Positions 1-64,000 of a stretch of 64,000 nucleotides of DNA are shown here, piece after piece. The DNA lies in NCBI RefSeq assembly GCF_000063445.1, contig NC_009464.1, positions 2,356,001 to 2,420,000 of the forward strand, in the 5' to 3' direction. Numbering within the stretch: the stretch's first letter is position 1; every line of letters starts with the position of its first letter. A program made the translations under genes and the position numbers. Below the pieces are notes generated by a model, which saw nothing but the letters and a program-made list of their open reading frames with translations, was not told the DNA's origin and did not search any database. The stretch is from Methanocella arvoryzae MRE50. GTDB taxonomy: Archaea > Halobacteriota > Methanocellia > Methanocellales > Methanocellaceae.

Positions 1-1345
1 GTTATAGATGTCCATGTCTTCAGGCAGGCCTACTCCATCGTCCCCGATGACCATGTCGATCCCTCTGGCATCCTCTTTCATATTCACCCACACTCTGCCT
101 TTTCTGCCCCCCGGAAAGGCGTGCTTGAACGAGTTGGAGATGATCTCGTTGACCAGCAGCCCGCAGTGGATGGCAGCGTCGACGTCGAGGAAGATGTCTT
201 TGATGTCGAGGTCGAAGCGGATCTGTTCCTGGGTGGCCCCGTACGAGTTGTACAGCGTGCCTGCGAGGCTGCGGACGTATTCGCCGAAGTCGATCTTGGA
301 CAGGGACTCGGACCTGTAGAGCTTTTCGTGCACCAGCGCCATCGACCGGACCCGGTTCTGGCAGTCCTTAAAAATGTGCAGGTCCCGGTCATCCTTAATG
401 TATGCGGACTGGAGGTTGAGGAGGCTGGAGATGATCTGCAGGTTGTTTTTTACCCTGTGGTGGATCTCTTTGAGGAGGACTTCCTTCTCTTTCAGCGAAT
501 TGTTAAGCTGTTCCTCGGCAGCTTTCCGGTCCGATATGTCACGGCTGGACAGTATAGCCCCCGTCAGTCTGCCTTCGTCGTCGTACAGCAGATCCCCTGC
601 CGCTTCCAGCCAGACGTAATGGCCGTCAGCGTGCCTGAACCGGAGCACGATCCTGCCGGGCAGCCCTTTGGACAGGTGTTCCTGAATCACCGCCGCCACT
701 CTAGGGGCATCCAGGGGGTGCATGTAGAACAGCGCTGGCTTTCCGATCATCTCCTCAGGCTTGTACCCCAGGACCCTTTCCGCAGAGGGGCTGATGTACT
801 GGTACCTGGCGGCGATGTCCGTGACGCTGACCACGTCCATCATGCTGTCGGTGATCATGCGGAGCCGCTTTTCGCTCTCTTTAAAGGCGGCCTCCAGCTT
901 TCTCTGCTCGGTGATGTCCTTGATGAAAATGCGCATCGCCCGGTTTTCGGGCAGATAGTAGATTGTTTCCTTGTAGATGAGACCGCCGATCTCACTCTCT
1001 TATATATGACCGCTCGCCGCTCTTTTCTAAATCGGCGATCACATTGTCGAGGTCTCGCAGGGCATGGTGCTTTATACCCTTCTTCGTCAGGTCCGGGAAC
1101 ACCTTTTTCGCCGCAGGGTTAAGGTACCTGAGCTCCCCCGACAAAGATATCTCTATAATGGGGTTGGGGTATTGTTCAGGAAATGATGCCAGGTTGAATA
1201 TTTCTGCATCGGCTTTTTTCCTGCTCTCCTCAGCATCCTTCAAGCTTTTGATCTGTTTTTTTAGCTCCTCGATCTCTGCAAGTAGCTGGTCTCTGTCGCG
1301 ATCATCTTTGCCCCCGCCTCTGGTAAAAAACGCGTCCAGCCCCAT
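1..1345 (-). pseudogene. PAS-domain sensor histidine kinase (HisKA_2 type), frameshifted and cut by the window edge
   Basis: Membrane-free sensor kinase of the HisKA_2 family, expected to autophosphorylate on histidine and signal to a response regulator. The start at 1345 (MGLDAFF) leads into a coiled coil (about residues 18-45), a degenerate PAS domain, a second PAS domain with the motif SVTDIAARYQYISPSA, then the phosphoacceptor region KEIHHRVKNNLQ (plus-strand 430-480) and the start of the HATPase domain, ending near the G-box GDDGVGLPEDM at the left edge. The frame breaks at 992 with TGA after SYIRE; the other frame resumes at once with EIGGLIYKETIYYLPENR. The break lies in a run of three AG units (plus-strand CTCTCT 995-1000); four units would restore one frame. 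No start codon lies at the junction, so two genes are unlikely. It is a real mutation or a sequence error; the C-terminus is outside the window. Confidence 0.8.
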
Positions 1346-1543
1346 GTAACTGTTATGTTACCCATACAATGATTATATCTTTTACTGTGTCCCCGCTGGC
1401 GGAATCACTTCAGACTGCTACAATTAAGGCTGATTGCAGGTCCGATACAGGCGCAGGTGCGGCGTCCTGAACCCTCTGTGCATTAACTTTTTCAAGCGTA
1501 TCTTTCGAAAAACCATAAGACAATACCTGTAAAATATGAGATC

Positions 1544-2578
1544 ATGGACGAATCCCCGCCCGACTGGGCCCGCTACCTCTTCTGGCTGATATCGGGCTGC
1601 CTGTCGGTTTTCTTCGCAGAGATCGTATCCGGGTCCTACCTGTTCCCTTACTTTACGTTCAGAGGCCTCTTTATCGTCCTGCCCGTCTATGCATCGCATA
1701 CCTTAGTGCTGGCTTATGTGGTATACCGGTTCGGAAAGCCGAGGCTCTACACCCTCTTTCTCGCCGGGGCCATCTTCGGGCTATATGAGGCCTACATTAC
1801 CAAGATCATATGGAACCCGCCCTGGGGCGAGGCGATCTGGCTCTTCCAGGGGGTCGCGGTGGTGGAAGCGATGGTACTGGTGCTGTTCTGGCATCCGCTC
1901 CTGTCTTTCATACTGGCGCTGTTCACCTCAGAGAGCCTCCTGTCCCGGTCCCGGGAAATCCTGTCCGGCCTGCCCCAGATGTTCTGGGGCCTCTTTGCGA
2001 CACCGTCCAGAACCTATCTGGTCATCTTCGGGGCAGCGCTGCTATGCGGGCTATACCAGGGTACTCTCGTACCGTCACCTCTCTATTCGATCGCCTCGAC
2101 AGTCGCCGCAGGCACCGTGCTCGGCATCCTCATTTTCGTCTACCGCCGCATGGGTCTCCACATGTACGACATCCGGAAGCTGCTCCCCACGCCGAAAGAG
2201 TTCATCATACTGATTGTGCTGCTGCTCTCTATGTACGCGATCTACGGGATAGCGGTAAGACGGGAAGCCCTGCCCGGCACTGTCCCGCAGCTGATCATCC
2301 TCGGCACTTACTTCCTGCTGTTCGGGCTGCTCTACCTGAGCCTGAAACGCTCCCGCAGGGTCCGGCTTCCCTCGCTGAACTTCCCCGTCAGGTTCTCGTG
2401 GCTGAAATACGCGGCTTTCTTCATCGCCACAGGCCTGGCCTCGGCGATCATGAGCCTCGCCGCATTCCGGGAGACCGCACACACGGCCTTCTGGTACGCC
2501 GGAATCGCCCTCGGCCTAATCCTCCTGGCGCTCTCCGCCATCGACCTGCTCCAGCGCCCTGAAACTTCCGGTCATTAG
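1544..2578 (+). CDS. polytopic membrane protein of unknown function
   Basis: A 344-residue hydrophobic protein with roughly nine to ten predicted membrane helices separated by short loops rich in Arg and Pro, for example around SRSREI (~130) and LKRSRRVRLPS (~265). There is no signal peptide beyond the first helix (about residues 12-30). I recognise no enzyme motif or transporter signature. The start ATG at 1544 is the first in frame after stops and precedes MDESPPDWARYLFWL, a short hydrophilic lead into helix 1. It is followed 41 bases later by a small gene on the same strand and may be cotranscribed with it. Function unknown; it could be a transporter, an assembly factor or a sensor domain. 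Confidence 0.7.
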   Translation: MDESPPDWARYLFWLISGCLSVFFAEIVSGSYLFPYFTFRGLFIVLPVYASHTLVLAYVVYRFGKPRLYTLFLAGAIFGLYEAYITKIIWNPPWGEAIWLFQGVAVVEAMVLVLFWHPLLSFILALFTSESLLSRSREILSGLPQMFWGLFATPSRTYLVIFGAALLCGLYQGTLVPSPLYSIASTVAAGTVLGILIFVYRRMGLHMYDIRKLLPTPKEFIILIVLLLSMYAIYGIAVRREALPGTVPQLIILGTYFLLFGLLYLSLKRSRRVRLPSLNFPVRFSWLKYAAFFIATGLASAIMSLAAFRETAHTAFWYAGIALGLILLALSAIDLLQRPETSGH

Positions 2579-2619
2579 CTATATCACGCCCCCGGAAGAC
2601 CGGAAACTGGTGTTTCACC

Positions 2620-2850
2620 ATGATGGAGCCGCCCAGACTGCCGAAGTACGACGAAAAAGACCCGAGGTACCACACGGCCCGGATCAGGAACATGTTCGGG
2701 GACATGATCGACCATCTCCGCAAGGACGTCAAAATCGTGGACGACCCCAGGGCCAGGGCTATGTACGAAACCAGCGCCGAAGTCCTCCGGGGCCTCCAGA
2801 AAGCGTTCGAGATATATGAGGAAGGGAAAGAAGACCCATGGCGGCGCTGA
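2620..2850 (+). CDS. small hypothetical protein, 76 aa
   Basis: A hydrophilic, charged 76-residue protein (start MMEPPRLPKYDEKDPRYHT) predicted to be mostly helical from about residue 20 on, with a conserved-looking sequence ARIRNMFGDMIDHL and an acidic/basic tail EEGKEDPWRR. No known domain is recognised. It lies 41 bases after the upstream membrane protein gene on the same strand and is closed by a hairpin at 2889-2903, which supports a two-gene unit. A second ATG directly follows the first, so the start could be 2623. Codon use resembles the neighbours, with third positions mostly G or C. Confidence 0.6.
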   Translation: MMEPPRLPKYDEKDPRYHTARIRNMFGDMIDHLRKDVKIVDDPRARAMYETSAEVLRGLQKAFEIYEEGKEDPWRR

Positions 2851-2888
2851 CCGCCTTCGGCGGCCAGAGAGTGCAGGTGTGTCGTTTT

Positions 2889-2903
2889 CGAGCCTTCGGC
2901 TCG
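2889..2903 (+). terminator. stem-loop CGAGCC-TTC-GGCTCG
   Basis: Perfect 6-bp stem with a TTC loop, followed by GGCTTTTGCG, located 38 bases after the small gene ending at 2850 and before the next promoter. The position fits a transcription end. The same GAGCC-TTC-GGCTC core recurs at 15874-15886. Confidence 0.5.
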
Positions 2904-2980
2904 GGCTTTTGCGTCGCAGGAGAAGAAAGCATGACGTGCAAAGCAAAGAAATATTAACCCAGAGCTTATATTGAGGAACC

Positions 2981-3460
2981 ATGCTCGAGAGACTCAGGAC
3001 CATCGCGGATTATCAGTTTGGTAAAGGGGCAGGTGAAGCTCTTTTCCCCGAAGGGGTGAAATTTATCTTGTCCCGGACGGGCAGGGTGCGCCAGATTGTT
3101 CTGGGTAACCGGCGCATCGCCACAGTCCGGGCTAACGACGGGTTCCTGATCCTGAGCGCCTACGGCGGGGAGAGGCTCAAGCCAGTGCTCCCGTTCCCGC
3201 AGAAGCGGGTCATCATGAACGACGATGCCGCGCCCTTCGTGGCGAAAGGCAAGACTGCCTTCTGCAAATTCGTCCTCGACTGCGACCCCGAGATAAGGGC
3301 GATGGAAGAGATACTGCTCGTGGACAAGGACGACAACTTCCTCGCCACCGGCCAGGCGCTGCTCTCTGCGGCGGAGATCAAGGCCTTTAAGAGAGGCACC
3401 GCAGTCCACGTCCGGTACGCGGTAAAAGGCAAGGACATGGGCGCCGAGCCTGCCGAATAA
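2981..3460 (+). CDS. PUA-domain RNA-binding protein
   Basis: A 159-residue soluble protein. The C-terminal half (about residues 80-150) looks like a PUA domain: FVLDCDPEIRAMEEILLVDKDDNFLATGQALLSAAEI has the usual signature of an RNA-binding PUA fold in which a strand-turn segment (D..L.ATGQA.) contacts the acceptor stem of structured RNA. The N-terminal half resembles the pre-PUA region of archaeal stand-alone PUA proteins. The family is known to bind tRNA or rRNA, but the target here cannot be read from sequence. ATG at 2981 follows an AT-rich stretch (TTAACCCAG..TTATATTGAGG) that could hold the promoter. It is a single gene, with a new promoter immediately downstream. Confidence 0.7.
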   Translation: MLERLRTIADYQFGKGAGEALFPEGVKFILSRTGRVRQIVLGNRRIATVRANDGFLILSAYGGERLKPVLPFPQKRVIMNDDAAPFVAKGKTAFCKFVLDCDPEIRAMEEILLVDKDDNFLATGQALLSAAEIKAFKRGTAVHVRYAVKGKDMGAEPAE

Positions 3461-3499
3461 TTGCTTTTATAAGTGACTGTTGACCTTTCGTTAGAGAAA

Positions 3500-3511
3500 C
3501 TATATTTAAAC
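3500..3511 (+). promoter_or_regulatory. TATA box for the first propeller receptor
   Basis: CTATATTTAAAC is centred about 28 bases before the ATG at 3533, the archaeal TATA-to-start distance, so the mRNA is probably leaderless or nearly so. Confidence 0.6.
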
Positions 3512-3532
3512 ACCAAGTCACTATTGTCATAG

Positions 3533-5773
3533 ATGAGATCGATGAGGAAACCCTATCTATTTGAGGCGCTATTGTTAGTGCTCCTCGTCGTTCTGCTCGG
3601 GGCCATGTACCTGTTGATCGCGACTACTCCCGAGAACGTGACCGGATGGTCATTCCAGGGCACGGACCGGGTACAGTACATGACCGTCGGGGAGAACGAT
3701 ACGCTCTATGCCTTCAGGAGCGACGGCATCTACGCCATAGATCGCGACGGCGACCTCGTCTGGGACTACCACGTTCCTCCACAGTGGAAAATCTTGAACA
3801 CATGGGACCGGTCTGCTGCCGGCACGGCCGGCACTCCGAGGTCTGGCTCGACCATCGAGTCCTACCCGGTGTCCGACACGGAAGCAGGCAACCTCTATGT
3901 GCTCGCCCTCCCTAACGTAACTGCAGAGAGCCTCAAGCTCCAGTACTACCAGAACAGGTCCCCCTACATAGCGCTCGACTCCGCGGTACTCTCGATCTCC
4001 GAAAAAGGCACGCTCCAGTGGGAGCTGCCGATCACTCTCATGGTGCCCTCGGCCGACGTGCTGAGCATCGCTGACCTCAACCAGTTAGTCCTGACCCGGC
4101 CCGTGGCCATTCAGGCCTCGGGAGACCGGGTGTACGTGTTCCACGACTACACGGAAACGGTAGTCGACACAGCCGGCCAGGTGCTCTTCGAGCTGACCGG
4201 CGTGGCCGCCCCGGCCTCAGTGGATGAAGAGGGCCACATCTTCATCGTCCGTGCCCAGGAGCCTTCGACTCCCCGGGCTAATGACCCCGGCTACATGATA
4301 CCCTCGGGCATCGTCGAGGGGTACGATCAGAGCGGCCAGCACATATGGACCCGGGACGTACACGAAAACGTGATCCCGCAGTACCTGGCAGAGGACATCT
4401 GGCAGGAATTCAACTCTCTGCCGCTCTACAAGAATCACACTCTCTACGTACCGCTCGACAACGGCATCGTAGCCCTCGACAGCATGGGCCGGACCCTGTG
4501 GTGGAAATACCTCCCCGGCGGCCCGTACGTGATGTTCGAGCTGATGCCCGTGGACGACGAAGGGAACGTGTACATGAGGAGCGTCAACCCCGCGACCTCG
4601 TCGAGTTCCTACCTGTTCGTCATCGGGCCGGACGGATGGTCGCACTACGCGCCCTCGCTGTACGTCGACCAGTACGACAGCCTCAGACACACCGCAGCAA
4701 AGAACGGCATCGTCTACAACATCGACCGGACCTCGTTCAACCAGGTCAGGAGCCTGCATGACCTGCAGACCCTGATGGTCACCGCCTACGATGTGAAAAA
4801 CAGCACCTCCCTCTGGCACTATGTGCTGCCCCTGCAGTACAGGACGGAAGTGCTGCTCAACAGCAGCAACGTCAACGACATCATGAAGGGCATGTACGCC
4901 AGCTATCCCGCCGCGTATTCGAACCCGGCAGCAGCAGGCACCACTGGTAAGGCTCTCAAGCCCGCCGGCTGGCCCGAGATCAGCATCTACCCGGGCAACG
5001 ACGTGGTCTACATCAACTTCCGCAGCACCAACTATGAAGGGCCGATCGTGCTCAACAAGTCCCGGGCAGTCTTCTCCAGCGGCATCTACGCTTTAGATAA
5101 TGATGGCAAACTGGTCTGGGATAAGGCGCTGAGCGCACCGGTGACCTCAGCAACCGCCAACAACAGCACAATCTACTATGCCACCGGAGACGGCAGGATC
5201 TTCGGCACCACCGTCAACACCGTAGTAGGCGGCATAGCCCTGCTCGCCATCGGAGCGGTCCTCTTCAAGTTCCTCGGCTTCGGCACCGTCGCCCGGGCCA
5301 GAAACCGGCTGGACAAGAACGACAACCGGAATGCTGTCCTGCAGTACATCGTCCGCAACCCCGGCTGCACCGCAGTAGACATCGGCAAAGACATGGGCCT
5401 CAACGTGGGCACGATACGCTACCATTTATTGATTCTGACGATCAACCACAAGATCGTGGAGCATAAGGATGACAAGTACCTCCGGTACTTCACCAACTCC
5501 AACAGCTACAGCATGGCAGAGCGCACCATCATCTCCCTCATGAAGAGAGAGCCCATGTGGCGGGTGCTGTCAGCGCTGGCCGAGAAGCCGGGAATGTCCA
5601 ACGTAGAAATTTCGAGGGAGATGAACATCTCCACCGGCGCCGCCAGCAGGCACATGACCGAGCTGTTCCAGAAGGGGATCGTTACTAAGACTCCGATGGA
5701 CGACCGCGGGTTCGCCTACGCTATCAAGGATGAGTACAAAGAGTATGTGCTCCGGATGATCGAAAGGCTATAA
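3533..5773 (+). CDS. transmembrane one-component regulator: extracytoplasmic PQQ-like propeller plus two cytoplasmic winged helices
   Basis: A 746-residue membrane-spanning regulator. Residues 10-31 form an uncleaved signal anchor (MRKPYLFEALLL then a Leu/Val helix). Residues 32 to about 560 carry repeated beta-propeller blades with the PQQ-like repeat pattern (DTLYAFRSDGIYAIDRDGDLVWDY; TLYVPLDNGIVALDSMGRTLWW; GIYALDNDGKLVWDK) and many N-glycosylation sequons, as expected outside the cell. A second helix lies at about 562-582 (VGGIALLAIGAVLFKFLGFG). The tail (583-746) holds two winged helices: wHTH1 with NVGTIRYHLLIL and wHTH2 with NVEISREMNISTGAASRHM. This implies that binding of something outside is passed directly to DNA binding inside. 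The ligand and targets are unknown. Paralogues lie at 6170 and 10967. An alternative start is ATG 3542. Confidence 0.85.
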   Translation: MRSMRKPYLFEALLLVLLVVLLGAMYLLIATTPENVTGWSFQGTDRVQYMTVGENDTLYAFRSDGIYAIDRDGDLVWDYHVPPQWKILNTWDRSAAGTAGTPRSGSTIESYPVSDTEAGNLYVLALPNVTAESLKLQYYQNRSPYIALDSAVLSISEKGTLQWELPITLMVPSADVLSIADLNQLVLTRPVAIQASGDRVYVFHDYTETVVDTAGQVLFELTGVAAPASVDEEGHIFIVRAQEPSTPRANDPGYMIPSGIVEGYDQSGQHIWTRDVHENVIPQYLAEDIWQEFNSLPLYKNHTLYVPLDNGIVALDSMGRTLWWKYLPGGPYVMFELMPVDDEGNVYMRSVNPATSSSSYLFVIGPDGWSHYAPSLYVDQYDSLRHTAAKNGIVYNIDRTSFNQVRSLHDLQTLMVTAYDVKNSTSLWHYVLPLQYRTEVLLNSSNVNDIMKGMYASYPAAYSNPAAAGTTGKALKPAGWPEISIYPGNDVVYINFRSTNYEGPIVLNKSRAVFSSGIYALDNDGKLVWDKALSAPVTSATANNSTIYYATGDGRIFGTTVNTVVGGIALLAIGAVLFKFLGFGTVARARNRLDKNDNRNAVLQYIVRNPGCTAVDIGKDMGLNVGTIRYHLLILTINHKIVEHKDDKYLRYFTNSNSYSMAERTIISLMKREPMWRVLSALAEKPGMSNVEISREMNISTGAASRHMTELFQKGIVTKTPMDDRGFAYAIKDEYKEYVLRMIERL

Positions 5774-5787
5774 CCCTTTTTACTTTT

Positions 5788-6072
5788 TTGCTAACGTGTG
5801 ACAGCAACACGATCGCTGCACTGTGCCATGCCAATCCTCACAGATTCTGCAGATTAAGACCGATAGCAGAGATAACGATCGATTCCGCGGATGTACCCGG
5901 CATCACCAACGCTGAGATCGCCCGGGAACTGGACCTGCCCGACAGCCTGATCAGCCGGTACCTGAAAGAGTTGCTGGAGAAGGGTATCGTGGAGAAGCCG
6001 GGGAGCGGTAGTGCTTACCAGCTTACCGATATGTGCCAGACCACTATCAGCAGGGTAGCAGAATTGCTCTGA
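5788..6072 (+). pseudogene. winged-helix remnant of a propeller receptor
   Basis: An open frame of 94 codons with only a TTG start. Its end, VPGITNAEIARELDLPDSLI then SRYLKELLEKGIVEKP, matches the second winged helix of the neighbouring receptors (KPGMSNVEISREMN...SRHMTELFQKGIVTK) and it stops at the same place in the fold. There is no membrane helix, no propeller and no first winged helix. The bases just before it (AACGTGTGACAGCAAC) resemble the promoter shared by the 6170 and 10967 genes. I read it as what is left after deletion of a tandem duplicate; a functional small DNA-binding protein is possible but less likely because no good start is present. Confidence 0.55.
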
Positions 6073-6120
6073 CTCTCCCGGCAGTCAGGTCCTGCCTCCT
6101 TCCGGAGTCCCAACCTTTTG

Positions 6121-6141
6121 TGACAGAACCCTTATTTAAGC
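6121..6141 (+). promoter_or_regulatory. promoter of second receptor (AGAACCC + TTATTTAAG)
   Basis: TGACAGAACC followed by CTTATTTAAGC. The same 21 bases occur without a mismatch at 10917-10937 before the third receptor. CTTATTTAAG is the TATA box and AGAACCC sits where BRE or an operator would be. Distance from TATA centre to ATG is about 35 in both. Confidence 0.65.
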
Positions 6142-6169
6142 TATCCCCTACTACTCTTCTGTGAAAGGT

Positions 6170-8584
6170 ATGAAAAGAGGGCATATCTTCGAGCTATCCC
6201 TGGTGCTGGCAATTTTTGTGCTCGCCTGCCTGCTGTACGTGCTTACGGTCCCGCCGGAACCAGTCGTCATCGGCTGGAGCAACAACACTGGCTGGAGCCC
6301 TGACTACATGACAGTCGGCAGCAACGATACCCTCTACGAGTTCAAGGGTAACGAGATCAGGGCGATCAGCAGCGATGGTAACTTTTTATGGTCCCTGGAT
6401 GTTCCCTCTGAGTGGAGTGTGCTAAACAACTACAATTTGCCCGGAAATACCCCTGAAGGCTATGGTTACTTCCTGAACAGCTACCCTGTCATGGCCGAAA
6501 GCGACGGTTCGCTTTACCTGTTTGCCTTCAAACGGCTCACCTGGCAGGAGATCAACTCGGAATACGGAAACACAACAACGCTCACGATCGTCTACGATAA
6601 CACAACAAACATCTTTTCCGTGCCGGCCGACCATTACCTGAGCCAGCCTGGCAAGGTCCTCAAGATCTCGAGCGAAGGCCGCGTCGAGTGGGAGTATCAG
6701 TTTAACATGACTCTGTCAAAAAATCGTATCTGTGGCCTGAGCGACCCCCGCTACTATTACTTCGAACATCCTGTAAAGATCACCGAGCGAGCGGGCAAAA
6801 TCTACTTCTTCCACGATAACACCGAAGATGTGCTGGACCCGGACGGCCGGCTGCTATTCAGCATCAGGAACCTCTCAAGCCCCGGAGTCATCGACAATAC
6901 AGGACGCATCTACGCTGTTCAAGGTACCCGGCTGGAGGTCGTGGATAACGCCGTTGTGGCAGCTAACGGCCAGCCGCTGGAGGCAGAAAACGAAGACTGG
7001 TACGCCTGGAAGTTTGCTTCCGATCCTGCTTCGCTCCTCCCCACAGGTACGCTGCAAGCCTGGGACGCAGAAGGAAAGTTCCTCTGGAGCACAGACATCG
7101 GCGAACCCGCCATCTGTCCGGTGTTCAGGTACGATGTCTGGGAGAAGTACTATTCCTTGCCGCTATACACTAATGGCACTATTTACGTACCGATCGACAA
7201 CGGTGTCACCGCAGTGAGCCCGGAGGGTAAGGTCCTGTGGAGCTATACAGAGCCAGCTGGCGAATACCTCCTGTACGAGGTCATGCCGCTTGATAGCAAA
7301 GGCAACATTTACCTGAGAAAGGCCTATCCCGCCAAAACCAATGCCGCCTTCTTAAAACTCTCCTGCCTGACCATCGTCGGACCTGACGGGAAAGCCAGTG
7401 CAGATCGCTGGCCCTTTTACCAGAGCGACCCTGTCGATGACTTGATAGAGGCGCCTCTGGTGATCAGCGGATACGATGGGATAGTATATGCGACCGGCGC
7501 GAGCAAGAGCTTCGGCCTGAACCTGATTGAAAGTGGAGTTTTCAACGAAATATATGCGACGAAAAGTTATCCGGCTGATACGATAACGGCTTATGACGTA
7601 AAGAATGGCACGGCACTCTGGCATTTCACCGTACCCCTGGCCGATGTCCATGCCCTGACGCTGAACCGGGAAAACATCCCCACTATTATCGAGCAAAATT
7701 CCTGGGCTATAGGGGAGCTCAACGGGAGCAGCTATGTTTTCGGTGATCGCGTGACCGAGCGGTATACTTTAAAGTGTTTTTACTTGAATAACATAGCGAT
7801 ACTGCGCGGTACCGACACCATTTACGTAAATTACTACTTTTCGGTGTCTGAAGCACCCTACATCCTCAACGTGTCTCGGTGCGTCTACGCCAAAGGCCTG
7901 TACGCGCTCGATGACCACGGCAAGCTGCTCTGGAAGCAGCCGATCGACGGCTTCGTGACCGGTACGGCCGTAAACAACAGCACTATCTACTACCGGACCA
8001 GCGACGGCACTGTCGGTAAAGGGACTGTGAACATAGCTGCCGGGATGGCACTTGCTGCTATAGCCTATCTTATTTTACGCTTCTTCATGATAGGCGCGGT
8101 ATCCCGGGCGAAGAGCCAGCTCGACCGTAACGAGAACAGGAATCAGGTCCTGAACTATGTCACCGCTCGCCCTGGCAGCACCGCTAATGAGATCTGCCGG
8201 GGGCTGGGCATGAACCTCGGCACGATCAGGTATCACCTGCTCATCCTCTCGCTGAACCACCGTATAGTATCGCACCCGGACGGAGATAAGTACGTACGCT
8301 ACTTCAAGAACTCAGGCACTTTTACGGCAGAAGAGCAGTCCCTGCACTCGCTGATGCGCAGGGAGCCCGTGAGAAGGACGCTGCAAATACTCGCGGAAAA
8401 GCCCGGCATCTCCGGCAGCGAGCTATCCCGGGAGCTGGGGGTATCTGATACAGCGGCATACAGGCACGTGAACCTCCTGGTTGAAAAAGGCATCGTCATC
8501 AAGGGAGCTGGCGTAGAACGGGGTGTAGGATACACCATCAAGGCCGAGTACGTGCCATTCGTTACCCGCACATCGGAGAAGTAA
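6170..8584 (+). CDS. transmembrane one-component regulator: propeller plus two winged helices (paralogue 2)
   Basis: An 804-residue paralogue of the 3533 and 10967 products. ATG 6170 (MKRGHIFELSLV) is chosen over GTG 6161 because it aligns with MKKAHTFELTIV of the third copy and keeps the same promoter distance. Anchor helix about 8-28; propeller ectodomain about 30-615 with blade repeats such as DTLYEFKGNEIRAISSDGNF, TIYVPIDNGVTAVSPEGKVLW and GLYALDDHGKLLWKQ; many NxS/T sequons; second helix about 618-640; wHTH1 about 655-710 (NLGTIRYHLLIL, the same core as its paralogues); wHTH2 about 728-795 (SGSELSRELGVSDTAAYRHV). The joining segment RAKSQLDRNENRNQ is conserved in all copies. The role is inferred: sensing outside, gene control inside. 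The ectodomains have diverged far more than the cytoplasmic parts, which suggests different ligands. Confidence 0.85.
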   Translation: MKRGHIFELSLVLAIFVLACLLYVLTVPPEPVVIGWSNNTGWSPDYMTVGSNDTLYEFKGNEIRAISSDGNFLWSLDVPSEWSVLNNYNLPGNTPEGYGYFLNSYPVMAESDGSLYLFAFKRLTWQEINSEYGNTTTLTIVYDNTTNIFSVPADHYLSQPGKVLKISSEGRVEWEYQFNMTLSKNRICGLSDPRYYYFEHPVKITERAGKIYFFHDNTEDVLDPDGRLLFSIRNLSSPGVIDNTGRIYAVQGTRLEVVDNAVVAANGQPLEAENEDWYAWKFASDPASLLPTGTLQAWDAEGKFLWSTDIGEPAICPVFRYDVWEKYYSLPLYTNGTIYVPIDNGVTAVSPEGKVLWSYTEPAGEYLLYEVMPLDSKGNIYLRKAYPAKTNAAFLKLSCLTIVGPDGKASADRWPFYQSDPVDDLIEAPLVISGYDGIVYATGASKSFGLNLIESGVFNEIYATKSYPADTITAYDVKNGTALWHFTVPLADVHALTLNRENIPTIIEQNSWAIGELNGSSYVFGDRVTERYTLKCFYLNNIAILRGTDTIYVNYYFSVSEAPYILNVSRCVYAKGLYALDDHGKLLWKQPIDGFVTGTAVNNSTIYYRTSDGTVGKGTVNIAAGMALAAIAYLILRFFMIGAVSRAKSQLDRNENRNQVLNYVTARPGSTANEICRGLGMNLGTIRYHLLILSLNHRIVSHPDGDKYVRYFKNSGTFTAEEQSLHSLMRREPVRRTLQILAEKPGISGSELSRELGVSDTAAYRHVNLLVEKGIVIKGAGVERGVGYTIKAEYVPFVTRTSEK

Positions 8585-8646
8585 TTCTCATTATCGAATA
8601 CTCCGATCAATACTTGGTGAGAGACTCAGCGCTTAAGCCGTCACCC

Positions 8647-9312
8647 CTACCCCACCCTCTTAAAGTCTATAAACCCTCGCTCCACGTCTGTGCCAATCAG
8701 CTGCACCCGGAGCATCTGGCCCACGTCCACGCCTTCGTAGCCCCGCTCCAGCTTGCCCTCTACGGGCGGGCTCAGGATGCGGACCCAGGTCCCATGCTCG
8801 GTGACGCCGGTGACGAGGGCGTCGAAGCGCTCTCCTATCATAGGCTCGAGAAGCATGGCGGCCGCAGATTTTTTCACCTGGCGCTCGACTTTCTTCGCGG
8901 CGTCCTCCGCCTCAGTACAGTGGTTCGCGAGCGCTTCCAGCTCATCCTTCTCATAGGGCGAAGGTTTCCCTGCAAAGGCAGCTTTGAGCAGCCGCTGGGT
9001 GATCAGGTCCGGGTACCGGCGGTTCGGGGCGGTGGAGTGGGCGTATTCCTTGACGGCGAGTCCGAAGTGGCCGGCGGTGTCCTCTCCCGGAAGCTGGAGG
9101 ACGTATTCCCCGGAGCCCAGCAGCTTGATGATGCTGAGCGACAGATCAGGAAACCTCACGGGATCGGCAATCCTGGCGGCGGACAGGAATTGCGTCAGAG
9201 CCTGTGCGTCAGGCTTCTCCGGCAACAGGAAGTTCTGCTCGGCGGCGAGCTCGGTGATCCGGTCCCAGCGCTTGGGCTTGCGGACCATCCGCTCGGGCAG
9301 CGTGAGGCCGGC
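8647..9312 (-). pseudogene. RNase II/R (RNB) family, C-terminal fragment
   Basis: The open frame (MVRKPKRWDRITELA from 9288; readable back to a TAA just above 9312) matches only the second half of the RNB exoribonuclease catalytic domain, including HSTAPNRRYPDLITQRLL, the counterpart of the family motif TSPIRRYPDL, followed by a C-terminal S1-like beta domain (GERFDALVTGVTEHGTWVRI). The aspartate cluster that binds magnesium lies in the first half of the RNB domain and is missing, so exonuclease activity is not expected. The break coincides with the left arm of a palindromic repeat element (9324-9571). It is most easily explained as a gene cut by insertion or recombination at that element. 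The plus-strand frames over it are antisense shadows. Confidence 0.7.
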
Positions 9313-9323
9313 TTAGTCAATCG

Positions 9324-9571
9324 CTCCCTGACCTCTGTACCTCCCTGACCTCCCATTTTAAAGTCCTCCCCGACCTCCATGTACCTCCTTGACCTGCCTC
9401 CAGACCTCCGGTACCTCCGTTTCCTCAACACTTTGCCGGTTCATGCGATCCATGGCAATTCCCGAGTAAATGGAGGTATTCGAGGAAAGGAGGCGGTCGG
9501 GGAGGTCGCCGAGGTTAAAGGAGGGACTTAAAAGAAGGGAGGTCGGGGAGGTACGGAGGATGGGGAGGACT
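9324..9571. repeat. palindromic word-repeat element A, copy 1 (ACCTCCCTG word)
   Basis: The left arm (9324-9435) repeats variants of GACCTCC(C/T), and the right arm (9471-9571) repeats their complement GGAGGTCGGGGAGGT, so the whole can fold as one long imperfect hairpin. The loop contains CTCAACACTTTGCCGGTTCA. A second copy is at 13991-14222 and shares the loop core TTTGCCGG. No coding function is visible. Confidence 0.7.
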
Positions 9572-9683
9572 GTATAATGCCGGTAGAGGCTGAACGTGAG
9601 GCGGATTAGGATTGAATTATTGGTCTGACTACCATTTAACAATGGCAACTTATACCCGGAATCATAATCCTATATAGGCAGAA

Positions 9684-9702
9684 GAACCCAAATATTAAAT
9701 AT
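9684..9702 (+). promoter_or_regulatory. probable promoter of NHL-propeller gene
   Basis: AGAACCCAAATATTAAATAT lies about 40 bases before the ATG at 9738. The AGAACCC block in front of the AT-rich box repeats that of the receptor promoters at 6121 and 10917, suggesting shared control. Confidence 0.45.
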
Positions 9703-9737
9703 CTGCCCGACTGCATATTACCTGAACCACTGGTACC

Positions 9738-10835
9738 ATGAGGCTTACTTCCCGAATTTCACTTCTGATAGCGTTACTCTCTATTCTCCTGCTGACTGTT
9801 CCTGCCGCAAACGCGTACGAGCCGTTCAGCCCCGATAAAATCGCACTGGGCGGCTACGGCAACGTCTACGCCAGCTTCGGGGGCAACCTCAGCATGCAGA
9901 GCTACATCCACGTATACACTCCCGAAGGCAGGGAAATTCGCCTGATCGAGAAAGGTACCGGCGGCGACTTCGCAGTCGATCGTCAGGATAGCGTGTACTT
10001 GCTCGATTCCGCCAACAAAACGATCACTAAGGTGAGCAAGGATGGCCAGAGAAGCCTCTTCTGGGAGAGTAACCGATCCAGCGCTTACTACTGTGGCAGT
10101 ATCGCTGCGGATGACGCGGGAAATATCTACGTGACCGAGTACGCGCCGGACTTCAATAATTCCACCGGGCATAACCAAATGGCCAACCTCACCGATAGCC
10201 GGATTCTAAAGCTGAATTCCAGCGGCGACGTTGTCAAAATCTACGGGGGATCGCCTCCGTTCCCGATGAACAACCCGCTGATGCTGACCATAGGTTTTTA
10301 CGGGACTGTCTATGGTACCGATCTGGACAACCGTATTTACCTGCTCACTCCCGACGGCAACATGAGTACCATGGGCAAGCCTGGATTGGAGAACGGCACC
10401 TTTAACATGATCACCAGCGTGACGTTCGGCGAGGATGGCTACCTGTACGTGACGGAGTATGGCAACCACCGGGTCCAGAAGCTGTACCCCAACGGCACTT
10501 TCGTCGCAAAGTGGGCCGGATGCGGCCCGGATGCCTTCATCTACCCCTCCGGTGTGGCCGCTGATAAGAACGGCCGGGTGTATGTGGCTGACTTCCGTGA
10601 CCAGCGCATCGTGTGGCTCGACGGTAACAACTACACGTTCGGGGAGAACAGGACTGCTAACGTAGCCGGCAAGGGAGTTCTCTGGGATAATGTTGTCGCA
10701 GGGGACAACTATACTGTCATGACGCAGAAGATCGAAACGGAGAATGCAGCGGCAGAGACGCCGGGCTTCACCGTAGTAATACTGGCTACGAGCTTTATTG
10801 TGCTTTTCCTGATAGCCAGACCTATGCGTAGGTGA
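9738..10835 (+). CDS. secreted NHL-repeat beta-propeller protein with PGF-CTERM-like tail
   Basis: A 365-residue exported protein. Residues 1-26 are a signal peptide (cleavage likely after PAANA). Residues 30-320 are NHL-type propeller blades, for example GEDGYLYVTEYGNHRVQKLYPNGTF and GVAADKNGRVYVADFRDQRIVWLDGN, with several NxS/T sequons. The last 25 residues have the three parts of an archaeosortase A sorting signal: TPGF, a hydrophobic helix (VVILATSFIVLFLIA) and a basic end RPMRR. That predicts removal of the helix and attachment to lipid, but the archaeosortase is not in this window. It lacks the winged helices of its neighbours yet shares promoter elements with them, so it may be a soluble-side partner or ligand presenter for the receptors. 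No enzyme motif is seen. Confidence 0.75.
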   Translation: MRLTSRISLLIALLSILLLTVPAANAYEPFSPDKIALGGYGNVYASFGGNLSMQSYIHVYTPEGREIRLIEKGTGGDFAVDRQDSVYLLDSANKTITKVSKDGQRSLFWESNRSSAYYCGSIAADDAGNIYVTEYAPDFNNSTGHNQMANLTDSRILKLNSSGDVVKIYGGSPPFPMNNPLMLTIGFYGTVYGTDLDNRIYLLTPDGNMSTMGKPGLENGTFNMITSVTFGEDGYLYVTEYGNHRVQKLYPNGTFVAKWAGCGPDAFIYPSGVAADKNGRVYVADFRDQRIVWLDGNNYTFGENRTANVAGKGVLWDNVVAGDNYTVMTQKIETENAAAETPGFTVVILATSFIVLFLIARPMRR

Positions 10836-10916
10836 ATACTTAAGAGATGGAACGGGCTTAGAGATTCAGAATCCGGAGGCTTCTGGAGAACAAGTCATTA
10901 TTCTTTCAACGTTTGT

Positions 10917-10937
10917 TGACAGAACCCTTATTTAAGC
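10917..10937 (+). promoter_or_regulatory. promoter of third receptor
   Basis: Identical over 21 bases to 6121-6141: TGACAGAACC then CTTATTTAAGC. The upstream bases CAAC(G/C)TTT are also alike. ATG 10967 lies about 35 bases past the TATA centre; the TTG that opens the frame at 10913 would be upstream of transcription and is rejected. Confidence 0.65.
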
Positions 10938-10966
10938 CACGCCTTACTAATGATCAGGTAGTAAGC

Positions 10967-13222
10967 ATGAAGAAGGCGCACACGTTCGAGCTGACGATCG
11001 TACTGCTCATCGTAATTATGGCATGTCTGCTATACCTAATTCTGACATCCAGGCCGTCTTTAAATAGTGGCTGGGAAGCATCGATCAACAGCACGCCCGA
11101 CTACATCCTCCCCGGGAGCGATGGCAGGCTATACGCTTTCGCCGGGAACAACGTGACGGCAATCGACAGCAATGGCCAGGTGGCATGGAAGTTCGACGCA
11201 GAGCAGGACATCTGGAAAGGGGGAAGAGGCTACGGAGTCGGCGCTGGCGGATCGCTGGTCCGATACTACCAGTCTGTCCCGCTGGCCGCAGAATACGCTG
11301 GCCACCTCTACCTGCTTGCGGAGAAACCCTGCGTCGAAGAGGCTAAAAAAGTCGTTATAAACAATATAACCATTATGGACTTCCCCATGGATCTGATAGC
11401 CCTGTCTCCCCAGGGCGAGATCGAATGGAAACGAGCCATTAATGAAACTTTTCCGGTATCAGGCTACCTCCAGGTTGTCGAGGGACCATTTTACCCCGAC
11501 GGGCCCGCCTATTTCTGGTATCCAATTATCTCAGGCCCCATAGTGTCCGGCGATAGACTATACATCTTTCACGATGGTCAGGAAGACGTTTATGATGCAA
11601 ACGGGACTCTGGCATACAAATTGTACGGTCTCTCCAGCGAGCCGGTAGTCGATGAACGCGGCTATGTTTACGCAGTGCTCGCTACGCCGATTTCGAAGCA
11701 GTCTGCCACTTCATCGATCGATGCAGGGGCGTATTACGTGAACGTGACCCCTTCAAGCATAATCGCCGCTTTCAGGCCGGACGGTACGCAGGCATGGAGC
11801 CTGGACCTCGGCGAAAGCGCTGCTCCGATCTCCGTCGGTACCGGTGGTTATACAGATGGCCTGAGCCGGCTGCTTTTCGCGAACCAGACGCTATATGTGC
11901 CAGTGCAGAACGGCATTGTGGCAGTAAGCACCGATGGCAGAGTGCTCTGGGTGCGCCACTTAAACGATGGCTCGTATACACTGTTTGAGCCGATGCCTGT
12001 TGATCCAGAGGGCAACGTTTACTTCCGGCAGGATCGCTCCATAGCGCAAATTTGTGTCATCAGACCCAACGGCCAGGCGCAGGTAAGCCCCTGGGTATTC
12101 AACTTCTGGAGCGGAGAAGCCGAGCCAGGCTCGCAGACACCGGTCTTCCTCGAAGGACATGACGGGATCGTTTACGGTACTGGTAGCACGACGTACATGA
12201 GCCCCGATCAGTTCAACGAGACCTACCGAGCGGGCTATTTCGACCCTGGCCACGTCACTGCATACGATCTGGCGAAGAACCGTACCCTCTGGACGTTTAC
12301 CATCCCTGCGGAGGACACGCATGCTCTACTCCTCACGCCGGACAACTATGAGTTAATACACATTCAAGGCTTAGGGCTGGATATAAGGCCGGATAATGCC
12401 GGTGCATACACCAGTATCACGCAGAACAGGGTCATCTACGTCTACCCCGGCCAGAACGTCACCTACGTCACCTACGAATATACCATCCATGAAGACCCTA
12501 TAGTTCTCAACCAGTCCAGGGGCATGTACGTCCGGGCGCTATACGCCCTTGATAATAGTGGCCGGCTGCTATGGAAAGAGCCCATAGGTTCCATCAAGCA
12601 GGCCGTCGTGAGCAACGATACTCTATACTATAGCACCTGGGACGGCCAGATGGGCGGAGGAGCGAGCATCGCCGGCGGCATCGCCATTATTGCCTCACTG
12701 TACCTGGTCCTGCGTTTTGTCGCCGTAGGGGCCGTCTCCCGGGCGAGGGCCGTGCTGCACGTCAACGAGAACCGGAATGCTCTCATGGAGTACATCGAAG
12801 CTAACCCGGGTTCTACCGCGAGGGAGATAACCAAAGGCCTTCCTATGAACATGGGCACGCTCCGGTACCACCTTCTCATCCTCTCGATGAACCACAAGAT
12901 CACCTCCCATCAGGATGGTGACAAGTACGTGCGGTACTTTAAGAATGCCGGGACCTACACACGAGAAGAGCTTATGCTACTATCGCTGGCGCGCAGGGAG
13001 CCTGTCAGAAAGATCCTTGAAACTCTCTCGAAAAACCCGGGGATGACCGGAACCGAGCTGTCAAAAGCGCTGGGCGTGTCGACCACGGCTGTTTATCGGC
13101 ACCTGAACCTGCTGTCAGAAAGGCAGATCGTGGGCCGGGAGCTTGAGAGAGAAAGCGGGCCTGGCTACCGGGTCAGGGAAGAGTACCTGCCGTATGTCGA
13201 GAGGATGATCCGGGGGCAGTAA
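10967..13222 (+). CDS. transmembrane one-component regulator: propeller plus two winged helices (paralogue 3)
   Basis: A 751-residue third copy. Start MKKAHTFELTIV; anchor helix about 8-28; ectodomain about 30-565 with propeller blades (GRLYAFAGNNVTAIDSNGQ; TLYVPVQNGIVAVSTDGRVLW; ALYALDNSGRLLWKE); second helix about 566-586 (IAGGIAIIASLYLVLRFVAVG); wHTH1 about 600-655 (NMGTLRYHLLIL); wHTH2 about 670-740 (TGTELSKALGVSTTAVYRHL). The helix-turn-helix cores of copies 2 and 3 are close to each other and both differ from copy 1, in line with their shared promoter. Followed by about 1 kb without genes, filled with repeat elements. Role inferred as for the other copies; the DNA targets might include the array itself. 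Confidence 0.85.
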   Translation: MKKAHTFELTIVLLIVIMACLLYLILTSRPSLNSGWEASINSTPDYILPGSDGRLYAFAGNNVTAIDSNGQVAWKFDAEQDIWKGGRGYGVGAGGSLVRYYQSVPLAAEYAGHLYLLAEKPCVEEAKKVVINNITIMDFPMDLIALSPQGEIEWKRAINETFPVSGYLQVVEGPFYPDGPAYFWYPIISGPIVSGDRLYIFHDGQEDVYDANGTLAYKLYGLSSEPVVDERGYVYAVLATPISKQSATSSIDAGAYYVNVTPSSIIAAFRPDGTQAWSLDLGESAAPISVGTGGYTDGLSRLLFANQTLYVPVQNGIVAVSTDGRVLWVRHLNDGSYTLFEPMPVDPEGNVYFRQDRSIAQICVIRPNGQAQVSPWVFNFWSGEAEPGSQTPVFLEGHDGIVYGTGSTTYMSPDQFNETYRAGYFDPGHVTAYDLAKNRTLWTFTIPAEDTHALLLTPDNYELIHIQGLGLDIRPDNAGAYTSITQNRVIYVYPGQNVTYVTYEYTIHEDPIVLNQSRGMYVRALYALDNSGRLLWKEPIGSIKQAVVSNDTLYYSTWDGQMGGGASIAGGIAIIASLYLVLRFVAVGAVSRARAVLHVNENRNALMEYIEANPGSTAREITKGLPMNMGTLRYHLLILSMNHKITSHQDGDKYVRYFKNAGTYTREELMLLSLARREPVRKILETLSKNPGMTGTELSKALGVSTTAVYRHLNLLSERQIVGRELERESGPGYRVREEYLPYVERMIRGQ

Positions 13223-13371
13223 CGACAGATCAGTACCTCCTCAAAACGTCGCTTTTATAGTCGCATGAAAAACTTTTCATTGTTCAAACTTGAGCGTACT
13301 GTCACTCATCGATCGGACGCCTGTGAACAATATGTTATATCGGCTATGGTTACAGGGCCGCCAAGCACTCG

Positions 13372-13658
13372 CCTTATGAAAAATGGGATATTCAGGTAGA
13401 GGCTATGAAAAATCAGTAGTTGGCCCTGTATAGGTCGAAAATACCGCCAAGATCGCCAAGGGGCCAAGCTCGCCAAGAGCCAATTTTTCATGGAACGCCA
13501 AGGGGTCAGGCCCGCCAAGGACTTTGTGATCAGGATCAGAGATATCGCTAAAATCTTGGCGTGCTTGGCCCTTTGGCGAGCTTGGCGGTATTTTCGACGC
13601 ACATAGGGCCAACTTTCAATTTTTCATACCCCTACTTGAAAATATCCTTTTCATCCAC
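13372..13658. repeat. palindromic word-repeat element B, copy 1 (CGCCAAGG word)
   Basis: An inverted repeat spanning nearly 290 bases. The outer arms pair (ATGAAAAATGGGATATTCAG with its near complement at the right end; GGTCGAAAATACCGCC with GGCGGTATTTTCGAC). The inner parts are strings of GCCAAG on the left and CTTGGC on the right. Copy 2 lies at 32728-33000 with the same order of blocks. It sits downstream of a plus-strand gene and downstream of a minus-strand gene (convergent). Confidence 0.75.
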
Positions 13659-13680
13659 GAGTCATTACTGAAACGTTTTG

Positions 13681-13817
13681 TACGAGTGCCCGTACCATTT
13701 ACACGAAGTACCCGAAGTACACGAAGTACTCAAAGTACGGTAAAAACGGCATGCTGGAAAATGATCTTACAGTAAAACTTCGCGTACCTTGCGTACTTCG
13801 CGTAAACGATACCTGAC
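13681..13817. repeat. palindromic word-repeat element C, copy 1 (CGAAGTAC word)
   Basis: Left arm TACCATTTACACGAAGTACC and further CGAAGTAC words; right arm GTACTTCGCGTAAACGATACC as the complement, with a loop of about 45 bases. It follows element B by 18 bases after the shared joint CATCCACGAGTC. Copy 2 (33036-33150) is in the opposite orientation. Confidence 0.7.
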
Positions 13818-13916
13818 TGTCCTAAAAGTTCCAAGAATGACAATACACAAGGTTGACGAAGTATACTCTTTCCCAAAACATTTTGGACAGTTCCTTTGCC
13901 AGGATATTCGCCTTAA

Positions 13917-13940
13917 GAACGCCTGCCATGGCAGGCGTTC
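13917..13940. repeat. 24-bp perfect palindrome
   Basis: GAACGCCTGCCA joined to its exact complement TGGCAGGCGTTC. It lies between repeat elements C and A in the convergent intergenic region and could act as a terminator hairpin or a protein site. Confidence 0.55.
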
Positions 13941-13990
13941 AACAGGCGATTCCCGACAGCCGGTTTATCCTCTCCAATCCTCCGGGCACT

Positions 13991-14222
13991 CACTTTCCTC
14001 CTCTCAGACCTCCTGACCTCCCTGACCTCCCAGTTTGAAAAAAGTCTCCCAGACCTCCCGGCACTCCCCCTCCTCACATTTTGCCGGGTACGTATGCGCA
14101 AGCAGGACAAAAGGGAGGTTTAGGAGGCACTGGAGATTAGAGAGAACGATCTCAGGGAGAGGTCAGAGAGGTCTGGAGGTCAGAGAGGAGGACAGTGAGG
14201 GACCAGAGGTCCTGGAGGTCTG
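13991..14222. repeat. palindromic word-repeat element A, copy 2
   Basis: The left arm repeats GACCTCC(C/T) (13991-14060) and the right arm repeats GGAGGTC/GAGAGGTC (14111-14222). The loop CTCACATTTTGCCGGGTACG matches the loop of copy 1 at 9324-9571 at the core TTTGCCGG. It ends 37 bases before the stop of the RPA-associated gene. Confidence 0.65.
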
Positions 14223-14258
14223 TAGTGCTACTCTAAAAAAGAAAAGTATGGAAGTCAG

Positions 14259-14840
14259 TTACTTTGCGTCTGTAACAACGACTTCCATCTGCTTCAGAGA
14301 CCTCGCAGCGTTGAGGAGCATGGTCTTGTACTCCTCGACGTCGGTCTGGTAGTGCTCTTTGGCCTTGACCGCATCCGGATCGGTGCCGGCCTTCATTGCC
14401 ACCAGGCGGTCGGCGGTGTTGTAGATCGTATCTTTGACCCACATATCCCGGGTGTCGCCGTCCACGGGTACGATGATCTCCGGCCTGACGCTGAAGATCA
14501 GGGTGCCGTCCTGGCCTTTGAAGCTGTTCGGCTTGCCGATGACGGCCACGAACGAGGGGACTTCGATGTCGGCTAACGCTTGCGCGGCCTCGGGCTGGTA
14601 CTGGCTGGCGTAGATCACAAACGCCCCTGTCGGGTCGCTGACCCGGCCCTTCCAGAACTCCGAGTCGGAGCCGATGTTGGTCTTCTCTGTCAGAGTGCCC
14701 ACGATGAAGACTCTGTTGCACTTGGCGCCGGTCGGCGTCAGCAGGTACGTCGGGGCGAACTGGTCCTCCCCGTCCTTGTACGTCAGGTTAGCTGCCTGAA
14801 ACTCTTTTGCGAAAAGCCGCTTTGCTACTTCTCTGGGCAT
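14259..14840 (-). CDS. RPA-associated protein (COG3390 family)
   Basis: A 193-residue soluble protein with an OB-fold core (NRVFIVGTLTEKTNIGSDSE, then DPTGAFVIYASQY), matching the archaeal RPA-associated family encoded next to RPA in many Euryarchaeota. Family members interact with replication protein A on single-stranded DNA and are needed for DNA repair in haloarchaea (family knowledge). The gene directly abuts the RPA gene: the RPA stop ends at 14841 and this ATG starts at 14840, so they are translated from one mRNA. The C-terminal region (about 130-193) is helical and charged. The start MPREVAKRLFAKEFQAANL is the family N-terminus. Confidence 0.85.
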   Translation of the reverse strand: MPREVAKRLFAKEFQAANLTYKDGEDQFAPTYLLTPTGAKCNRVFIVGTLTEKTNIGSDSEFWKGRVSDPTGAFVIYASQYQPEAAQALADIEVPSFVAVIGKPNSFKGQDGTLIFSVRPEIIVPVDGDTRDMWVKDTIYNTADRLVAMKAGTDPDAVKAKEHYQTDVEEYKTMLLNAARSLKQMEVVVTDAK

Positions 14841-15764
14841 TTAGACAGCCCCCACTTTCTTGAGCACTTCGTCCAGCGTGATGTCCTTTACCGTCCGCTC
14901 CATCTCTTTGGCCAGCAGGTACCGGCCACTCATGATCGGGCCTTTCACGGTGAAGTACTTGCCCAGCATGATCCTCTTGATCTCGTCGAGCACGACGCCC
15001 GGGTCGACTGCGTCCATCGCCATCTTCTTGGCCATGTCGACGTTGATGCCGGTGACTCTGTAGGTCATCTCCTGGTTCAGGATGATGTCCTGCGCCACTT
15101 TACCGTCGTCCAGCACTGCCTTGACCCTGAGATCGTACTCGCCTTCCTGCTTACCGTGGTCGGCGCAGGCTCCCTTGGTCAGGGGTCGGTTGCACTCGGG
15201 GCACCGCTTGATCAGGCCGCTGCCCTGCTGCACGTCTACAATGGCCCCGGTCATGACGGTGTCCCGGTCGGCCACTTCCACGTCTTCCGTGGGCACGATG
15301 GTGGTGGTCTTGTTGAGCTTCACCGAGAAGCGGCTCTGCCACGAGTCGGTGACCATGTTGGTCAGATAATAGCTCTTGCCTTCCTCCAGCTTGGGGAGGT
15401 CTGACTTGGCAAAAGCGACGAACTTGATGGTACCTGTCTCATCGCCCAGGACTCCGATCTGAGAAATGCTCGGCTTGTCGTTCTCCCAGACCTGCAGGAC
15501 TTTCGCCTTAAGCGATACCCACATGCCGTCCTTGATGATGTCCTTGATCTTCACTAGCTGGGCTTCTCCGCCGCCTCCTGTCTGAGGGCGCTGCAGCTTC
15601 AGGTCCCGGACGTACTGGTTCATGACCGTCCGCTTAGCCTCGTCCTCGGGCACTTTGTACTGGTTGATCAGTAAGTCCAGCTTCTGCTCGATCTCCTTCA
15701 GGGGCACTTCCGCGCCCATCTGAGAGAACTTCTCTCTCAGTTCCTTTGCGATGTCCTTTACCAT
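14841..15764 (-). CDS. replication protein A (single-stranded DNA-binding protein)
   Basis: A 307-residue RPA. Order: an N-terminal helical part (MVKDIAKELREKFSQ; about 1-65), an OB fold (KIKDIIKDGMWVSLKAKVLQVWE), then a zinc-finger element with CPEC and CADH (about residues 190-205) inside the second OB region, and a helical end. It binds and protects single-stranded DNA in replication and repair. The start at ATG 15764 is preferred to the longer frame opening at 15935 because GAGG sits six bases upstream and a TATA box is at 15822-15831; the extra 57 codons would lie across and upstream of that promoter. Operon with the RPA-associated protein. Confidence 0.88.
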   Translation of the reverse strand: MVKDIAKELREKFSQMGAEVPLKEIEQKLDLLINQYKVPEDEAKRTVMNQYVRDLKLQRPQTGGGGEAQLVKIKDIIKDGMWVSLKAKVLQVWENDKPSISQIGVLGDETGTIKFVAFAKSDLPKLEEGKSYYLTNMVTDSWQSRFSVKLNKTTTIVPTEDVEVADRDTVMTGAIVDVQQGSGLIKRCPECNRPLTKGACADHGKQEGEYDLRVKAVLDDGKVAQDIILNQEMTYRVTGINVDMAKKMAMDAVDPGVVLDEIKRIMLGKYFTVKGPIMSGRYLLAKEMERTVKDITLDEVLKKVGAV

Positions 15765-16075
15765 AATTTTCCTCAAGTCTCCATTTTGGTAGTCGGGAGA
15801 CAATAGTGAGTAGAGCAGGATAGTATATAAGCCAGTTCGAAGCGCGGTGAAAGTATTCTGGATTGTATTGAATGAGCCTTCGGCTCTGGCTAGTGCTATT
15901 TTACGGCTACCATAAATAAGTGACAAGAATGACAACCGCCTAAGTTATCGACACTCTATTAATGGCCCGGTTCAATGCCATAACTTCAATCCCATTCGTA
16001 TCTATAATAAAGCTTATTTTATAATAATCATATAATTATATTTGAGCCATAAGTATTCAATCAGGAGGGTTTGAG
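15765..16075. promoter_or_regulatory. divergent intergenic region with RPA promoter
   Basis: No gene is seen. On the minus strand CTTATATACT (15822-15831) is the RPA TATA box and GAGG at about 15771-15774 its ribosome site. A GAGCC-TTC-GGCTC hairpin is at 15874-15886. The right half is AT-rich (TTATTTTATAATAATCATAT) and holds the promoter of the plus-strand gene, whose ribosome site AGGAGGG starts near 16061. Confidence 0.55.
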
Positions 16076-16489
16076 GTGAGGTTAAATATTCTTAAAATAC
16101 TGTGCATAGTGCTTCTGGTACTGCCTATGATCGCAGCGCAAGCCGGCGCCATCTACCTTGAGGGACAGGCGCCGCCGGACGACACGTCTCCGCATATTCT
16201 GGCGGCCAGCAGTGGTCCCGCGGAGAGTAACGGGCCGGCTACGGCGATTCCGGAAGAGCTTAGCCAGGGCGATGCGGTGGTGCTGTTCCACGCCAGGTTT
16301 CCATACCTTGATGTAAGGGCTATGGATCTGCCGAAAGTGCCCACGCAGACTATGGATATGGGCTCCCTGTCGGGCTTAGCGACCGTGGGCCGGCCATCGA
16401 TCGGACCTGCCGGATATGGAGAGGGACTGAGCAGCCTGAAATTCCCGGCCTGGGGGACAGAATCTCCGTTCAGGTGGGCTTTATTGTAG
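16076..16489 (+). CDS. small secreted protein of unknown function
   Basis: A 137-residue protein with a clear signal peptide (MRLNILKILCIVLLVLPMIA, cleavage likely after AQAGA). The mature part is about 110 residues, rich in Pro, Gly, Ala and Ser with no cysteine, and shows no domain I recognise. GTG at 16076 is the start: AGGAGGG lies about 8 bases upstream and no ATG is nearby. It is alone, with a convergent neighbour. It may be disordered and surface-attached; no lipobox and no C-terminal anchor are present. Confidence 0.6.
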   Translation: MRLNILKILCIVLLVLPMIAAQAGAIYLEGQAPPDDTSPHILAASSGPAESNGPATAIPEELSQGDAVVLFHARFPYLDVRAMDLPKVPTQTMDMGSLSGLATVGRPSIGPAGYGEGLSSLKFPAWGTESPFRWALL

Positions 16490-16606
16490 TCTGGCAGGCG
16501 TGTACTGTGGATAGGCTGTGCGGTGCCAGGACGCCGGGAAAAATAAGGAAATGGTGTTAAGCCTCTAATATCCTGGCGCTCTGGCGCCGGGCCGATTCGC
16601 TCGCTA

Positions 16607-17596
16607 TCAGTTTTGCCGGGAAATTTTTCGATAGTAGTCCACGATCACTTTCGCCGATGCAGCGCCGTAAGGGCCGAGGCCGGCGAGGTCGAGGATGGTC
16701 TGCTCGGGGGATACTACCCTGATATCGTTGATGAGGTGGATGTCTTCCATTTCCCGGTCGGGGCTGTAGATCTGGAAGCTCACTCCGCAGCCTTCGCCGA
16801 GCAGGCTTTTTACCACCAGGGCGGCATTCTCGTCTGCGTAAAGCTGGATGCACCCGCCCGAGGCGACGCCTTCGAGATAGAGGTCGGAAGCCGTAAAAAG
16901 TGCGCAGGCCGAGCTGGGAATGATTCCGGAGACATTACTGTACAGCTCGTGCAGCGCCTCCTGCTCGTCCTCGTAGGCGCTACAGAATTCGAGACTGCGC
17001 AGGCTGTTGATCGGCCGCTCCCACACCACGTACTCGAACAGCCTGTCCAGGCTGGCAAGGCTGACTTTCCGGCCCTCTTCCTTAAAAGCGCCGATCTCTA
17101 CGAGCTTTTTGATGACGGCTCTCGCCCATGGATAAGAGACGCCGGTGTCGACCGAAGCCTTGTTCATGGTGGCCTCTTCATTCCTTAAAAAGTAGCATAC
17201 CACCTTCCAGGACCCCGGAGAGGTGATCTTCACCGCGTCTGACGGAGCGCCACGGGGCTTGCCTGTCGGCAGCTTCTGGAACGTCCACCCGGCCTTGATG
17301 AGAGCAGCTTTGGCATCGGTCGTAATGGCGGGGGCGAAGAGCTTGATAGCCACCTTTTTGCCCTGGAACCGCTGGCCGATCGTCTTGGCGTACAGGCTCA
17401 GCTTGGCCGCCGTCTGCATGTTGGCCCGGGTCAGCTTGATCCCCACGAAGTAGACGATGGTTTCATGTTCTATGATCAGCTCGTAAGTGTCCCCGTCGTA
17501 GCTCACAGTCTCTATGGACGCTGAAGGGTGTTCCTTGCGGAGAAGATCGATTACCGCCTGCACTTTAGGATTGCCCGGCTGGTTCTTCAGGCTCAT
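16607..17596 (-). CDS. AbiEi-like winged-helix protein without a toxin partner
   Basis: A 329-residue soluble protein. The middle (about 125-190) looks like a winged helix ([29 protein letters not shown]), and the C-terminal third holds [20 protein letters not shown] then [11 protein letters not shown], resembling the type IV AbiEi antitoxin/COG4861 core (xxSPExTxLDLxG). The N-terminal 100 residues look like a restriction-endonuclease-like alpha/beta fold ([19 protein letters not shown]). AbiEi antitoxins repress transcription and normally pair with an AbiEii nucleotidyltransferase; none is next to this gene. It could instead be a stand-alone archaeal regulator. Start [12 protein letters not shown] at 17596; the downstream convergent gap is short. 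Confidence 0.55.
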
Positions 17597-17689
17597 TAGG
17601 GGGCTTATTGGGGCCAGAGAATATAAATATATTTCACCTGCCAGGGCCTTCGGCCACCGTCATGATCTTTTCCAGGTTTCCAGAAAAAT

Positions 17690-17700
17690 CTTATATATTA
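17690..17700 (+). promoter_or_regulatory. TATA box for GMP synthase glutaminase gene
   Basis: CTTATATATTA centred about 26 bases before ATG 17721. Transcription should begin at or beside the start codon, giving a leaderless mRNA; this decides ATG 17721 over the longer frame opening at 17514. Confidence 0.65.
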
Positions 17701-17720
17701 ACTCACATTATGACTCAAAC

Positions 17721-18290
17721 ATGGATAAGCTGAAGCTGCTGGTCATCAACAACTACGGGCAGACGTGCCATCTCATCCACAGGTCTCTGAGGGATCTGGG
17801 CATGGACGCGAAGCTCGTTTCGAACACCTCTACTGTGGAGGATATCTTAAAGCAGAGCCCTGACGGGCTGGTGTTCAGCGGCGGCCCGACGATGGAGCGG
17901 GCGGGCAACGGGGAAAACCTCATCAAGATCGATCTGCCTATACTGGGCATCTGCCTGGGTCACCAGCTCATGGCGAAGGCGTACGGCGGGGAAATCCGGA
18001 CCGGCCAGTACGGCGGGTTCGCACGGGTAGACATCGACATCGTAGAAGAGGACGATATCCTCAGGGGTATCGGGCCGAAGACCGTGGTCTGGGCATCTCA
18101 CCAGGACGAGGTGGCGAAGCTGCCTCCCGACTTTGTCCTCCTCGCAAAATCGAACATATGCGACATCGAGGCCATGAGGCATAAGACTAAGCCCTTATTT
18201 GGAGTACAGTGGCACCCCGAGGTTTCTCACACCGAGAAGGGCACTCTGCTGCTCCAGAACTTTATAGAGGTGTGCAGGCAGCGCAAATGA
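17721..18290 (+). CDS. guaAA: GMP synthase, glutamine amidotransferase subunit A
   Basis: A 189-residue class I glutamine amidotransferase. It hydrolyses glutamine and passes ammonia to the separate archaeal GMP synthase subunit B, which aminates XMP. The nucleophile elbow GICLGHQ holds the catalytic Cys, and the His-Glu pair is in [10 protein letters not shown] near the end. The oxyanion segment [12 protein letters not shown] is also present. The size is that of the stand-alone subunit, which separates it from the fused bacterial enzyme. The subunit B gene is not in the window. The stop overlaps the next ATG by four bases (ATGA), so the downstream cysteine-cluster protein is cotranslated. 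Confidence 0.92.
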
Positions 18291-18949
18291 GCCTGAAAGA
18301 AGAGCTTCGTTTTTTACGTGCAGAGCTGGCAGAGGCCCGTGCGACTGATGTGCAGACGCTGGCCGGCAAGCTTAAGGAATCCTGCTTCTCCTGTACCAGA
18401 TGCGCGAAATGCTGCCGGGGAGCATTTGGCGATAATACCGTTGCAGTGTTTCCCGGAGAGGTCCGGGAGATCATGGCCGCTTCCGGAAAAGCCTGGTTCG
18501 AGGTGGCGGTGCCTCCGGAAAGCGACGATTTCGACGCCCAGGGTAATCGCCATGCTTTTGAGTGGGTGCTGCGACGCACTCCCGGGGGCGACTGTATTTT
18601 CCTCGAAGGCGGCCGCTGTACTATCTACGAGGCCAGGCCGCACATATGCCGGACGTACCCGTTCAGGCTGGACTCCGGGGCGATTGAATCGTATGACTGC
18701 GAGGGACTGGGCGCATGCAGCACCAGTACTGATGACCTGCTATCCCTGGCAGAGGCGCTAAAAGCCCGGCTCATCAGGGAGCTGGAGGAGAGCATAGCGC
18801 TGCTGGAGCAGTTCGAGCCTTTCGAGCAGGGTATGAGGAGCGGTGGCCAGTACATTGTGGTTCACGATAGCGAGGGCTCGAAATACGTTCGCAGATCTGC
18901 AGACGGCAGCTACTCTTTTTGCCGGCACCCGGGTGCCATATCTGGCTGA
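18287..18949 (+). CDS. YkgJ-type cysteine-cluster protein (UPF0153)
   Basis: A 220-residue protein with the metal-binding cysteines of the YkgJ/UPF0153 family: [11 protein letters not shown] near residues 33-43, then [16 protein letters not shown] around 112-127, and two later cysteines (YDCEGLGAC). The family probably carries an Fe-S or zinc centre; no reaction is established. ATG 18287 overlaps the guaAA stop, which rejects a longer frame opening at 18209. The C-terminal third is helical and acidic. A second family member is at 19579 on the other strand. Confidence 0.8.
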
Positions 18950-19033
18950 GCCAGGTAAACATAGGCCTGGCATACCTGCATTTTCGTCGGCACGGGCTTT
19001 TATCCCCGCGGCCGAAAACCTTCTTGAGCGCAT

Positions 19034-19540
19034 ATGTACAGGATGGACTACCGGATCGAGGAAGGCGAGATGGCGCCTGATTTTACGCTGGGGAGGACGG
19101 ACGGGAAGAAGGTGAGGCTGTACGACTGCAAGAATAAAAAGGCTGTCGTGCTGTTCTTTTTCAACCACGAGGACGAGCGGTGCCTGACCCGCCTGTCGGC
19201 GATCGGAAAGGACTACCAGCAGTTCAGGGACGCGGGGGCGGTCATCTTTCCGATCAGCATCATGACTGCTGAGGAGGGCTCGAAAATAAAAGACCAGCTG
19301 GGCCTGCCGTTTCCGCTGCTGTGCGACTCGGACCATAGCGTGGCCCACATCTACCGGGTCGCCCAGTGCAGCGAGGTGCAGTCGCACGTCTGCTTCGAGA
19401 TCATCACTCACATAGATGACCCGAGGATACTCATCGTGGACCCCAGCGGCATCATCAGGCACATACATCGTCTGAACCTGCCGGGAGGCAGCCCGGGTAA
19501 CGAAGTGCTAATCAGGGAGTGCCGGGAAGCGTTCCGCTGA
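19034..19540 (+). CDS. peroxiredoxin-like protein (AhpC/TSA, Bcp-like)
   Basis: A 168-residue thioredoxin-fold protein. EEGEMAPDFTLGRTDGKKVRL is the family entry, and VVLFFFNHEDERCLTRLSAI holds the candidate peroxidatic Cys (ERC), in the position of the usual PGCT. The usual Thr three residues before the Cys is replaced in this FNHEDERC version. Downstream LPFPLLCDSDHSVAHIYRV has a second Cys that could resolve the first, and ILIVDPSGIIRHIH is the final strand. Expected role: reduction of peroxides using a thiol donor, useful in a strict anaerobe. Start ATG 19034; 19043 (MDYRIEEGE) is also possible. Confidence 0.75.
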   Translation: MYRMDYRIEEGEMAPDFTLGRTDGKKVRLYDCKNKKAVVLFFFNHEDERCLTRLSAIGKDYQQFRDAGAVIFPISIMTAEEGSKIKDQLGLPFPLLCDSDHSVAHIYRVAQCSEVQSHVCFEIITHIDDPRILIVDPSGIIRHIHRLNLPGGSPGNEVLIRECREAFR

Positions 19541-19578
19541 GCGAGCGATCGAGATCGATTATCAGCCGCTCATAGTAT

Positions 19579-20115
19579 TCAAGCCGATTCCACCGAAGGG
19601 AAGTTACGGCAGACTTCCGGGCGGGTATCGTAGATGCTGCACATCGTGATCTCGCCATCGATCAGGTATTTACAGCCCCTTGTTTTGGGTATGACGTAGC
19701 TCGCCCTGCCCGAGGCGATGTCCCGGACGATGGCCATAGCCTTTGCTACCTGTGCATCTGCGTGTGCATCTGCATGTGTGGCTCCATTCTCCAGTGTGGC
19801 CATGTCTTCATCAGCGTAGATACTCCTGCCGGGCTCAGAAGGAACCTGTTTCTGTGGCTGGCGTTCGAGCGATTCAATGATGTCGAAGCGGCACTCGTCT
19901 ATCCATCGCTGTACGTCTTCGAGGGACACCTCGATGCGCCACTGGCGGCGGCAGCAGTTGCCGCACCGGCCACAATATACATGGGAAATATGCACAGGGT
20001 CCCGGGATAGGGGACAGATCTGGTATACCTCGTATGCATAATAGAGTTGCTCCGTAGAACATTGCGCGTAAGGGCCGTTTCGGGCCTGTGTGAAAAATTC
20101 CTGACGGCTCAACAT
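19579..20115 (-). CDS. YkgJ-type cysteine-cluster protein
   Basis: A 178-residue member of the same family as the 18287 product but shorter and with its own spacing: YCGRCGNCCRRQW near residues 47-59, then GCKYL and CSIYDTRPEVCRNFP at the end. Between them lies a low-complexity Ala/His/Asp segment (THADAHADAQVA) that looks like a recent expansion. A metal centre is expected from the cysteines; the reaction is unknown. Converges with the peroxiredoxin gene. Confidence 0.75.
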   Translation of the reverse strand: MLSRQEFFTQARNGPYAQCSTEQLYYAYEVYQICPLSRDPVHISHVYCGRCGNCCRRQWRIEVSLEDVQRWIDECRFDIIESLERQPQKQVPSEPGRSIYADEDMATLENGATHADAHADAQVAKAMAIVRDIASGRASYVIPKTRGCKYLIDGEITMCSIYDTRPEVCRNFPSVESA

Positions 20116-20143
20116 ATAAAAAACTATTTTATTACGAATTTAT

Positions 20144-20518
20144 TTATCTTACGATCACTATCCCCCGGCTTGTGGGGTTATCGCCGCAATAACAATCGTA
20201 CGTTCCGAACTCGTGGAAGTTTTTGGTGTAAGTATCACCGTACTTTAACACCGGGAGTCTTCTGTCTTCGATGAAGAGGTACCGGTCCTCCAGATCCCGG
20301 TTAACCCAGACGACGGTCGCGTTTTTATAGACCCCGATACTGTCCGGCACAAGGGTATTGTTTCTGATTTCCACCACTGCGAAGGAATATGTCAGGTCTC
20401 CCCGGGGAAAAGGTGTCATGGCCTGTACCGTGAGGGTGATCAACAGTACCATTGTAAAGGCGATGAATGCTATGACAACTCCGTTGGTGGTGCACACGAA
20501 AAGGAGTCTCAGCAGCAA
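20144..20518 (-). CDS. membrane-anchored degenerate cupredoxin
   Basis: A 124-residue protein: an N-terminal helix (VVIAFIAFTMVLLITLTV) and then a cupredoxin-like beta fold ending FGTYDCYCGDNPTSRGIVIV. Aligned with the plastocyanins upstream (PGTYEYVCGIHPFMKGKVIV), the ligand Cys is kept but the following His and Met are replaced (GDNP, TSRG) and the first His (VHTV) is not present, so a type 1 copper site is unlikely. A second Cys two residues before the ligand Cys (CYC) is new. The frame opens at TTG 20518; GTG 20497 is another possible start. Last gene of a four-gene minus-strand cupredoxin cluster. Confidence 0.6.
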   Translation of the reverse strand: MLLRLLFVCTTNGVVIAFIAFTMVLLITLTVQAMTPFPRGDLTYSFAVVEIRNNTLVPDSIGVYKNATVVWVNRDLEDRYLFIEDRRLPVLKYGDTYTKNFHEFGTYDCYCGDNPTSRGIVIVR

Positions 20519-20609
20519 AAAAGATAAGCTCGATGGAGCCAGCGTGCGGCTAAATCTCGCATTTTTCTCTCTATTGCCGGATCCGGCTCCGCGTTGGGCA
20601 TATAGACGG

Positions 20610-20834
20610 TTACATGAACAGGGAGGCGGCCAGGATGGTGTGCGCCAGAGCTATGCTGATCGTAACGATCGCCAGGTTTCTGTGGAAGAAGATCGAGCCC
20701 TTGATCTTTCCTTTGAAGAGCAGGTACCCATAGGTTGCCGTCGCAATCATCATGATCAGAGTGGCCAGGCCGAGCCACGCCATCAGTGGGATGCCTGCGA
20801 TATCAGTTAACGCAATGTCTGTTAGCGCGCTCAC
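20610..20834 (-). CDS. small two-helix membrane protein, possible heme-b carrier
   Basis: A 74-residue protein with two membrane helices (about 17-40 and 52-73). The second begins FFHRNLAIVTISIALAHTIL: two histidines 15 positions apart on one helix, one near each membrane face. This spacing is seen in ferric-reductase-type cytochromes b, where paired helices hold stacked hemes; here a dimer would be needed. The ATG overlaps the stop of the plastocyanin-like lipoprotein gene by four bases, so the two are cotranslated. A heme role is inference only; otherwise it is an unknown small membrane subunit. Confidence 0.6.
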   Translation of the reverse strand: MSALTDIALTDIAGIPLMAWLGLATLIMMIATATYGYLLFKGKIKGSIFFHRNLAIVTISIALAHTILAASLFM

Positions 20835-21250
20835 TGGACAATCACCTTACCTTTCATGAACGGGTGGATCCCGCAAACGTACTCGTAGGTGCCGGGAGTG
20901 TCAAAGGTTCTGGTGTATTGTTCCCCTCTGCCCATCGTGCCTGACTGCTGCCCGTCAAACTCTACGGTATGGACTAAGCTTTCCTCGTTCGTCCATGTCA
21001 CGCTACCGTGGACCGGAATCGTGACAGTATCGGGGCTGAACGCCGAGCCAGAGATGGTCACGTTAGCGGCTGGTGTCGGCGACGTGGGCTCTATTGTTGG
21101 CTGAGCGGTGGGCTCGGCCGTGGGTTGGGCTGTGGGCTGAGATGTCTGTTGAGCTGTCGGCTCCGCTGTTGCCGCCGGTCCAGCGCAACCTGCACATGCT
21201 GCTGAAACCGCTATCAGGAGTAGAACGAGGACTAGATTGGTTTTGGACAA
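20831..21250 (-). CDS. plastocyanin-like blue copper lipoprotein
   Basis: A 139-residue exported cupredoxin. The signal peptide ends in a lipobox (SAACAGC), so the mature protein should be lipid-anchored outside the cell. A 35-residue Pro/Thr/Glu/Gln linker (repeats of PTAEPTAQ) leads to the copper domain with all four ligands: His in SLVHTVEF, then Cys, His and Met in YVCGIHPFMKG. It should bind copper and carry single electrons. Four-base overlap with the downstream two-helix protein. Copper proteins are uncommon in methanogens, which makes the cluster notable. Confidence 0.85.
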   Translation of the reverse strand: MSKTNLVLVLLLIAVSAACAGCAGPAATAEPTAQQTSQPTAQPTAEPTAQPTIEPTSPTPAANVTISGSAFSPDTVTIPVHGSVTWTNEESLVHTVEFDGQQSGTMGRGEQYTRTFDTPGTYEYVCGIHPFMKGKVIVQ

Positions 21251-21312
21251 GACCGAATCACAATTTATATTAATCGGCTGAATTAAAAAAAGTTGGCCGA
21301 TGATGCAACGGT

Positions 21313-21672
21313 TTACTGGACAATCACCTTGCCTTTCATGAACGGGTGCACGTCGCAGTCGTAGCTATATGTGCCCGGCATGTTGAACGTGTGGGAAAAT
21401 GTCTCACCCTGCTTCAGCATCGGCGACTCGATATCCATGTCGTCATAGTCGTCATAGTCGTCATCGTCGTCGAAGTCGACGTTGTGGGTGGCCGGGTCCT
21501 GGTTCGTCCAGGTGACCGTATCTCCCGCCTTGATAGTGATCTCCTGGGGCGTAAACATGTTGTTCTTGATATCGACCATTGTAGTCGCTGCATGGGCGCT
21601 TGCCGGGGCCAGCAAAGCCACGATCGTGATCGCGAGTAATAGTATCCACAATCTCCTCATATCTGACACCAT
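21313..21672 (-). CDS. secreted plastocyanin/amicyanin-like blue copper protein
   Basis: A 119-residue cupredoxin with an N-terminal signal sequence (RRLWILLLAITIVALLAPAS) and no lipobox. Ligands are complete: His in ATHNVDF, then Cys, His and Met in YDCDVHPFMKGKV. Between the first His and the later ligands sits an acidic insertion DDDDDYDDYDDMD, which would place a strongly negative patch near the copper edge. Start ATG 21672 or 21660 (MRRLWILLL; the better signal peptide). First gene of the cluster that continues with the lipoprotein, the two-helix protein and the degenerate cupredoxin. Confidence 0.85.
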   Translation of the reverse strand: MVSDMRRLWILLLAITIVALLAPASAHAATTMVDIKNNMFTPQEITIKAGDTVTWTNQDPATHNVDFDDDDDYDDYDDMDIESPMLKQGETFSHTFNMPGTYSYDCDVHPFMKGKVIVQ

Positions 21673-21754
21673 GCCTGAGATGAGCGCTCTGCAAGAAAAA
21701 TTCTGCCCGGGAAATCGGTGCCGGCACTGTTATGGGACCACGTTATTTGTAATG

Positions 21755-23431
21755 CTATTTGTACTCGAAGTATTCCAGTAAACTCCGGGCTATCTCCGGG
21801 TCATCCAGAGCACCGCGAACTTCTTCCGGAGTCATGTACGGCCTGCCTGCGGCCAGCCTGGTCGCCCTGCTTTTTCCGACCCGGGGCAGGCTCTCCAGGG
21901 TTTTCAGGGAAGCGTGGTTGATGTCCAGGGGGTATGGCACCGCTGTGATCGACCTGTAGCCGTGGCTGACTACCTTTGCATCCAGGACAGCCCCGGCCTC
22001 CAGGTCTGCCGGTATGCCGACCAGCAGCGGGTAAGAGGCTATCTGCCTCCCGAACGCGACGCTTCCTTCCTTCAACTCCATTCGCACCCCTCTCAGCACA
22101 GTGCCGACTGGCACCACCCTCTTGAGCATCTCCAGGTCGATGTGCTCCCGTATCTTTTCCTTGTAGGCGTGGAAGACACCTTTGTGCTTGTTGGCGATCT
22201 TCTCTCCCACGTCAGCCATGCACGTGCCCTCGAACGGCATGACCTGGCGGACGTTAATCCTCCTCACCAGCAGGTTTTCGGCGAGCAGCGATTCCAGGAA
22301 CTCATAGTTCAGCCGGAAGGTCTGCTTCGTCTCTCCCATGAGGCCGTGGACAAAGTTGAGGCCGGGCAGCAGCTCTGGTAATCCCGAGGCGCCTCTGGCT
22401 CCCCCGATCTCGTTGACTATGCGGATTGCATCCTTGACCTCTTCCGGCTGCGCCTTGAGGTTGTTAAGCCTGATCACGTGGGGGTCGGCGCTCTCCATGC
22501 CGAACGCCGCCACGTCGCCCGACGTGTGGTGCCTGACTATAGACTTGAGCACCGCCCTGCTCTCGTCCGGATACCTGGCAATAGTGCCAGGGTTGGCGTT
22601 GTCCATATGTAGCACCTTGAGTTGCGGCGCTACCTTCCTTATACTGGAGTAGAGCCGCTCGATCGCCTCCGGGTTAGGCCGGGGAAACTCCTCGTCGCCG
22701 TCCGCCATGTAAGTCAGGATATCCGGCTGTCTGCCAAGCCTGAAGTACCGGGCCCCCATATCGTACAGTGCTGAGACTTCTGCCGCTATGTCGGTTACCG
22801 GCCTGAAGTCCGGCCGACCGTAGAACTTTTCCGTGCAGAAGGAGCAGTTACCCCTGAAGCAGCCCCGGTAAGTCTCCAGCTCCAGCATCGTATGCGGGAA
22901 ATCCGGGTGTTGCGGGACGATTCTCGCTCCCTTTACAGACCACTGTGCGATATCTCTGGCAGTTCGACGTACGTCGGGGTCGACAGCCATTCCCTCCTGC
23001 ACGTAGCCGGCGACCACCGCTTCGATGTCTCCGGCGGCCACGATGTCGAAGACCCCGCTCGCCTTCATCCGCTTCGCTGACCTGCCGCCTTCGGTGCCGG
23101 CCCCAAACATGGAGACCGGGCCTCCGAGGATTTTCACGGTGTCGATCCCCGCCATGAACCGCTCCAGTTCCTGCAGGGTGGCCGGAGTCCCGCCGAGGTA
23201 CTTGCCGGGCACAGTCACGCCTGAGATGATGACGACGAGGTCTGCGCTGCTCATGGTCTGCAGAATTGACCGGTCTTTCCGAAGCTGATCAATCGTGTAA
23301 TAAAGCACTTCTCCCGGCAGCGCTCCCGCTACGTACCTCGGATAAGGCGCCATATACGGAGGTACCCCGAGGCAGGCCGGCTCGTCCACGTAGCCGTCGA
23401 GAATGACGGTGCGGCTGATATCAGGCATCAA
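21755..23431 (-). CDS. radical SAM protein with C-terminal helix-hairpin-helix (COG1031)
   Basis: A 558-residue Fe-S oxidoreductase. An N-terminal cobalamin-binding-like Rossmann segment (about 1-150) precedes the radical SAM core, whose cluster ligands are C191, C196 and C199 (YRGCFRGNCSFC, a CX4CX2C spacing instead of the usual CX3CX2C). A beta domain near 430-490 (VVPVGTVLRGVRMELKEG) resembles a TRAM-like RNA-binding part, and a helix-hairpin-helix (about 497-545; INHASLKTLESLPRVGKSRA) closes the protein. This combination suggests modification of a nucleic acid, but the substrate of COG1031 proteins is not known to me. The ATG at 23431 is followed by a second Met. The gene is single. Confidence 0.8.
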   Translation of the reverse strand: MMPDISRTVILDGYVDEPACLGVPPYMAPYPRYVAGALPGEVLYYTIDQLRKDRSILQTMSSADLVVIISGVTVPGKYLGGTPATLQELERFMAGIDTVKILGGPVSMFGAGTEGGRSAKRMKASGVFDIVAAGDIEAVVAGYVQEGMAVDPDVRRTARDIAQWSVKGARIVPQHPDFPHTMLELETYRGCFRGNCSFCTEKFYGRPDFRPVTDIAAEVSALYDMGARYFRLGRQPDILTYMADGDEEFPRPNPEAIERLYSSIRKVAPQLKVLHMDNANPGTIARYPDESRAVLKSIVRHHTSGDVAAFGMESADPHVIRLNNLKAQPEEVKDAIRIVNEIGGARGASGLPELLPGLNFVHGLMGETKQTFRLNYEFLESLLAENLLVRRINVRQVMPFEGTCMADVGEKIANKHKGVFHAYKEKIREHIDLEMLKRVVPVGTVLRGVRMELKEGSVAFGRQIASYPLLVGIPADLEAGAVLDAKVVSHGYRSITAVPYPLDINHASLKTLESLPRVGKSRATRLAAGRPYMTPEEVRGALDDPEIARSLLEYFEYK

Positions 23432-23567
23432 TACACTGAAGGCGGGCTACTGTATAAAAATGATGCCCGGAAGCATGACCCTGGCTAGCAGGCAGCTATA
23501 TTAGTTAGCAATCGGCTACGTAACAATTTAATACCTTCAAAGCCATCTATCCAGTTAAGGTGGTTAA

Positions 23568-24038
23568 ATGGAAGAAAAATACAATAATGCTATTAAAGCA
23601 GGTATTATCGGCGGAGTGACTCTCGCACTATACTACCTGTTGCAATTTATACTTGGATATATACCCGTAGTAAACTTCTTGGTAGCTGTACTTGCATGTC
23701 TGCTATGGCCCGTTATCTTACTGGTTTCGGTAGGTATCGGAGCATACGGAGTCAAACTCGCTTCCCAACATGTTAAGACTCTTGTGGATGGTATCATCCT
23801 GGGAGCGGTCGCCGGAGCTGTTGCAGGTTTAATATCTGCTGTTGCCCAGATTATCTTCAACATTCTGAGTGCGCTACTAAGCAGCTCTACGAGCGATATC
23901 GTGGGATCCGCAATCGGCGTGGTATTTTCTGGCGTATGTGGCAGCGTTGCCGCAGTGGCGATCATCGTCGTTGCAGCAATACTCGGTGCTATCGGCGGAG
24001 CCTTATACACTTTCTTAGTACTAAAGATTCAGGCATAA
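23568..24038 (+). CDS. small glycine-rich four-helix membrane protein
   Basis: A 156-residue protein of four hydrophobic segments with many small residues (GAVAGAVAGLISAVAQ; AAILGAIGGALYTFLV), a repeat-like pattern seen in the products at 30945, 31511 and 32124. The short N-terminus MEEKYNNAIKAGIIGG stays in the cytoplasm by the positive-inside rule; the C-terminus is VLKIQA. No catalytic motif. GGTGG lies eight bases before the ATG as a ribosome site. These proteins occur as several copies in this island; function is unknown. Confidence 0.65.
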   Translation: MEEKYNNAIKAGIIGGVTLALYYLLQFILGYIPVVNFLVAVLACLLWPVILLVSVGIGAYGVKLASQHVKTLVDGIILGAVAGAVAGLISAVAQIIFNILSALLSSSTSDIVGSAIGVVFSGVCGSVAAVAIIVVAAILGAIGGALYTFLVLKIQA

Positions 24039-24270
24039 GGGGTGGCAGGTACAGATACCTGCCATATTTTATATGTGCCAATATTTTTTATTTGTTCATT
24101 GTAGAACATAAATATTATCAAATATCTGTACAAAATCAGTTATTATTCACAAAAGCAATAACCTATATTATGGCTTTGTGAATCGTCTGTTTATTCATTT
24201 TATATTTTTTACAAACATTCAGACAGCAATTATGTTACATAATATCATATGATGTTTTGTAGGATTGAAA

Positions 24271-25329
24271 GAGACTTTTGCATAAATCGGTAAAAAGTAT
24301 ATGGGCATCTTAGCCGTATCGGTTTTATGCTCAGTAAAAACGATTGTACGGGCTGGCAGATGCCCGTTTCTTGCTTCGACTGCCAATGCAAAATACTTTC
24401 TGACACGTACCTTGAGATGATAGAAGCGGTTGACTGGCAGCGTTTCAGCTTCGTTGAGAAGAATAATAAGCGTGGCAGGCCATCGATTTACAGTAAAATC
24501 GCTTTACTCAAAGCCCTCGTCTACATGGAGTTGGCCGGTATTCCGAGCGTTAGTAAATTGGTAAGAATACTGGCCGGTGATTTATATAAATTAGAGATCC
24601 TTGGCTTTAATCAATTGCCGAGCGAAAGCACGTTCAGCAGGTTCAAAGAAAGCATTGAGATTGACAGGATCATGCGGATTCTGAGGAGCATGATACGGGA
24701 CAAAGACCCGGATTTCATGTGCATGGTCGGAGTGGACAGCACGAGCCTTCCGGCGTTTAACAAGACAGATCCGGACGCTGCGTGGGGCTACGATCATATC
24801 GCCGACGAAATGTATTACGGGTACAAAATACACCTGCTGTACGATCTTCCCACGTTAGCGCCCATCTGCAGTGTAGTGACTCCAGCCAATATTCATGACA
24901 CCACACAGGTCTTGCCGCTACTAGAGAAAATGGGCTCGCACAGCCTATTGATGAACGGGCTGTTTGCTGATATTGCCTACGATTCCAGAGAGCATATCGA
25001 ACGTCTTTACCCGTTGGGCATACCTATGATTAACAGGACTAACCGTAGAAACACTAAGAAAGAGCTTCCCAGGTACCGGATACAGGAGTTCATCCCCTTC
25101 CACGATATCACCCTGAACAAATTATATAAAAACCGGATGCATTGCGAGTACACCAACTACCTTTTAAAAGAACACCTCACCCTAACACGAGTAAAAACTA
25201 CCAGAATCCTTCGAGTTACTATAAAGACCGGACTCACACTGATAGCACGACAAATCCAAGTACTCTACCAGCTAGTTAAAGGAGCAAACCCCCGGACCAC
25301 AATCATCGGATAAATTATGCAAAAGTCTC
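24271..25329 (+). mobile_element. intact IS4/IS5-type insertion sequence, 1059 bp, with 9-bp target duplication
   Basis: The ends are perfect 15-bp inverted repeats GAGACTTTTGCATAA (24271-24285) and its complement (25315-25329). They are flanked by the direct repeat GGATTGAAA at 24262-24270 and 25330-25338. One transposase gene fills the element. Intact ends and duplication indicate recent insertion. A decayed relative lies at about 26640-27508 and shares the right end. Confidence 0.9.
24327..25313 (+). CDS. DDE transposase of the 24271-25329 element
   Basis: A 328-residue transposase. The N-terminal part (KRGRPSIYSKIALLKALVYM) is the DUF772-like DNA-binding region; the DDE core starts with VGVDSTSLPAF (first Asp), has YYGYKIHLLYD, and LFADIAYDSREHIERL (second Asp); the Glu lies in the C-terminal YKNRMHCEYTNYLLKEHL region, probably the E of HCEY. 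It moves the element by cut and paste. Same strand and same boundaries as the IS. The nine-base duplication is longer than the four bases usual for IS5, so the subfamily stays open. Confidence 0.88.
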   Translation: MLSKNDCTGWQMPVSCFDCQCKILSDTYLEMIEAVDWQRFSFVEKNNKRGRPSIYSKIALLKALVYMELAGIPSVSKLVRILAGDLYKLEILGFNQLPSESTFSRFKESIEIDRIMRILRSMIRDKDPDFMCMVGVDSTSLPAFNKTDPDAAWGYDHIADEMYYGYKIHLLYDLPTLAPICSVVTPANIHDTTQVLPLLEKMGSHSLLMNGLFADIAYDSREHIERLYPLGIPMINRTNRRNTKKELPRYRIQEFIPFHDITLNKLYKNRMHCEYTNYLLKEHLTLTRVKTTRILRVTIKTGLTLIARQIQVLYQLVKGANPRTTIIG

Positions 25330-25380
25330 GGATTGAAAAATACTAAATAGTAATAGTTGTATTTTTTTATGAGGTTAGGT

Positions 25381-26568
25381 ATGGTTGATTTATCATTTAT
25401 ATCTCAAATATTCCGGTGCGGTACTTGTATAATCATACCAGTACTATTCATTATGTTAATTATAACTTTAATACAGCCTAAATATGGAACATTTTTCTTA
25501 AAAGATGTCGATAATAAATTGAGAAAAAGAAATGGCGTATTAATTTGGACTGGAGCTATTATACTCTTCAGTATCATAAATGGCTTTTCTATTGGCACAT
25601 CAGGCATGGGCGATAGTAGCGCGAGCCCAGTCTTTTTAGGAATAGTGGATGCAATAGTTTATCTTATTATATCGCTATTTTTAATCGGGTTTATCCTGGT
25701 TGTTTATGTCATTGGTGTGTTTGTATTCAAGATGTTGACTTCTAAGCCTATAAATAATTCAGTCGTGATAGAAAAAGCAAACGCCAAATCTGATGCAAAA
25801 CCAATTAATCAGCCTAAAAAGCCTGTTTACAATGTAAATAACTTACTTAGACAACTTATTTACGGTGAACAGCAGGCAAAAGTAAACGCTGCATACTTAT
25901 TAAAAGATGTAAACCAACCCCTCCTTCAAAATATTCTGCATGCGTGTGTTGTAGAGTATAATAAATATCAAAATAGTATTAACAATTATAATAATCAAAT
26001 AAGGTTATCTCCATATGGCAGTGCCAGCTGGGTTATCGGGTATGAAATTGGTCAGAGCATATCTAATAACGCAATGAAATCTGCGATCCTCAATAATGAG
26101 AGACGGTGGAAATCGGCACTAAATGGTGCTCAAATATACATTTATCACTCTTGTGAATCTGTTGATGCAGGATTACTTGAGCTTACCAATCTCATGTATA
26201 CAGGTAGTGCTGAAATCGTTGAACAGGGTCAATATGTGGTTAAATCCTGGGGTGTATCACTAGTCGAGCCTTTAATAAAACAATACGATAATCCTCATGC
26301 GGAAATTCGATACGGTACGATATTACTGCTTGCTGCATTAGATGATATCAGGTCATATGATCCCATTAGAAGGGGGTTACAAGATTCTAGCCAGAATGTA
26401 AGAGATATATCTGCAATAGTAATAAAACAACTAAATATTCCCTTAAATCAACCAATACAGAAAGAAGTTATCAAGGAAATCGTAAAAATCCCATGCAAAT
26501 ACTGTGGCACTTATATTGAAAACACGGCTACATTTTGTCCAAGTTGTGGTGCACCTTTGGGTAAGTAA
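25381..26568 (+). CDS. membrane protein with HEAT-like repeats and C-terminal zinc ribbon
   Basis: About 395 residues, AT-rich. Three membrane helices in the first 125 residues (IFRCGTCIIIPVLFIMLIIT; LIWTGAIILFSIINGFSIG; AIVYLIISLFLIGFILVVYV), a linker, an alpha-helical middle, HEAT-type helices near 300-365 (HAEIRYGTILLLAALDDIRS then DSSQNVRDISAIVIKQL), and a C-terminal zinc ribbon CKYCGTYIENTATFCPSCGA. ATG 25381 is chosen because GAGGT lies five bases upstream; the frame itself opens at TTG 25357. It starts 51 bases after the IS right end, so its original promoter may have been displaced. A stem-loop at 26578 ends the unit. Function unknown; a membrane-tethered scaffold or regulator is plausible. 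Confidence 0.7.
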   Translation: MVDLSFISQIFRCGTCIIIPVLFIMLIITLIQPKYGTFFLKDVDNKLRKRNGVLIWTGAIILFSIINGFSIGTSGMGDSSASPVFLGIVDAIVYLIISLFLIGFILVVYVIGVFVFKMLTSKPINNSVVIEKANAKSDAKPINQPKKPVYNVNNLLRQLIYGEQQAKVNAAYLLKDVNQPLLQNILHACVVEYNKYQNSINNYNNQIRLSPYGSASWVIGYEIGQSISNNAMKSAILNNERRWKSALNGAQIYIYHSCESVDAGLLELTNLMYTGSAEIVEQGQYVVKSWGVSLVEPLIKQYDNPHAEIRYGTILLLAALDDIRSYDPIRRGLQDSSQNVRDISAIVIKQLNIPLNQPIQKEVIKEIVKIPCKYCGTYIENTATFCPSCGAPLGK

Positions 26569-26577
26569 AAATGGATT

Positions 26578-26598
26578 TGCCCCACCTAACGTGGGGCA
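26578..26598 (+). terminator. stem-loop TGCCCCAC-CTAAC-GTGGGGCA
   Basis: Perfect 8-bp stem, loop of five, ten bases after the stop of the HEAT/zinc-ribbon gene. Position and symmetry fit a terminator. Confidence 0.6.
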
Positions 26599-26639
26599 TA
26601 TATTAGGGGTTCGGCATAATCCAATAACAAGTTGTTGGT

Positions 26640-27508
26640 GGATTTTTACTGCATTATTTTTCTTATGGGCAAAAACCTTAGTACAGACGAGCAGGCGCCC
26701 TCTTCTTGCCCTGATAACTATCATAATATATTTTCCAACGTATGCCTCTTAATGATAGAAGCGGTTGACTGGCAGTGTTTCAGGTACCCATAGAAGAATA
26801 ATAAGATGGGCAGGACTCCCCAGTACAGTCGGATCGCTATGCTACGGGCACTTCTCTACATGGGGCTAGCAAATAATCTGGGGGCAAAAGAGGACTTCAT
26901 GACCACGGTTGGTGCGGACAGTACCAGCCTCCCTGCGTTCAGCCGACATGATCCGGATGCCTCGCGGGGTACGATCATATCAACGAGGAAATGTATTACG
27001 GGTACAAGATCCACTTACTGTACGATCTGATTACACAGGCGCCGATCTGCAATGTTGTTACTCTGCCAACATGCATGACACCACACAACTCATACAATTG
27101 CAGAGGAAAATGTGCAGTCGTATCCTCCTGGTTATGGGTTTGTTCGGCGTTATTGCCTACGGCACTAAAGAGCACGTAGAACTCATATACCCGATATGCT
27201 TACGCATGATCAACAGGATTAATAGGCGGAACACGAAGAAGGAGCTTCTCAGGTACCAGATACAGGAGTACATCTCCTTCCACGATATCATCCTGAGCAA
27301 ATTATATAAAAACAGGATGCATTGCGAGTGACGAACTACCTATTGAAAGAGCCTCTATACCTAAAACGAGTAAAAACTACCAGAATCCTTCGAGTCAGAG
27401 CGAAGACAGGACTCACCCTGATAGCACGACAGATACATGTACTCTACCAGGTTAGACATGGAGCAAGCCCCCTGACCACAACCATCGGATGACTTATGCA
27501 AAAGTCTC
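26640..27508 (+). pseudogene. decayed relative of the 24271 insertion sequence
   Basis: The right end TTATGCAAAAGTCTC (27494-27508) is identical to that of the intact copy. Inside, pieces of the transposase are readable in shifting frames: ATGATAGAAGCGGTTGACTG at 26753-26772, then GADSTSLPAFSRHDPDA (frame from 26806), then YYGYKIHLLYD (26991 frame), then INRINRRNTKKEL and YKNRMHCE. About 150 codons of the N-terminal half are missing, several frameshifts are present and the left inverted repeat is not found. Dead element; it cannot make a full transposase. Confidence 0.8.
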
Positions 27509-27559
27509 AGTTAATGAGAAAAAAATATGGTTGCCAAATTCTATTTGGCATCAGGTTAG

Positions 27560-28201
27560 CTAAACAGTAAACCAAATTTTATCATTGTTGAAGCCGATAA
27601 GATAATGATCATATCCTTCCTTGACACAGAACGTTACCCAACCGATAGTACTGTCACCCTTGAACAATTCCTTACTTAATTCAGGTTCCATAGTTGTAAA
27701 CCATTCATGGTCATACTCTCTAGTATTATCCGGAGAATATGCTGTAAAATCACTACCTGATATGTAGTAGCTTTTTGGAGTGTCTCCGACTTTATAATCA
27801 ATGAATTCAACTTTGTATTTTACTATTAAATATTCTTCACCAGCATCAGGTTCAGCCGGTTTCATATAGGTATATCCATCATTGTCATTTATTAAATTAT
27901 ATGCTTCTGCACCTCTCTTTGCATCTATACAAGTTATTTGGATTTTACTCTCTGGGATACTTCCAGCCTTAAACTGCACAGTTGTTCCAATAGGAGCGGG
28001 ATTTGCTTTTGCAAACCCAGTAGGTACTGGAGTTGGAGTCACTTTTGTTTGCGATTGAGATGAGTACGTTGATGTAGATGCAGTGGGATTTACCGTAGAT
28101 CCGCTATCCGAGGAGGTATTTCCAGTAAAACAGCAGCATCCGCAAAGAACTACTGTTACTAATAGCAGTAAAACAAAGGTAGATACTTTAAATAGATTCA
28201 A
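27560..28201 (-). CDS. lipoprotein with DUF4352-like immunoglobulin fold
   Basis: A 213-residue lipoprotein: signal peptide with lipobox (VVLCGCCC), a Ser/Thr/Pro linker to about residue 62, then a beta domain (NPAPIGTTVQFKAGSIPESK ... EEYLIVKYKVEFIDYKVGD ... DSTIGWVTFCVKEGYDHYLI) of the DUF4352/telokin-like type, an extracellular fold of unknown function. It is related to the product at 29903 along the whole domain (NPASIGDIVLFKDDHIKGSK ... NDSIEGWVTFKINKNTDYVY). The ISL3 element at 28258 landed 56 bases upstream of this start and may have cut its promoter. Confidence 0.72.
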   Translation of the reverse strand: MNLFKVSTFVLLLLVTVVLCGCCCFTGNTSSDSGSTVNPTASTSTYSSQSQTKVTPTPVPTGFAKANPAPIGTTVQFKAGSIPESKIQITCIDAKRGAEAYNLINDNDGYTYMKPAEPDAGEEYLIVKYKVEFIDYKVGDTPKSYYISGSDFTAYSPDNTREYDHEWFTTMEPELSKELFKGDSTIGWVTFCVKEGYDHYLIGFNNDKIWFTV

Positions 28202-28257
28202 TTATTACACCCCTTATTTTTAACCATGTTAAATGTTAATCTGTATTTAATCTTTTC

Positions 28258-29581
28258 GGCTCTTCTCCAAGGTTGGGATTGAGTCCTGTTGGCTGATCGG
28301 TAAGTAGTAAGGCATCGTTTGCTCTTTTAGTTTTGGCAAACAATCATGAGTAAACGATGCAAATACTCGATGGTATTCAGTACCGTGTATAATTTTCCAG
28401 GCTTTAAGATTGTTGGTCTGAGCGTGATGACCATGCTGGTTGGCATGGTGGTCATCCAGCTCGGACGATCGAAGCATAAGGTCCGGTGTCCTTGCTGTAA
28501 CCGTGTGGTGAAACGTTTTGAAGGCTCGTATGGCCGGCTTGTCCGTCACCTGGACTTCTCGGGGTTCGAATGCTACCTGTACTTTGAGGAGTACAAATTG
28601 CATTGTAAATGTGGGTACCGTGGGTATGAGGATGTGGGTTTCGTAAGGGATTACAGTAATTGTACAAGGGCGTATGAAGCGTATGTGGGCCGTCTCTGTG
28701 ATCATATGAGTGTGAAAGAAGCGGCGAGCTTTGTAGGGTTGGACTGGAAGACGGTTAAGAACATCGATAAAGAATCTATTCGGTCAGCCCTGAAGGGTTT
28801 GTCCGAGGTGCATCCTGTCAGGATTGGTGTTGATGAGATCGCTTATCAGAAAGGGCATAAATATCTCACGGTCGTCCGTGACGTGGACCATGGTTATGTC
28901 CTCTGGGTTGGCCTGGACCGTAAGAAGGAGACTCTGAACGCCTTCTTCCAGGAGCTTGGACCTGAGAAATGTCAGTTGATCAAGGTGGCAGTTATGGATA
29001 TGTGGGATCCCTTTATCGCTAGTGTGAAAGAGTACACGAGGGCGGACATCGTCTTCGACAAGTTCCATGTCGCTAAAAAGGTGAACGAAGCGTTGGATTC
29101 GATACGCCGACACGAGTTCAGGAATGCTGGTAAGGATGAGCAGAAGGAGTTCAAGAAAAAACGTTTCCTGATCCTCCTGAGAAACGAGAATGTGCCACCT
29201 GACCGACGAGAAACCCTCAACAGTCTCCTGGAGAAGAATCAGACCCTGTACAGTGCATATGTGCTAAAAGAGCAACTCCTCAGCATCCTGGACGAAAAAT
29301 GCTACGATGTCGCCATACGACGATTGGAAACCTGGAAGGCCAATGTTCAGGAGTCCGGCATACAAGAATACGACAAAGTGGTGAAGACCATTAACAATTA
29401 CCTGTACGGCATCCACAACTACTTCAAACACGGAGTGACGAATGCCGCCAGCGAGGGGTTCAACAATAAGATCGGGCTCATCAAACGTAGAGCATACGGT
29501 TTCCGGGACATCGAATACTTCATGCTAAAAATAATAAAAATATGCGGCCTCTAACCCCGATCCCAAACAGGGAGAAGAACC
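28258..29581 (+). mobile_element. intact ISL3-family insertion sequence, 1324 bp, with 8-bp target duplication
   Basis: Imperfect inverted ends GGCTCTTCTCC..TTGGGATTG (left) and the complement of GGTTCTTCTCC..TTGGGATCG (right), flanked by the exact direct repeat ATCTTTTC at 28250-28257 and 29582-29589. An 8-bp duplication is the rule for ISL3. One transposase gene inside. Removing the element and one repeat rejoins simple AT-rich sequence. Confidence 0.9.
28346..29554 (+). CDS. ISL3-family transposase
   Basis: A 402-residue transposase. The N-terminal zinc-binding part has CPCCNRVV and HCKCGYRGYEDV; a helix-turn-helix follows (MSVKEAASFVGLDWKTVKNI); the DDE core begins with VRIGVDEIAYQKGHKYLTVV (first Asp), VAVMDMWDPFIASVKEY (second Asp) and ends with TNAASEGFNNKIGLIKRRAYGF (catalytic Glu), all hallmarks of ISL3. 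Length matches the family. It sits within an element with intact ends and duplication, so it may be active. Confidence 0.92.
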   Translation: MSKRCKYSMVFSTVYNFPGFKIVGLSVMTMLVGMVVIQLGRSKHKVRCPCCNRVVKRFEGSYGRLVRHLDFSGFECYLYFEEYKLHCKCGYRGYEDVGFVRDYSNCTRAYEAYVGRLCDHMSVKEAASFVGLDWKTVKNIDKESIRSALKGLSEVHPVRIGVDEIAYQKGHKYLTVVRDVDHGYVLWVGLDRKKETLNAFFQELGPEKCQLIKVAVMDMWDPFIASVKEYTRADIVFDKFHVAKKVNEALDSIRRHEFRNAGKDEQKEFKKKRFLILLRNENVPPDRRETLNSLLEKNQTLYSAYVLKEQLLSILDEKCYDVAIRRLETWKANVQESGIQEYDKVVKTINNYLYGIHNYFKHGVTNAASEGFNNKIGLIKRRAYGFRDIEYFMLKIIKICGL

Positions 29582-29627
29582 ATCTTTTCATTATTTGGAA
29601 AAGTAAAATTTATCATGGATTAAAACA

Positions 29628-29900
29628 TTGCTAATTAAGATTTCAATTTATGGATGTGATGTTATAGAGGAAAAAAGTTTTTTATCAAATGCTTTTAAAT
29701 TTTTAAATTCAGCATTATTAATGGTATTATCCGCAGGTGTAATTGGAATCCTTGTGATTTTAATAATTGCTGCTATTGTAGTTCTTCTGGCGGTTGCATT
29801 TAGCTGCTTTATAATGTGGGCTATGTGTAATGCATGTTCTGATTATTCAAGTGTCTCACCGGCTGCTATAGCAATTTTAACGTCCATATTGCCCTTTTAA
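29628..29900 (+). CDS. possible small membrane protein
   Basis: An open frame of 90 codons starting with TTG, with one long hydrophobic stretch (about residues 28-70, ALLMVLSAGVIGILVILIIA onward, enough for two helices) and three cysteines around FIMWAMCNACSDYSS. It is AT-rich like the rest of the island. There is no ATG at the expected place and no clear ribosome site, and it lies 38 bases from an IS boundary, so a truncated or non-coding frame is possible. Confidence 0.3.
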   Translation: MLIKISIYGCDVIEEKSFLSNAFKFLNSALLMVLSAGVIGILVILIIAAIVVLLAVAFSCFIMWAMCNACSDYSSVSPAAIAILTSILPF

Positions 29901-29902
29901 TT

Positions 29903-30496
29903 TTATTTTATATTTATTTTGAACCATATGTTATTATTAACGTATGAAATATATACATAGTCGGTATTTTTATTAATTTTAAAAGTAACCCACCCTTCTA
30001 TCGAATCGTTTTTAAGTAACTTCGATTCAATTAGCGGTTTCATTGAGGATGCTTGCAACCATTCCGGTTTACCTGAACTGTTTGAGGATTGATACAAATA
30101 AAAATGGCCATTCGATGCATAAAAATATCTATTTTTTTCATTACTATTTACAAATGATATATTAAACTTAATAATTAGATATTCATAATTGCCATTTGGT
30201 TGTATAATAAAAGCATCTTTTGAATTTACTAACATACGATTATATGCTTCGATACCATGATATGACTCAATACACACTATAGACAACTTGCTGCCCTTAA
30301 TGTGATCATCCTTAAATAATACTATATCACCTATGGAAGCTGGGTTGTCTTTTGAAAATCCCAATTCCGTCGATGGCGGTTTACCCATAGTATTATTGCT
30401 CTCACTCTGAAATATAACTACCATTAAGGAAAATAATATTGTCAAGGCGATAAGGATTACAACAATATATATAGCTTTATTTATTAACGAACTCAT
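29903..30496 (-). CDS. membrane-anchored DUF4352-like protein
   Basis: A 197-residue relative of the 27560 lipoprotein. Instead of a lipobox it has an N-terminal membrane helix (AIYIVVILIALTILFSLMVV). The outer domain keeps the same strands (GFSKDNPASIGDIVLFKDD ... YEYLIIKFNISFVNSNEK ... IEGWVTFKINKN). Strong AT bias in codons, unlike the flanking chromosome. Probably an extracellular protein of a transferred island; function unknown. It and the lipoprotein were likely one tandem family separated by the ISL3 insertion. Confidence 0.65.
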   Translation of the reverse strand: MSSLINKAIYIVVILIALTILFSLMVVIFQSESNNTMGKPPSTELGFSKDNPASIGDIVLFKDDHIKGSKLSIVCIESYHGIEAYNRMLVNSKDAFIIQPNGNYEYLIIKFNISFVNSNEKNRYFYASNGHFYLYQSSNSSGKPEWLQASSMKPLIESKLLKNDSIEGWVTFKINKNTDYVYISYVNNNIWFKINIK

Positions 30497-30626
30497 TCTA
30501 ATACCATATCAAAGTTTTGACGATCGATTTTATTTAAGATAATTGTCAAATAATGTCAGAGGGTAACTGATGAACTGGTATATGTATTTACCCTATGAAA
30601 TAATAGCCATCTATTATTTTTAAACC

Positions 30627-30800
30627 TTAACTCTTGGTTTTAGGGAATATGTCTATTTGTAGTGCGTAGTTCAGAGGCTCGATCTTTTTCGGTATGTCTG
30701 ATACCAGGCTGCCTTCATCCAGTTCGATCATGTAGATTTTGCTATACTGTTGCAGGATGTCTTGCGGACTGTACTTGTCAGCGAGGCTTGCCTGTTCGAT
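30627..30800 (-). pseudogene. C-terminal relic of a transposase
   Basis: A minus-strand frame of 57 codons ends in TAA at 30627 and reads IEQASLADKYSPQDILQQYS ... GSLVSDIPKKIEPLNYALQID and FPKTKS. The tail with an IPKK motif followed by a Leu/Ile helix resembles the C-termini of some archaeal IS4/IS1634-type transposases. A TAA precedes it in frame and no ends are visible. The rest of the 30497-30944 interval holds nothing else I can name. Confidence 0.35.
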
Positions 30801-30944
30801 TTAGTTTAGGTCTTTAAGAGTTACCTATTTATCGCTTCTATCCCAATATTATCTCATAAGCCCGGGCTATCGTAACAGTCGCTGTCGCTGATATTGTGCT
30901 GTCGCCAGTAGCGTCTGCTGCGAAGTCCTGTAAGAAGGCATAAC

Positions 30945-31382
30945 ATGAACGTTAATTACCTCAACACGCTTATCGCTGGTATCGCTGTCTCCGTCTTCAT
31001 CGGAGGCATGCAGTTTCTCGGCTGCTGCTGCTGGCCGGTTGACCTCGCCCTGCTGATCGCTGCGGGTGCCCTTGCGGTGCACCTGTCTGCAGTTTCGATC
31101 ATGACCCGGGACGACGCACTGGTCACCGGCGGGCTCGCGGGCTTTATCGGCGGGCTCGGGGGCGGAATCCTGTATGCTATCATGGGCTTGATCATGAACC
31201 TGCTGTTCGGCACCCTCTCTTTCTTCAGCACCGAAGATCCCGAATCAGTGATCGCAGGCACCAGCATCTTTACTTTCTTCTCCGGCCTCTCCACTATCGT
31301 TTGCTGTCTGCCGACTTTCGTCGTCGCCGGCATTGCCATGGGCGCGCTCGGCGGACTGCTCTACGTGAAGATCAGGAAGTGA
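30945..31382 (+). CDS. small glycine-rich four-helix membrane protein
   Basis: A 145-residue protein of the same type as the 23568, 31511 and 32124 products: four hydrophobic stretches, a glycine-rich turn (GGLAGFIGGLGGGILYAIMG) and a closing helix VVAGIAMGALGGLLYVKIRK that matches AAILGAIGGALYTFLVLKIQ of the 23568 product in position and pattern. A CCCW segment (GCCCWPVDLA) in helix 2 recurs as the GCALG/CLLWPV region of the others. GC-rich, unlike the IS-filled centre of the island. Unknown function. Confidence 0.65.
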   Translation: MNVNYLNTLIAGIAVSVFIGGMQFLGCCCWPVDLALLIAAGALAVHLSAVSIMTRDDALVTGGLAGFIGGLGGGILYAIMGLIMNLLFGTLSFFSTEDPESVIAGTSIFTFFSGLSTIVCCLPTFVVAGIAMGALGGLLYVKIRK

Positions 31383-31510
31383 TCAAGGTGCATACCCGGT
31401 GGCTGCGGGACGCCGCCTGAGCCCTTTTCTCACTATCTCCTACATTTCTGCTGCACAGTCCGCCCGATCCGACCGATAGTAATTACCTGTCAGAAGTGAA
31501 CCTTTAACTC

Positions 31511-32017
31511 ATGAGGCACGGGTACTCTCAAGCCGTAATGATCGGAGTCGTCGCCGGCATGATCTTAATCGTCTCTCACCTGATCTTCGTCATCACAGGT
31601 GTTGCTGGCGGCTTTTTCGTGCCGTTATTCGGATGCGCCCTCGGCTGCATCGAATGGCTTCTAATAGCGGCGTTTCTAGCAGGCGTGGGCTGGTATACTG
31701 CTAACTATACCTGGGCCACAAAAAGAGATGCCATAGCACTCTCCGCCATGGCTGGCCTGATCACTGGCGTGGTATACCAGAGCATCGGCCTGATCATCGG
31801 ATTCCTGTTGATCCCGATCGCCGGCATCGCCGCGGCAATTGCAGGCTACGCCATTGCCGGCGACAATAATCCGCTGTTCACCGCAGGGCTGGCCGGAGCC
31901 GCCGGTGCAGCGCTGGCCCTCGGCATAACTATCCTCAAATTCCTCTTCTGGGCTGGCTTCAGCACTGTCTTCGGCGCGATTGGGGGCGCCATATATTCAG
32001 CCCAGTCCAGAAAATAG
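31511..32017 (+). CDS. small glycine-rich membrane protein
   Basis: A 168-residue hydrophobic protein with four to five helices and Gly/Ala-rich segments (SAMAGLITGVVYQSIGLIIG; GLAGAAGAALALGITILKF), ending FGAIGGAIYSAQSRK, the closing-helix pattern of the family. ATG 31511 is taken from MRHGYSQAVMIGVVAGMIL. It is 128 bases after the previous paralogue and 106 before the next, which suggests a tandem array. No motif that would indicate transport or catalysis. Confidence 0.65.
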   Translation: MRHGYSQAVMIGVVAGMILIVSHLIFVITGVAGGFFVPLFGCALGCIEWLLIAAFLAGVGWYTANYTWATKRDAIALSAMAGLITGVVYQSIGLIIGFLLIPIAGIAAAIAGYAIAGDNNPLFTAGLAGAAGAALALGITILKFLFWAGFSTVFGAIGGAIYSAQSRK

Positions 32018-32123
32018 CGCACTCCTCATACTCTGCTTATTACTTTCAGGGTTCTCTGACGCAAGCTATAAATAACTAATGTGCATTATAATGAAAATAA
32101 GTTAGATATGTTGGTGATTATAG

Positions 32124-32675
32124 ATGACAGGGCAAAAGCTCGAGTATCTCTGCAAGCTCGACTACTCTCCGGCAGTTGAGTCAGGCATACGGTGGGGCAG
32201 GATTGCCGCCATAGTGATCGCAGTCGATCTATTGTTCACGCTTGCCAGTTTATCCGTTTACTCTTTGATCAGGCAGATAGATCTTAGCATTAGCGTAGAA
32301 AGAAGCCTGATCTCGATAGTGAACACGGGAGAAATCCTCGCGGCAATCGTCTTTTTCCTGTTAATAGTCGTATTTATGGCAAGCGGCATCACTGGCTTAA
32401 GAAAGGCTCAATGTACTGGCTCTCTTATCCAGGTTGCCTGCTTATCTGCGGTATCAGGCCTCATCACTGGGGCAATGGCAGCCGCTGCCCTGGTAGTCAG
32501 TAACGTCGTCATAAGACTGTATACGATGCCTCAGACCGGCTACGTCACGATGTTCAGCCAGTTTTCCCCCGATAGTATCTTCAATATCCTGCTATGGGTT
32601 CCAGTCATCGCGCTTGTCGCTATCGTAGCTGGAATCTGCTATACGGGTTTCTTCGTGATACTAAAGAAAGTGTAA
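32124..32675 (+). CDS. small membrane protein, diverged family member
   Basis: A 183-residue protein with four helices (IAAIVIAVDLLFTLASLSVY; ILAAIVFFLLIVVFMASGIT; VSGLITGAMAAAALVVSNVV; ILLWVPVIALVAIVAGICYT). It has a longer hydrophilic N-terminus (MTGQKLEYLCKLDYSPAVES) than its neighbours and ends with the shared pattern AGICYTGFFVILKKV. GGTGA lies 7 bases before the ATG. Third in a row; convergent with mptE across element B/C. Confidence 0.6.
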   Translation: MTGQKLEYLCKLDYSPAVESGIRWGRIAAIVIAVDLLFTLASLSVYSLIRQIDLSISVERSLISIVNTGEILAAIVFFLLIVVFMASGITGLRKAQCTGSLIQVACLSAVSGLITGAMAAAALVVSNVVIRLYTMPQTGYVTMFSQFSPDSIFNILLWVPVIALVAIVAGICYTGFFVILKKV

Positions 32676-32727
32676 AATTTCTCAGCATACTGGCCAGGCT
32701 TAACTGGTCAGCCTTATATGCTCGTCT

Positions 32728-33000
32728 GAAAAATGGGATTTTTCATGTAGAGGCTATGATAAATCGAAAGCTGGCCCTGAATAGGTAGAAAATACCGCCA
32801 GGCACGCCAAGGTGCCAAGCTCGCCAAGAGCTAATTTTTCATGTAACGCCAGGAGGCCAGGCTCGCCAAGGACTTCCTGACAGGATCAGAAGATACCGTA
32901 AAAAATCTTGGCGCTCTTGGCCTCTTGGCGTGCCTGGCGGTATTTTCGACTCACACAGGGACAACTATCAATTTTTCCCCTAATTTAAAATACCCCTCTC
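32728..33000. repeat. palindromic word-repeat element B, copy 2 (CGCCAAGG word)
   Basis: Outer arms AAAATGGGATTTTTCATGTA / CAATTTTTCCCCTAATTTAA and AAAATACCGCC / GGCGGTATTTT; inner GCCAAGG words on the left and CTTGGC words on the right, with the middle GACAGGATCAGAAGATACC shared with copy 1 (13372-13658). It lies between two convergent genes. Confidence 0.75.
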
Positions 33001-33035
33001 CATCCACGAGTCGTTCCTTTAACTTTTAAGGTGTC

Positions 33036-33150
33036 GGGTACCATTTACGCGTAGTAGGCGAAGTTTTACTAGAAGATCAGCCTTCAGTCAGCCCTTTTAT
33101 TGAACTTTGAGTACTTCGGGTACTTCGTGTAAATGGTACGGGCACTCGTA
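33036..33150. repeat. palindromic word-repeat element C, copy 2, inverted relative to copy 1
   Basis: Reads TACCATTTACGCG ... GAAGTTTTACTAGAAGATCA ... TACTTCGGGTACTTCGTGTA then AATGGTACGGGCACTCGTA. Its reverse complement aligns with 13681-13817. As at copy 1 it directly follows element B and the joint CATCCACGAGTC (33001-33012). Confidence 0.7.
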
Positions 33151-33165
33151 TGAAAATTAAAAAGC

Positions 33166-33801
33166 CTAAAGCTCTATATCCATGAGCTTCAGTAATTTCT
33201 TCGCCCACTTGAGCTTCTTCAGCTTCTTCGGCGTCACGTTCGTGTCATCTAAGTCGAACCCGATGATCTTGATGCTTTTAGCCCCGAATTCTTTAGCCAG
33301 GAACACGCACCGGTCGCCGTCGGAGAAACCGCCGAAATTAAATACGTTTTCCAGCGGGCGTGCCTGTGTAGTCCCCACGACGTGCTTCAGCTGCGGCACC
33401 AGCGACTTCACGCTCTCTACGTTATCAGCATGGGCATGGGCCAGTATGATCGCGCCGTTTGCGTCCGCTTTTAGCAAATCCTCGTGCGACCCGTCGAGGT
33501 CGGAGACGACGATGTCGGGTACGATACCCTGCCTGAGCAGAGTGGAGACGGAGCCATCCGCCGCGATGACCGTGTACCTGTACCACCAGTCGATCTTTGC
33601 CATGTCCTTCTCGAGCGTGGGCGCTTTGCCGCACACGATCACGTCACGGCCCCGAATTAGATCTTCGACTTTTCCGAGCCAGGGAGAAGCGGCCGGGAGG
33701 AGGGAGGAGAGCAGCCGTGCAGCTGCCTCATCCCCTTCAGGCGTCCACCCGAAATCGGCCAGGATGGCCTTATAGTAGGGCTCCCACTCTTCGTACTTCA
33801 T
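33166..33801 (-). CDS. mptE: 6-hydroxymethyl-7,8-dihydropterin diphosphokinase, archaeal MptE type
   Basis: A 211-residue enzyme of the MptE/DUF115 family, which transfers diphosphate from ATP to 6-hydroxymethyl-dihydropterin in the tetrahydromethanopterin pathway (cytoplasm). Family motifs are present: DVIVCGKAPTLEKDM, VIAADGSVSTLLRQGIVPDI then VVSDLDG, ILAHAHADN, and FGGFSDGDRCVFLAKEFGAK followed by IIGFDLDD. Length fits the family. The ATG overlaps the ileS stop by four bases (ATGA), so the enzyme is made from the ileS mRNA. Methanopterin is the C1 carrier of methanogenesis, in keeping with the organism. Confidence 0.88.
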   Translation of the reverse strand: MKYEEWEPYYKAILADFGWTPEGDEAAARLLSSLLPAASPWLGKVEDLIRGRDVIVCGKAPTLEKDMAKIDWWYRYTVIAADGSVSTLLRQGIVPDIVVSDLDGSHEDLLKADANGAIILAHAHADNVESVKSLVPQLKHVVGTTQARPLENVFNFGGFSDGDRCVFLAKEFGAKSIKIIGFDLDDTNVTPKKLKKLKWAKKLLKLMDIEL

Positions 33802-36800
33802 ATCTTTTCCAGCCCGATGGTCATGGGAATGCCTTCTACATCCCAGTCCTTGACGAAGCCGGCGGCCGGCTTCTCAGTTTTGAGGTCCAGCGTATCAGCC
33901 CTGACTTCACCGGCAGCGTAGTCCTTCATGCTCTTCACCAGGTCGAGCACCTTCTCGTCGCCCACGTAGACTTCCACCTTGATCCGGTCCTCCACGTTGA
34001 GGTTCATCTCCTTCCGCATGTCCTGGATGCGGCGGATCAGCTCTCTGGTGTAGCCCTCCGCTTCCAGCTCTTTCGAGAGGGTTACGTCGACGTAGACCTT
34101 GCCGCCCGGGAAGTCGGCCATGGCGAGGCTCTCGGGGATGACGTCCCGGAAGCTGACCATGTCCAACAGGATGTCGAACGAGCCTTCGGGTATCTCGACG
34201 ATATACTTCTTCTCCTCCTCGATCGCCTTTTTCACAGCCCTGCCATCGGCCTCTTTGAGGGCTGCGGTCACTTTTCCGGCCACAGCCTTAAATATGGGGC
34301 CGATCAGCTTCGGGTTGGGCACGACTTCTACTCCGAGCTCGGTGTTCGCCTCTCCGGGGGCCAGCACGACGACTTCCTTGGAGTTGGTCTGCTCCCCGAT
34401 GACTCCCGACAGGTCTTTGACTGCGGTCACCACGTCCGGGTTCTCCGCTGCGACCACGATCTTCTGGACCGGCCACCTGAGCTTCCTCTTCGCCTTCTGC
34501 CGGGCGTTGGAGGAGGCTTCCACGATCTTCCGGGCGATGTCCATGTCCCTGTTCAGCTGCTCGTCGAGCAGGCTGCTGTCAACGACAGGCCAGTCACACA
34601 TATGTACAGAAACTGGCGCCTCTGCGCTGACGTTTCTGACGAGGTTCTGGTACATGCGCTCCGCTATGTACGGAGTAAACGGCGCTATCAGCTTGACGGT
34701 AGTCACCAGCGTGTCATATAAAACCCTGTATGCCGCCAGCTTGTCCGGGTCGTCCGCCTCTACCCATGTCCTCTCTCTGGCCAGCTGGACGTACCACCTG
34801 GACAGGTCTTCGAGGATGAAGCTTATGATCGAGCGTGTGGCCCGGTGCAATTCATAGGTGGCCATGTAGGTGTCCACGTCCTTGATGACGGCCTGGAGCT
34901 TCGACAGGATCCACCGGTCTTCCACGCGGAGGCTGCCCTTAACAGATTCTAAGGTGACCTTTGCCGGGTCGAACTTGTCGAGCACCATGTAGGGCAGCGG
35001 GAACCTGTAGACGTTCCAGAAGATGTTAATGGCCCTGTTGATGTTGCCGCATTCCTCCCACGAGAAGCTCAGGTCTTCCCACGGGGCGTTCTGCGATAAC
35101 ACATACAGGCGCAGCGTGTCTGCGCCCAGCTTCTCCACCACGTCCTCCGGGGCGACTACGTTGCCCAGGCTCTTCGACATCTTTTTGCCCGTCTCGTCTA
35201 ACGTGAAGCCGTGCATGCATACGCCGTTGTACGGCGCCTTGCCGAAGCCCACCATGCCAGCTCCCAGCTGCGAGTAGAACCAGCCTCTTGTCTGGTCGTG
35301 GCCTTCCACGATGAAGTCGGCCGGCCACCAGTCCATCAGGTCTTTCCTTCCCGGGAAGTGCAGGGTCGCCCACGACGCCACTGCGGAGTCGAACCACACG
35401 TCGAAGATGTCCTCGACGCGGCGCATCGAGCCGCCGCACTCGCACTCCAGCCTGACTTCGTCCACGAAGGGCCGGTGCAGGTCGGGGACTTCCCTGCCGA
35501 CTTTCCGCTCCAGCTCTTCCTTTGTGCCGATCACGTCCAGGCTGCCGCATTTCTCGCACTTCCATATGGGTATAGGTATGCCCCAGTACCGCTGCCTGGA
35601 TACGCACCAGTCCCTGGCGCCGTTCACCCAGTCGTAGAACCGGGCGGAGCCGGCCCAGTCGGGATACCAGTTGACCCGCTTGACCTCGGCGAGCATGTCT
35701 TCCTTCATCTTGCTGACCGCGATGAACCACTGGTCAGTTGTGAGGAAGATGATCGGAGTCTTGCACCGCCAGCAGTGGCCGTACCTGTGCTCGATGGTCG
35801 TGGCGCCGAGCAGCAGGTTCCGCTGCCTCAGGTCTTCCATGATCTTCGGGTTGGCTTCGCGTATTTCCATGCCCGCGTAAGCCCCCACCGAGTCGTCGTA
35901 GTGGCCGTTCGCCTTCACAGGGCAGTAAGCCCTGATGCCTTCCTTGAGGCCGAGCTCGAAGTCGTCGAAACCGTGGCCGGGGGCGATGTGGACCATGCCG
36001 GTGTTCTCGCCGACCACGAAGTCTGCAAGGTAAACCTTATGCTCTGTCTCCTTCTGGCAGGGGATAAGGTCTGCGAGGGGGTGCACATACTCTGTGCCCT
36101 TTAGCTCTTCGCCGGTCATAGTCTTGAGCACCTGGTAGTCTGCGTACCGGCCCATCTTGAGGACTCCGTCCACAAGGTCTCTGGCTATGATCAGCTTCTC
36201 GCCGTGCTTCTCATATAGTTCCTTGACTTTCTCCTCGCCTATGGCCTCCTTCATCTTCGCTACCTTGTCCGAGTAGCGCATCGGCTTGGGCCGGCCGTCA
36301 GAGTGATGCTCTACCAGCGTGGTGTGGTCAAGGCCTGCCTGCATGGCGGCTTCTTCCAGCACTGCCGCAGGAAGGGCGTACACCATCGCGTAGGTGAAGT
36401 CCTTGTTGGCGGCGACCGCCATGTTGGCCGGTATGGTCCACGGGGTGGTGGTCCATATTACCAAAAAGCCCTCTTCGTTTTTCAGCGGGAACTTGACGTA
36501 GATTGAATCGTCCTTCCGGTCGGCGTACTCGACTTCCGAATCCGCGATCGCAGTCTCGCACCGGGGGCACCAGTTGACGTTGCGCAGGCCTCTCTCGAGG
36601 AGGTGCTTTTCGTGCGCCTGCTTGATGGTCCACCAGGCGGCCTCGATGTACTCGTTTTTCAGGGTCATGTACGGATCGTCCCAGTTCATCCAGACGCCGA
36701 GCTTCTTGAACTGCGAGGTCATCTCGTGCATGTTGCCGATGGCGAACTTCTTGCACTCTTCCGTAAAGCGGGCTACGCCGAACTCCTCGATGTCCTTCTT

Positions 36801-37112
36801 GGTCTTGAACCCGAGAATGCTCTCGACCTTAACTTCGATCGGCAGCCCGTGCATGTCCCAGCCGGGCCTGTCTATGAGGTCGTAGCCGTTCATGCTACGG
36901 TATCTCAATACCGAGTCCTTGATGATCTTATTCCAGGCAGTGCCCAGGTGAATGCGGCCGGTCGTATACGGCGGACCGTCCACGAAGAAAAATCTCTTGC
37001 TGCCCAGCCTCTTTTTGCGGGTCAGGGCGTACGCATCGCTGGCCCGCCAGAGCTCATCGACTCCGGCCTCCAGACTCTTGCTACTGTACTGCTCTTTCTC
37101 TTCCTGTATCAC
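33798..37112 (-). CDS. ileS: isoleucyl-tRNA synthetase
   Basis: A 1104-residue class Ia synthetase that charges tRNA-Ile. The HIGH counterpart is GRIHLGTAWN near residue 53, the KMSKS loop is in ETGKKMSKSLGNVV, and an editing CP1 insertion lies between (TTPWTIPANMAVA; APGHGFDDFELG). The C-terminal anticodon-binding region is of the long archaeal/eukaryotic type. GTG 37112 is chosen as start: GAGG lies 8 bases upstream and MIQEEKEQYSSKSLEAGV is the expected N-terminus; the longer frame opening at 37229 would add an unrelated leader. It overlaps mptE downstream by four bases. Confidence 0.95.
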   Translation of the reverse strand: MIQEEKEQYSSKSLEAGVDELWRASDAYALTRKKRLGSKRFFFVDGPPYTTGRIHLGTAWNKIIKDSVLRYRSMNGYDLIDRPGWDMHGLPIEVKVESILGFKTKKDIEEFGVARFTEECKKFAIGNMHEMTSQFKKLGVWMNWDDPYMTLKNEYIEAAWWTIKQAHEKHLLERGLRNVNWCPRCETAIADSEVEYADRKDDSIYVKFPLKNEEGFLVIWTTTPWTIPANMAVAANKDFTYAMVYALPAAVLEEAAMQAGLDHTTLVEHHSDGRPKPMRYSDKVAKMKEAIGEEKVKELYEKHGEKLIIARDLVDGVLKMGRYADYQVLKTMTGEELKGTEYVHPLADLIPCQKETEHKVYLADFVVGENTGMVHIAPGHGFDDFELGLKEGIRAYCPVKANGHYDDSVGAYAGMEIREANPKIMEDLRQRNLLLGATTIEHRYGHCWRCKTPIIFLTTDQWFIAVSKMKEDMLAEVKRVNWYPDWAGSARFYDWVNGARDWCVSRQRYWGIPIPIWKCEKCGSLDVIGTKEELERKVGREVPDLHRPFVDEVRLECECGGSMRRVEDIFDVWFDSAVASWATLHFPGRKDLMDWWPADFIVEGHDQTRGWFYSQLGAGMVGFGKAPYNGVCMHGFTLDETGKKMSKSLGNVVAPEDVVEKLGADTLRLYVLSQNAPWEDLSFSWEECGNINRAINIFWNVYRFPLPYMVLDKFDPAKVTLESVKGSLRVEDRWILSKLQAVIKDVDTYMATYELHRATRSIISFILEDLSRWYVQLARERTWVEADDPDKLAAYRVLYDTLVTTVKLIAPFTPYIAERMYQNLVRNVSAEAPVSVHMCDWPVVDSSLLDEQLNRDMDIARKIVEASSNARQKAKRKLRWPVQKIVVAAENPDVVTAVKDLSGVIGEQTNSKEVVVLAPGEANTELGVEVVPNPKLIGPIFKAVAGKVTAALKEADGRAVKKAIEEEKKYIVEIPEGSFDILLDMVSFRDVIPESLAMADFPGGKVYVDVTLSKELEAEGYTRELIRRIQDMRKEMNLNVEDRIKVEVYVGDEKVLDLVKSMKDYAAGEVRADTLDLKTEKPAAGFVKDWDVEGIPMTIGLEKI

Positions 37113-37258
37113 TTCAATTCCTCGCGAAATCGTATACACTAAATGAGATGTAGTGTGAAAATTTTTGCATGTGCAGAACGGGGATCGGGTTACAAAACGG
37201 GGCCATGGCGGCCAATAAAGCAATCCCACGCATTCAAGTTCATATGCACCGTACTAAA

Positions 37259-37372
37259 ATGATGCCTGCTATACATAAAGTTTATTGTCCGGACCTCTGC
37301 GGCAGTACTGCCGATATAATTGTATCTGAAGGCGAAAACAAAGGACAGTACTTTAAATATACGTGTGACTAA
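37259..37372 (+). CDS. possible small cysteine protein
   Basis: A short frame of 37 codons reading MMPAIHKVYCPDLCGSTADI and ending GQYFKYTCD. It has a CPxxCG knuckle and a late Cys, a half zinc-ribbon pattern. A longer version could start at 37205. The TATA box of the next gene lies in its 3' end. Only composition supports it; many such frames are chance. Confidence 0.25.
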   Translation: MMPAIHKVYCPDLCGSTADIIVSEGENKGQYFKYTCD

Positions 37373-37389
37373 GAAGTTATTGTGGTCAT

Positions 37390-37767
37390 ATGAAGCCCAT
37401 TTCAGGCCTGCTATTACTCCAATTGATTCTGATGGCTGTTACACTCGCCGGATGTTGCGGCCCCATCAACTCTGTCAACTATTCAGGAGATCCTGTCATC
37501 GGCACCTGGAACTGGATGAGCCCCGGCGGCAGTGCTGGCATAGAAGCCTCGTACACTTTTGCCGCCGACGGCACCTTTACCCGGACCTACAAGGAGGGCT
37601 CCGTAGTAGAGACGCATTCCGGGACATGGAGTAAGACGGATACCAATACGTATGCACTGGTCTACAAGGGAAAGAACCCCGGCTTCGACTCCGAGAACCT
37701 GTACTACCTGAACCAGACAGGCCGCCTGCGGAACGACTCGAACGACTTCTTCAAAAAGGCTGCATAA
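37390..37767 (+). CDS. small lipoprotein, lipocalin-like beta fold
   Basis: A 125-residue exported protein. Signal peptide MKPISGLLLLQLILMAVTLA with lipobox LAGC, so it should be lipid-anchored outside. The mature part reads GDPVIGTWNWMSPGGSAGIE ... YTFAADGTFTRTYKEGS ... HSGTWSKTDTNTYAL, the G-x-W start and F.DGTF...GTW strands of small lipocalin-like domains (as in DUF4923/lipocalin_5-type families). A TATA-like CTTTAAATATAC ends about 30 bases before the ATG. No ligand can be named. It converges with the winged-helix gene, whose stop is 10 bases away. Confidence 0.65.
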   Translation: MKPISGLLLLQLILMAVTLAGCCGPINSVNYSGDPVIGTWNWMSPGGSAGIEASYTFAADGTFTRTYKEGSVVETHSGTWSKTDTNTYALVYKGKNPGFDSENLYYLNQTGRLRNDSNDFFKKAA

Positions 37768-37776
37768 GCCCGGCAC

Positions 37777-38931
37777 TCATTTTTTATAAATCGAGATCCG
37801 CACGGGCACGTGGTCTCCGGTGAAGAACCGCCCCGCAGCCTCTGCGGCACACTCGACAACCGGATCCAGGCCTTCCGCCACCGGGCCGAACAGCTCTACG
37901 TCGACCAGGTCGCCTTCCATTTCCCGGTCGATGTGCCAGATACCAGTGACTGCACCGCCGATCACCGCCGTGCTGACCGACTCCCCGAACCGGGTGATCA
38001 TCCTGTCTAAATAAAGGCCTGGCACAAAGCGCTCCCGCCTGGCATACGCTTTCACATACGGGTCATCGGCGGCCAGTATGGCGATAGCAGTGCCGGGCTC
38101 CTTATCCCCGATGTCCTGCCCTGCCGCGGTGAAATATTCTCCGGCGCAGCCCTCTATCTCCACCTGCTCAAGCGCCTTTCGATCCAGAGTTGCCTGCGCT
38201 TCTTTCACTGAAATACCCAGCCACCAGGCGATGTCATCTACGCTCACCGGGCCATAAGCAGCAACGTACTGCCCTGCCAGCTTTCTGACCGCTTCCTTCC
38301 GGTCCATGTCAAGCTTCATCCTGCCAAACCTGCGAGAGAATAGCGAATATCTCCCCGGGTCCTCGCACGGTGCCCTGCCCGTTCCGCCCCTCAGGAGTTC
38401 CCACCGCTCCCACATAGCCGTGGCCACGACAGCGACGTTCGTCGACCGCTCCTTTTTCTTACCCTTAGTCTTGACCAGGTCCCTGGACACGCCCGGCTTG
38501 AGCCCGTTCTTGAGCTGAGGCAGCGTCTTCTCTTTCGTGCCCAGCGCTTCGATAATCGCTGCACTGGTCCGCCGGTACTCGTCCTCCCCGATGCCCCACC
38601 CCTGCAGCAGCGACTTCGCCCGCGCCTCCCGGGACTCCGCCGAGGCAGCAAAAACAGCGGGCATCAGATCCGTGTGCATCACCTGTAAATTACCCTTTAA
38701 GCCTCTCACCCTGGCCAGCCTTCCGCCAGAGAGCGATTGCTGGAAGGCAGCAGGGTTGAAATTTTTCACACGCAGGCTGAGGCTGTAGCATGTATTGGGC
38801 AAGCTACCGGAGTCTATGACCAGAAGATCTTTCACCGCCTCTTCCAGGCTGGAAGCTTTACGATTGGCGAGCATCTGCTTTTCTAGAATAAACGCGTTGA
38901 CTGCGGTGGGTGAGTAGATCTTCATTACCAT
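37777..38931 (-). CDS. winged-helix DNA-binding protein (HTH_42/AlkX-YcaQ-like)
   Basis: A 384-residue soluble protein of the winged-helix DNA-binding family that includes crosslink glycosylases such as YcaQ and AlkX. Seen here: helical N-terminus (SPTAVNAFILEKQMLANRKA), a winged-helix block around 125-155 (EALGTKEKTLPQLKNGLKPG), VATAMWERWELLRGGTGRAP, a second winged helix VRKLAGQYVAAYGPVSVDDI then AWWLGISVKEAQATLDR, and a C-terminal beta barrel (AVIGGAVTGIWHIDREMEGD). ATG 38931 is preferred because the likely TATA (AAGATTAAAT, minus strand, about 38953-38962) is 26 bases upstream; ATG 38952 would be untranscribed. The glycosylase function is inference by family; it may be a regulator. Confidence 0.7.
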   Translation of the reverse strand: MVMKIYSPTAVNAFILEKQMLANRKASSLEEAVKDLLVIDSGSLPNTCYSLSLRVKNFNPAAFQQSLSGGRLARVRGLKGNLQVMHTDLMPAVFAASAESREARAKSLLQGWGIGEDEYRRTSAAIIEALGTKEKTLPQLKNGLKPGVSRDLVKTKGKKKERSTNVAVVATAMWERWELLRGGTGRAPCEDPGRYSLFSRRFGRMKLDMDRKEAVRKLAGQYVAAYGPVSVDDIAWWLGISVKEAQATLDRKALEQVEIEGCAGEYFTAAGQDIGDKEPGTAIAILAADDPYVKAYARRERFVPGLYLDRMITRFGESVSTAVIGGAVTGIWHIDREMEGDLVDVELFGPVAEGLDPVVECAAEAAGRFFTGDHVPVRISIYKK

Positions 38932-39053
38932 TAGATCGTTTTTGGTATGCATTTAATCTTTGCTGATTTGTTGGGGATAGTGCGCCAGCATTACGGGCTT
39001 TGCCCGCATATCCCGGCCCTAACTTTCCGGGCGCCCTCAGGGCGCACCGGTAA

Positions 39054-39063
39054 GTTATATATC
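39054..39063 (+). promoter_or_regulatory. TATA box of HMG-CoA reductase gene
   Basis: GTTATATATC, about 35-40 bases before ATG 39098, preceded by a GCGCCC-TCA-GGGCGC hairpin at 39031-39045. AGGTGAT (39087-39093) is the ribosome site just before the ATG. Confidence 0.55.
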
Positions 39064-39097
39064 ATGATAATACATGCTTGCATAACAGGTGATCTCA

Positions 39098-40375
39098 ATG
39101 GAGAAGAGCTCTCAGATCTCAGGCTTTTACAAGCTTCCTCCGCAGGAGCGGCTGGCTAAGGTGAAGGAACTCGCCGGCCTGACCGACGAGGAAGCGGCAG
39201 TCATCGGCGCTACGGGCGCGTTAAAGTGGGAACAGGTCGACCGCATGGTGGAGAACGTCATCGGCGTCATTCCAGTACCGCTGGGCGTGGCAGTGAACTT
39301 TAGGGTCAACGACAAGGACTATCTCGTGCCGATGGCCATCGAGGAGCCCTCGGTCATTGCGGCGGCATCCAACGCGGCCAAGATGGCCCGGGAAAAGGGC
39401 GGCTTCAAGACCAGCAGCACCGGGCCTGTCATGCGCGGCCTCATCCAGGTGACCGAGGTCAAGGACCCGTTCAGCGCCCGGCTCGAAGTGCTGGCAGCCA
39501 AGGACAAGATCATGGAGCTGGCCAACGCTGTGGACCCGATCCTCGTCAAGTTCGGCGGCGGGTGCAAAGATGTCGAGGCTTACGTCCGGGAAGTACCGAA
39601 CAAGCCCGGCCACACCATGCTGATCGTCCACCTGATCGTCGACTGCCGGGACGCCATGGGCGCCAACGCAGTCAACACCATGACCGAGACCGTCGGCCCG
39701 CACATCGAAAAGATCACCGGCGGCAAAGTATACCTAAGGATCATCTCCAACCTCGCAGACAGGCGCCTGATGAGGGCGAAGGCCGTATTTGGCAAGGAAG
39801 CCATCGGCGGCGAGAACGTGGTTGACGCGGTGATTAAGGCGTACGAGTTCGCGCTGGCGGACCCGTACAGGGCAGCCACTCATAACAAGGGCATCATGAA
39901 TGGCATCTCTGCCGTAACTCTCGCGACGGGCAACGACACCCGGGCCATCGAGGCAGGCGCCCACGCTTATGCCGCGATCACCGGCACCTACAGGCCCCTG
40001 ACCACATACGAGAAGAACGCTGACGGCGACCTCGTGGCGACCATCGAGCTGCCTCTGGCCGTCGGCTTAGTCGGCGGCGCGACCGCGTCGCATCCGACTG
40101 CGAAGGCGAACGTGAAAATCCTGGGCGTCAAGACGGCCACCGAACTGGGAGAGGTCATGGCCGCAGTAGGCCTGGCGCAGAATTTCGCGGCGCTCCGGGC
40201 GCTGGCGACAGAGGGTATCCAGCGCGGCCACATGCAGCTGCACTCCAGGAACGTCGCCATCCAGGCCGGCGCCACGGGAGACCTGATCGACCGGGTTGCA
40301 GAGGCGATGGTCAAGGAGAAGAAGGTCCGGGCTGACCGGGCTAAAGAGCTGCTGGAAGAGTTCATAAAACAGTAA
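39098..40375 (+). CDS. hydroxymethylglutaryl-CoA reductase, class II
   Basis: A 425-residue HMG-CoA reductase that makes (or breaks) mevalonate, the precursor of archaeal isoprenoid lipids. All four catalytic residues of class II enzymes can be placed: Glu in [14 protein letters not shown], Lys in [10 protein letters not shown], Asp in [13 protein letters not shown], and His in [12 protein letters not shown] near the C-terminus. The [12 protein letters not shown] segment is diagnostic for class II, the bacterial-like type also found in Archaeoglobus and some methanogens, so the gene was probably acquired by an ancestor. Start [15 protein letters not shown] at ATG 39098 with AGGTGAT upstream; GTG 39089 is an alternative. 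Confidence 0.92.
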
Positions 40376-40446
40376 TCTGAACTCTTCTTTTTCTCTTTTT
40401 ACTAACGAATCTTCCGGCAACCGGGTAGTCTTTGATATAAAACTCT

Positions 40447-41019
40447 TTACAGGTACCACGCTGTGAGCTGAACCTCGACGATCTCCGGGTAGCGGTTATT
40501 TCTCGAATCGCTCCAGAAACTGTTCCCCGGTATGTCGTCATCTTTGTTGATGGTCACCAGCTTTCTGACCTTGACGCTGTTGTCGCCCGGATCGCCGTGC
40601 TTGATGATGTTCATAGTCCTGTAGCCTTTTGGATTATTGTAGTTGTCATAGAAGTAGAAGTCTACATTATATGCAACATCCGAGGGCAGGTAGCCATCGA
40701 TAGACTCGTTCAGGCGTGCGATACCCGGGTCATCTTCACCGGACAGGTTTGCGGGCAGGGGGTTTGCCAGGTATCGAGTTTGGCCGCCTTCCCATTCCAG
40801 GACGCAGTTCTTTAGCTCACTCGTGTTCTTCTCGTCAAGCCGATCAATGCAAATCAGGATATCGCTTGATTTCTGCTGAAGCTTCATGTCCAGCGTCATC
40901 TCTGTCTGGGGAGTGACGACTGATACCGACTGCAGGATGAAGATCAGCAGCCCTATCAGTATGCCTGCAGCGATCAGTCCTTCAAGTGTATATATCTGGC
41001 CCCGGTCACCAGAGGTCAT
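40447..41019 (-). CDS. pilin-like protein, type 1 (RGQIYTLEG)
   Basis: A 190-residue protein with an archaeal class III (prepilin) signal: charged MTSGDRGQ, then IYTLEGLIAAGILIGLLIFI. Cleavage is expected after Gly by a prepilin peptidase, leaving Gln and a hydrophobic assembly helix. The rest is a beta-rich outer domain. Its counterpart in the second locus is the 61985 product (GEVGQMYTIEAIASAFIMII), which also shares the sequence order ..LQNLGNDILVTLDE/LQQKSSDILICIDR and the end EVxLTxWxx. Last gene of a six-gene minus-strand operon; overlaps the preceding gene by 14 bases. Confidence 0.75.
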   Translation of the reverse strand: MTSGDRGQIYTLEGLIAAGILIGLLIFILQSVSVVTPQTEMTLDMKLQQKSSDILICIDRLDEKNTSELKNCVLEWEGGQTRYLANPLPANLSGEDDPGIARLNESIDGYLPSDVAYNVDFYFYDNYNNPKGYRTMNIIKHGDPGDNSVKVRKLVTINKDDDIPGNSFWSDSRNNRYPEIVEVQLTAWYL

Positions 41020-42031
41020 CGGACCACACCTCCAGAGTAAACGTTCCCGGGTAACAGACGCTTTGTCTTATATATAGTGGGTCATTGATGAAGCCTACCT
41101 CATTACCGGGTAATACCGACTCAGGATCAGCGCCCGACTGGCTTATCAGGAGATAGCTGATATCGTTAGCTGATATCGTTTCGTGGAAGAACTTAACTTC
41201 CACCGTATCGCCCTTTCCTATCGCGATCGGGGTGCCGGGCATGGGGCCGTATGGCAGCTCATCTCCGTTTACCATGATGACGTAGTCCATCTGATAGAAT
41301 AGATCGTTCATCGGGAAGCTGGTCTCGTCCCCCCGGATCGCGCTGATCGTCCAGTCCTCTTCTGCGTTGTACAGGCGTATTATGACGTCGTGCTCGTCTG
41401 ACGAGGGGCGGCCGGCCAGATTTACCCGGAGCACCTTACTTTTGGCACTGGTATCAAGGGGGTTCTGGCAGTCTATGAACAGCTGTTTTCCCGTGTCGAC
41501 CTGCACGTACCTCTGCATCTTTTCCATGTTGTCGCCGGGCTCTGATGAGTCTATGTTCAGCAGGGTGATGTCTTCACCTTTCATGTTTGTCATTACCAGG
41601 TCCATGTTGAAATCATACGTGACAGTGCCGGCAAGCCCGATCCTCTGCCTGATCTCGTCATATTTGCCCTTATCATAAATACTCTGTAACTTCTCCACTT
41701 TATCAAGGGACAGCACGTTAGGCGACTGCTTATCTCTTGCCAGCCCGAAACGCTGGAAATTAGTAAAAGGATACTCATCGCTGTAGGTTATTTTTTGTAG
41801 CTCCCACGAAGTATAACCATCGTTTTCTGTATAGTTATACCAGCCCGGGTCTTCAACTAGCACAGCGCATGTCTTATATGCCACTGCGCTCAGGTCCACC
41901 GCTCCCGGCTGGTACGGGGTGAACAGGGTGGGCACGAACGTCAGCACGTAGAGGAAACCGAGGAGAAAAACACCCATCCCGATCAGGAAGTCGATATTGG
42001 ACTGTCCGCGGCGATTTTTTAACTGTAACAT
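41006..42031 (-). CDS. pilin-like protein, type 2 (GQSNIDFLIG)
   Basis: A 341-residue protein. The N-terminus MLQLKNRRGQSNIDFLIGMG followed by VFLLGFLYVLTFVPTLFTPY matches the class III signal Q-x-S-x-D/E of EppA-type pilins. Its partner in locus 2 is the 62660 product (SDGQISLDYLVGITVFLMAF ... FIPGMFTPF). The outer domain is long and ends with FTLEVWSDDLW. It is predicted to be a minor pilin or pseudopilin at the cell surface. Short spacings on both sides support one mRNA. Confidence 0.75.
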   Translation of the reverse strand: MLQLKNRRGQSNIDFLIGMGVFLLGFLYVLTFVPTLFTPYQPGAVDLSAVAYKTCAVLVEDPGWYNYTENDGYTSWELQKITYSDEYPFTNFQRFGLARDKQSPNVLSLDKVEKLQSIYDKGKYDEIRQRIGLAGTVTYDFNMDLVMTNMKGEDITLLNIDSSEPGDNMEKMQRYVQVDTGKQLFIDCQNPLDTSAKSKVLRVNLAGRPSSDEHDVIIRLYNAEEDWTISAIRGDETSFPMNDLFYQMDYVIMVNGDELPYGPMPGTPIAIGKGDTVEVKFFHETISANDISYLLISQSGADPESVLPGNEVGFINDPLYIRQSVCYPGTFTLEVWSDDLW

Positions 42032-42051
42032 CTGCGTGTGCTCCTGTGCCT

Positions 42052-42846
42052 CTAAGATGAGATCGACATCGGGTCGATCCGGACGGTATGCTCGCTTATG
42101 ATGAGCTTTTTGACGTCCTTAAACGTAATCTCTACTCCGTCAGACGTATCGGAAACCGTGGTGTCTACGGGGTTGTCCTTAAATGCGGCCGACCACGCGC
42201 TCGGGTAGTTTGTTTGTATCTCTAGCTTGACCTCATCGTTACCAGCCGGCGGATTATCATACGCTTGCACCTGGCTGTTCAAATGTTTCATATACAGGTT
42301 GATAGTGCCGGCGCCCGAGAACTTTTCAGCCTCGCAGTCCAGCCTGATCACATTTATTACAAGGACACCGTCAGGGCTCATGAAGATTCTCGGGGCAGTG
42401 ATCATGGAGTCATAACCGCCCTCCATCTTCCACAGGCCGCCGTTCTCGATCGATATGCTGCTCTGCAGGCCGGCAGGCTGATAAGTGATCTCTCCCACTT
42501 GGGCGTCATAATCACAAACATAAGTATGGTTCTCAATATCTTTCCCCGCATAGGTGATAGTGACCCTTTTTGCAGGGTCTTTACTGATAGTGCCGCTGTC
42601 GATGTGTATCCGGGTCAGCTTGACCGGCATCTCCTCGAAGGCCACACGCTTAATGTCGCTCTGGACCAGCTTGAAGCCCTGCTCGACGTTCTGGAAGTTG
42701 CTGATCTCTTTACTATTGTTAAGGATGTTCGTCCCGAACAGTAGTATCATTGCGATGCCAGAGACTATGATTCCAAATACCAGTATGGACCCTAATGTTT
42801 CCGATACTCCCTTATCGTCCCTTACTCCTCGCCCCTTACCTGCCAT
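42052..42846 (-). CDS. pilin-like protein, type 3 (DKGVSETLG)
   Basis: A 264-residue protein with a basic lead MAGKGRGVRDDKG and VSETLGSILVFGIIVSGIAM, the GVSxxxG class III signal common in archaeal pilins. The hydrophobic helix is followed by FQNVEQGFKLVQSDIKRVAF and a beta domain (about residues 70-260). Related to the 57938 and 59469 products of locus 2 in the order signal, helix, EQxF...D..ISKAxF, GG(I/L)W(K/E) strand. In family terms it resembles the haloarchaeal DUF7289 proteins, though I cannot test that here. Confidence 0.75.
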   Translation of the reverse strand: MAGKGRGVRDDKGVSETLGSILVFGIIVSGIAMILLFGTNILNNSKEISNFQNVEQGFKLVQSDIKRVAFEEMPVKLTRIHIDSGTISKDPAKRVTITYAGKDIENHTYVCDYDAQVGEITYQPAGLQSSISIENGGLWKMEGGYDSMITAPRIFMSPDGVLVINVIRLDCEAEKFSGAGTINLYMKHLNSQVQAYDNPPAGNDEVKLEIQTNYPSAWSAAFKDNPVDTTVSDTSDGVEITFKDVKKLIISEHTVRIDPMSISS

Positions 42847-42984
42847 GTGTTGTGAATCCTCCTGTTTGTCCGGGATACATCCGGTTTTGTAATAGTCCTT
42901 TTACGTCTTTTTCTCGACCCTTTCTCTATCAATCGGTTTACAATCTGCCGAACAGCTCCAGACTTCTCTTCTCCTGAGTCCAGA

Positions 42985-43453
42985 TCACCGGGGGGTCGAT
43001 TCATAGGATATCCAGTGTGTATCGCTGAGGCTCGTCGTCGTACCGTTCAGGTTGATAGTGGAGTGCACCCCGTTCACAGTGATCTTCCGGCTGACGCCGC
43101 TCTCGCGGGAGTATACTTCTACCTCTGCGTCGCTTCCGATCGGCTCGATCTTAACCGTATAGCTCTTGCCAGCCACATCCCGGGGTATCTCAAAACTGGT
43201 GTAAATAGTGCCATCTGCCGGAGCCACGAGGTACGTATCGAGAAGCTTTGCCGCCACCTCGTTTCCTACGTCCGTGTACTGGACGGAACAGACTGACTGA
43301 GTCGGGGAGTTGACAAACAATCCGTTGAACATCACCAGCAAGATCGTGAAGAGTATGAACGCAGTGATGAACGTAATCATATACTCCAGAACTGCCGATA
43401 CGCCAGCCTCATCCCTGCTCTGATCTTCCCCGGCCTTTCGATATTGCTGCCAT
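42985..43453 (-). pseudogene. pilin-like protein, type 4 (DEAGVSAVLEYM), with a one-base frameshift
   Basis: The beta domain and helix are open from 43380 (MITFITAFILFTILLVMFNG) to 42985. The signal sequence directly upstream in the same frame, RDEAGVSAVLEY, has no start codon before a stop at 43531. One frame over, ATG 43453 with AGGT eight bases upstream gives MAAISKGRGRSEQ, then TGA. Dropping one G from the GGG at 43413-43415 joins them to MAAISKGRGRSEQDEAGVSA, a normal prepilin start very like MAGKGRGVRDDKGVSETLG next door. So a single-base indel, real or from sequencing, breaks an otherwise intact gene of about 155 codons. Partner in locus 2: the 60263 product. Confidence 0.7.
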
Positions 43454-43530
43454 AACGTTATACCTGGTTTATCGTGTTTCTCGTTCGTGCCCTCACATCC
43501 CCACCATGGATCTTTCGCTGAGTCTAACCC

Positions 43531-43968
43531 TCATAGCAAGTAGACGACAGTTTTTTCCGTATACGTAGTGCCACCATCGCTGTAGTAAATCTCTAAAGCG
43601 ACTTCGCCTATCATGTCACCAGTCTGGTGCGGCTGAGCATCGACGTCCAGGTCAACACCCTTCATGGCGTACATGTGTTCCAGGTCTGCCTTAAAGTACA
43701 GGTCAAAGCTATCTTTGAACGCCTGGCTTCTGCCATTGTAATCGCTACCTTCCTTGTTAGCCGCAATACCGAGCGCGTAAGCTTCGTTGACGACTTCTGA
43801 CCGGATTTCCCGTATGTCATTTTTTGGGAAGTCGACGATCGAGCTCGACGAGGCGCTGCCTGCCATCACCGACTGGTTAACGAAGACCAGCAGTACAGCC
43901 ATGCCGACTCCTGCCACGATCCCCATGAGCAGCAGCCACTGGCCGGAATCATCCGTCTTTCTCATCAT
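43531..43968 (-). CDS. pilin-like protein, type 5 (DDSGQWLLLMG)
   Basis: A 145-residue protein: charged MMRKTDDSGQ then WLLLMGIVAGVGMAVLLVFV, a class III type signal with Gly-Gln at the cleavage point. The mature part has a helix-rich start (IREIRSEVVNEAYALGIAAN) and a strand-rich end closing with GGTTYTEKTVVYLL. Its locus 2 partner is the 60785 product (ELGQVMLTSAFLLAIVIIIV ... MNYALNVANGD), which carries extra Ig-like domains. It lies 12 bases downstream of the VWA gene. Confidence 0.7.
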   Translation of the reverse strand: MMRKTDDSGQWLLLMGIVAGVGMAVLLVFVNQSVMAGSASSSSIVDFPKNDIREIRSEVVNEAYALGIAANKEGSDYNGRSQAFKDSFDLYFKADLEHMYAMKGVDLDVDAQPHQTGDMIGEVALEIYYSDGGTTYTEKTVVYLL

Positions 43969-43980
43969 CTTCCCACCGTT

Positions 43981-46900
43981 TCACCTGAAATCTGCAATCC
44001 TGATACTGCCCATTCTGCGGTCAACAAACACCGTTACAGAATCTGAATGGACGTTTCCATTGTTTTCCTTAGCCTCGACTGTCACCGTGTAAGCGGCGTC
44101 CTGCAGCAGTCCGGCATCCCACAGGTACACGTAGCTGCCAGTGCTGTTAATGTCGCCCCTATACATCGAATCCGGCAGGGCGATGACGATCTTTTCTCCG
44201 TTACCTTCGATCGTGATCCTCTGGGTGTAGAAGCCTGCGTTTGAATAGTTCACCGTCCACTTGATCGGTTGCTTTTGCCTGGAAATCGTGTCATTGTTCT
44301 TGATGACCGTATCATCTATTTCCACGTACAGGGGTAGCGTAGCGTTGGTGAGGTTACCGCTGATCGTACCAATCGAGTAAATCGTATCGCCGACGAACCA
44401 CGCTCTTTCAGACTCGTTAGAATCTTCCCGGATAAACTCCACGTAACTTTCCGGGGTAATGGGCGCAACTGTACCGTTGGCATTAATCTTGAGCGTATAG
44501 TGTACCTTCCATACCTCATTGAGCTTGATGATGCCGGGGTTCCACGTAAGGTGATATTTATCGCCGATGGTCCTGATTAGCGGATTGACTGGCCGCTCGA
44601 GAATTCCGTTGGTGTGGGTGACAATCGCGCTATCCATGACGTATTCGGTGTTGTTGACGATCACGCCGTTCACTTCGCTTCTGTCCGATATGATCTCCAT
44701 CGTCGAATCGGCAGCGATGACGCCGCCGATCTCCTGGCCGATATCGTAGTAAGCGGCTTCCAGCTGCTCCGGGCTCAGCACCCTGTAGTAGTATTCGGGC
44801 TTGCTGGCTATCTTCTTGAGCGTATCCTCATCGGCCATGCCCATGCCTATCGTGAAGATGGTATAGCCTTTAGCCTTGGCTTTGTCAGCCTCGATGAGGT
44901 CGAACTCAGGGTACTGGGAGTAGCCGTCCGTCAGGACGATGATGTACTGCTTGGCAGTACTTCTCTTGTGAGCGTCCAGTTCTGCGATCGCTTTCTTGAT
45001 ACCAGAGGAGATGTCCGTGCCACCGCTGGCGCTTAAACTGTTAATTGCATTTTTAACCGTCGTTTTGTTAGTTCCTGAGTTCATCTGTTTCAGCGCCGAA
45101 TTCAGGCTGGCCGAAGTGTAGAAGGATACGACGCCCACCTGGTCTCCATCTCCTCTGCTCTCCACGAAACTTACGGCCGACGTCTTGGCAACACTATCTG
45201 TCGTGAGTTTCGAGCCAAGCCTGAGAGGCGGCTTCAGGACCATCAGGCTATACGTTGCATCCTCATCTGTGCCAGTAGCAAACTGGATTCCGTAAATCTC
45301 GTATTTGCCATCTATCGCCATCTCGTCAGTAAACCAGACGTAATTCTCGTTGCTGCTCTGCGAAGAGGATACGCTTCCCGAGTAGCCCTTTTTCGGATTT
45401 GAAACGTAAGCTCTGCCGTCTGGTGCGATCACCATCAAATTATAGTATTCGCCGTTATCGTAGTTCGTATACGGCGATGAGAGCATGATCTGGATGTTTC
45501 TTTCATCGCTGTTGTGGTATGTCGCAATATGTTCCCAGCGGGTGTTGTTGTATATGCCCCAGTTGTCATCGTACATCGAATCAGCATAATTGTATGCGCT
45601 TTGATAACTGGAGTAATAGGAAGATGGCTGGGACCCGCTGTTCGTGATCGTCTGGGACCTGATCTTCAGGCTGTACGTCGTCGTCGAGCCACTGCCTGTA
45701 TAACCCTTGATAAGCAAGCCATAAATCCTGTAGTTACCATTCTTCGGGCTGTTGATTGTCAGTGTATTCTGGTACGTTTTGTGGCTGCTACTAACCCCAT
45801 CGTAGTTTTTCCCGGCCACATAGGTTTTCCCATCAGGGTCTATTACCATAAGGAAATAGTAGTTGCCATTTATGCCATAGTACCTGTTGCTGGGCGAGTT
45901 GAGCTCTATGGTCAGCGGCGTACTCTGGCTATTGCTGTAGGTATAGAGCAGTTTCCACTTGCTGCTTCCCACGATCCCGTCCCAGAACTTGTTTGCATTG
46001 TTGTACGCGTCAACTTCGCTGTTGAATGTACTCCTGCTGTTCCTGGCCAGAACGCCTTTTTGCGGGCTTCCGGAAGCCGGGTCGGGGAAGACCATCCCGG
46101 CATTCCAGGCCATGCTCCCGGACCTGTCCATGACCAGCATTACATCCGAAGGCTTGGCCCGGTTTTGCCAGCCGAGCCCTTTCAGCGTGATATCCACCGT
46201 GATGTACGGGTTCTTTTCCAGCTCTACGACCCCGGCAGTTCCGCTCGTTGTCAATTCCGTGTCAATACTGATGAAAGTGGCATTTGTGTATACAATCGTG
46301 AAATACGCCGGGGGAAGTGAGCCGCTCGTAGCCTTGATCTTAACCTCGCCTTTGCCTTTCGCATCAGCGCTCAGGAGGAAGGTCGACTCAGCTTCGCCGT
46401 TGGCATCGGTAACGACCGTCTCAGGGCCTGTGATCGTGCCCAGCAGAGTATTCATCGACTCGAATGTGACCGTCTCCCCTTCGATGGGGTGGCCCCACTT
46501 ATCAGTCACCTGCGCTATCACGGATGTAGCGTGGACATCTTCCATGCCTGCCGGTGTCATAACCTCCGCGCTGGCTATCACGTTGGGCTGGGCTTTGAGC
46601 ACGATTTTTTCCGGCCGGCCGCAGTCGTATGTTAGCGTGATGTGCTCGGTGACGGACCCGTCTGTAGACTTGACTTCCAGGAGCACGCTTCCCATATACA
46701 GCGAAGGTGGCAGGATGAACTCCGCGTAGCCGTTTGAGTTGGTTGTGACCGAATAGGGCGTCTCTTCGCCGTCCTTGTCAACGTCAAGGACCACGTTGCA
46801 GACCGTGTTGTTGTTCGCGTCCTTTGCCCAGACCTTTATCTTGTAGTAGTCACTGTTATTTGCCAGCACGGGAGTCCCCGGCATCGGTACCGCCTCTAGT

Positions 46901-47871
46901 TCTATCTTGCTAAGGCTTCCGCCGTTACCCTTGATGGCCTTGTAGGTGATGACCCCCGAGCCGGGATAGCCCAGCTCCGGATTGCTAATCACTACCCTGT
47001 TGTTACCTACTTTAGTGCTGAGCCTGAAGTTGAATACGACCATGCCATCGTCGTCAGTTACTGCCGAGTACGCAGAGGGCGTGGCCAGGTTTTCTGGTGA
47101 CTGGACTACAAATGTCAGGGGGACACCTGCGACCGGTGTTGTCCCGTCCAGAAGAATCACCGTAAATGGTACTTCGCTGCCAACCGTCATCTCGGGTGAA
47201 AAGTCCGGAAATTCTAAGTTTAATGCGATAAACCTGACCTGAGCCGACTCTGACAGGCCGTTAGCCTCTGCCGTAATGCTGTAAATGTGAGAGTCGGTGC
47301 GAGGGCCGATCTCTTTTCTGGCAATGCCGTCCTCACCGGTATACAATGTTACTTTCGTACCATCTATTGTCACGCCGACAGGCGTAGCATTGCACGGGGT
47401 GCCGGAGGCATCTTTCACCAGGACTTCCAGTTTGTACGACCGGGTACCGTCTGCGTTGAGGAGCGTGGACTTCGGCAAAATTAATAACGACGCAGGCAGC
47501 CCGGCGACCGAGATCTCCTTTGTCGCCGAATACGTCGAATAAGTCGCAGTTAGCGATGCAGTTCCTGCTCCGGGTCCCGCTGTAATCTGTACCCTGGCGT
47601 GACCCGTCGGATCAGTCGTCACAGATGTCGGGCCGGAGATACCTGCTCCAGCATACGTCAGAGTGATAACAGCTCCCGCAACCGGTTTGTTGCTATCGAC
47701 CAGGTAAACGTCTGCAATGGCTGTCGTCCCGGCAGTCATCTTCGCAGGAGTAGTGACGATCAACGTCGGCGAACCGACTTCTCCTGCGTATGTTAGCGTG
47801 CTTCCAGCAACGATACATGTGATTATGGCGATAGCCATAGCTAATACAGTGTGCCTGCAGAGCCTGGTCAT
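43981..47871 (-). CDS. giant secreted VWA and Ig-like domain surface protein
   Basis: A 1296-residue exported protein, first gene of a pilin operon. Signal peptide 1-28 (start ATG 47871, MTRLCRHTVLAMAIAI). Residues 32-535 are about five invasin/Big_1-like Ig domains (VTTDPTGHARVQITAGPGAG; VTDANGEAESTFLLSADAKG). A von Willebrand A domain starts with the MIDAS motif DRSGSM (582-587) but continues only at about 885; it is completed by Thr in SGGTDISSG (~952) and LTDGYS (~981). The roughly 295 residues between hold two related beta modules (616-740 and 755-880), each with a (Y)NLMVIxPDGxxYV strand. The C-terminus has no membrane anchor, so retention by the pilin-like partners is likely. Role inferred: metal-dependent adhesin at a fibre. 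Confidence 0.85.
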   Translation of the reverse strand: MTRLCRHTVLAMAIAIITCIVAGSTLTYAGEVGSPTLIVTTPAKMTAGTTAIADVYLVDSNKPVAGAVITLTYAGAGISGPTSVTTDPTGHARVQITAGPGAGTASLTATYSTYSATKEISVAGLPASLLILPKSTLLNADGTRSYKLEVLVKDASGTPCNATPVGVTIDGTKVTLYTGEDGIARKEIGPRTDSHIYSITAEANGLSESAQVRFIALNLEFPDFSPEMTVGSEVPFTVILLDGTTPVAGVPLTFVVQSPENLATPSAYSAVTDDDGMVVFNFRLSTKVGNNRVVISNPELGYPGSGVITYKAIKGNGGSLSKIELEAVPMPGTPVLANNSDYYKIKVWAKDANNNTVCNVVLDVDKDGEETPYSVTTNSNGYAEFILPPSLYMGSVLLEVKSTDGSVTEHITLTYDCGRPEKIVLKAQPNVIASAEVMTPAGMEDVHATSVIAQVTDKWGHPIEGETVTFESMNTLLGTITGPETVVTDANGEAESTFLLSADAKGKGEVKIKATSGSLPPAYFTIVYTNATFISIDTELTTSGTAGVVELEKNPYITVDITLKGLGWQNRAKPSDVMLVMDRSGSMAWNAGMVFPDPASGSPQKGVLARNSRSTFNSEVDAYNNANKFWDGIVGSSKWKLLYTYSNSQSTPLTIELNSPSNRYYGINGNYYFLMVIDPDGKTYVAGKNYDGVSSSHKTYQNTLTINSPKNGNYRIYGLLIKGYTGSGSTTTYSLKIRSQTITNSGSQPSSYYSSYQSAYNYADSMYDDNWGIYNNTRWEHIATYHNSDERNIQIMLSSPYTNYDNGEYYNLMVIAPDGRAYVSNPKKGYSGSVSSSQSSNENYVWFTDEMAIDGKYEIYGIQFATGTDEDATYSLMVLKPPLRLGSKLTTDSVAKTSAVSFVESRGDGDQVGVVSFYTSASLNSALKQMNSGTNKTTVKNAINSLSASGGTDISSGIKKAIAELDAHKRSTAKQYIIVLTDGYSQYPEFDLIEADKAKAKGYTIFTIGMGMADEDTLKKIASKPEYYYRVLSPEQLEAAYYDIGQEIGGVIAADSTMEIISDRSEVNGVIVNNTEYVMDSAIVTHTNGILERPVNPLIRTIGDKYHLTWNPGIIKLNEVWKVHYTLKINANGTVAPITPESYVEFIREDSNESERAWFVGDTIYSIGTISGNLTNATLPLYVEIDDTVIKNNDTISRQKQPIKWTVNYSNAGFYTQRITIEGNGEKIVIALPDSMYRGDINSTGSYVYLWDAGLLQDAAYTVTVEAKENNGNVHSDSVTVFVDRRMGSIRIADFR

Positions 47872-48079
47872 ATAGCAACCGCTCCCCCGATAATAGAATG
47901 ATTGCTTAAACAATTATAAATACTTTTTTAGAAGGCTCTAAATACGAAACATTTTTATTTGATTTGCTCAAAAACATGTTATTTTTATCTACAAATTTAA
48001 ATATACGTGCCCCGGGTATCGTACAGGTAGCTCGTTTCCCCGCACCTTGTAGAGTGGTGACTCTGCCCGCCGGCTAAAA

Positions 48080-48091
48080 AGATATATGTAT
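48080..48091 (+). promoter_or_regulatory. TATA box before mmp11
   Basis: AGATATATGTAT about 60 bases before ATG 48147, in the divergent gap 47872-48146. The opposite promoter (minus strand GTATTTATAATTG, 47911-47923) serves the VWA operon. Confidence 0.5.
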
Positions 48092-48146
48092 AGTCTCCGC
48101 AAATACTCTCGCTACCGAAATTATCGTTTACAAACCGGTGTTACTC

Positions 48147-49127
48147 ATGAAGCTTGAACCATCGCAGGTAAAAGAAAAGTTCGGGCCGCTGTTTTCCCAG
48201 CGGCTGCTGACCATGGTGGATGACTCCCGGGGCGTCGCGGAGATCATCGAGACATGCGCCGTCCGGGGCACTATCGAGTGGGACGCGGTCAACCGGTGCC
48301 GGGCGGGCGGCATCATCGAGTGGTGCGAAGTAGAGGGTACCACCATGACGATGAGGGCGAGGCTCGGGGTGCAGAAGGCGAACTTCGGCCCGGCCGACAG
48401 CGAGATGGGTGGCCAGGCCCTGGAAGGCGTCACCCTCGACGGCGACACGGTCAGGACCCAGTGGGCGGGCACCGGTGGCGCCGGCCTGGGTGTTGCGGCG
48501 TGCCTCACCCAGGCGCCCGGGGTACTCTATTCTATCTACCCCAGTGAAGCCGACCTGAAAGTAGGCGGCTCCCACACGAACCGGGTGGAGATCGTTACGC
48601 CGCTGTACGAGAAAGTGACCATCGGCGTGGACGACACGGACAACAAGGACGGCGGCGCCACGTGGGTGACAGCCCTGAAGGCGAGCAAGATCGCCGCCAC
48701 CCTGCCGGGCGTGCAGGCCCTGAACCTCAGGCTCATCCAGCTGTGCCCGAAGTCGCCGAACAAGACGACCAACTGCGTCTCCTCAGCGATCACCTTCGCA
48801 GTCAGGCCCGACGCTTACGACACGCTGATCAACAGCGTCGTGGACACAGTTAAAGCGGAAAACAAGTCCGAAGAGCCCGGTATCGCCGTGTACCGGGGCA
48901 TCGGCATTCCCGCGGGCCTGAAAGAGTTCGGCTGGGCGACCAAGAGACAGCTGGTAAGCATGGCGGACGTGAACACTAAAGCGCAGGAGTTCGGCGTCGA
49001 GTTCATCGACCTCATGGGCCCGAAGGCGGGCAGAATCGGGGCGCTGGCAGCAGTGGCGCTCTCGGAGGAAAGGGCAGAAGTAGCAGCCCTCCACGAGGAC
49101 AAAGCGCTGCCCCTCATCCGAAGGTGA
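48147..49127 (+). CDS. methanogenesis marker protein 11
   Basis: A 326-residue protein of the methanogenesis marker 11 family, found in methanogens and relatives and of unknown reaction. The centre reads VTIGVDDTDNKDGGATWVTAL, a DDTD motif like that of the tRNA-Ile2 agmatidine synthase TiaS, where the aspartates bind ATP and metal; this suggests ATP use. Other landmarks: GTGGAGLGVAACLTQAPGV and SPNKTTNCVSSAITFAV, RGIGIPAGLKEFGWATKRQL. ATG 48147 (MKLEPSQVKEKF) is preferred to GTG 48138. The stop is seven bases before mtxX, so they form an operon, in agreement with a linked role in methanogenesis. Confidence 0.85.
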   Translation: MKLEPSQVKEKFGPLFSQRLLTMVDDSRGVAEIIETCAVRGTIEWDAVNRCRAGGIIEWCEVEGTTMTMRARLGVQKANFGPADSEMGGQALEGVTLDGDTVRTQWAGTGGAGLGVAACLTQAPGVLYSIYPSEADLKVGGSHTNRVEIVTPLYEKVTIGVDDTDNKDGGATWVTALKASKIAATLPGVQALNLRLIQLCPKSPNKTTNCVSSAITFAVRPDAYDTLINSVVDTVKAENKSEEPGIAVYRGIGIPAGLKEFGWATKRQLVSMADVNTKAQEFGVEFIDLMGPKAGRIGALAAVALSEERAEVAALHEDKALPLIRR

Positions 49128-49134
49128 GCGTGAA

Positions 49135-49935
49135 ATGGTCTGGGATACCATCGTCGCAGGCGCAAAGCGAAACCGGGCCAGGATAGCGGTAGGCATCGGC
49201 CCCGAGTACGTCGACAAAACCGTCACCTGCGCCGAACATGCGGACGCCTCGAGGTTTGCCGAGGTGACCCTGGTCACCGGCAGGCGCATCGAAACCGGGC
49301 TCCCCCAGTACGTATCCTCAGACCCTGAGGCGGCGCTGATCCGCCTGCTCAAGGAAGGCAAGGTCGATGGCGTAGTCAGAGGCTCCCTCAGCGCCAGCGC
49401 CACGCTTAAAAATTTAAAATCAGAAATGGGCCTCCAAAAAATAATGCGGGTATCCTTGCTCAAGACGCCTGCCGGCCGGTTTTTCTTCTTCGCCCCCGTC
49501 GGCGTGGACGAAGGCTGGACCGTCGAAGACAGAGTCGAGCTGGGCGTCCTCGGCGCAGACCTCATGCGCCGGTTCGGCATCGAGCCCGACATCGGCGTCC
49601 TCTCCGGCGGCCGGCTCGGCGACCGGGGCCGATCCCCGAGAGTCGACAAGTCCATGGACGACGCGGAAGAAGTGGCCCGGCTGCTCATGGAAAAGGGTAT
49701 CAAGGCGAAGCACGCCCAGATCCTCATCGAGGACGCCGTCAACGACCATAATTATGTCCTCGGTCCCGACGGCATCAGCGGCAACTTAATCTTCCGATCT
49801 CTATGTTTAGTCGGCGGCGGCGACGGCTACGGCGCTCCTTTAGTCGGTACAGACATCGTGTACGTCGATACGTCGCGGGCCGGCAGCGGGTATGAGCATG
49901 CTATCTGCATGGCCAGCGCGCTGTGCAAGAAATAG
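49135..49935 (+). CDS. mtxX: MtxX / methanogenesis marker protein 4
   Basis: A 266-residue protein of the MtxX (Mmp4) family, with a phosphotransacetylase-like fold. Seen: IGPEYVDKTVTCAEHADASR, LLKEGKVDGVVRGSLSASAT (substrate-pocket-like segment of phosphate acetyltransferases), IGVLSGGRLGDRGRSPRVDK and a C-terminal VGTDIVYVDTSRAGSGYEHA. The name came from genes near methyltransferases in Methanosarcina; the reaction is not established. It is cotranscribed with mmp11 here. GGTGAGCGTGAA before the ATG supplies the ribosome site. Confidence 0.88.
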   Translation: MVWDTIVAGAKRNRARIAVGIGPEYVDKTVTCAEHADASRFAEVTLVTGRRIETGLPQYVSSDPEAALIRLLKEGKVDGVVRGSLSASATLKNLKSEMGLQKIMRVSLLKTPAGRFFFFAPVGVDEGWTVEDRVELGVLGADLMRRFGIEPDIGVLSGGRLGDRGRSPRVDKSMDDAEEVARLLMEKGIKAKHAQILIEDAVNDHNYVLGPDGISGNLIFRSLCLVGGGDGYGAPLVGTDIVYVDTSRAGSGYEHAICMASALCKK

Positions 49936-49974
49936 TAGTTTTTAAAGATAGCCCTATCAGCACAGCGATTTTTT

Positions 49975-50157
49975 CTACCACAGAGGCACAGAGGCTCACA
50001 GAGAAACTGTTTACCACAGAGGCACAGAGGCTCACAGAGGTTCACAGAGACTGATTTATTAAGTGGTTACTATCCAGTTATTTATCGAAAAATCTCTGTG
50101 TTTCTCTGTGTCTCTGTGGTGAGCCGTTCTCTGTGTTTCTCTGTGTCTCTGTGGTGA
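49975..50157. repeat. palindromic word-repeat element D, copy 1 (CACAGAGG word)
   Basis: Left arm (49975-50050): words CACAGAGGCACAGAGGCTCA; right arm (50092-50157): CTCTGTGTTTCTCTGTGTCT, twice. Loop of about 40 bases containing TAAGTGGTTACTATCCAGTT. Hairpin-forming; between two convergent genes. Second copy at 53193-53474. Confidence 0.8.
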
Positions 50158-50182
50158 AAATAAAAGGTGTTTATTGTTATAG

Positions 50183-51211
50183 CTATATTTCTTCCACCTT
50201 TGGCTTAAGCTCTCCGCGCACGCCGATCTTCTTCGCCTCTTTGACCTGCAGCATGCAGTCCACGCCGTAGGCGTCGTTGAACTTTTTGTAGTCGGCCATG
50301 TTGAGGAAGGCGGCGTCGATGGATACGGCGGAGTCGGAGGCGTAAATGCCAATGTCGTCCATGACTCTGTGGCCGGGATTCGGGAGGCAGTCGCAGAACT
50401 GGACGATGTCTTTTGCGAAGCTGACATACGAGACTTTGTCCTTCTTAAAGGTGGACAGGACCCCATATGCAGCGGAGGCCAGCGCCATGCTCAGGGCGGG
50501 CATGTTGACGAGCTGGATAGCTCCAGTCGGGCAGGCGTCTCTGCAGGCGGGGCAGCGCATGCATAGCTCTGACGTGTTGACTGCTTTTCTGTTGACGATC
50601 TCCGGCAACTGCAGGGCACAGGCATTCCTGCATGCGCCGCAGCCGACGCACCTGCCGCCGTCGATCTCCAGCCCGACCGTGCGGTGCTGCCGGAGCTTGC
50701 CGGTGCATGGCGTACAGCCCATGGCCAGGTTCTTGATCGCACCGCCGAAGCCGGTGAGCGCGTGGCCTTTACAGTGCGAGACCACAATCATGGCATCAGC
50801 CTCCGCAATGGCGCCGGATACCTCGATCTCGTCGAGAATGCCTTTAGTCTTCACAGTCCTGAAGCTCTCGCTGCGTAGCCCGTCTGCCGGTATAAACGGC
50901 GCCCCGCCATAACCGTTGAGCTCAGCGTTCTCCCAGTGGTCGACCGCGTTGCTGCGGTGAGCCTGATAGTAAGTTGACGAGTCAGTCAGGAACGGCTTGC
51001 CGCCTTTACTTTTCACAGCGCCTATAATCTGGCGGACGAAGAAGGGCGGGATGTAGTACGGGTTGCCCAGCTCGCCCACGTGGAGCTTGATGGCGACCAG
51101 ATCACCTTCGCCAACGCAGTCGAATGTGCCGGCTTCTTCGTACAGCACCGAAGCTTCGTCCATGAGATTGTATCCTGTATCCCAGGGGGTGAAATAGACG
51201 GTCATGGTCAT
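50183..51211 (-). CDS. DUF362 protein with two [4Fe-4S] ferredoxin motifs
   Basis: About 342 residues. The DUF362 part has DLVAIKLHVGELGNPYYIPP, KGGKPFLTDSSTYY and VVSHCKGHALTGFGGAIKNL then AMGCTPCTGK. A ferredoxin insert follows with CVGCGACRNAC and CMRCPACRDACPTGAI, eight cysteines for two clusters. The end resumes the DUF362 fold (SYVSFAKDIVQFCDCLPNPG). It probably moves electrons in the cytoplasm; the partner is unknown. Start ATG 51211 (MTMTVYFTPWDTG) or 51205; the longer frame opening at 51256 adds an unlikely leader. Single gene. Confidence 0.85.
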   Translation of the reverse strand: MTMTVYFTPWDTGYNLMDEASVLYEEAGTFDCVGEGDLVAIKLHVGELGNPYYIPPFFVRQIIGAVKSKGGKPFLTDSSTYYQAHRSNAVDHWENAELNGYGGAPFIPADGLRSESFRTVKTKGILDEIEVSGAIAEADAMIVVSHCKGHALTGFGGAIKNLAMGCTPCTGKLRQHRTVGLEIDGGRCVGCGACRNACALQLPEIVNRKAVNTSELCMRCPACRDACPTGAIQLVNMPALSMALASAAYGVLSTFKKDKVSYVSFAKDIVQFCDCLPNPGHRVMDDIGIYASDSAVSIDAAFLNMADYKKFNDAYGVDCMLQVKEAKKIGVRGELKPKVEEI

Positions 51212-51308
51212 TAGAAGGACGGTTAATGACAAATAGCTTAGCTCTGACCCACTCACTTTTTATTTTATGGTGCCCTCTCCTTTGTTTGGGCAGCCGTATG
51301 AGTAAGCC

Positions 51309-51324
51309 CAGGCGCTAGCGCCTG
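51309..51324. repeat. 16-bp perfect palindrome
   Basis: CAGGCGCTAGCGCCTG in the divergent gap between the DUF362 gene and the nucleotidyltransferase pair, about 65 bases upstream of the TATA box of the latter. It could be a regulator site. Confidence 0.35.
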
Positions 51325-51385
51325 CTCAAAAAATCTCTGACGCTCTCCTGTCCGAAGGACAAAAGTTTTATTATGTGGTGAGCAA

Positions 51386-51395
51386 GCATATAATC
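51386..51395 (+). promoter_or_regulatory. TATA box of the nucleotidyltransferase pair
   Basis: GCATATAATC, centred about 30 bases before ATG 51420. It supports ATG 51420 over the GTG at 51375, which would lie upstream of transcription. Confidence 0.5.
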
Positions 51396-51419
51396 AAAAA
51401 ATCTCTTGCGGATGATCTC

Positions 51420-52415
51420 ATGATTGGAATGATTCTCTGCGGTGGCATGGGGAGCAGGCTGAAGCCTTACACTGATTCTACTCCGGCTCCGCTTATCGAA
51501 ATTAAGGAGCAGTACACGATCCTGGACAAGCAGCTGTTCGATTTCGCGGCGGCTGGCATTACCGAGGCAGTATTGCTTACCGGGTACAAAGGTGACATGA
51601 TCGAGGCCCGGTACGGGAAGGAGTTCAAGGGTGTCCGCTTATTGTACCACTACGAAGAGAAGCCTGAAGGCACTCTTAAGGCTATCCGGGCTGGCATGGA
51701 GATGGTGAAGAGTGACACGTTCCTCGTCAGGAACGGCCATATCGTGTCCGATGTCAACATCCGCAGGATGATTCAGAGGCATGAGCACGGCACCAACGGG
51801 GCTACCATGTTCGTGACGAGGATGCGCAGCCCGTTCGGCATCGTAGAATTAGGGGATGACCGGGTGAAGTCGTTCCGGGAAAAGCCCGTTTTAGAGTACT
51901 ACATCAACGGAGGCGTGTACTGCCTGAACCGTGACCTGCCCTTCGACCAGTTCGAGGGCGGGGCGGTCGAGCAGACTTTGTTCCCCCTGATCGCGGAGAG
52001 CAACCGGCTCGGCTACTACAGGGAAGACGACGTGTTCTGGAGCCAGGCCAGCACTGTCCGTGACTTAGAAGATATCCGCAAGGAGTACCGGAACAAGACT
52101 GACAAGCCATGGGGCTACGAGAAAGTTCTCATTAGTACGGACAAGTACCTCACCAAGGAACTGTTCATTCGTGCCGGCTACCAGACCTCTTTCCACAAGC
52201 ACCCCCGGAAGGACGAGACCATGTACATCATGAGCGGCGTCGGCTACATCGAGTTCGAGGACCACAAGGAGTTCTTCCAGAAGCACGATACGATAAGGAT
52301 CGAGCCGGACGTCCCGCACACTATCGTGGCCACCGAGAACACCGTGCTGCACGAAGTCAGCACTCCGTTCCTGGAGGACACCGTCCGCCTGACGGACTAC
52401 TATAACGTGAGGTAA
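51420..52415 (+). CDS. nucleotidyltransferase-like protein fused to a cupin, catalytic residues replaced
   Basis: 331 residues: a sugar-nucleotidyltransferase fold (1-225) and a C-terminal cupin (230-331; FHKHPRKDETMYIMSGVGYI and VPHTIVA, the metal-binding His/His/Glu and His). The fold matches the next gene, but three residues needed for catalysis differ: TPAPLIEI has Ala for the Lys of IPKPMVPV, RNGHIVSD has His for the metal-binding Asp of MNGDIISN, and FWSQAST has Gln for the Asp of YWSDVGT. The protein is therefore probably inactive as a transferase and may regulate its partner, while the cupin may bind a sugar. Four bases separate it from the next gene. Confidence 0.8.
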   Translation: MIGMILCGGMGSRLKPYTDSTPAPLIEIKEQYTILDKQLFDFAAAGITEAVLLTGYKGDMIEARYGKEFKGVRLLYHYEEKPEGTLKAIRAGMEMVKSDTFLVRNGHIVSDVNIRRMIQRHEHGTNGATMFVTRMRSPFGIVELGDDRVKSFREKPVLEYYINGGVYCLNRDLPFDQFEGGAVEQTLFPLIAESNRLGYYREDDVFWSQASTVRDLEDIRKEYRNKTDKPWGYEKVLISTDKYLTKELFIRAGYQTSFHKHPRKDETMYIMSGVGYIEFEDHKEFFQKHDTIRIEPDVPHTIVATENTVLHEVSTPFLEDTVRLTDYYNVR

Positions 52416-52419
52416 TCCC

Positions 52420-53115
52420 GTGAAAGCGTTCATCCTCTGCGGCGGCCGGGGCGAGAGGCTCAAGCCGATCACCGATAAGATCCCGAAGCCGATGGTACCC
52501 GTAGCTGGCAAGCCTATCCTGGAATACCAGGTCGATCTCTTGAAGAAGCATGGCGTCCGGGACATCGTGTTCCTCGTCGGCTGGTACGGCGAGGCGATAG
52601 AGGCCTATTTCGGCGACGGCAGCAAGTTCGGCATCCGGGCCGAGTACTCCTACGAAGACCCGAACAACCGTCTGGGCACCGCCGGGCCGATCAAGGCGGC
52701 GAAGGACAAGGTAGACGGCGCCATCATAGTCATGAACGGCGACATCATCTCCAACACCAACATAAGTGAGATCGTCGCGTTCCACACAAAAAAGAAGTGC
52801 CTAGGCACCATCAACATGATCAACATGCCCTCGCCCTTCGGCATCATCGACCTGAACGGCGATCACATCACCCAGTTCCGTGAGAAGCCCGTCCTGCCCT
52901 TCAAGATGAACGCAGGGCTATACGTTATCGAAGCCGACGTCGTCGACATGATGCCCGCAGTGGGTTCCATTGAGACCGACGTCTTCCCGAAGATAGCAGC
53001 AGAGGGGAAGCTGTGCGGCTACGACTCTACTGGAATATACTGGAGCGACGTAGGCACCCACAAAGACCTGGAGAAAGTGACCAAAGACGTCCAGTCTGGT
53101 GCTTTCAAGCTATAA
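52420..53115 (+). CDS. sugar-1-phosphate nucleotidyltransferase (mannose/glucose-1-P type)
   Basis: A 231-residue single-domain enzyme that joins a sugar-1-phosphate to NTP to give an NDP-sugar for surface glycans. Motifs are intact: GGRGERLKPITDKIPKP (nucleotide binding and Lys), VMNGDIISN and IYWSDVGTHKDLEKV (metal Asp residues), FREKPVLPFKMNAGLYV (sugar binding). The sugar cannot be told from sequence; GDP-mannose and glucose types are both possible. GTG start at 52420 directly after the stop of the inactive partner, with GAGGT upstream. Paired expression suggests a hetero-oligomer. Confidence 0.85.
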   Translation: MKAFILCGGRGERLKPITDKIPKPMVPVAGKPILEYQVDLLKKHGVRDIVFLVGWYGEAIEAYFGDGSKFGIRAEYSYEDPNNRLGTAGPIKAAKDKVDGAIIVMNGDIISNTNISEIVAFHTKKKCLGTINMINMPSPFGIIDLNGDHITQFREKPVLPFKMNAGLYVIEADVVDMMPAVGSIETDVFPKIAAEGKLCGYDSTGIYWSDVGTHKDLEKVTKDVQSGAFKL

Positions 53116-53192
53116 GCGAGAACGCCCCTCGCCTTATTATTATCATCACTTTTTCCGGGGTCATTTCACCGCGGAAGTGTACGACTAAATAG

Positions 53193-53474
53193 CAACCATA
53201 GAGGCACAGAATTACTGTTTTACCACAGAGGCACAGAGGTGCACAGAGAACTGGTAACCACAGAGGCACAGAGGTGCACAGAGAACTGGTAACCACAGAG
53301 GCACAGAGGTGCACAGAGAACTGGTAACCACAGAGGCACAGAGGTGCACAGAGTTACGTCTATAAAATGATTACCATTAAATTATTCGCTTAAAGTATCT
53401 CTGTGTTTCTCTGTGTCTCTGTGGTGAGCCGTTCTCTGTGTTTCTCTGTGTTTCTCTGTGCCTCTGTGGTGAAT
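53193..53474. repeat. palindromic word-repeat element D, copy 2, with 35-bp tandem units
   Basis: The left arm holds tandem units of period 35 (starting at 53253, 53288 and 53323, each GGTAACCACAGAGGCACAGA onward). The loop (about 53356-53396) has ATGATTACCATTAAATTATT, like copy 1. The right arm is CTCTGTGTTTCTCTGTGTCT, repeated. Lies between two convergent genes. Confidence 0.85.
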
Positions 53475-53485
53475 AGTAGGACTTT

Positions 53486-54541
53486 TCACTCTTTCTTCTC
53501 CTCTTCATGTTCATGCCTGTGGTGGATGTCAGGGCGGTGGGCGTGGGTGTGCCGGACCTCCTCATGGTGGTGCATACCCGATCCCGGTGTTTTGAACGGG
53601 TGGTGGGTGTCGGGCTCATAATAGTGTTCGTGGTAGACGGCGGTGTGGACGTGGACGTGGTCGTGGTGCTCGCCGAACAGGAGGGCGGCTCCGGCGATCA
53701 TCAGGGGCAGCGAGAGGAGGAGCTGCAGGCCCGGGGCGTCGGTGAAGAGTACGAGGGACAGGGCTGTGCCGGCAAAGGGTGCGATGCCGAACCATGCGCT
53801 GGTCCTGGCTGCTCCCATGCCTCTGGTGGCCCTGATGAACATGACGATGCTGAGCCCGTAGCACAGGGCGCCTACGATCAATACGATGACTACGGGAGTA
53901 ATGCCGGCGGGCATCTGCCGGCTCAGGGCGGCGGCCAGGATGAGTGAGAAGGTTCCTGCGGCCAGGCCTTTGATCAGCCCTATGGTGACCGGGTCTTTGG
54001 CCGATATCCGGCAGGTCACGTTGTTGTCGATGCCCCAGAATATGCATGCTCCCACGACTGCGAGAGCGCCGGCGGAAATTCCGAAAGCGCCTGAGAGGTC
54101 GAGGGTCAACACGGCAGCCGCTACCGTGATCAGGCCAATGGCAACCCACACTCTCCGCCCGACGGCTTCCCTGAAGGCCAGAACGGCAATGCTCGTCGTG
54201 GCGACGCACTCGAAGTTGAGCAGCAACGATGCGGTAGCCGCGGGCGTGGCCTGGAGGCCGAGCATCAGCAGGATCGGGGCTATGACGCCGCCGGAGATGG
54301 CGGAGGCTGCCAGCCAGGGGAGGTCAGTTTTAGCCAGGCCTGCTTCACGTTTTACGGTTCGCAGCCTGGTGGTGATCTTTGCCAGCAGCAACCCTGCCCC
54401 ACAGCCTAAATAAAGTAGCGCGGCAAGGACGATAGGGTCGACGCTACCCAGTAATGCTTTCGCCAGCGGCGCGCTGGCCCCGAACAGCGCCGCCCCGCCG
54501 ACGGCCAGAAACACGGGGTAAATCTGCTGCCGATCCATCAT
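53486..54541 (-). CDS. EamA/DMT-family transporter with histidine-rich tail
   Basis: A 351-residue inner membrane transporter with ten helices and two EamA repeats (FLAVGGAALFGASAPLAKAL; GALAVVGACIFWGIDNNVTC). The last 60 residues are cytoplasmic and carry about 20 histidines (EHHDHVHVHTAVYHEHYYEP; MHHHEEVRHTHAHRPD; HHRHEHEEEKKE), typical of metal-binding tails on nickel or zinc carriers. Substrate unknown; a metal, or metal-dependent gating, is plausible. ATG 54541 is chosen since GGAGGGAG lies just upstream; a second ATG follows. The longer frame opening at 54913 is not supported. The stop is 12 bases from repeat D copy 2. Confidence 0.82.
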   Translation of the reverse strand: MMDRQQIYPVFLAVGGAALFGASAPLAKALLGSVDPIVLAALLYLGCGAGLLLAKITTRLRTVKREAGLAKTDLPWLAASAISGGVIAPILLMLGLQATPAATASLLLNFECVATTSIAVLAFREAVGRRVWVAIGLITVAAAVLTLDLSGAFGISAGALAVVGACIFWGIDNNVTCRISAKDPVTIGLIKGLAAGTFSLILAAALSRQMPAGITPVVIVLIVGALCYGLSIVMFIRATRGMGAARTSAWFGIAPFAGTALSLVLFTDAPGLQLLLSLPLMIAGAALLFGEHHDHVHVHTAVYHEHYYEPDTHHPFKTPGSGMHHHEEVRHTHAHRPDIHHRHEHEEEKKE

Positions 54542-54632
54542 CTCTCCCTCCGCTATATTTGCGTCGGAAGCGTGAATAAAGTATCCTGTAATTACCGCAA
54601 AATATCTAACCGGGTGGAACCTACCGCTATTT

Positions 54633-55142
54633 ATGCGCCTGAAGGCTCTGTTGTACCTGCTCATCACAGGGATCCTGTCGATATCGCTCCTGGCGTCGGG
54701 ATGCACCCTGCCCCGGGCTACTCCTGCCCCGACGGGCACCCCGGTGCCCGGCTCGCCTGCAGATGCCGGAATACCTGAGATCTCTGATATGTCCCCTGTG
54801 GACACGGCGCTCGAAAGCAGGCCTGTCTTCATCGAGTTCGGCGCCCCCTGGTGTTTCTGGTGTGAACTGGAAAAGCCGGTGCTGGAGGACCTCTCGGCCG
54901 AGTACCCGGACATCGCCTTCTACAGCGCCAACGCCGACGAAAGCCCCCGTCTGGCAGACGATTTTTACGTGCAAGGCATCCCGGCGATGTACCTGATCGT
55001 TAAGAAAAACGCTGACGGCAGCTACGTGTACATTGACCCTGCAGGCAAGACGAGCAGTGACCGTGCTAAGTCGATGATCAGGGGATACCGGACCTACGAT
55101 CAGCTCAAGCCTCTTATGGAGGCGGCTGAGGCCGCGAAATAA
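54633..55142 (+). CDS. thioredoxin-like lipoprotein
   Basis: 169 residues: signal peptide and lipobox (SLLASGC, Cys about 24), a Pro/Thr-rich linker, then a thioredoxin domain (about 55-165). The redox site is EFGAPWCFWCELEKPVLEDL, a CFWC pair; the cis-Pro is in VQGIPAMYLIV. Likely a lipid-anchored thiol-disulfide protein outside the membrane, able to reduce or form disulfides. ATG 54633 heads the signal sequence. Divergent from the EamA gene across a gap of 91 bases. Confidence 0.82.
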   Translation: MRLKALLYLLITGILSISLLASGCTLPRATPAPTGTPVPGSPADAGIPEISDMSPVDTALESRPVFIEFGAPWCFWCELEKPVLEDLSAEYPDIAFYSANADESPRLADDFYVQGIPAMYLIVKKNADGSYVYIDPAGKTSSDRAKSMIRGYRTYDQLKPLMEAAEAAK

Positions 55143-55246
55143 TAGAGTGTTGTTTCAGTGCAAGTGAACGCACTGACGATTAACACTCTTTCTATCTCTT
55201 ATCTCTCTTTCACCCGCAATAAATTATAAATCCGCAGGCGCATAGT

Positions 55247-56086
55247 ATGAGTTTGAACGTCGGTGCCGTTATGGTTATGAAAGGTCTTGAGTTACCCGTA
55301 GAGAGCCTTGTGCAGTGCGAGAATCTGATCATGGATTCGATCGTGAAGATCGTGGAGCTCAGCAACTCCAGCGGGGCGACTATCGCGCTGAGCGGAGGCA
55401 TTGATTCGGCGCTGGTGGCGACGCTGGCTTCCCGGGTTGTGGATGTGTACGGGCTGCTCCTGCCGGACAGCGCCTCGACGACGCCGGAGGACATGAGGGA
55501 CGCGGAGTTGCTGGCGAAAGAGCTGGGCATTGACTGCGAGGTGATTGAGATCGGGGATCTGGTGCAGGCTGTCTATGACAGGAGGCCCAGGATAGGCCCT
55601 GCGGAGTGCCGGCTCGCCTACGCCAACGTCAAGCCCCGGATGCGGATGATCGTGAACTACTTTGCCGCCAACCTTGACGGCCGCGTCGTCCTGGGCACGG
55701 GCAACAAGACCGAGCTGCTCATGGGCTACTTCACCAAGTACGGCGACGGCGGCGTGGACATACTGCCTATCGGCGACCTGTACAAGACCCAGGTGAGGCA
55801 GATGGCAAAGCACCTGGAAGTACCTGCAGCCATCATCGAAAAGCCGCCTTCCGCAGGCTTGTGGGCCGGCCAGACGGACGAGGCTGAGATGGGCGCTACC
55901 TACGAGGAGATCGACTCAATTCTCTACGCCGTGTTCGACCTCGGGATGTCGCTGGAAGATGTGGAGAATGCCACTGGTGCCAGCGATGCGACTATTAAGA
56001 TGGTCATGGAGCGGGTGAAGAACAGCGAGCATAAGCGGAGCATGCCGCCTGTGGTGGGGCTGAGCGAAGTATTCTCGCGACAATAA
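55247..56086 (+). CDS. nadE: NH3-dependent NAD synthase
   Basis: A 279-residue NAD+ synthetase that amidates deamido-NAD with ammonia and ATP. The PP-loop TIALSGGIDSALVATLA holds the SGGxDS signature, and VLGTGNKTELLMGYFTKYGD with IEKPPSAGLWAGQTDEAEMG match the family. No glutaminase domain, so ammonia is used. A TATA-like AAATTATAAAT at 55221-55231 lies close before ATG 55247, fitting a leaderless start; ATG 55271 or 55280 would also give a full domain. Single gene. Confidence 0.92.
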   Translation: MSLNVGAVMVMKGLELPVESLVQCENLIMDSIVKIVELSNSSGATIALSGGIDSALVATLASRVVDVYGLLLPDSASTTPEDMRDAELLAKELGIDCEVIEIGDLVQAVYDRRPRIGPAECRLAYANVKPRMRMIVNYFAANLDGRVVLGTGNKTELLMGYFTKYGDGGVDILPIGDLYKTQVRQMAKHLEVPAAIIEKPPSAGLWAGQTDEAEMGATYEEIDSILYAVFDLGMSLEDVENATGASDATIKMVMERVKNSEHKRSMPPVVGLSEVFSRQ

Positions 56087-56141
56087 AATCTGCTCAAAAT
56101 ATTTTGATACCTGATTATAAAGACTGTAGGAAAATAATACA

Positions 56142-57877
56142 CCCACATTCCGCTGGTAATTTTTAGTCATAGTATTTTTTGTACGGTTCGCCTAACAGGT
56201 CAAGGATTGTTCGCAGATCGTCTGTGATATGAGTGATCTCGGTCAGACTGTGATTTTCTATGTTTACATGCACTTCAGCCACCCCTAAGAACAGGTAGAA
56301 TACCCATTTCATTGTAGGGTTTTGGATTCGTTTTTTAGTCTGGCTCCGAACAGTCTTCCCTGACGATTTCAGCTTCTCTCGAAGCTTCCATTCAAGTATG
56401 CTGTAGATGAGAAGGCACAAGACCATGATCATTGCCAGGGCCTCGATCCGCTCTGGTTTTTTCAGGTACACGTTCGATACTCGGAACGTGTCATCTTTCA
56501 GGAATCTGAATCCCCGTTCGACGATGCCCTGATCCTTGTAATCGGTGAGTAGTGATTCCCCGTCTCTTTCAACGTCGTTGGTGGCAATGATGAATCTACC
56601 CAGCCGCTCCCGTCTCCGAGTCACTTCTTCCTGGTTGGTCTTGATCGTTGCCTTAATCCTGTAAAACTCTTGAACCGGTTCGTTCTTCCTGGGTCTGCCT
56701 CTGCCATTCTTCTTCCGGAAGGCCTCCGTGGAAACCGCTTCGAATTTTACCAATGGGTGATCCAGGATCCATTTGTGGGCGGCTTTCAAAGCATCTTCTC
56801 CGCAAAAGAACTCTTGGTTACGCAGGTGCACGAAACTTTTCTCTGTAGCATCTAACTCCACCGATAGTTTCCGTTCGAAGGTGCCAGTCATCGTTTTCTG
56901 CATCTCCTTCGAATTGACCAGGATCCACTTCTGAGGGACTCCAGCATAATCAGACAGGGTCTCATAATACGAGTAACGCTGGTCCTTACAGGGTTTCAGC
57001 TCCACGTCACTTCCCAGAAGCTGAGCCGCCTCCTTGATCGTGTTCGGAACACGGCTAATCCAAAAAGTACTGACGCCAACACCCTGCAAATTCTCCTTCG
57101 TATAAAAGGCACTATCAGCAACATGATACACCTTATCCTTTGAACTGAGGCCACGTTTCAAAGATTCAACCATCTCCATGAGGCTCTTACGATCACTATG
57201 ATTCCCACTGAACGCCTTCATAAACAATGGCATACCATGATGGTTACAAGCTAACCCCACCACGAACCGTTTCAAGTCCCAACGCCCATCCTTAGGCAAC
57301 CCAAGATTGATCTTGATGTCCGCCTCCCCCTCTTCCGGGTACTCGCCATACAAGCTGAAACTAGTCGTATCCAAATGCAAAAGATGTGTACGTAAGCCCA
57401 GTTTCTTCATCACGCCATTAAGAATGATTTCGTTGAACAACTCGGTCGGCCCGTACTCGCTGATACAATCCAACGTCTTCCCCAAAGCATCATCATTCAA
57501 ATACTCAGGACTTACGCCCCCTCCAAGAAGCCGCTCACATGGCACTTTACTGAAAAACTCAGGAGTCATGTATAATGGCCGATCAACGAATCCCAGCCCA
57601 TTCAGGATCATCGCTTTAACCGTGACACCATGACCAATCCGATGCACCCGTTTTTTAGGAAGCACCTCATCGATAATGCCAGCTACCCCATACTCATCAT
57701 AACAGCCGGCAACCAATCCCAGATGATCAAGCATCCTCGTATCAACGTTTTTCATTAACCAGTGATACGAGAAGACAGCATAAAAACAAGAAGCAAGAAC
57801 AGCAAGCCATTACACTGCAAAAGCGACCCACTCAGGGCAGTAAATCAAAAACCCAAAATTTACCAGCGGAAAGTGGG
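56142..57877 (-). mobile_element. intact IS1634-like insertion sequence, 1736 bp, with 5-bp target duplication
   Basis: Ends CCCACATTCCGCTGGTAATT (from 56142) and the complement of CCCACTTTCCGCTGGTAAAT (to 57877), near-perfect inverted repeats, flanked by ATACA at 56137-56141 and 57878-57882. One transposase gene inside. The element sits between nadE and the end of the second pilin operon without breaking either. Confidence 0.88.
56163..57755 (-). CDS. IS1634-family transposase
   Basis: A 530-residue DDE transposase. LLHLDTTSFSLYGEYPE has the first Asp, VYHVADSAFYTKENLQGVGV the second, and KDQGIVERGFRFLKDDTFRV the catalytic Glu (Y-x2-Q..ER.FRFLK, typical of IS1634). The long insertion and length match the family. 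Start MKNVDTRMLDHLGLVAGCYD at 57755. The element has intact ends, so activity is possible. Confidence 0.92.
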   Translation of the reverse strand: MKNVDTRMLDHLGLVAGCYDEYGVAGIIDEVLPKKRVHRIGHGVTVKAMILNGLGFVDRPLYMTPEFFSKVPCERLLGGGVSPEYLNDDALGKTLDCISEYGPTELFNEIILNGVMKKLGLRTHLLHLDTTSFSLYGEYPEEGEADIKINLGLPKDGRWDLKRFVVGLACNHHGMPLFMKAFSGNHSDRKSLMEMVESLKRGLSSKDKVYHVADSAFYTKENLQGVGVSTFWISRVPNTIKEAAQLLGSDVELKPCKDQRYSYYETLSDYAGVPQKWILVNSKEMQKTMTGTFERKLSVELDATEKSFVHLRNQEFFCGEDALKAAHKWILDHPLVKFEAVSTEAFRKKNGRGRPRKNEPVQEFYRIKATIKTNQEEVTRRRERLGRFIIATNDVERDGESLLTDYKDQGIVERGFRFLKDDTFRVSNVYLKKPERIEALAMIMVLCLLIYSILEWKLREKLKSSGKTVRSQTKKRIQNPTMKWVFYLFLGVAEVHVNIENHSLTEITHITDDLRTILDLLGEPYKKYYD

Positions 57878-57886
57878 ATACAGTGC

Positions 57887-57922
57887 GTCGGAGATAAAAT
57901 AGATATCTATTTTATCTCCGAC
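57887..57922. terminator. 36-bp perfect palindrome after the second pilin operon
   Basis: GTCGGAGATAAAATAGAT followed by its exact complement. It lies 15 bases beyond the stop of the last pilin-like gene (minus strand), so a terminator is the first reading; the symmetry also allows a protein site. The IS duplication ends four bases away. Confidence 0.55.
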
Positions 57923-57937
57923 CCTCTGCCACCGCTT

Positions 57938-59458
57938 TTATCCCTGAGCTGCGAAGCTGGCCTCTAAGGTCCCCTCTGTCAGGTAAAGGTACTTGATATC
58001 GTTGCTGGACTTGAAGCTGATGTTGAGCCACGACGTCTTGTCGTCGTATTTCCATTTGGGTTTATTGTCGACATCAGTAGTGAACACAGGGTTTGTGTCT
58101 TGCAGCTGGGCCTGGTAACTCATCAGCCATAGGTAGTGCTGAATGAGGTCGTGCAGCGTCTTCTGTTCACCGATGTCTACGTCCCTGTATGTTGGATCGT
58201 CATACTCTGTCTTAGACGGGTCCGTATCGATGCTGCCAGGGGAATTCCACGGGTTCCAGGGCGAGCTCATGTTGCGGCCCCAGGAGGCGGAAGGTATCGA
58301 CGAATGAGGGTAGTCGCTTACCTGTTTATCAGGAGATTCACTGACGTAATTTAAGTACAGTTCGTGATTGAGCATGTTCAGGTCGATCGGATCCATCTCC
58401 TTACGGTAGTGTGGGTAAACCGTGTACCAGATCTCTGTCACGCCGTTTACCGGATCATTGTACACGAGTGTTATACTGGCATACTCTTTGTTATTGTTAC
58501 CTGTCGTCCGGTCTACGTATATGCGGAATTCTTGGCCCGAGGGGATCTTGGCGTCGAAGCTACCCCTATAGTCGTTCCCCTTGTTCTCGGGCATCAGGTG
58601 TAGGTTGAACAGGTCGATCGGAGCATCGTAGGACGTATCTAGACCGATAGTGTTGAAGCCGCTGCCAGCAGGTCCGGACTGTATCGGCGATCCGGTTCTC
58701 AGGGATACGTTGACACTGCTGTTCTTATCGTCTACGATCGCATCCGCCCTCGTCCGGAGGTTGATGTAGTCGGCCCACGCCTTGTAGTACTTCGACTTGA
58801 TGGTGATATTGATGGCGTGGTCGGAGGTGATCGGGTTGGCAAAGGTGTCATTGGGGTATATCAGCGTCGTGTTGGTCGAGTTTACGTTGATCAGGACTTT
58901 TCTGTTGCCAGTGGCCGAGATCGACTCGTCGCCCGAAATTCTCATGATCGGCAAGGTGAGCGTGACACCATTATAGTCGAAGTCCGGGGGTGAAATCATT
59001 AGGCTGCCATTATCCACATACTCCCATATGCCTCCGGCCTGGTAACCTACTTCACCATGGTCCATCACGCATCTGATGGTGCCGAGAGTGCCGTTATATA
59101 TCAGCTTGTTAGTTTTGGTAGTGTTGTTGTAGTCGTAGATCATGATGTGGCTGTCGTCCCAGGATCCGTTGATGTATACGGTGCCGTCTCGCAACTCGAA
59201 GGGAGCTTCCTGGTAGATCGATGTGCTAAACCTGGCTTTGCTTATCTTGGAGTCTGCGACGGTGAAGGCCTGCTCCGTACCGCTGTATTTCGACGCTGCC
59301 TGCGCATCGCCGACTATGGAGCTTCCGAGCAGGACGATCAAGACAATCGCCGTGGTGATTATTCCCAGCAGCAAAACCGCGCCGTATATCTCTGATACGG
59401 CGAGTTCTCGCCTCCGATTTATTTCTCCTGTAGCTTTCAAGATGGACATGTTAGCCAT
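57938..59458 (-). CDS. pilin-like protein, type 3a, large
   Basis: A 506-residue protein. After a charged lead (TGEINRRRELA) comes VSEIYGAVLLLGIITTAIVL, the VSExxG class III signal. The region EQAFTVADSKISKARFSTSI and the GGIWEYVDNGSLMISPP strand match the locus 1 protein at 42052. A C-terminal extension of about 250 residues ends DIKYLYLTEGTLEASFA, and the same ending (DIKYLYITEGILYTRLS) is on the partial gene at the right edge. Predicted minor pilin of the second operon; last gene, ended by a palindrome. Confidence 0.75.
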   Translation of the reverse strand: MANMSILKATGEINRRRELAVSEIYGAVLLLGIITTAIVLIVLLGSSIVGDAQAASKYSGTEQAFTVADSKISKARFSTSIYQEAPFELRDGTVYINGSWDDSHIMIYDYNNTTKTNKLIYNGTLGTIRCVMDHGEVGYQAGGIWEYVDNGSLMISPPDFDYNGVTLTLPIMRISGDESISATGNRKVLINVNSTNTTLIYPNDTFANPITSDHAINITIKSKYYKAWADYINLRTRADAIVDDKNSSVNVSLRTGSPIQSGPAGSGFNTIGLDTSYDAPIDLFNLHLMPENKGNDYRGSFDAKIPSGQEFRIYVDRTTGNNNKEYASITLVYNDPVNGVTEIWYTVYPHYRKEMDPIDLNMLNHELYLNYVSESPDKQVSDYPHSSIPSASWGRNMSSPWNPWNSPGSIDTDPSKTEYDDPTYRDVDIGEQKTLHDLIQHYLWLMSYQAQLQDTNPVFTTDVDNKPKWKYDDKTSWLNISFKSSNDIKYLYLTEGTLEASFAAQG

Positions 59459-59468
59459 ACCTCTTAGC

Positions 59469-60263
59469 CTATTTATTCTCTATAACCAGATAATCTGGAA
59501 CGATGCAAAGTTTTATGCCACCGGGGAAGGCTTTGCTGAGGATTAATTCCCCGTCACTCCCCTGGTGTTTCGCGAAGCCGAACTGTTGTTGCATATAGTT
59601 ACCAATAGCTTCTGCGTAGTCTCCGGAAATGGTTATCCTGATATGGTGAACCCCGGTGATCGATTTCGCACCGACAGAGTAGACTGACTGGGACATTTTG
59701 GAATAGTACGGGGTGCTGAATGTGAGCTGAACCGGCCCATTTCCGGAGATGAAGACGTAGCTGTACATCAGCGGTACTTCGTTGTACACAAAGGTCTCCC
59801 CGTTGCTGTATATCTCCGGCTCCCGGATCATGGTGGAGCCGTCGTTCCAGAGGGCGTATACTCCTCCGTCCACGTAAGCTACCCTGTTCGTGTTCTTAGT
59901 GTACTCTAGCACAGTCAGGGTCCTGTTGTCGAAGCCGAGGATGTTGGGCATAGTGCCGGCGTTATCACTATAGTAGGATATGTTGATGTAGCCCGTATCC
60001 CGGGTTGCTAGGGTGCCTCCATACATCTTGATTTCTGAAGATGCGTAGGGTAAGTTGTGCATTGCAACATTGTTACCGTTGTACGCCAGGATGTCGAAGC
60101 TTTCCTGGACGTTTTTCATGTGCCCTTCGTCGATGTAGGCGTTAAATATCGGGTATCCTACCGTGGAAATCAGGATAAAGGAAGTGATGAGTATGCCCGA
60201 TATCATGATATAGCCTATCGATTCGGATACGCCTGCATCTGAAGTCCTCGTCGATCCTTTCAT
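59469..60263 (-). CDS. pilin-like protein, type 3b (DAGVSESIG)
   Basis: 264 residues: MKGSTRTSDAGVSESIGYIM then ISGILITSFILISTVGYPIF, a class III signal and assembly helix. The outer domain has the shared GGVYALWNDGSTMIREPEIY strand seen as GGLWKMEGGYDSMITAPRIF in the 42052 product. ATG 60263 shares its A with the TGA of the preceding gene (TGATG), so translation is coupled; the longer frame opening at 60410 is not used. Confidence 0.78.
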   Translation of the reverse strand: MKGSTRTSDAGVSESIGYIMISGILITSFILISTVGYPIFNAYIDEGHMKNVQESFDILAYNGNNVAMHNLPYASSEIKMYGGTLATRDTGYINISYYSDNAGTMPNILGFDNRTLTVLEYTKNTNRVAYVDGGVYALWNDGSTMIREPEIYSNGETFVYNEVPLMYSYVFISGNGPVQLTFSTPYYSKMSQSVYSVGAKSITGVHHIRITISGDYAEAIGNYMQQQFGFAKHQGSDGELILSKAFPGGIKLCIVPDYLVIENK

Positions 60264-60778
60264 CAGAACACCATCAACGCTATTTTCGAGTTGCTGTCCG
60301 GGTAGAAGATTTTCCCCTTGTTCCCCGTGTTGTAGAATAAGGTCGTGTTTGCCACGCCTGTGTCCGAGTGGAAAGTGGCAGTCCTGTTTACGTCGACGTT
60401 CGAGCCCCACGCGACCTTGACCGTTCCGGTTTTGCTGGCATCGCTGTAGTTGATCTGGATCAGGTAATGATCCCCTCGCACTGCCGGCGGCAGGTCCAGT
60501 ATGACCGTGTAATCGGCAATCAGGTTGCCGTAGTAGTTGTCGTTATACTGGTTGTTGTACACGTTTGTGGAGGCCAGCGCCAGGCGGTTCGCAATGTCGC
60601 CAGCTATGATGCCTAACTGCTCGTCCAAGATCACTCGCTCCGTCGTCGAGATCACGTTGCCCAGCAGCAGGAGCAGGATGGTGAATAGAATGGCAGTGAT
60701 GGTCAGCGAGAGAATATATTCTATCAAGATACTCGTGCCGCTATCGTCTTTTATCCGATCTCCACGCATGTCTTTCAC
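60263..60778 (-). CDS. pilin-like protein, type 4 (DDSGTSILIEYI)
   Basis: 171 residues: MKDMRGDRIKDDSGTSILIE then YILSLTITAILFTILLLLLG. Matches the frameshifted locus 1 gene at 42985 (DEAGVSAVLEYMITFITAFI ... LFTILLVMFNG) and supports its repair. Mature part LGIIAGDIANRLALASTNVY parallels VGNEVAAKLLDTYLVAP. Start 60778 or 60769. Coupled to the next gene by TGATG. Confidence 0.78.
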   Translation of the reverse strand: MKDMRGDRIKDDSGTSILIEYILSLTITAILFTILLLLLGNVISTTERVILDEQLGIIAGDIANRLALASTNVYNNQYNDNYYGNLIADYTVILDLPPAVRGDHYLIQINYSDASKTGTVKVAWGSNVDVNRTATFHSDTGVANTTLFYNTGNKGKIFYPDSNSKIALMVF

Positions 60779-60784
60779 CCTCGC

Positions 60785-61984
60785 TCAATACCGGGTGGTA
60801 TCTTCAGCCTGGTTACCGTCCAAATCAATCACCCAGATCGTGTGTATCATTTTCTCTTCCTTATTACCCGGTTTCAGAGTAGCGCAATCGACAAACACAT
60901 GCCTTCCGCTATCTGAAGCTGTGAAGGCGTATGCTTTGTTCCATTTATCGTATGTAAAGCTGTCTCCATTGATGCTCGAACTGAAGTATACTTTGCCGGT
61001 GTATTTATCGTACTGGTTGCCAAACTGGTCGATTGCGGTTACTGTGATCGTGTCACTCGAGGCTTGCCACGGGTCAGTTACTGTGATCGTCAGATGGTCG
61101 AATACCGGCGTGGGGTTCGGTGTCGGTGTCGGTGTCGGCTCCGGCGTGGCCGTCGGTGTCGGTGTCGGTGTCGGCTCGTTAGTGTTCAGCAGGATCATCG
61201 TCACGTCGTTGGACAGGTTGCCGTGAGCCCTGTCAGGATTCGGGCCAACGCTAGCGTTGATCCTGACTGTATACACCAGTGAGGTGAGGTAGTAATCGAC
61301 GAACAGATAGCCGTTATCGTCGGTGTGCAGGTCGGCGTGCTTGCCTTTTATGTTACCACTGGCGTCGGCCAGGTGCTCGTTTCCGTTAGCCATCAGGGCT
61401 CCGGCCGGCACCGTGAAGTTGACTGTAACGTTTGGCTCTGGCATGTACGTAGTGCTGTTCACCACTTCGACGATCAACAGCACGTGCTCTCCCAGCCGAA
61501 GCGTGGTATCGTTAGCCCCCAGCCTGACGATGACGTTTCCCGGGTCCCTGCCCCCATGGTAAGTCCCAGGAGTCAGCGCTGCCTGGCTTTTCGACTTTAT
61601 GACGTACGTTTTACTCGAGTCTTTATCGCTTACGTACAGCTGTTGAGTGACATCGCCCGAGGTAAAGACCGGCGAAGAGTTTTGTACGTGGGTGCCTTTG
61701 GTGAGGGTCATGTTGTTGGTCGCGCTGATGAAGGCAGTAAAATTCTTGGCAAACATGGACTGGTCTCCGTTCGCGACGTTGAGCGCGTAGTTCATTTCGT
61801 CTACGGTCATTTTCATGATCGACAAGTCGTCGTACTGCGATTGATCTGATAAGCCGAGGTAAGCGACATTATTTGAGTAGATCAGGTTGTTCAGCATGAT
61901 AGTGACTATAATGATCACTATCGCGAGCAGGAACGCGCTAGTCAGCATCACCTGGCCCAGTTCGCATTTCACCATTAATGCCAT
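60785..61984 (-). CDS. pilin-like protein, type 5, extended with Ig-like domains and Pro-Thr linker
   Basis: 399 residues. VKCELGQVMLTSAFLLAIVI is the class III signal with Gly-Gln, like DDSGQWLLLMGIVAGVGMAV of the locus 1 protein at 43531, and MNYALNVANGD parallels NEAYALGIAAN. Unlike that partner it goes on with a Big-like Ig domain (about 155-255; LRLGEHVLLIVEVVNSTTYM, DDNGYLFVDYYLTSLVYTVR), a Thr-Pro linker (PTPTPTATPEPTPTPTPNPT) and a second domain (290-395). The linker should hold the outer domains away from the fibre. It may replace the separate Ig-rich VWA protein of locus 1. Confidence 0.78.
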   Translation of the reverse strand: MALMVKCELGQVMLTSAFLLAIVIIIVTIMLNNLIYSNNVAYLGLSDQSQYDDLSIMKMTVDEMNYALNVANGDQSMFAKNFTAFISATNNMTLTKGTHVQNSSPVFTSGDVTQQLYVSDKDSSKTYVIKSKSQAALTPGTYHGGRDPGNVIVRLGANDTTLRLGEHVLLIVEVVNSTTYMPEPNVTVNFTVPAGALMANGNEHLADASGNIKGKHADLHTDDNGYLFVDYYLTSLVYTVRINASVGPNPDRAHGNLSNDVTMILLNTNEPTPTPTPTATPEPTPTPTPNPTPVFDHLTITVTDPWQASSDTITVTAIDQFGNQYDKYTGKVYFSSSINGDSFTYDKWNKAYAFTASDSGRHVFVDCATLKPGNKEEKMIHTIWVIDLDGNQAEDTTRY

Positions 61985-62656
61985 TCACATCACCCACAGG
62001 GTCAGCCTGACCTCGATCACCGTATGGAAATCATAGGCTCCTCCTCCGATGTCCGGCAGGATCAGCACCGGCATGGTCGCCGAGCCGTCGAACCTGTCGC
62101 CCGGAGGGATTTCAGTTCTGTTGTTGTGCAGTACAATGAACCGGGATACGGTCACAGAGTTCTCCGAAGGGTCGCCGTTCCAGATCATCTTGGATACCCG
62201 GTTATAGCCGCCAGGATCAGGGTAGCCGATCTCCACGTTGTAGGCGATGCTGTTGTTTGTGAGGGCGAATTTTAAGGCGCTGGTCAAGGGAGTGTTTAAC
62301 TCTTTGACACTGCCGTTGTACTGGCTGATAAATGCCGTACCGTTCCACGTATATGTGTCGTAGTACGAGAATACTGCCCAGTCAATGACGCTGCGCTTCA
62401 GCAGGGAGGGCACTGCCATACTAGTCTCGTTGATCCCTGTAGTGTTACTCATCGCGGGCGTCTCGTCTAACGTGACCAGTATGTCGTTGCCCAGGTTCTG
62501 GAGCTCCAGCTTGATGTGCTGGTTAGTGAAAGACGAAGAGAGAGGCGTCAGCGACGTGGTCTGCACCACTATGACCAGCACTATGATCATGATAAATGCC
62601 GAGGCTATAGCTTCGATTGTGTACATCTGCCCGACTTCGCCCCTCTGCTTCTTCAC
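61985..62656 (-). CDS. pilin-like protein, type 1 (GQMYTIEAI)
   Basis: 223 residues: MKKQRGEVGQMYTIEAIASA then FIMIIVLVIVVQTTSLTPLS. Counterpart of the 40447 product in signal, in LELQNLGNDILVTLDETPAM, and in the end VIEVRLTLWVM (against IVEVQLTAWYL). Its stop abuts the ATG of the next gene. Confidence 0.78.
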   Translation of the reverse strand: MKKQRGEVGQMYTIEAIASAFIMIIVLVIVVQTTSLTPLSSSFTNQHIKLELQNLGNDILVTLDETPAMSNTTGINETSMAVPSLLKRSVIDWAVFSYYDTYTWNGTAFISQYNGSVKELNTPLTSALKFALTNNSIAYNVEIGYPDPGGYNRVSKMIWNGDPSENSVTVSRFIVLHNNRTEIPPGDRFDGSATMPVLILPDIGGGAYDFHTVIEVRLTLWVM

Positions 62657-62659
62657 TTT

Positions 62660-63232
62660 TTACCACACCCTCACGGTCACGATTGCCATTCTGCCCGGGT
62701 AGCGGTCCCGGAAATCTTCGTTAAAAAAGTTCCACGTTGCGTGCATGTAACCATTGTACCCATCGGGTAGCGCATTCGCGTCCCTGATCATGACAAACCG
62801 CTTACTCTGCCCGACGTTGCCATTCCCGGGAAGCTGTCCGTGGTTTATATTTATAGTGGGCTGGTTATCCGCCTGGATCGTGACCTGGAGGTTGTACAGT
62901 AAAAGCGCATTACCGCTGCTGTTTAGCCCCAGGTTCTCCCTGAGAGTTTTATTGTCGGGGCTGTTCATTACGGCGTTAAAATTAGCGATCTCTCTTGCAT
63001 CCAGCACGCCTGGCAACTTCGTAGTCGAATTGTTAACTGCAAGAGTATCCTGGATAAGGGTAGCTGCCACTCTGTCGGCCGTCATTGTCAGCTCGTCGGA
63101 GTTTGAGTGGAAAGGCGTGAACATGCCCGGTATGAAGGCAAATACGAAGATAAATGCCATCAGGAATACCGTTATTCCCACGAGATAGTCTAGACTAATC
63201 TGACCATCGCTGCTACCTATCAGTCGCTTCAT
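62660..63232 (-). CDS. pilin-like protein, type 2 (GQISLDYLVG)
   Basis: 190 residues: MKRLIGSSDGQISLDYLVGI then TVFLMAFIFVFAFIPGMFTP, with the Q-x-S-x-D/E class III motif typical of EppA-processed pilins. Counterpart of the 41006 product (RRGQSNIDFLIGMGVFLLGF ... FVPTLFTPY), but shorter in the outer domain. It is the first gene of the second operon; the promoter is at 63294-63305. Confidence 0.78.
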   Translation of the reverse strand: MKRLIGSSDGQISLDYLVGITVFLMAFIFVFAFIPGMFTPFHSNSDELTMTADRVAATLIQDTLAVNNSTTKLPGVLDAREIANFNAVMNSPDNKTLRENLGLNSSGNALLLYNLQVTIQADNQPTININHGQLPGNGNVGQSKRFVMIRDANALPDGYNGYMHATWNFFNEDFRDRYPGRMAIVTVRVW

Positions 63233-63293
63233 ACATTTCGTCCGTGACCCCCGTCTTAGACCCCCGAAGCGATTACAAAGTAATAATTACTTT

Positions 63294-63305
63294 ATTTTAT
63301 AAGAA
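63294..63305 (-). promoter_or_regulatory. TATA box of the second pilin operon
   Basis: On the minus strand CTTATAAAATAA, about 65 bases upstream of the ATG at 63232, in an AT-rich gap (63233-63405) that also follows the end of the partial gene. Confidence 0.5.
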
Positions 63306-63405
63306 GCTATCGTCAAATAATCAAATTAATATCTTTTATACGCTTAAAAATGAAAAACGGGTCCGGCAGCTGGCACTGATCTTGCTGCCGCTGCCGGCGT
63401 CCGAC

Positions 63406-64000
63406 TTATATGCTCTGCAGGCTCAGCCTGGTGTACAGTATACCCTCTGTAATATACAGGTACTTGATATCCTCGCTGGAGACGTACGAGAGCTGGAAGG
63501 TGGACGCGCTTCCGTCGTACTTGTCCTTGCCGATGACCTCGTAGAACGGCCCATTGTATACGTCGTTGTTCTGCTGGTCTTGTTTCGCCATGACCCACAG
63601 GTAGTGCTGGGTTATGTCGTGCAGCGTCTTGGCGTCCCCTTCGACGACGTCGGAGTAGGTGGTGTCGTCGTAGTCGATCTTCATGATGCTGCTGTCATGG
63701 ACGCTCATGTCGTCGCCCCACGTTACAGATGGGTCGCCTTCGTAGGTCATCTCTATGCTATGGTTGAGTAAGTCGACATCGAGGGAGCCGTCGTTCTTTC
63801 TCTCAAACGGGATAGCCGTGCTGAACAGCTCTGTAATATCGCCGTTTACGTACTTGTACTCGATGTAGGCGTATTCCTTGTTGCCGCCTCCCTTGGTGCG
63901 GCTGACCGTCATGAGGAGATCGGGGTCCGGCACATTATTCTTGTTCGGGGAGGGCACGCCGTAGGTGATCGTGTAGTCGTTGCCGGTGTTCCGCAGGACC
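63406..64000 (-). CDS. pilin-like protein, C-terminal part (continues beyond the window)
   Basis: The frame is open to the right edge; the first codons seen are VLRNTGNDYTITYGVPSPNK and the GTG at 63957 is internal. It matches the C-terminal half of the 57938 product: LLNHSIEMTYEGDPSVTWGD (against MLNHELYLNYVSES), GDAKTLHDITQHYLWVMAKQ (against GEQKTLHDLIQHYLWLMSYQ) and DIKYLYITEGILYTRLSLQS. So a third set of pilin-like genes, or a longer second set, probably continues to the right. No signal sequence is visible here. Confidence 0.75.
   Translation of the reverse strand, partial: VLRNTGNDYTITYGVPSPNKNNVPDPDLLMTVSRTKGGGNKEYAYIEYKYVNGDITELFSTAIPFERKNDGSLDVDLLNHSIEMTYEGDPSVTWGDDMSVHDSSIMKIDYDDTTYSDVVEGDAKTLHDITQHYLWVMAKQDQQNNDVYNGPFYEVIGKDKYDGSASTFQLSYVSSEDIKYLYITEGILYTRLSLQSI

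Follow-up and report, generated by a model that had tools for sequence, protein, structure and literature searches.

The window analysed here is a stretch of 64,000 nucleotides from the closed genome (3,179,916 bases) of Methanocella arvoryzae MRE50. It contains two neighbouring genes, referred to here as P1 and P2, in which the following features can be recognized:

51364-51373, + strand: AT-rich TATA-like stretch (ttttattatg), read from the sequence about 50 bp upstream of the P1 start; perhaps a promoter element of archaeal type
51420-52415, + strand: P1, a nucleotidyltransferase (NT)-cupin fusion of 331 amino acids (PF00483 plus Cupin_2, with full-length orthologues)
51420-52094, + strand: NT domain of P1, residues 1-225, predicted to be non-catalytic from Ala23, His107, Gln209/Ser211 and an NT/cupin divergence ratio of 5.0
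51486-51488, + strand: codon GCT (Ala23) in place of the catalytic Lys, from codon reading and alignment
51738-51740, + strand: codon CAT (His107) in place of the first metal Asp, from codon reading and alignment (NGD Asp site)
52044-52052, + strand: Gln209-Ala210-Ser211, where the second metal Asp is lost, from codon reading and alignment
52104-52412, + strand: cupin domain of P1, residues 229-331, motif H259-x-H261-x4-E266 ... H300 intact
52405-52422, + strand: P1/P2 junction, with a GAGGT ribosome-binding-like sequence across the P1 stop, a 4 bp gap and the GTG start of P2
52420-53115, + strand: P2, a stand-alone NT of 231 amino acids (PF00483 alone), Lys23, Asp108 and Asp210 kept

A longer P1 frame opens with a GTG at 51375, but the start was placed at the ATG at 51420 because orthology begins there. 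The N-terminal part of P1 matches PF00483 with 99 bits (4.1e-28; gathering cut-off 21.2) and P2 matches it with 137 bits (1e-39), and the predicted folds of both proteins agree with this assignment. The AlphaFold model of P2 has a mean pLDDT of 88, and its nearest folds are sugar-1-phosphate nucleotidyltransferases including GMPPB/VTC1; that of P1 has a mean pLDDT of 71 and is weak in the loops 10-32 and 135-163. Over the NT domain (228 amino acids) the two proteins are 36% identical. The cupin of P1 matches Cupin_2 (PF07883) with 30.3 bits (3.5e-7; cut-off 27.2), and H259, H261, E266 and H300 are invariant in the alignment, as in a Cupin_2 or mannose-6-phosphate-isomerase-like cupin. Its match to PF01050 is borderline, at 25.1 bits in the genome search and 23.2 in the protein scan (cut-off 23.6).

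Tandem repeats of the CACAGAGGCACAGAGG type flank the gene pair on both sides (49979-50040, 53222-53353 and 53398-53460), the one at 53222 having a 35-bp unit in 3.8 perfect copies. Divergent from P1 lies a gene for a DUF362 protein with a 4Fe-4S ferredoxin insert (50183-51256, - strand), an arrangement found also in the related genomes G001 and G003. Further upstream are tandem methanogenesis marker 11-like (Mmp11-like, below its cut-off) and MtxX genes (48138-49935), whose order is repeated in G003. On the other side is an EamA-type transporter with a long His-rich, perhaps metal-binding, C-terminal tail (53486-54913, - strand), the called start of which is possibly too far upstream.

An active sugar-1-phosphate nucleotidyltransferase has a triphosphate-binding Lys and two metal Asp residues; all three are present in P2 (Lys23 AAG, Asp108 GAC, Asp210 GAC), the transferase site of which looks intact, and P1 has none of them. 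The Lys of the PKP motif is Ala in P1 and the Asp of NGD is His, while at the second metal site P1 has Gln-Ala-Ser where P2 has Asp-Val-Gly. This site can be read in two registers, CAG (Gln209) falling in the WxD register and AGC (Ser211) in the xxxDT register. Orthologues that keep the Lys never have Asp at 209, and their second Asp is residue 211 (W-x-x-x-D-T, the register of RfbF); P1 therefore lacks the second metal Asp in both. The matching residues of the plant enzyme VTC1, Lys23, Asp111 and Asp219, are active-site residues (PMC9168903). Thus the observations of the first-pass annotation, made from these letters alone, that the first protein carries a cupin and lacks a Lys and two Asp residues that its neighbour retains, hold at the level of codons and of the complete HxH(x4)E...H motif. 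In the window protein, 8 of 65 family-invariant NT columns are changed, including three of the four catalytic ones (p = 0.005); across the Methanocellia the figure is 14/65, including all four of Arg13, Lys23, Asp107 and Asp211 (p = 0.0015). The changes in P1 are concentrated on catalytic columns beyond chance, and its transferase site is, judging from these residues, very probably dead.

Full-length orthologues of P1 occur in 19 of the 393 genomes of the phylum, and others were found in Methanobrevibacter, Candidatus Methanorudis, another Methanobacteriaceae genome and a Thermoprotei MAG. The alignment comprised 25 proteins: four from Methanocellia (the window species and its three sisters PtaU1.Bin125, G001 and G003), 19 that keep the Lys, and two degenerate paralogues. 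All 19 Lys-keeping orthologues, which come from other archaea, carry Lys23, Asp107 and Asp211, and the P1 family was therefore ancestrally active, probably as a bifunctional NT-cupin protein. In all four Methanocellia Lys23 has become Ala. Residue 211 is Ser in the window species, Asn in its nearest sister PtaU1.Bin125 and Asp in the other two, and among active-type and Methanocellia copies only the window species has His at 107. In G001 and G003, then, Lys23 is the only one of the three catalytic residues to be lost (G001 has in addition changed Arg13 to Lys). The Methanocellia proteins form one group in trees of the full protein (support 92/96) and of the NT domain (97/99), and the simplest history appears to be loss of Lys, then Asp211, then Asp107. 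The losses do not mark out an old regulatory subunit: the 19 orthologues outside the Methanocellia keep the Lys and Asp residues, a result that the first-pass annotation had named as refuting its reading, and even within the class two of the three sisters keep both Asp residues.

The two halves of P1 have evolved very differently. The ratio of summed protein distances, NT over cupin, is 4.97 in the Methanocellia (bootstrap 3.03-8.99) and 1.27, 0.91, 1.01, 0.83 and 1.00 in the Lys-keeping groups, and the way in which variable columns are split between NT and cupin differs too (p from 0.03 to 6e-6). None of the 19 family-invariant cupin columns is changed in the Methanocellia, compared with 14 of the 65 in the NT domain; given this and the divergence ratio, it is the cupin of P1 that is strictly conserved, and selection on the NT domain has relaxed relative to it. 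Nevertheless, 51 of the 65 NT columns are unchanged in all four Methanocellia, including E79, N105, E154, N163 and W207 of the pocket for nucleotide and sugar, which makes binding without catalysis plausible. Pairwise dN/dS for the NT domain is about 0.08-0.26, in the range of purifying selection, though dS is near saturation and these values serve as support only. Because the domain is undeleted and still under purifying selection, it still has some role.

P2 adjoins P1 in all four Methanocellia genomes, the distance between the genes ranging from a few bp to about 16, and the junction motif recurs as GAGGT in PtaU1.Bin125 and GAGAT in G001. The two genes are a conserved, closely spaced pair and likely an operon. 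No P2 was found beside any Lys-keeping orthologue of P1 in stretches of up to 6 kb on each side (shorter at contig ends). Since the Methanocellia are a single clade, this association of P2 with the losses in P1 counts as one event. Several genomes have another NT some 2 kb away from the P1 orthologue; it was considered as an equivalent of P2 and rejected, as it is RmlA/GlmU-like and only 28-33% identical to P2. An origin of P2 as a tandem duplicate of the NT domain of P1 is likewise ruled out by the tree and the AU test, in which a single clade of Methanocellia P1 and P2 was rejected (p-AU about 1e-76); the exact placement of P2 is unsure, its tree having long branches and few sampled outgroups. 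The best P2 relative found outside the Methanocellia (47% identity) is in genome G030, where no P1 was detected at the search threshold and no cupin lies near the relative. This closest relative, around 6217-6873 of L072 / L082, offers a lead to the origin of P2.

In a second lineage, the genus g4, several genomes harbour two NT-cupin copies. One, of active type, keeps the NT residues and has changes at otherwise invariant cupin residues (D265E, T267S, P296R/S, E312S). The other keeps the cupin and has lost 42 of the 65 invariant NT columns; it has no PF00483 match and no adjacent NT, and its NT/cupin ratio is 7.3. Copies with opposite decay are located at 5992-6951 of L065 and L066, 5995-6987 of L059 and 5995-6990 of L062. 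From their residues, this pair looks like reciprocal subfunctionalisation, and the same NT-cupin fusion appears to have been separated twice, independently.

The neighbours of P1 orthologues give some indication of the pathway. Those of the Methanobacteriaceae adjoin GT10 or GT11 fucosyltransferases and, in the case of Methanorudis within that family, genes for a GDP-mannose 4,6-dehydratase and a protein like GDP-fucose synthase (the latter just under its cut-off); others adjoin NDP-sugar dehydrogenases. All four Methanocellia genomes contain gmd, and a profile search of the four detected no phosphomannose isomerase of type I (PF01238) or PGI type (PF10432). The P1 cupin is among the few PF01050 matches in its genome. 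On the basis of these neighbours, gmd, the absent isomerases and the PF01050 match, a GDP-sugar pathway with an isomerase-type cupin is the best guess, and the P1 cupin is a candidate for the phosphomannose isomerase that is missing from the Methanocellia. The window genome encodes seven NTs in all, and others of these could serve the same pathway.

The explanation we favour, with confidence only a little above even, is that this two-gene operon results from separating the two activities of a fused enzyme, P2 now carrying out the transfer and P1 working through its cupin. In the ancestor of P1, a working sugar-1-phosphate nucleotidyltransferase would have shared one chain with a metal-binding cupin resembling mannose-6-phosphate isomerase. 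On the stem of the Methanocellia an NT of another lineage, P2, would have joined it as a close and probably translationally coupled partner, after which P1 would have lost the triphosphate-binding Lys throughout the class. Loss of the second metal Asp would have followed, and the first would have gone last, in the window species. Today P2 would make an NDP-sugar, most likely a GDP-sugar, and P1 would contribute the cupin reaction, perhaps isomerisation or epimerisation of a sugar phosphate or NDP-sugar, with its non-catalytic NT domain as a docking and ligand-binding module. We infer that P2 arrived before the Lys was lost, that P1 and P2 bind each other, and that the cupin is catalytic on such a substrate. 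The distribution of residue losses, the domain-specific relaxation, the conservation of the pair, the separate origin of P2, the second independent case and the GDP-sugar setting all speak for separation. Against it count the persistence of the NT domain under purifying selection, the many surviving pocket residues, needless in a pure cupin enzyme, the weak match of the cupin to mannose-6-phosphate isomerase (about 25 bits), a score far under the GMP/PMI equivalog cut-off, the other NTs of the genome, and the restriction of the losses in P1 with P2 alongside to a single clade.

Those same pocket residues make regulation possible. In eukaryotes, GMPPA binds GDP-mannose and inhibits its paralogue GMPPB (PMC11228364), and P1 might similarly bind the NDP-sugar product, through the inactive pocket of its NT domain or through its cupin, and control P2 allosterically within a hetero-oligomer, which we regard as possible but doubtful. 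The five retained positions match the VTC1 pocket, 51 of the 65 invariant columns survive as opposed to 23 in the dead g4 copy, the losses are concentrated on phosphate and metal chemistry, and the gene pair is conserved and closely spaced. However, divergence of the NT domain is about fivefold that of the cupin, P2 is not the sister of P1, two sister species still have both Asp residues, and the left-handed beta-helix domains that form the GMPPA/GMPPB interface (PMC9168903) are absent from P1 and P2. Equally tentative is the idea that the dead domain became an NDP-sugar sensor controlling P2, in which case P1 would be a pseudoenzyme in the making: its NT chemistry would have been lost residue by residue after P2 had joined, and archaea would have reached the logic of GMPPA/GMPPB independently. 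The relaxed selection on the NT domain makes the cupin the likelier retained activity, ahead of a domain conserved for sensing. If the NT domain were instead vestigial, a passenger decaying on a cupin enzyme, and P2 an operon neighbour making no physical contact, the relaxed NT domain beside an unchanged cupin and the dead g4 copy with no adjacent NT would be expected; we think this improbable, as the domain is full-length, with no frameshift or truncation in the four genomes, persists under purifying selection and retains pocket residues. It is very improbable that P1 has kept NT activity by means of other residues in any of the Methanocellia: G001 and G003 have both Asp residues and lack only Lys23, but the window protein lacks all three of the residues that lie in the active site of VTC1 (PMC9168903).

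A search of a library of open-access papers yielded no NT-cupin or Methanocella precedent. Returning to the separation of a fused enzyme, a comparable architecture is that of ManC/AlgA, the bifunctional mannose-1-phosphate guanylyltransferase/mannose-6-phosphate isomerase, in which an NT is likewise followed by an isomerase-type cupin, and the P1 cupin aligns to the C-terminal part of TIGR01479. P1 was rejected as a member of that family, scoring 39.7 bits against an equivalog cut-off of 372.95 over residues 236-341 only. In addition, the NT part of the P1 family is of GMPPB/RfbF type, and the ManC cupin motif begins with Gln where P1 has HxH(x4)E. RfbF, glucose-1-phosphate cytidylyltransferase (1TZF/1WVC), shares with the Lys-keeping orthologues a second metal Asp in the W-x-x-x-D-T register, but lacks a cupin, and the P1 family has a base loop (E-x-x-P-L-G-T) resembling that of guanylyltransferases. 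Positions 131 and 236 of RfbF are Asp in the aligned chain, and we take these to bind the metal; a literature search found no paper naming the metal ligands of RfbF.

A division of labour between a catalytic and a regulatory NT homologue is also known in GlgC/GlgD, where GlgD is the regulatory partner of the catalytic GlgC in bacterial ADP-glucose pyrophosphorylase (PMC10395257), and in GalU/GalF, GalF being listed in NCBIfam as a GalU regulator. Each of these two pairs consists of paralogues; unlike P1, they have no cupin, and they belong to other NT subfamilies. In PDB sequence comparisons GMPPB ranks first for P1 and among the top matches for P2. The part of the first-pass comparison with GMPPA/GMPPB that stands is the conserved pairing of a non-catalytic NT protein, much of its pocket retained, with an active one. 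An origin by duplication and a GMPPA/GMPPB-type interface are unsupported: P1 has a cupin in place of the beta-helix, P2 has no second domain, the two are not sister genes, and the catalytic losses of P1 are recent and stepwise. GMPPA/GMPPB is thus a useful analogy for the working mode, not for membership or origin. In the dead/live nucleotidyltransferase pairs known from eukaryotes and bacteria the origins are old and the intermediates gone. The four Methanocellia genomes hold successive steps (Lys; one Asp; both), with active-type orthologues outside the clade, and so give a snapshot of an enzyme on its way to becoming a non-catalytic partner. The NT-cupin family itself is an uncharacterised archaeal one, associated with gene clusters for GDP-sugars and fucose. 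Because these steps and orthologues survive, it is testable in what order the losses came, whether P2 triggered them by its arrival and what the dead domain still does, and the parallel split in g4 provides a natural replicate.
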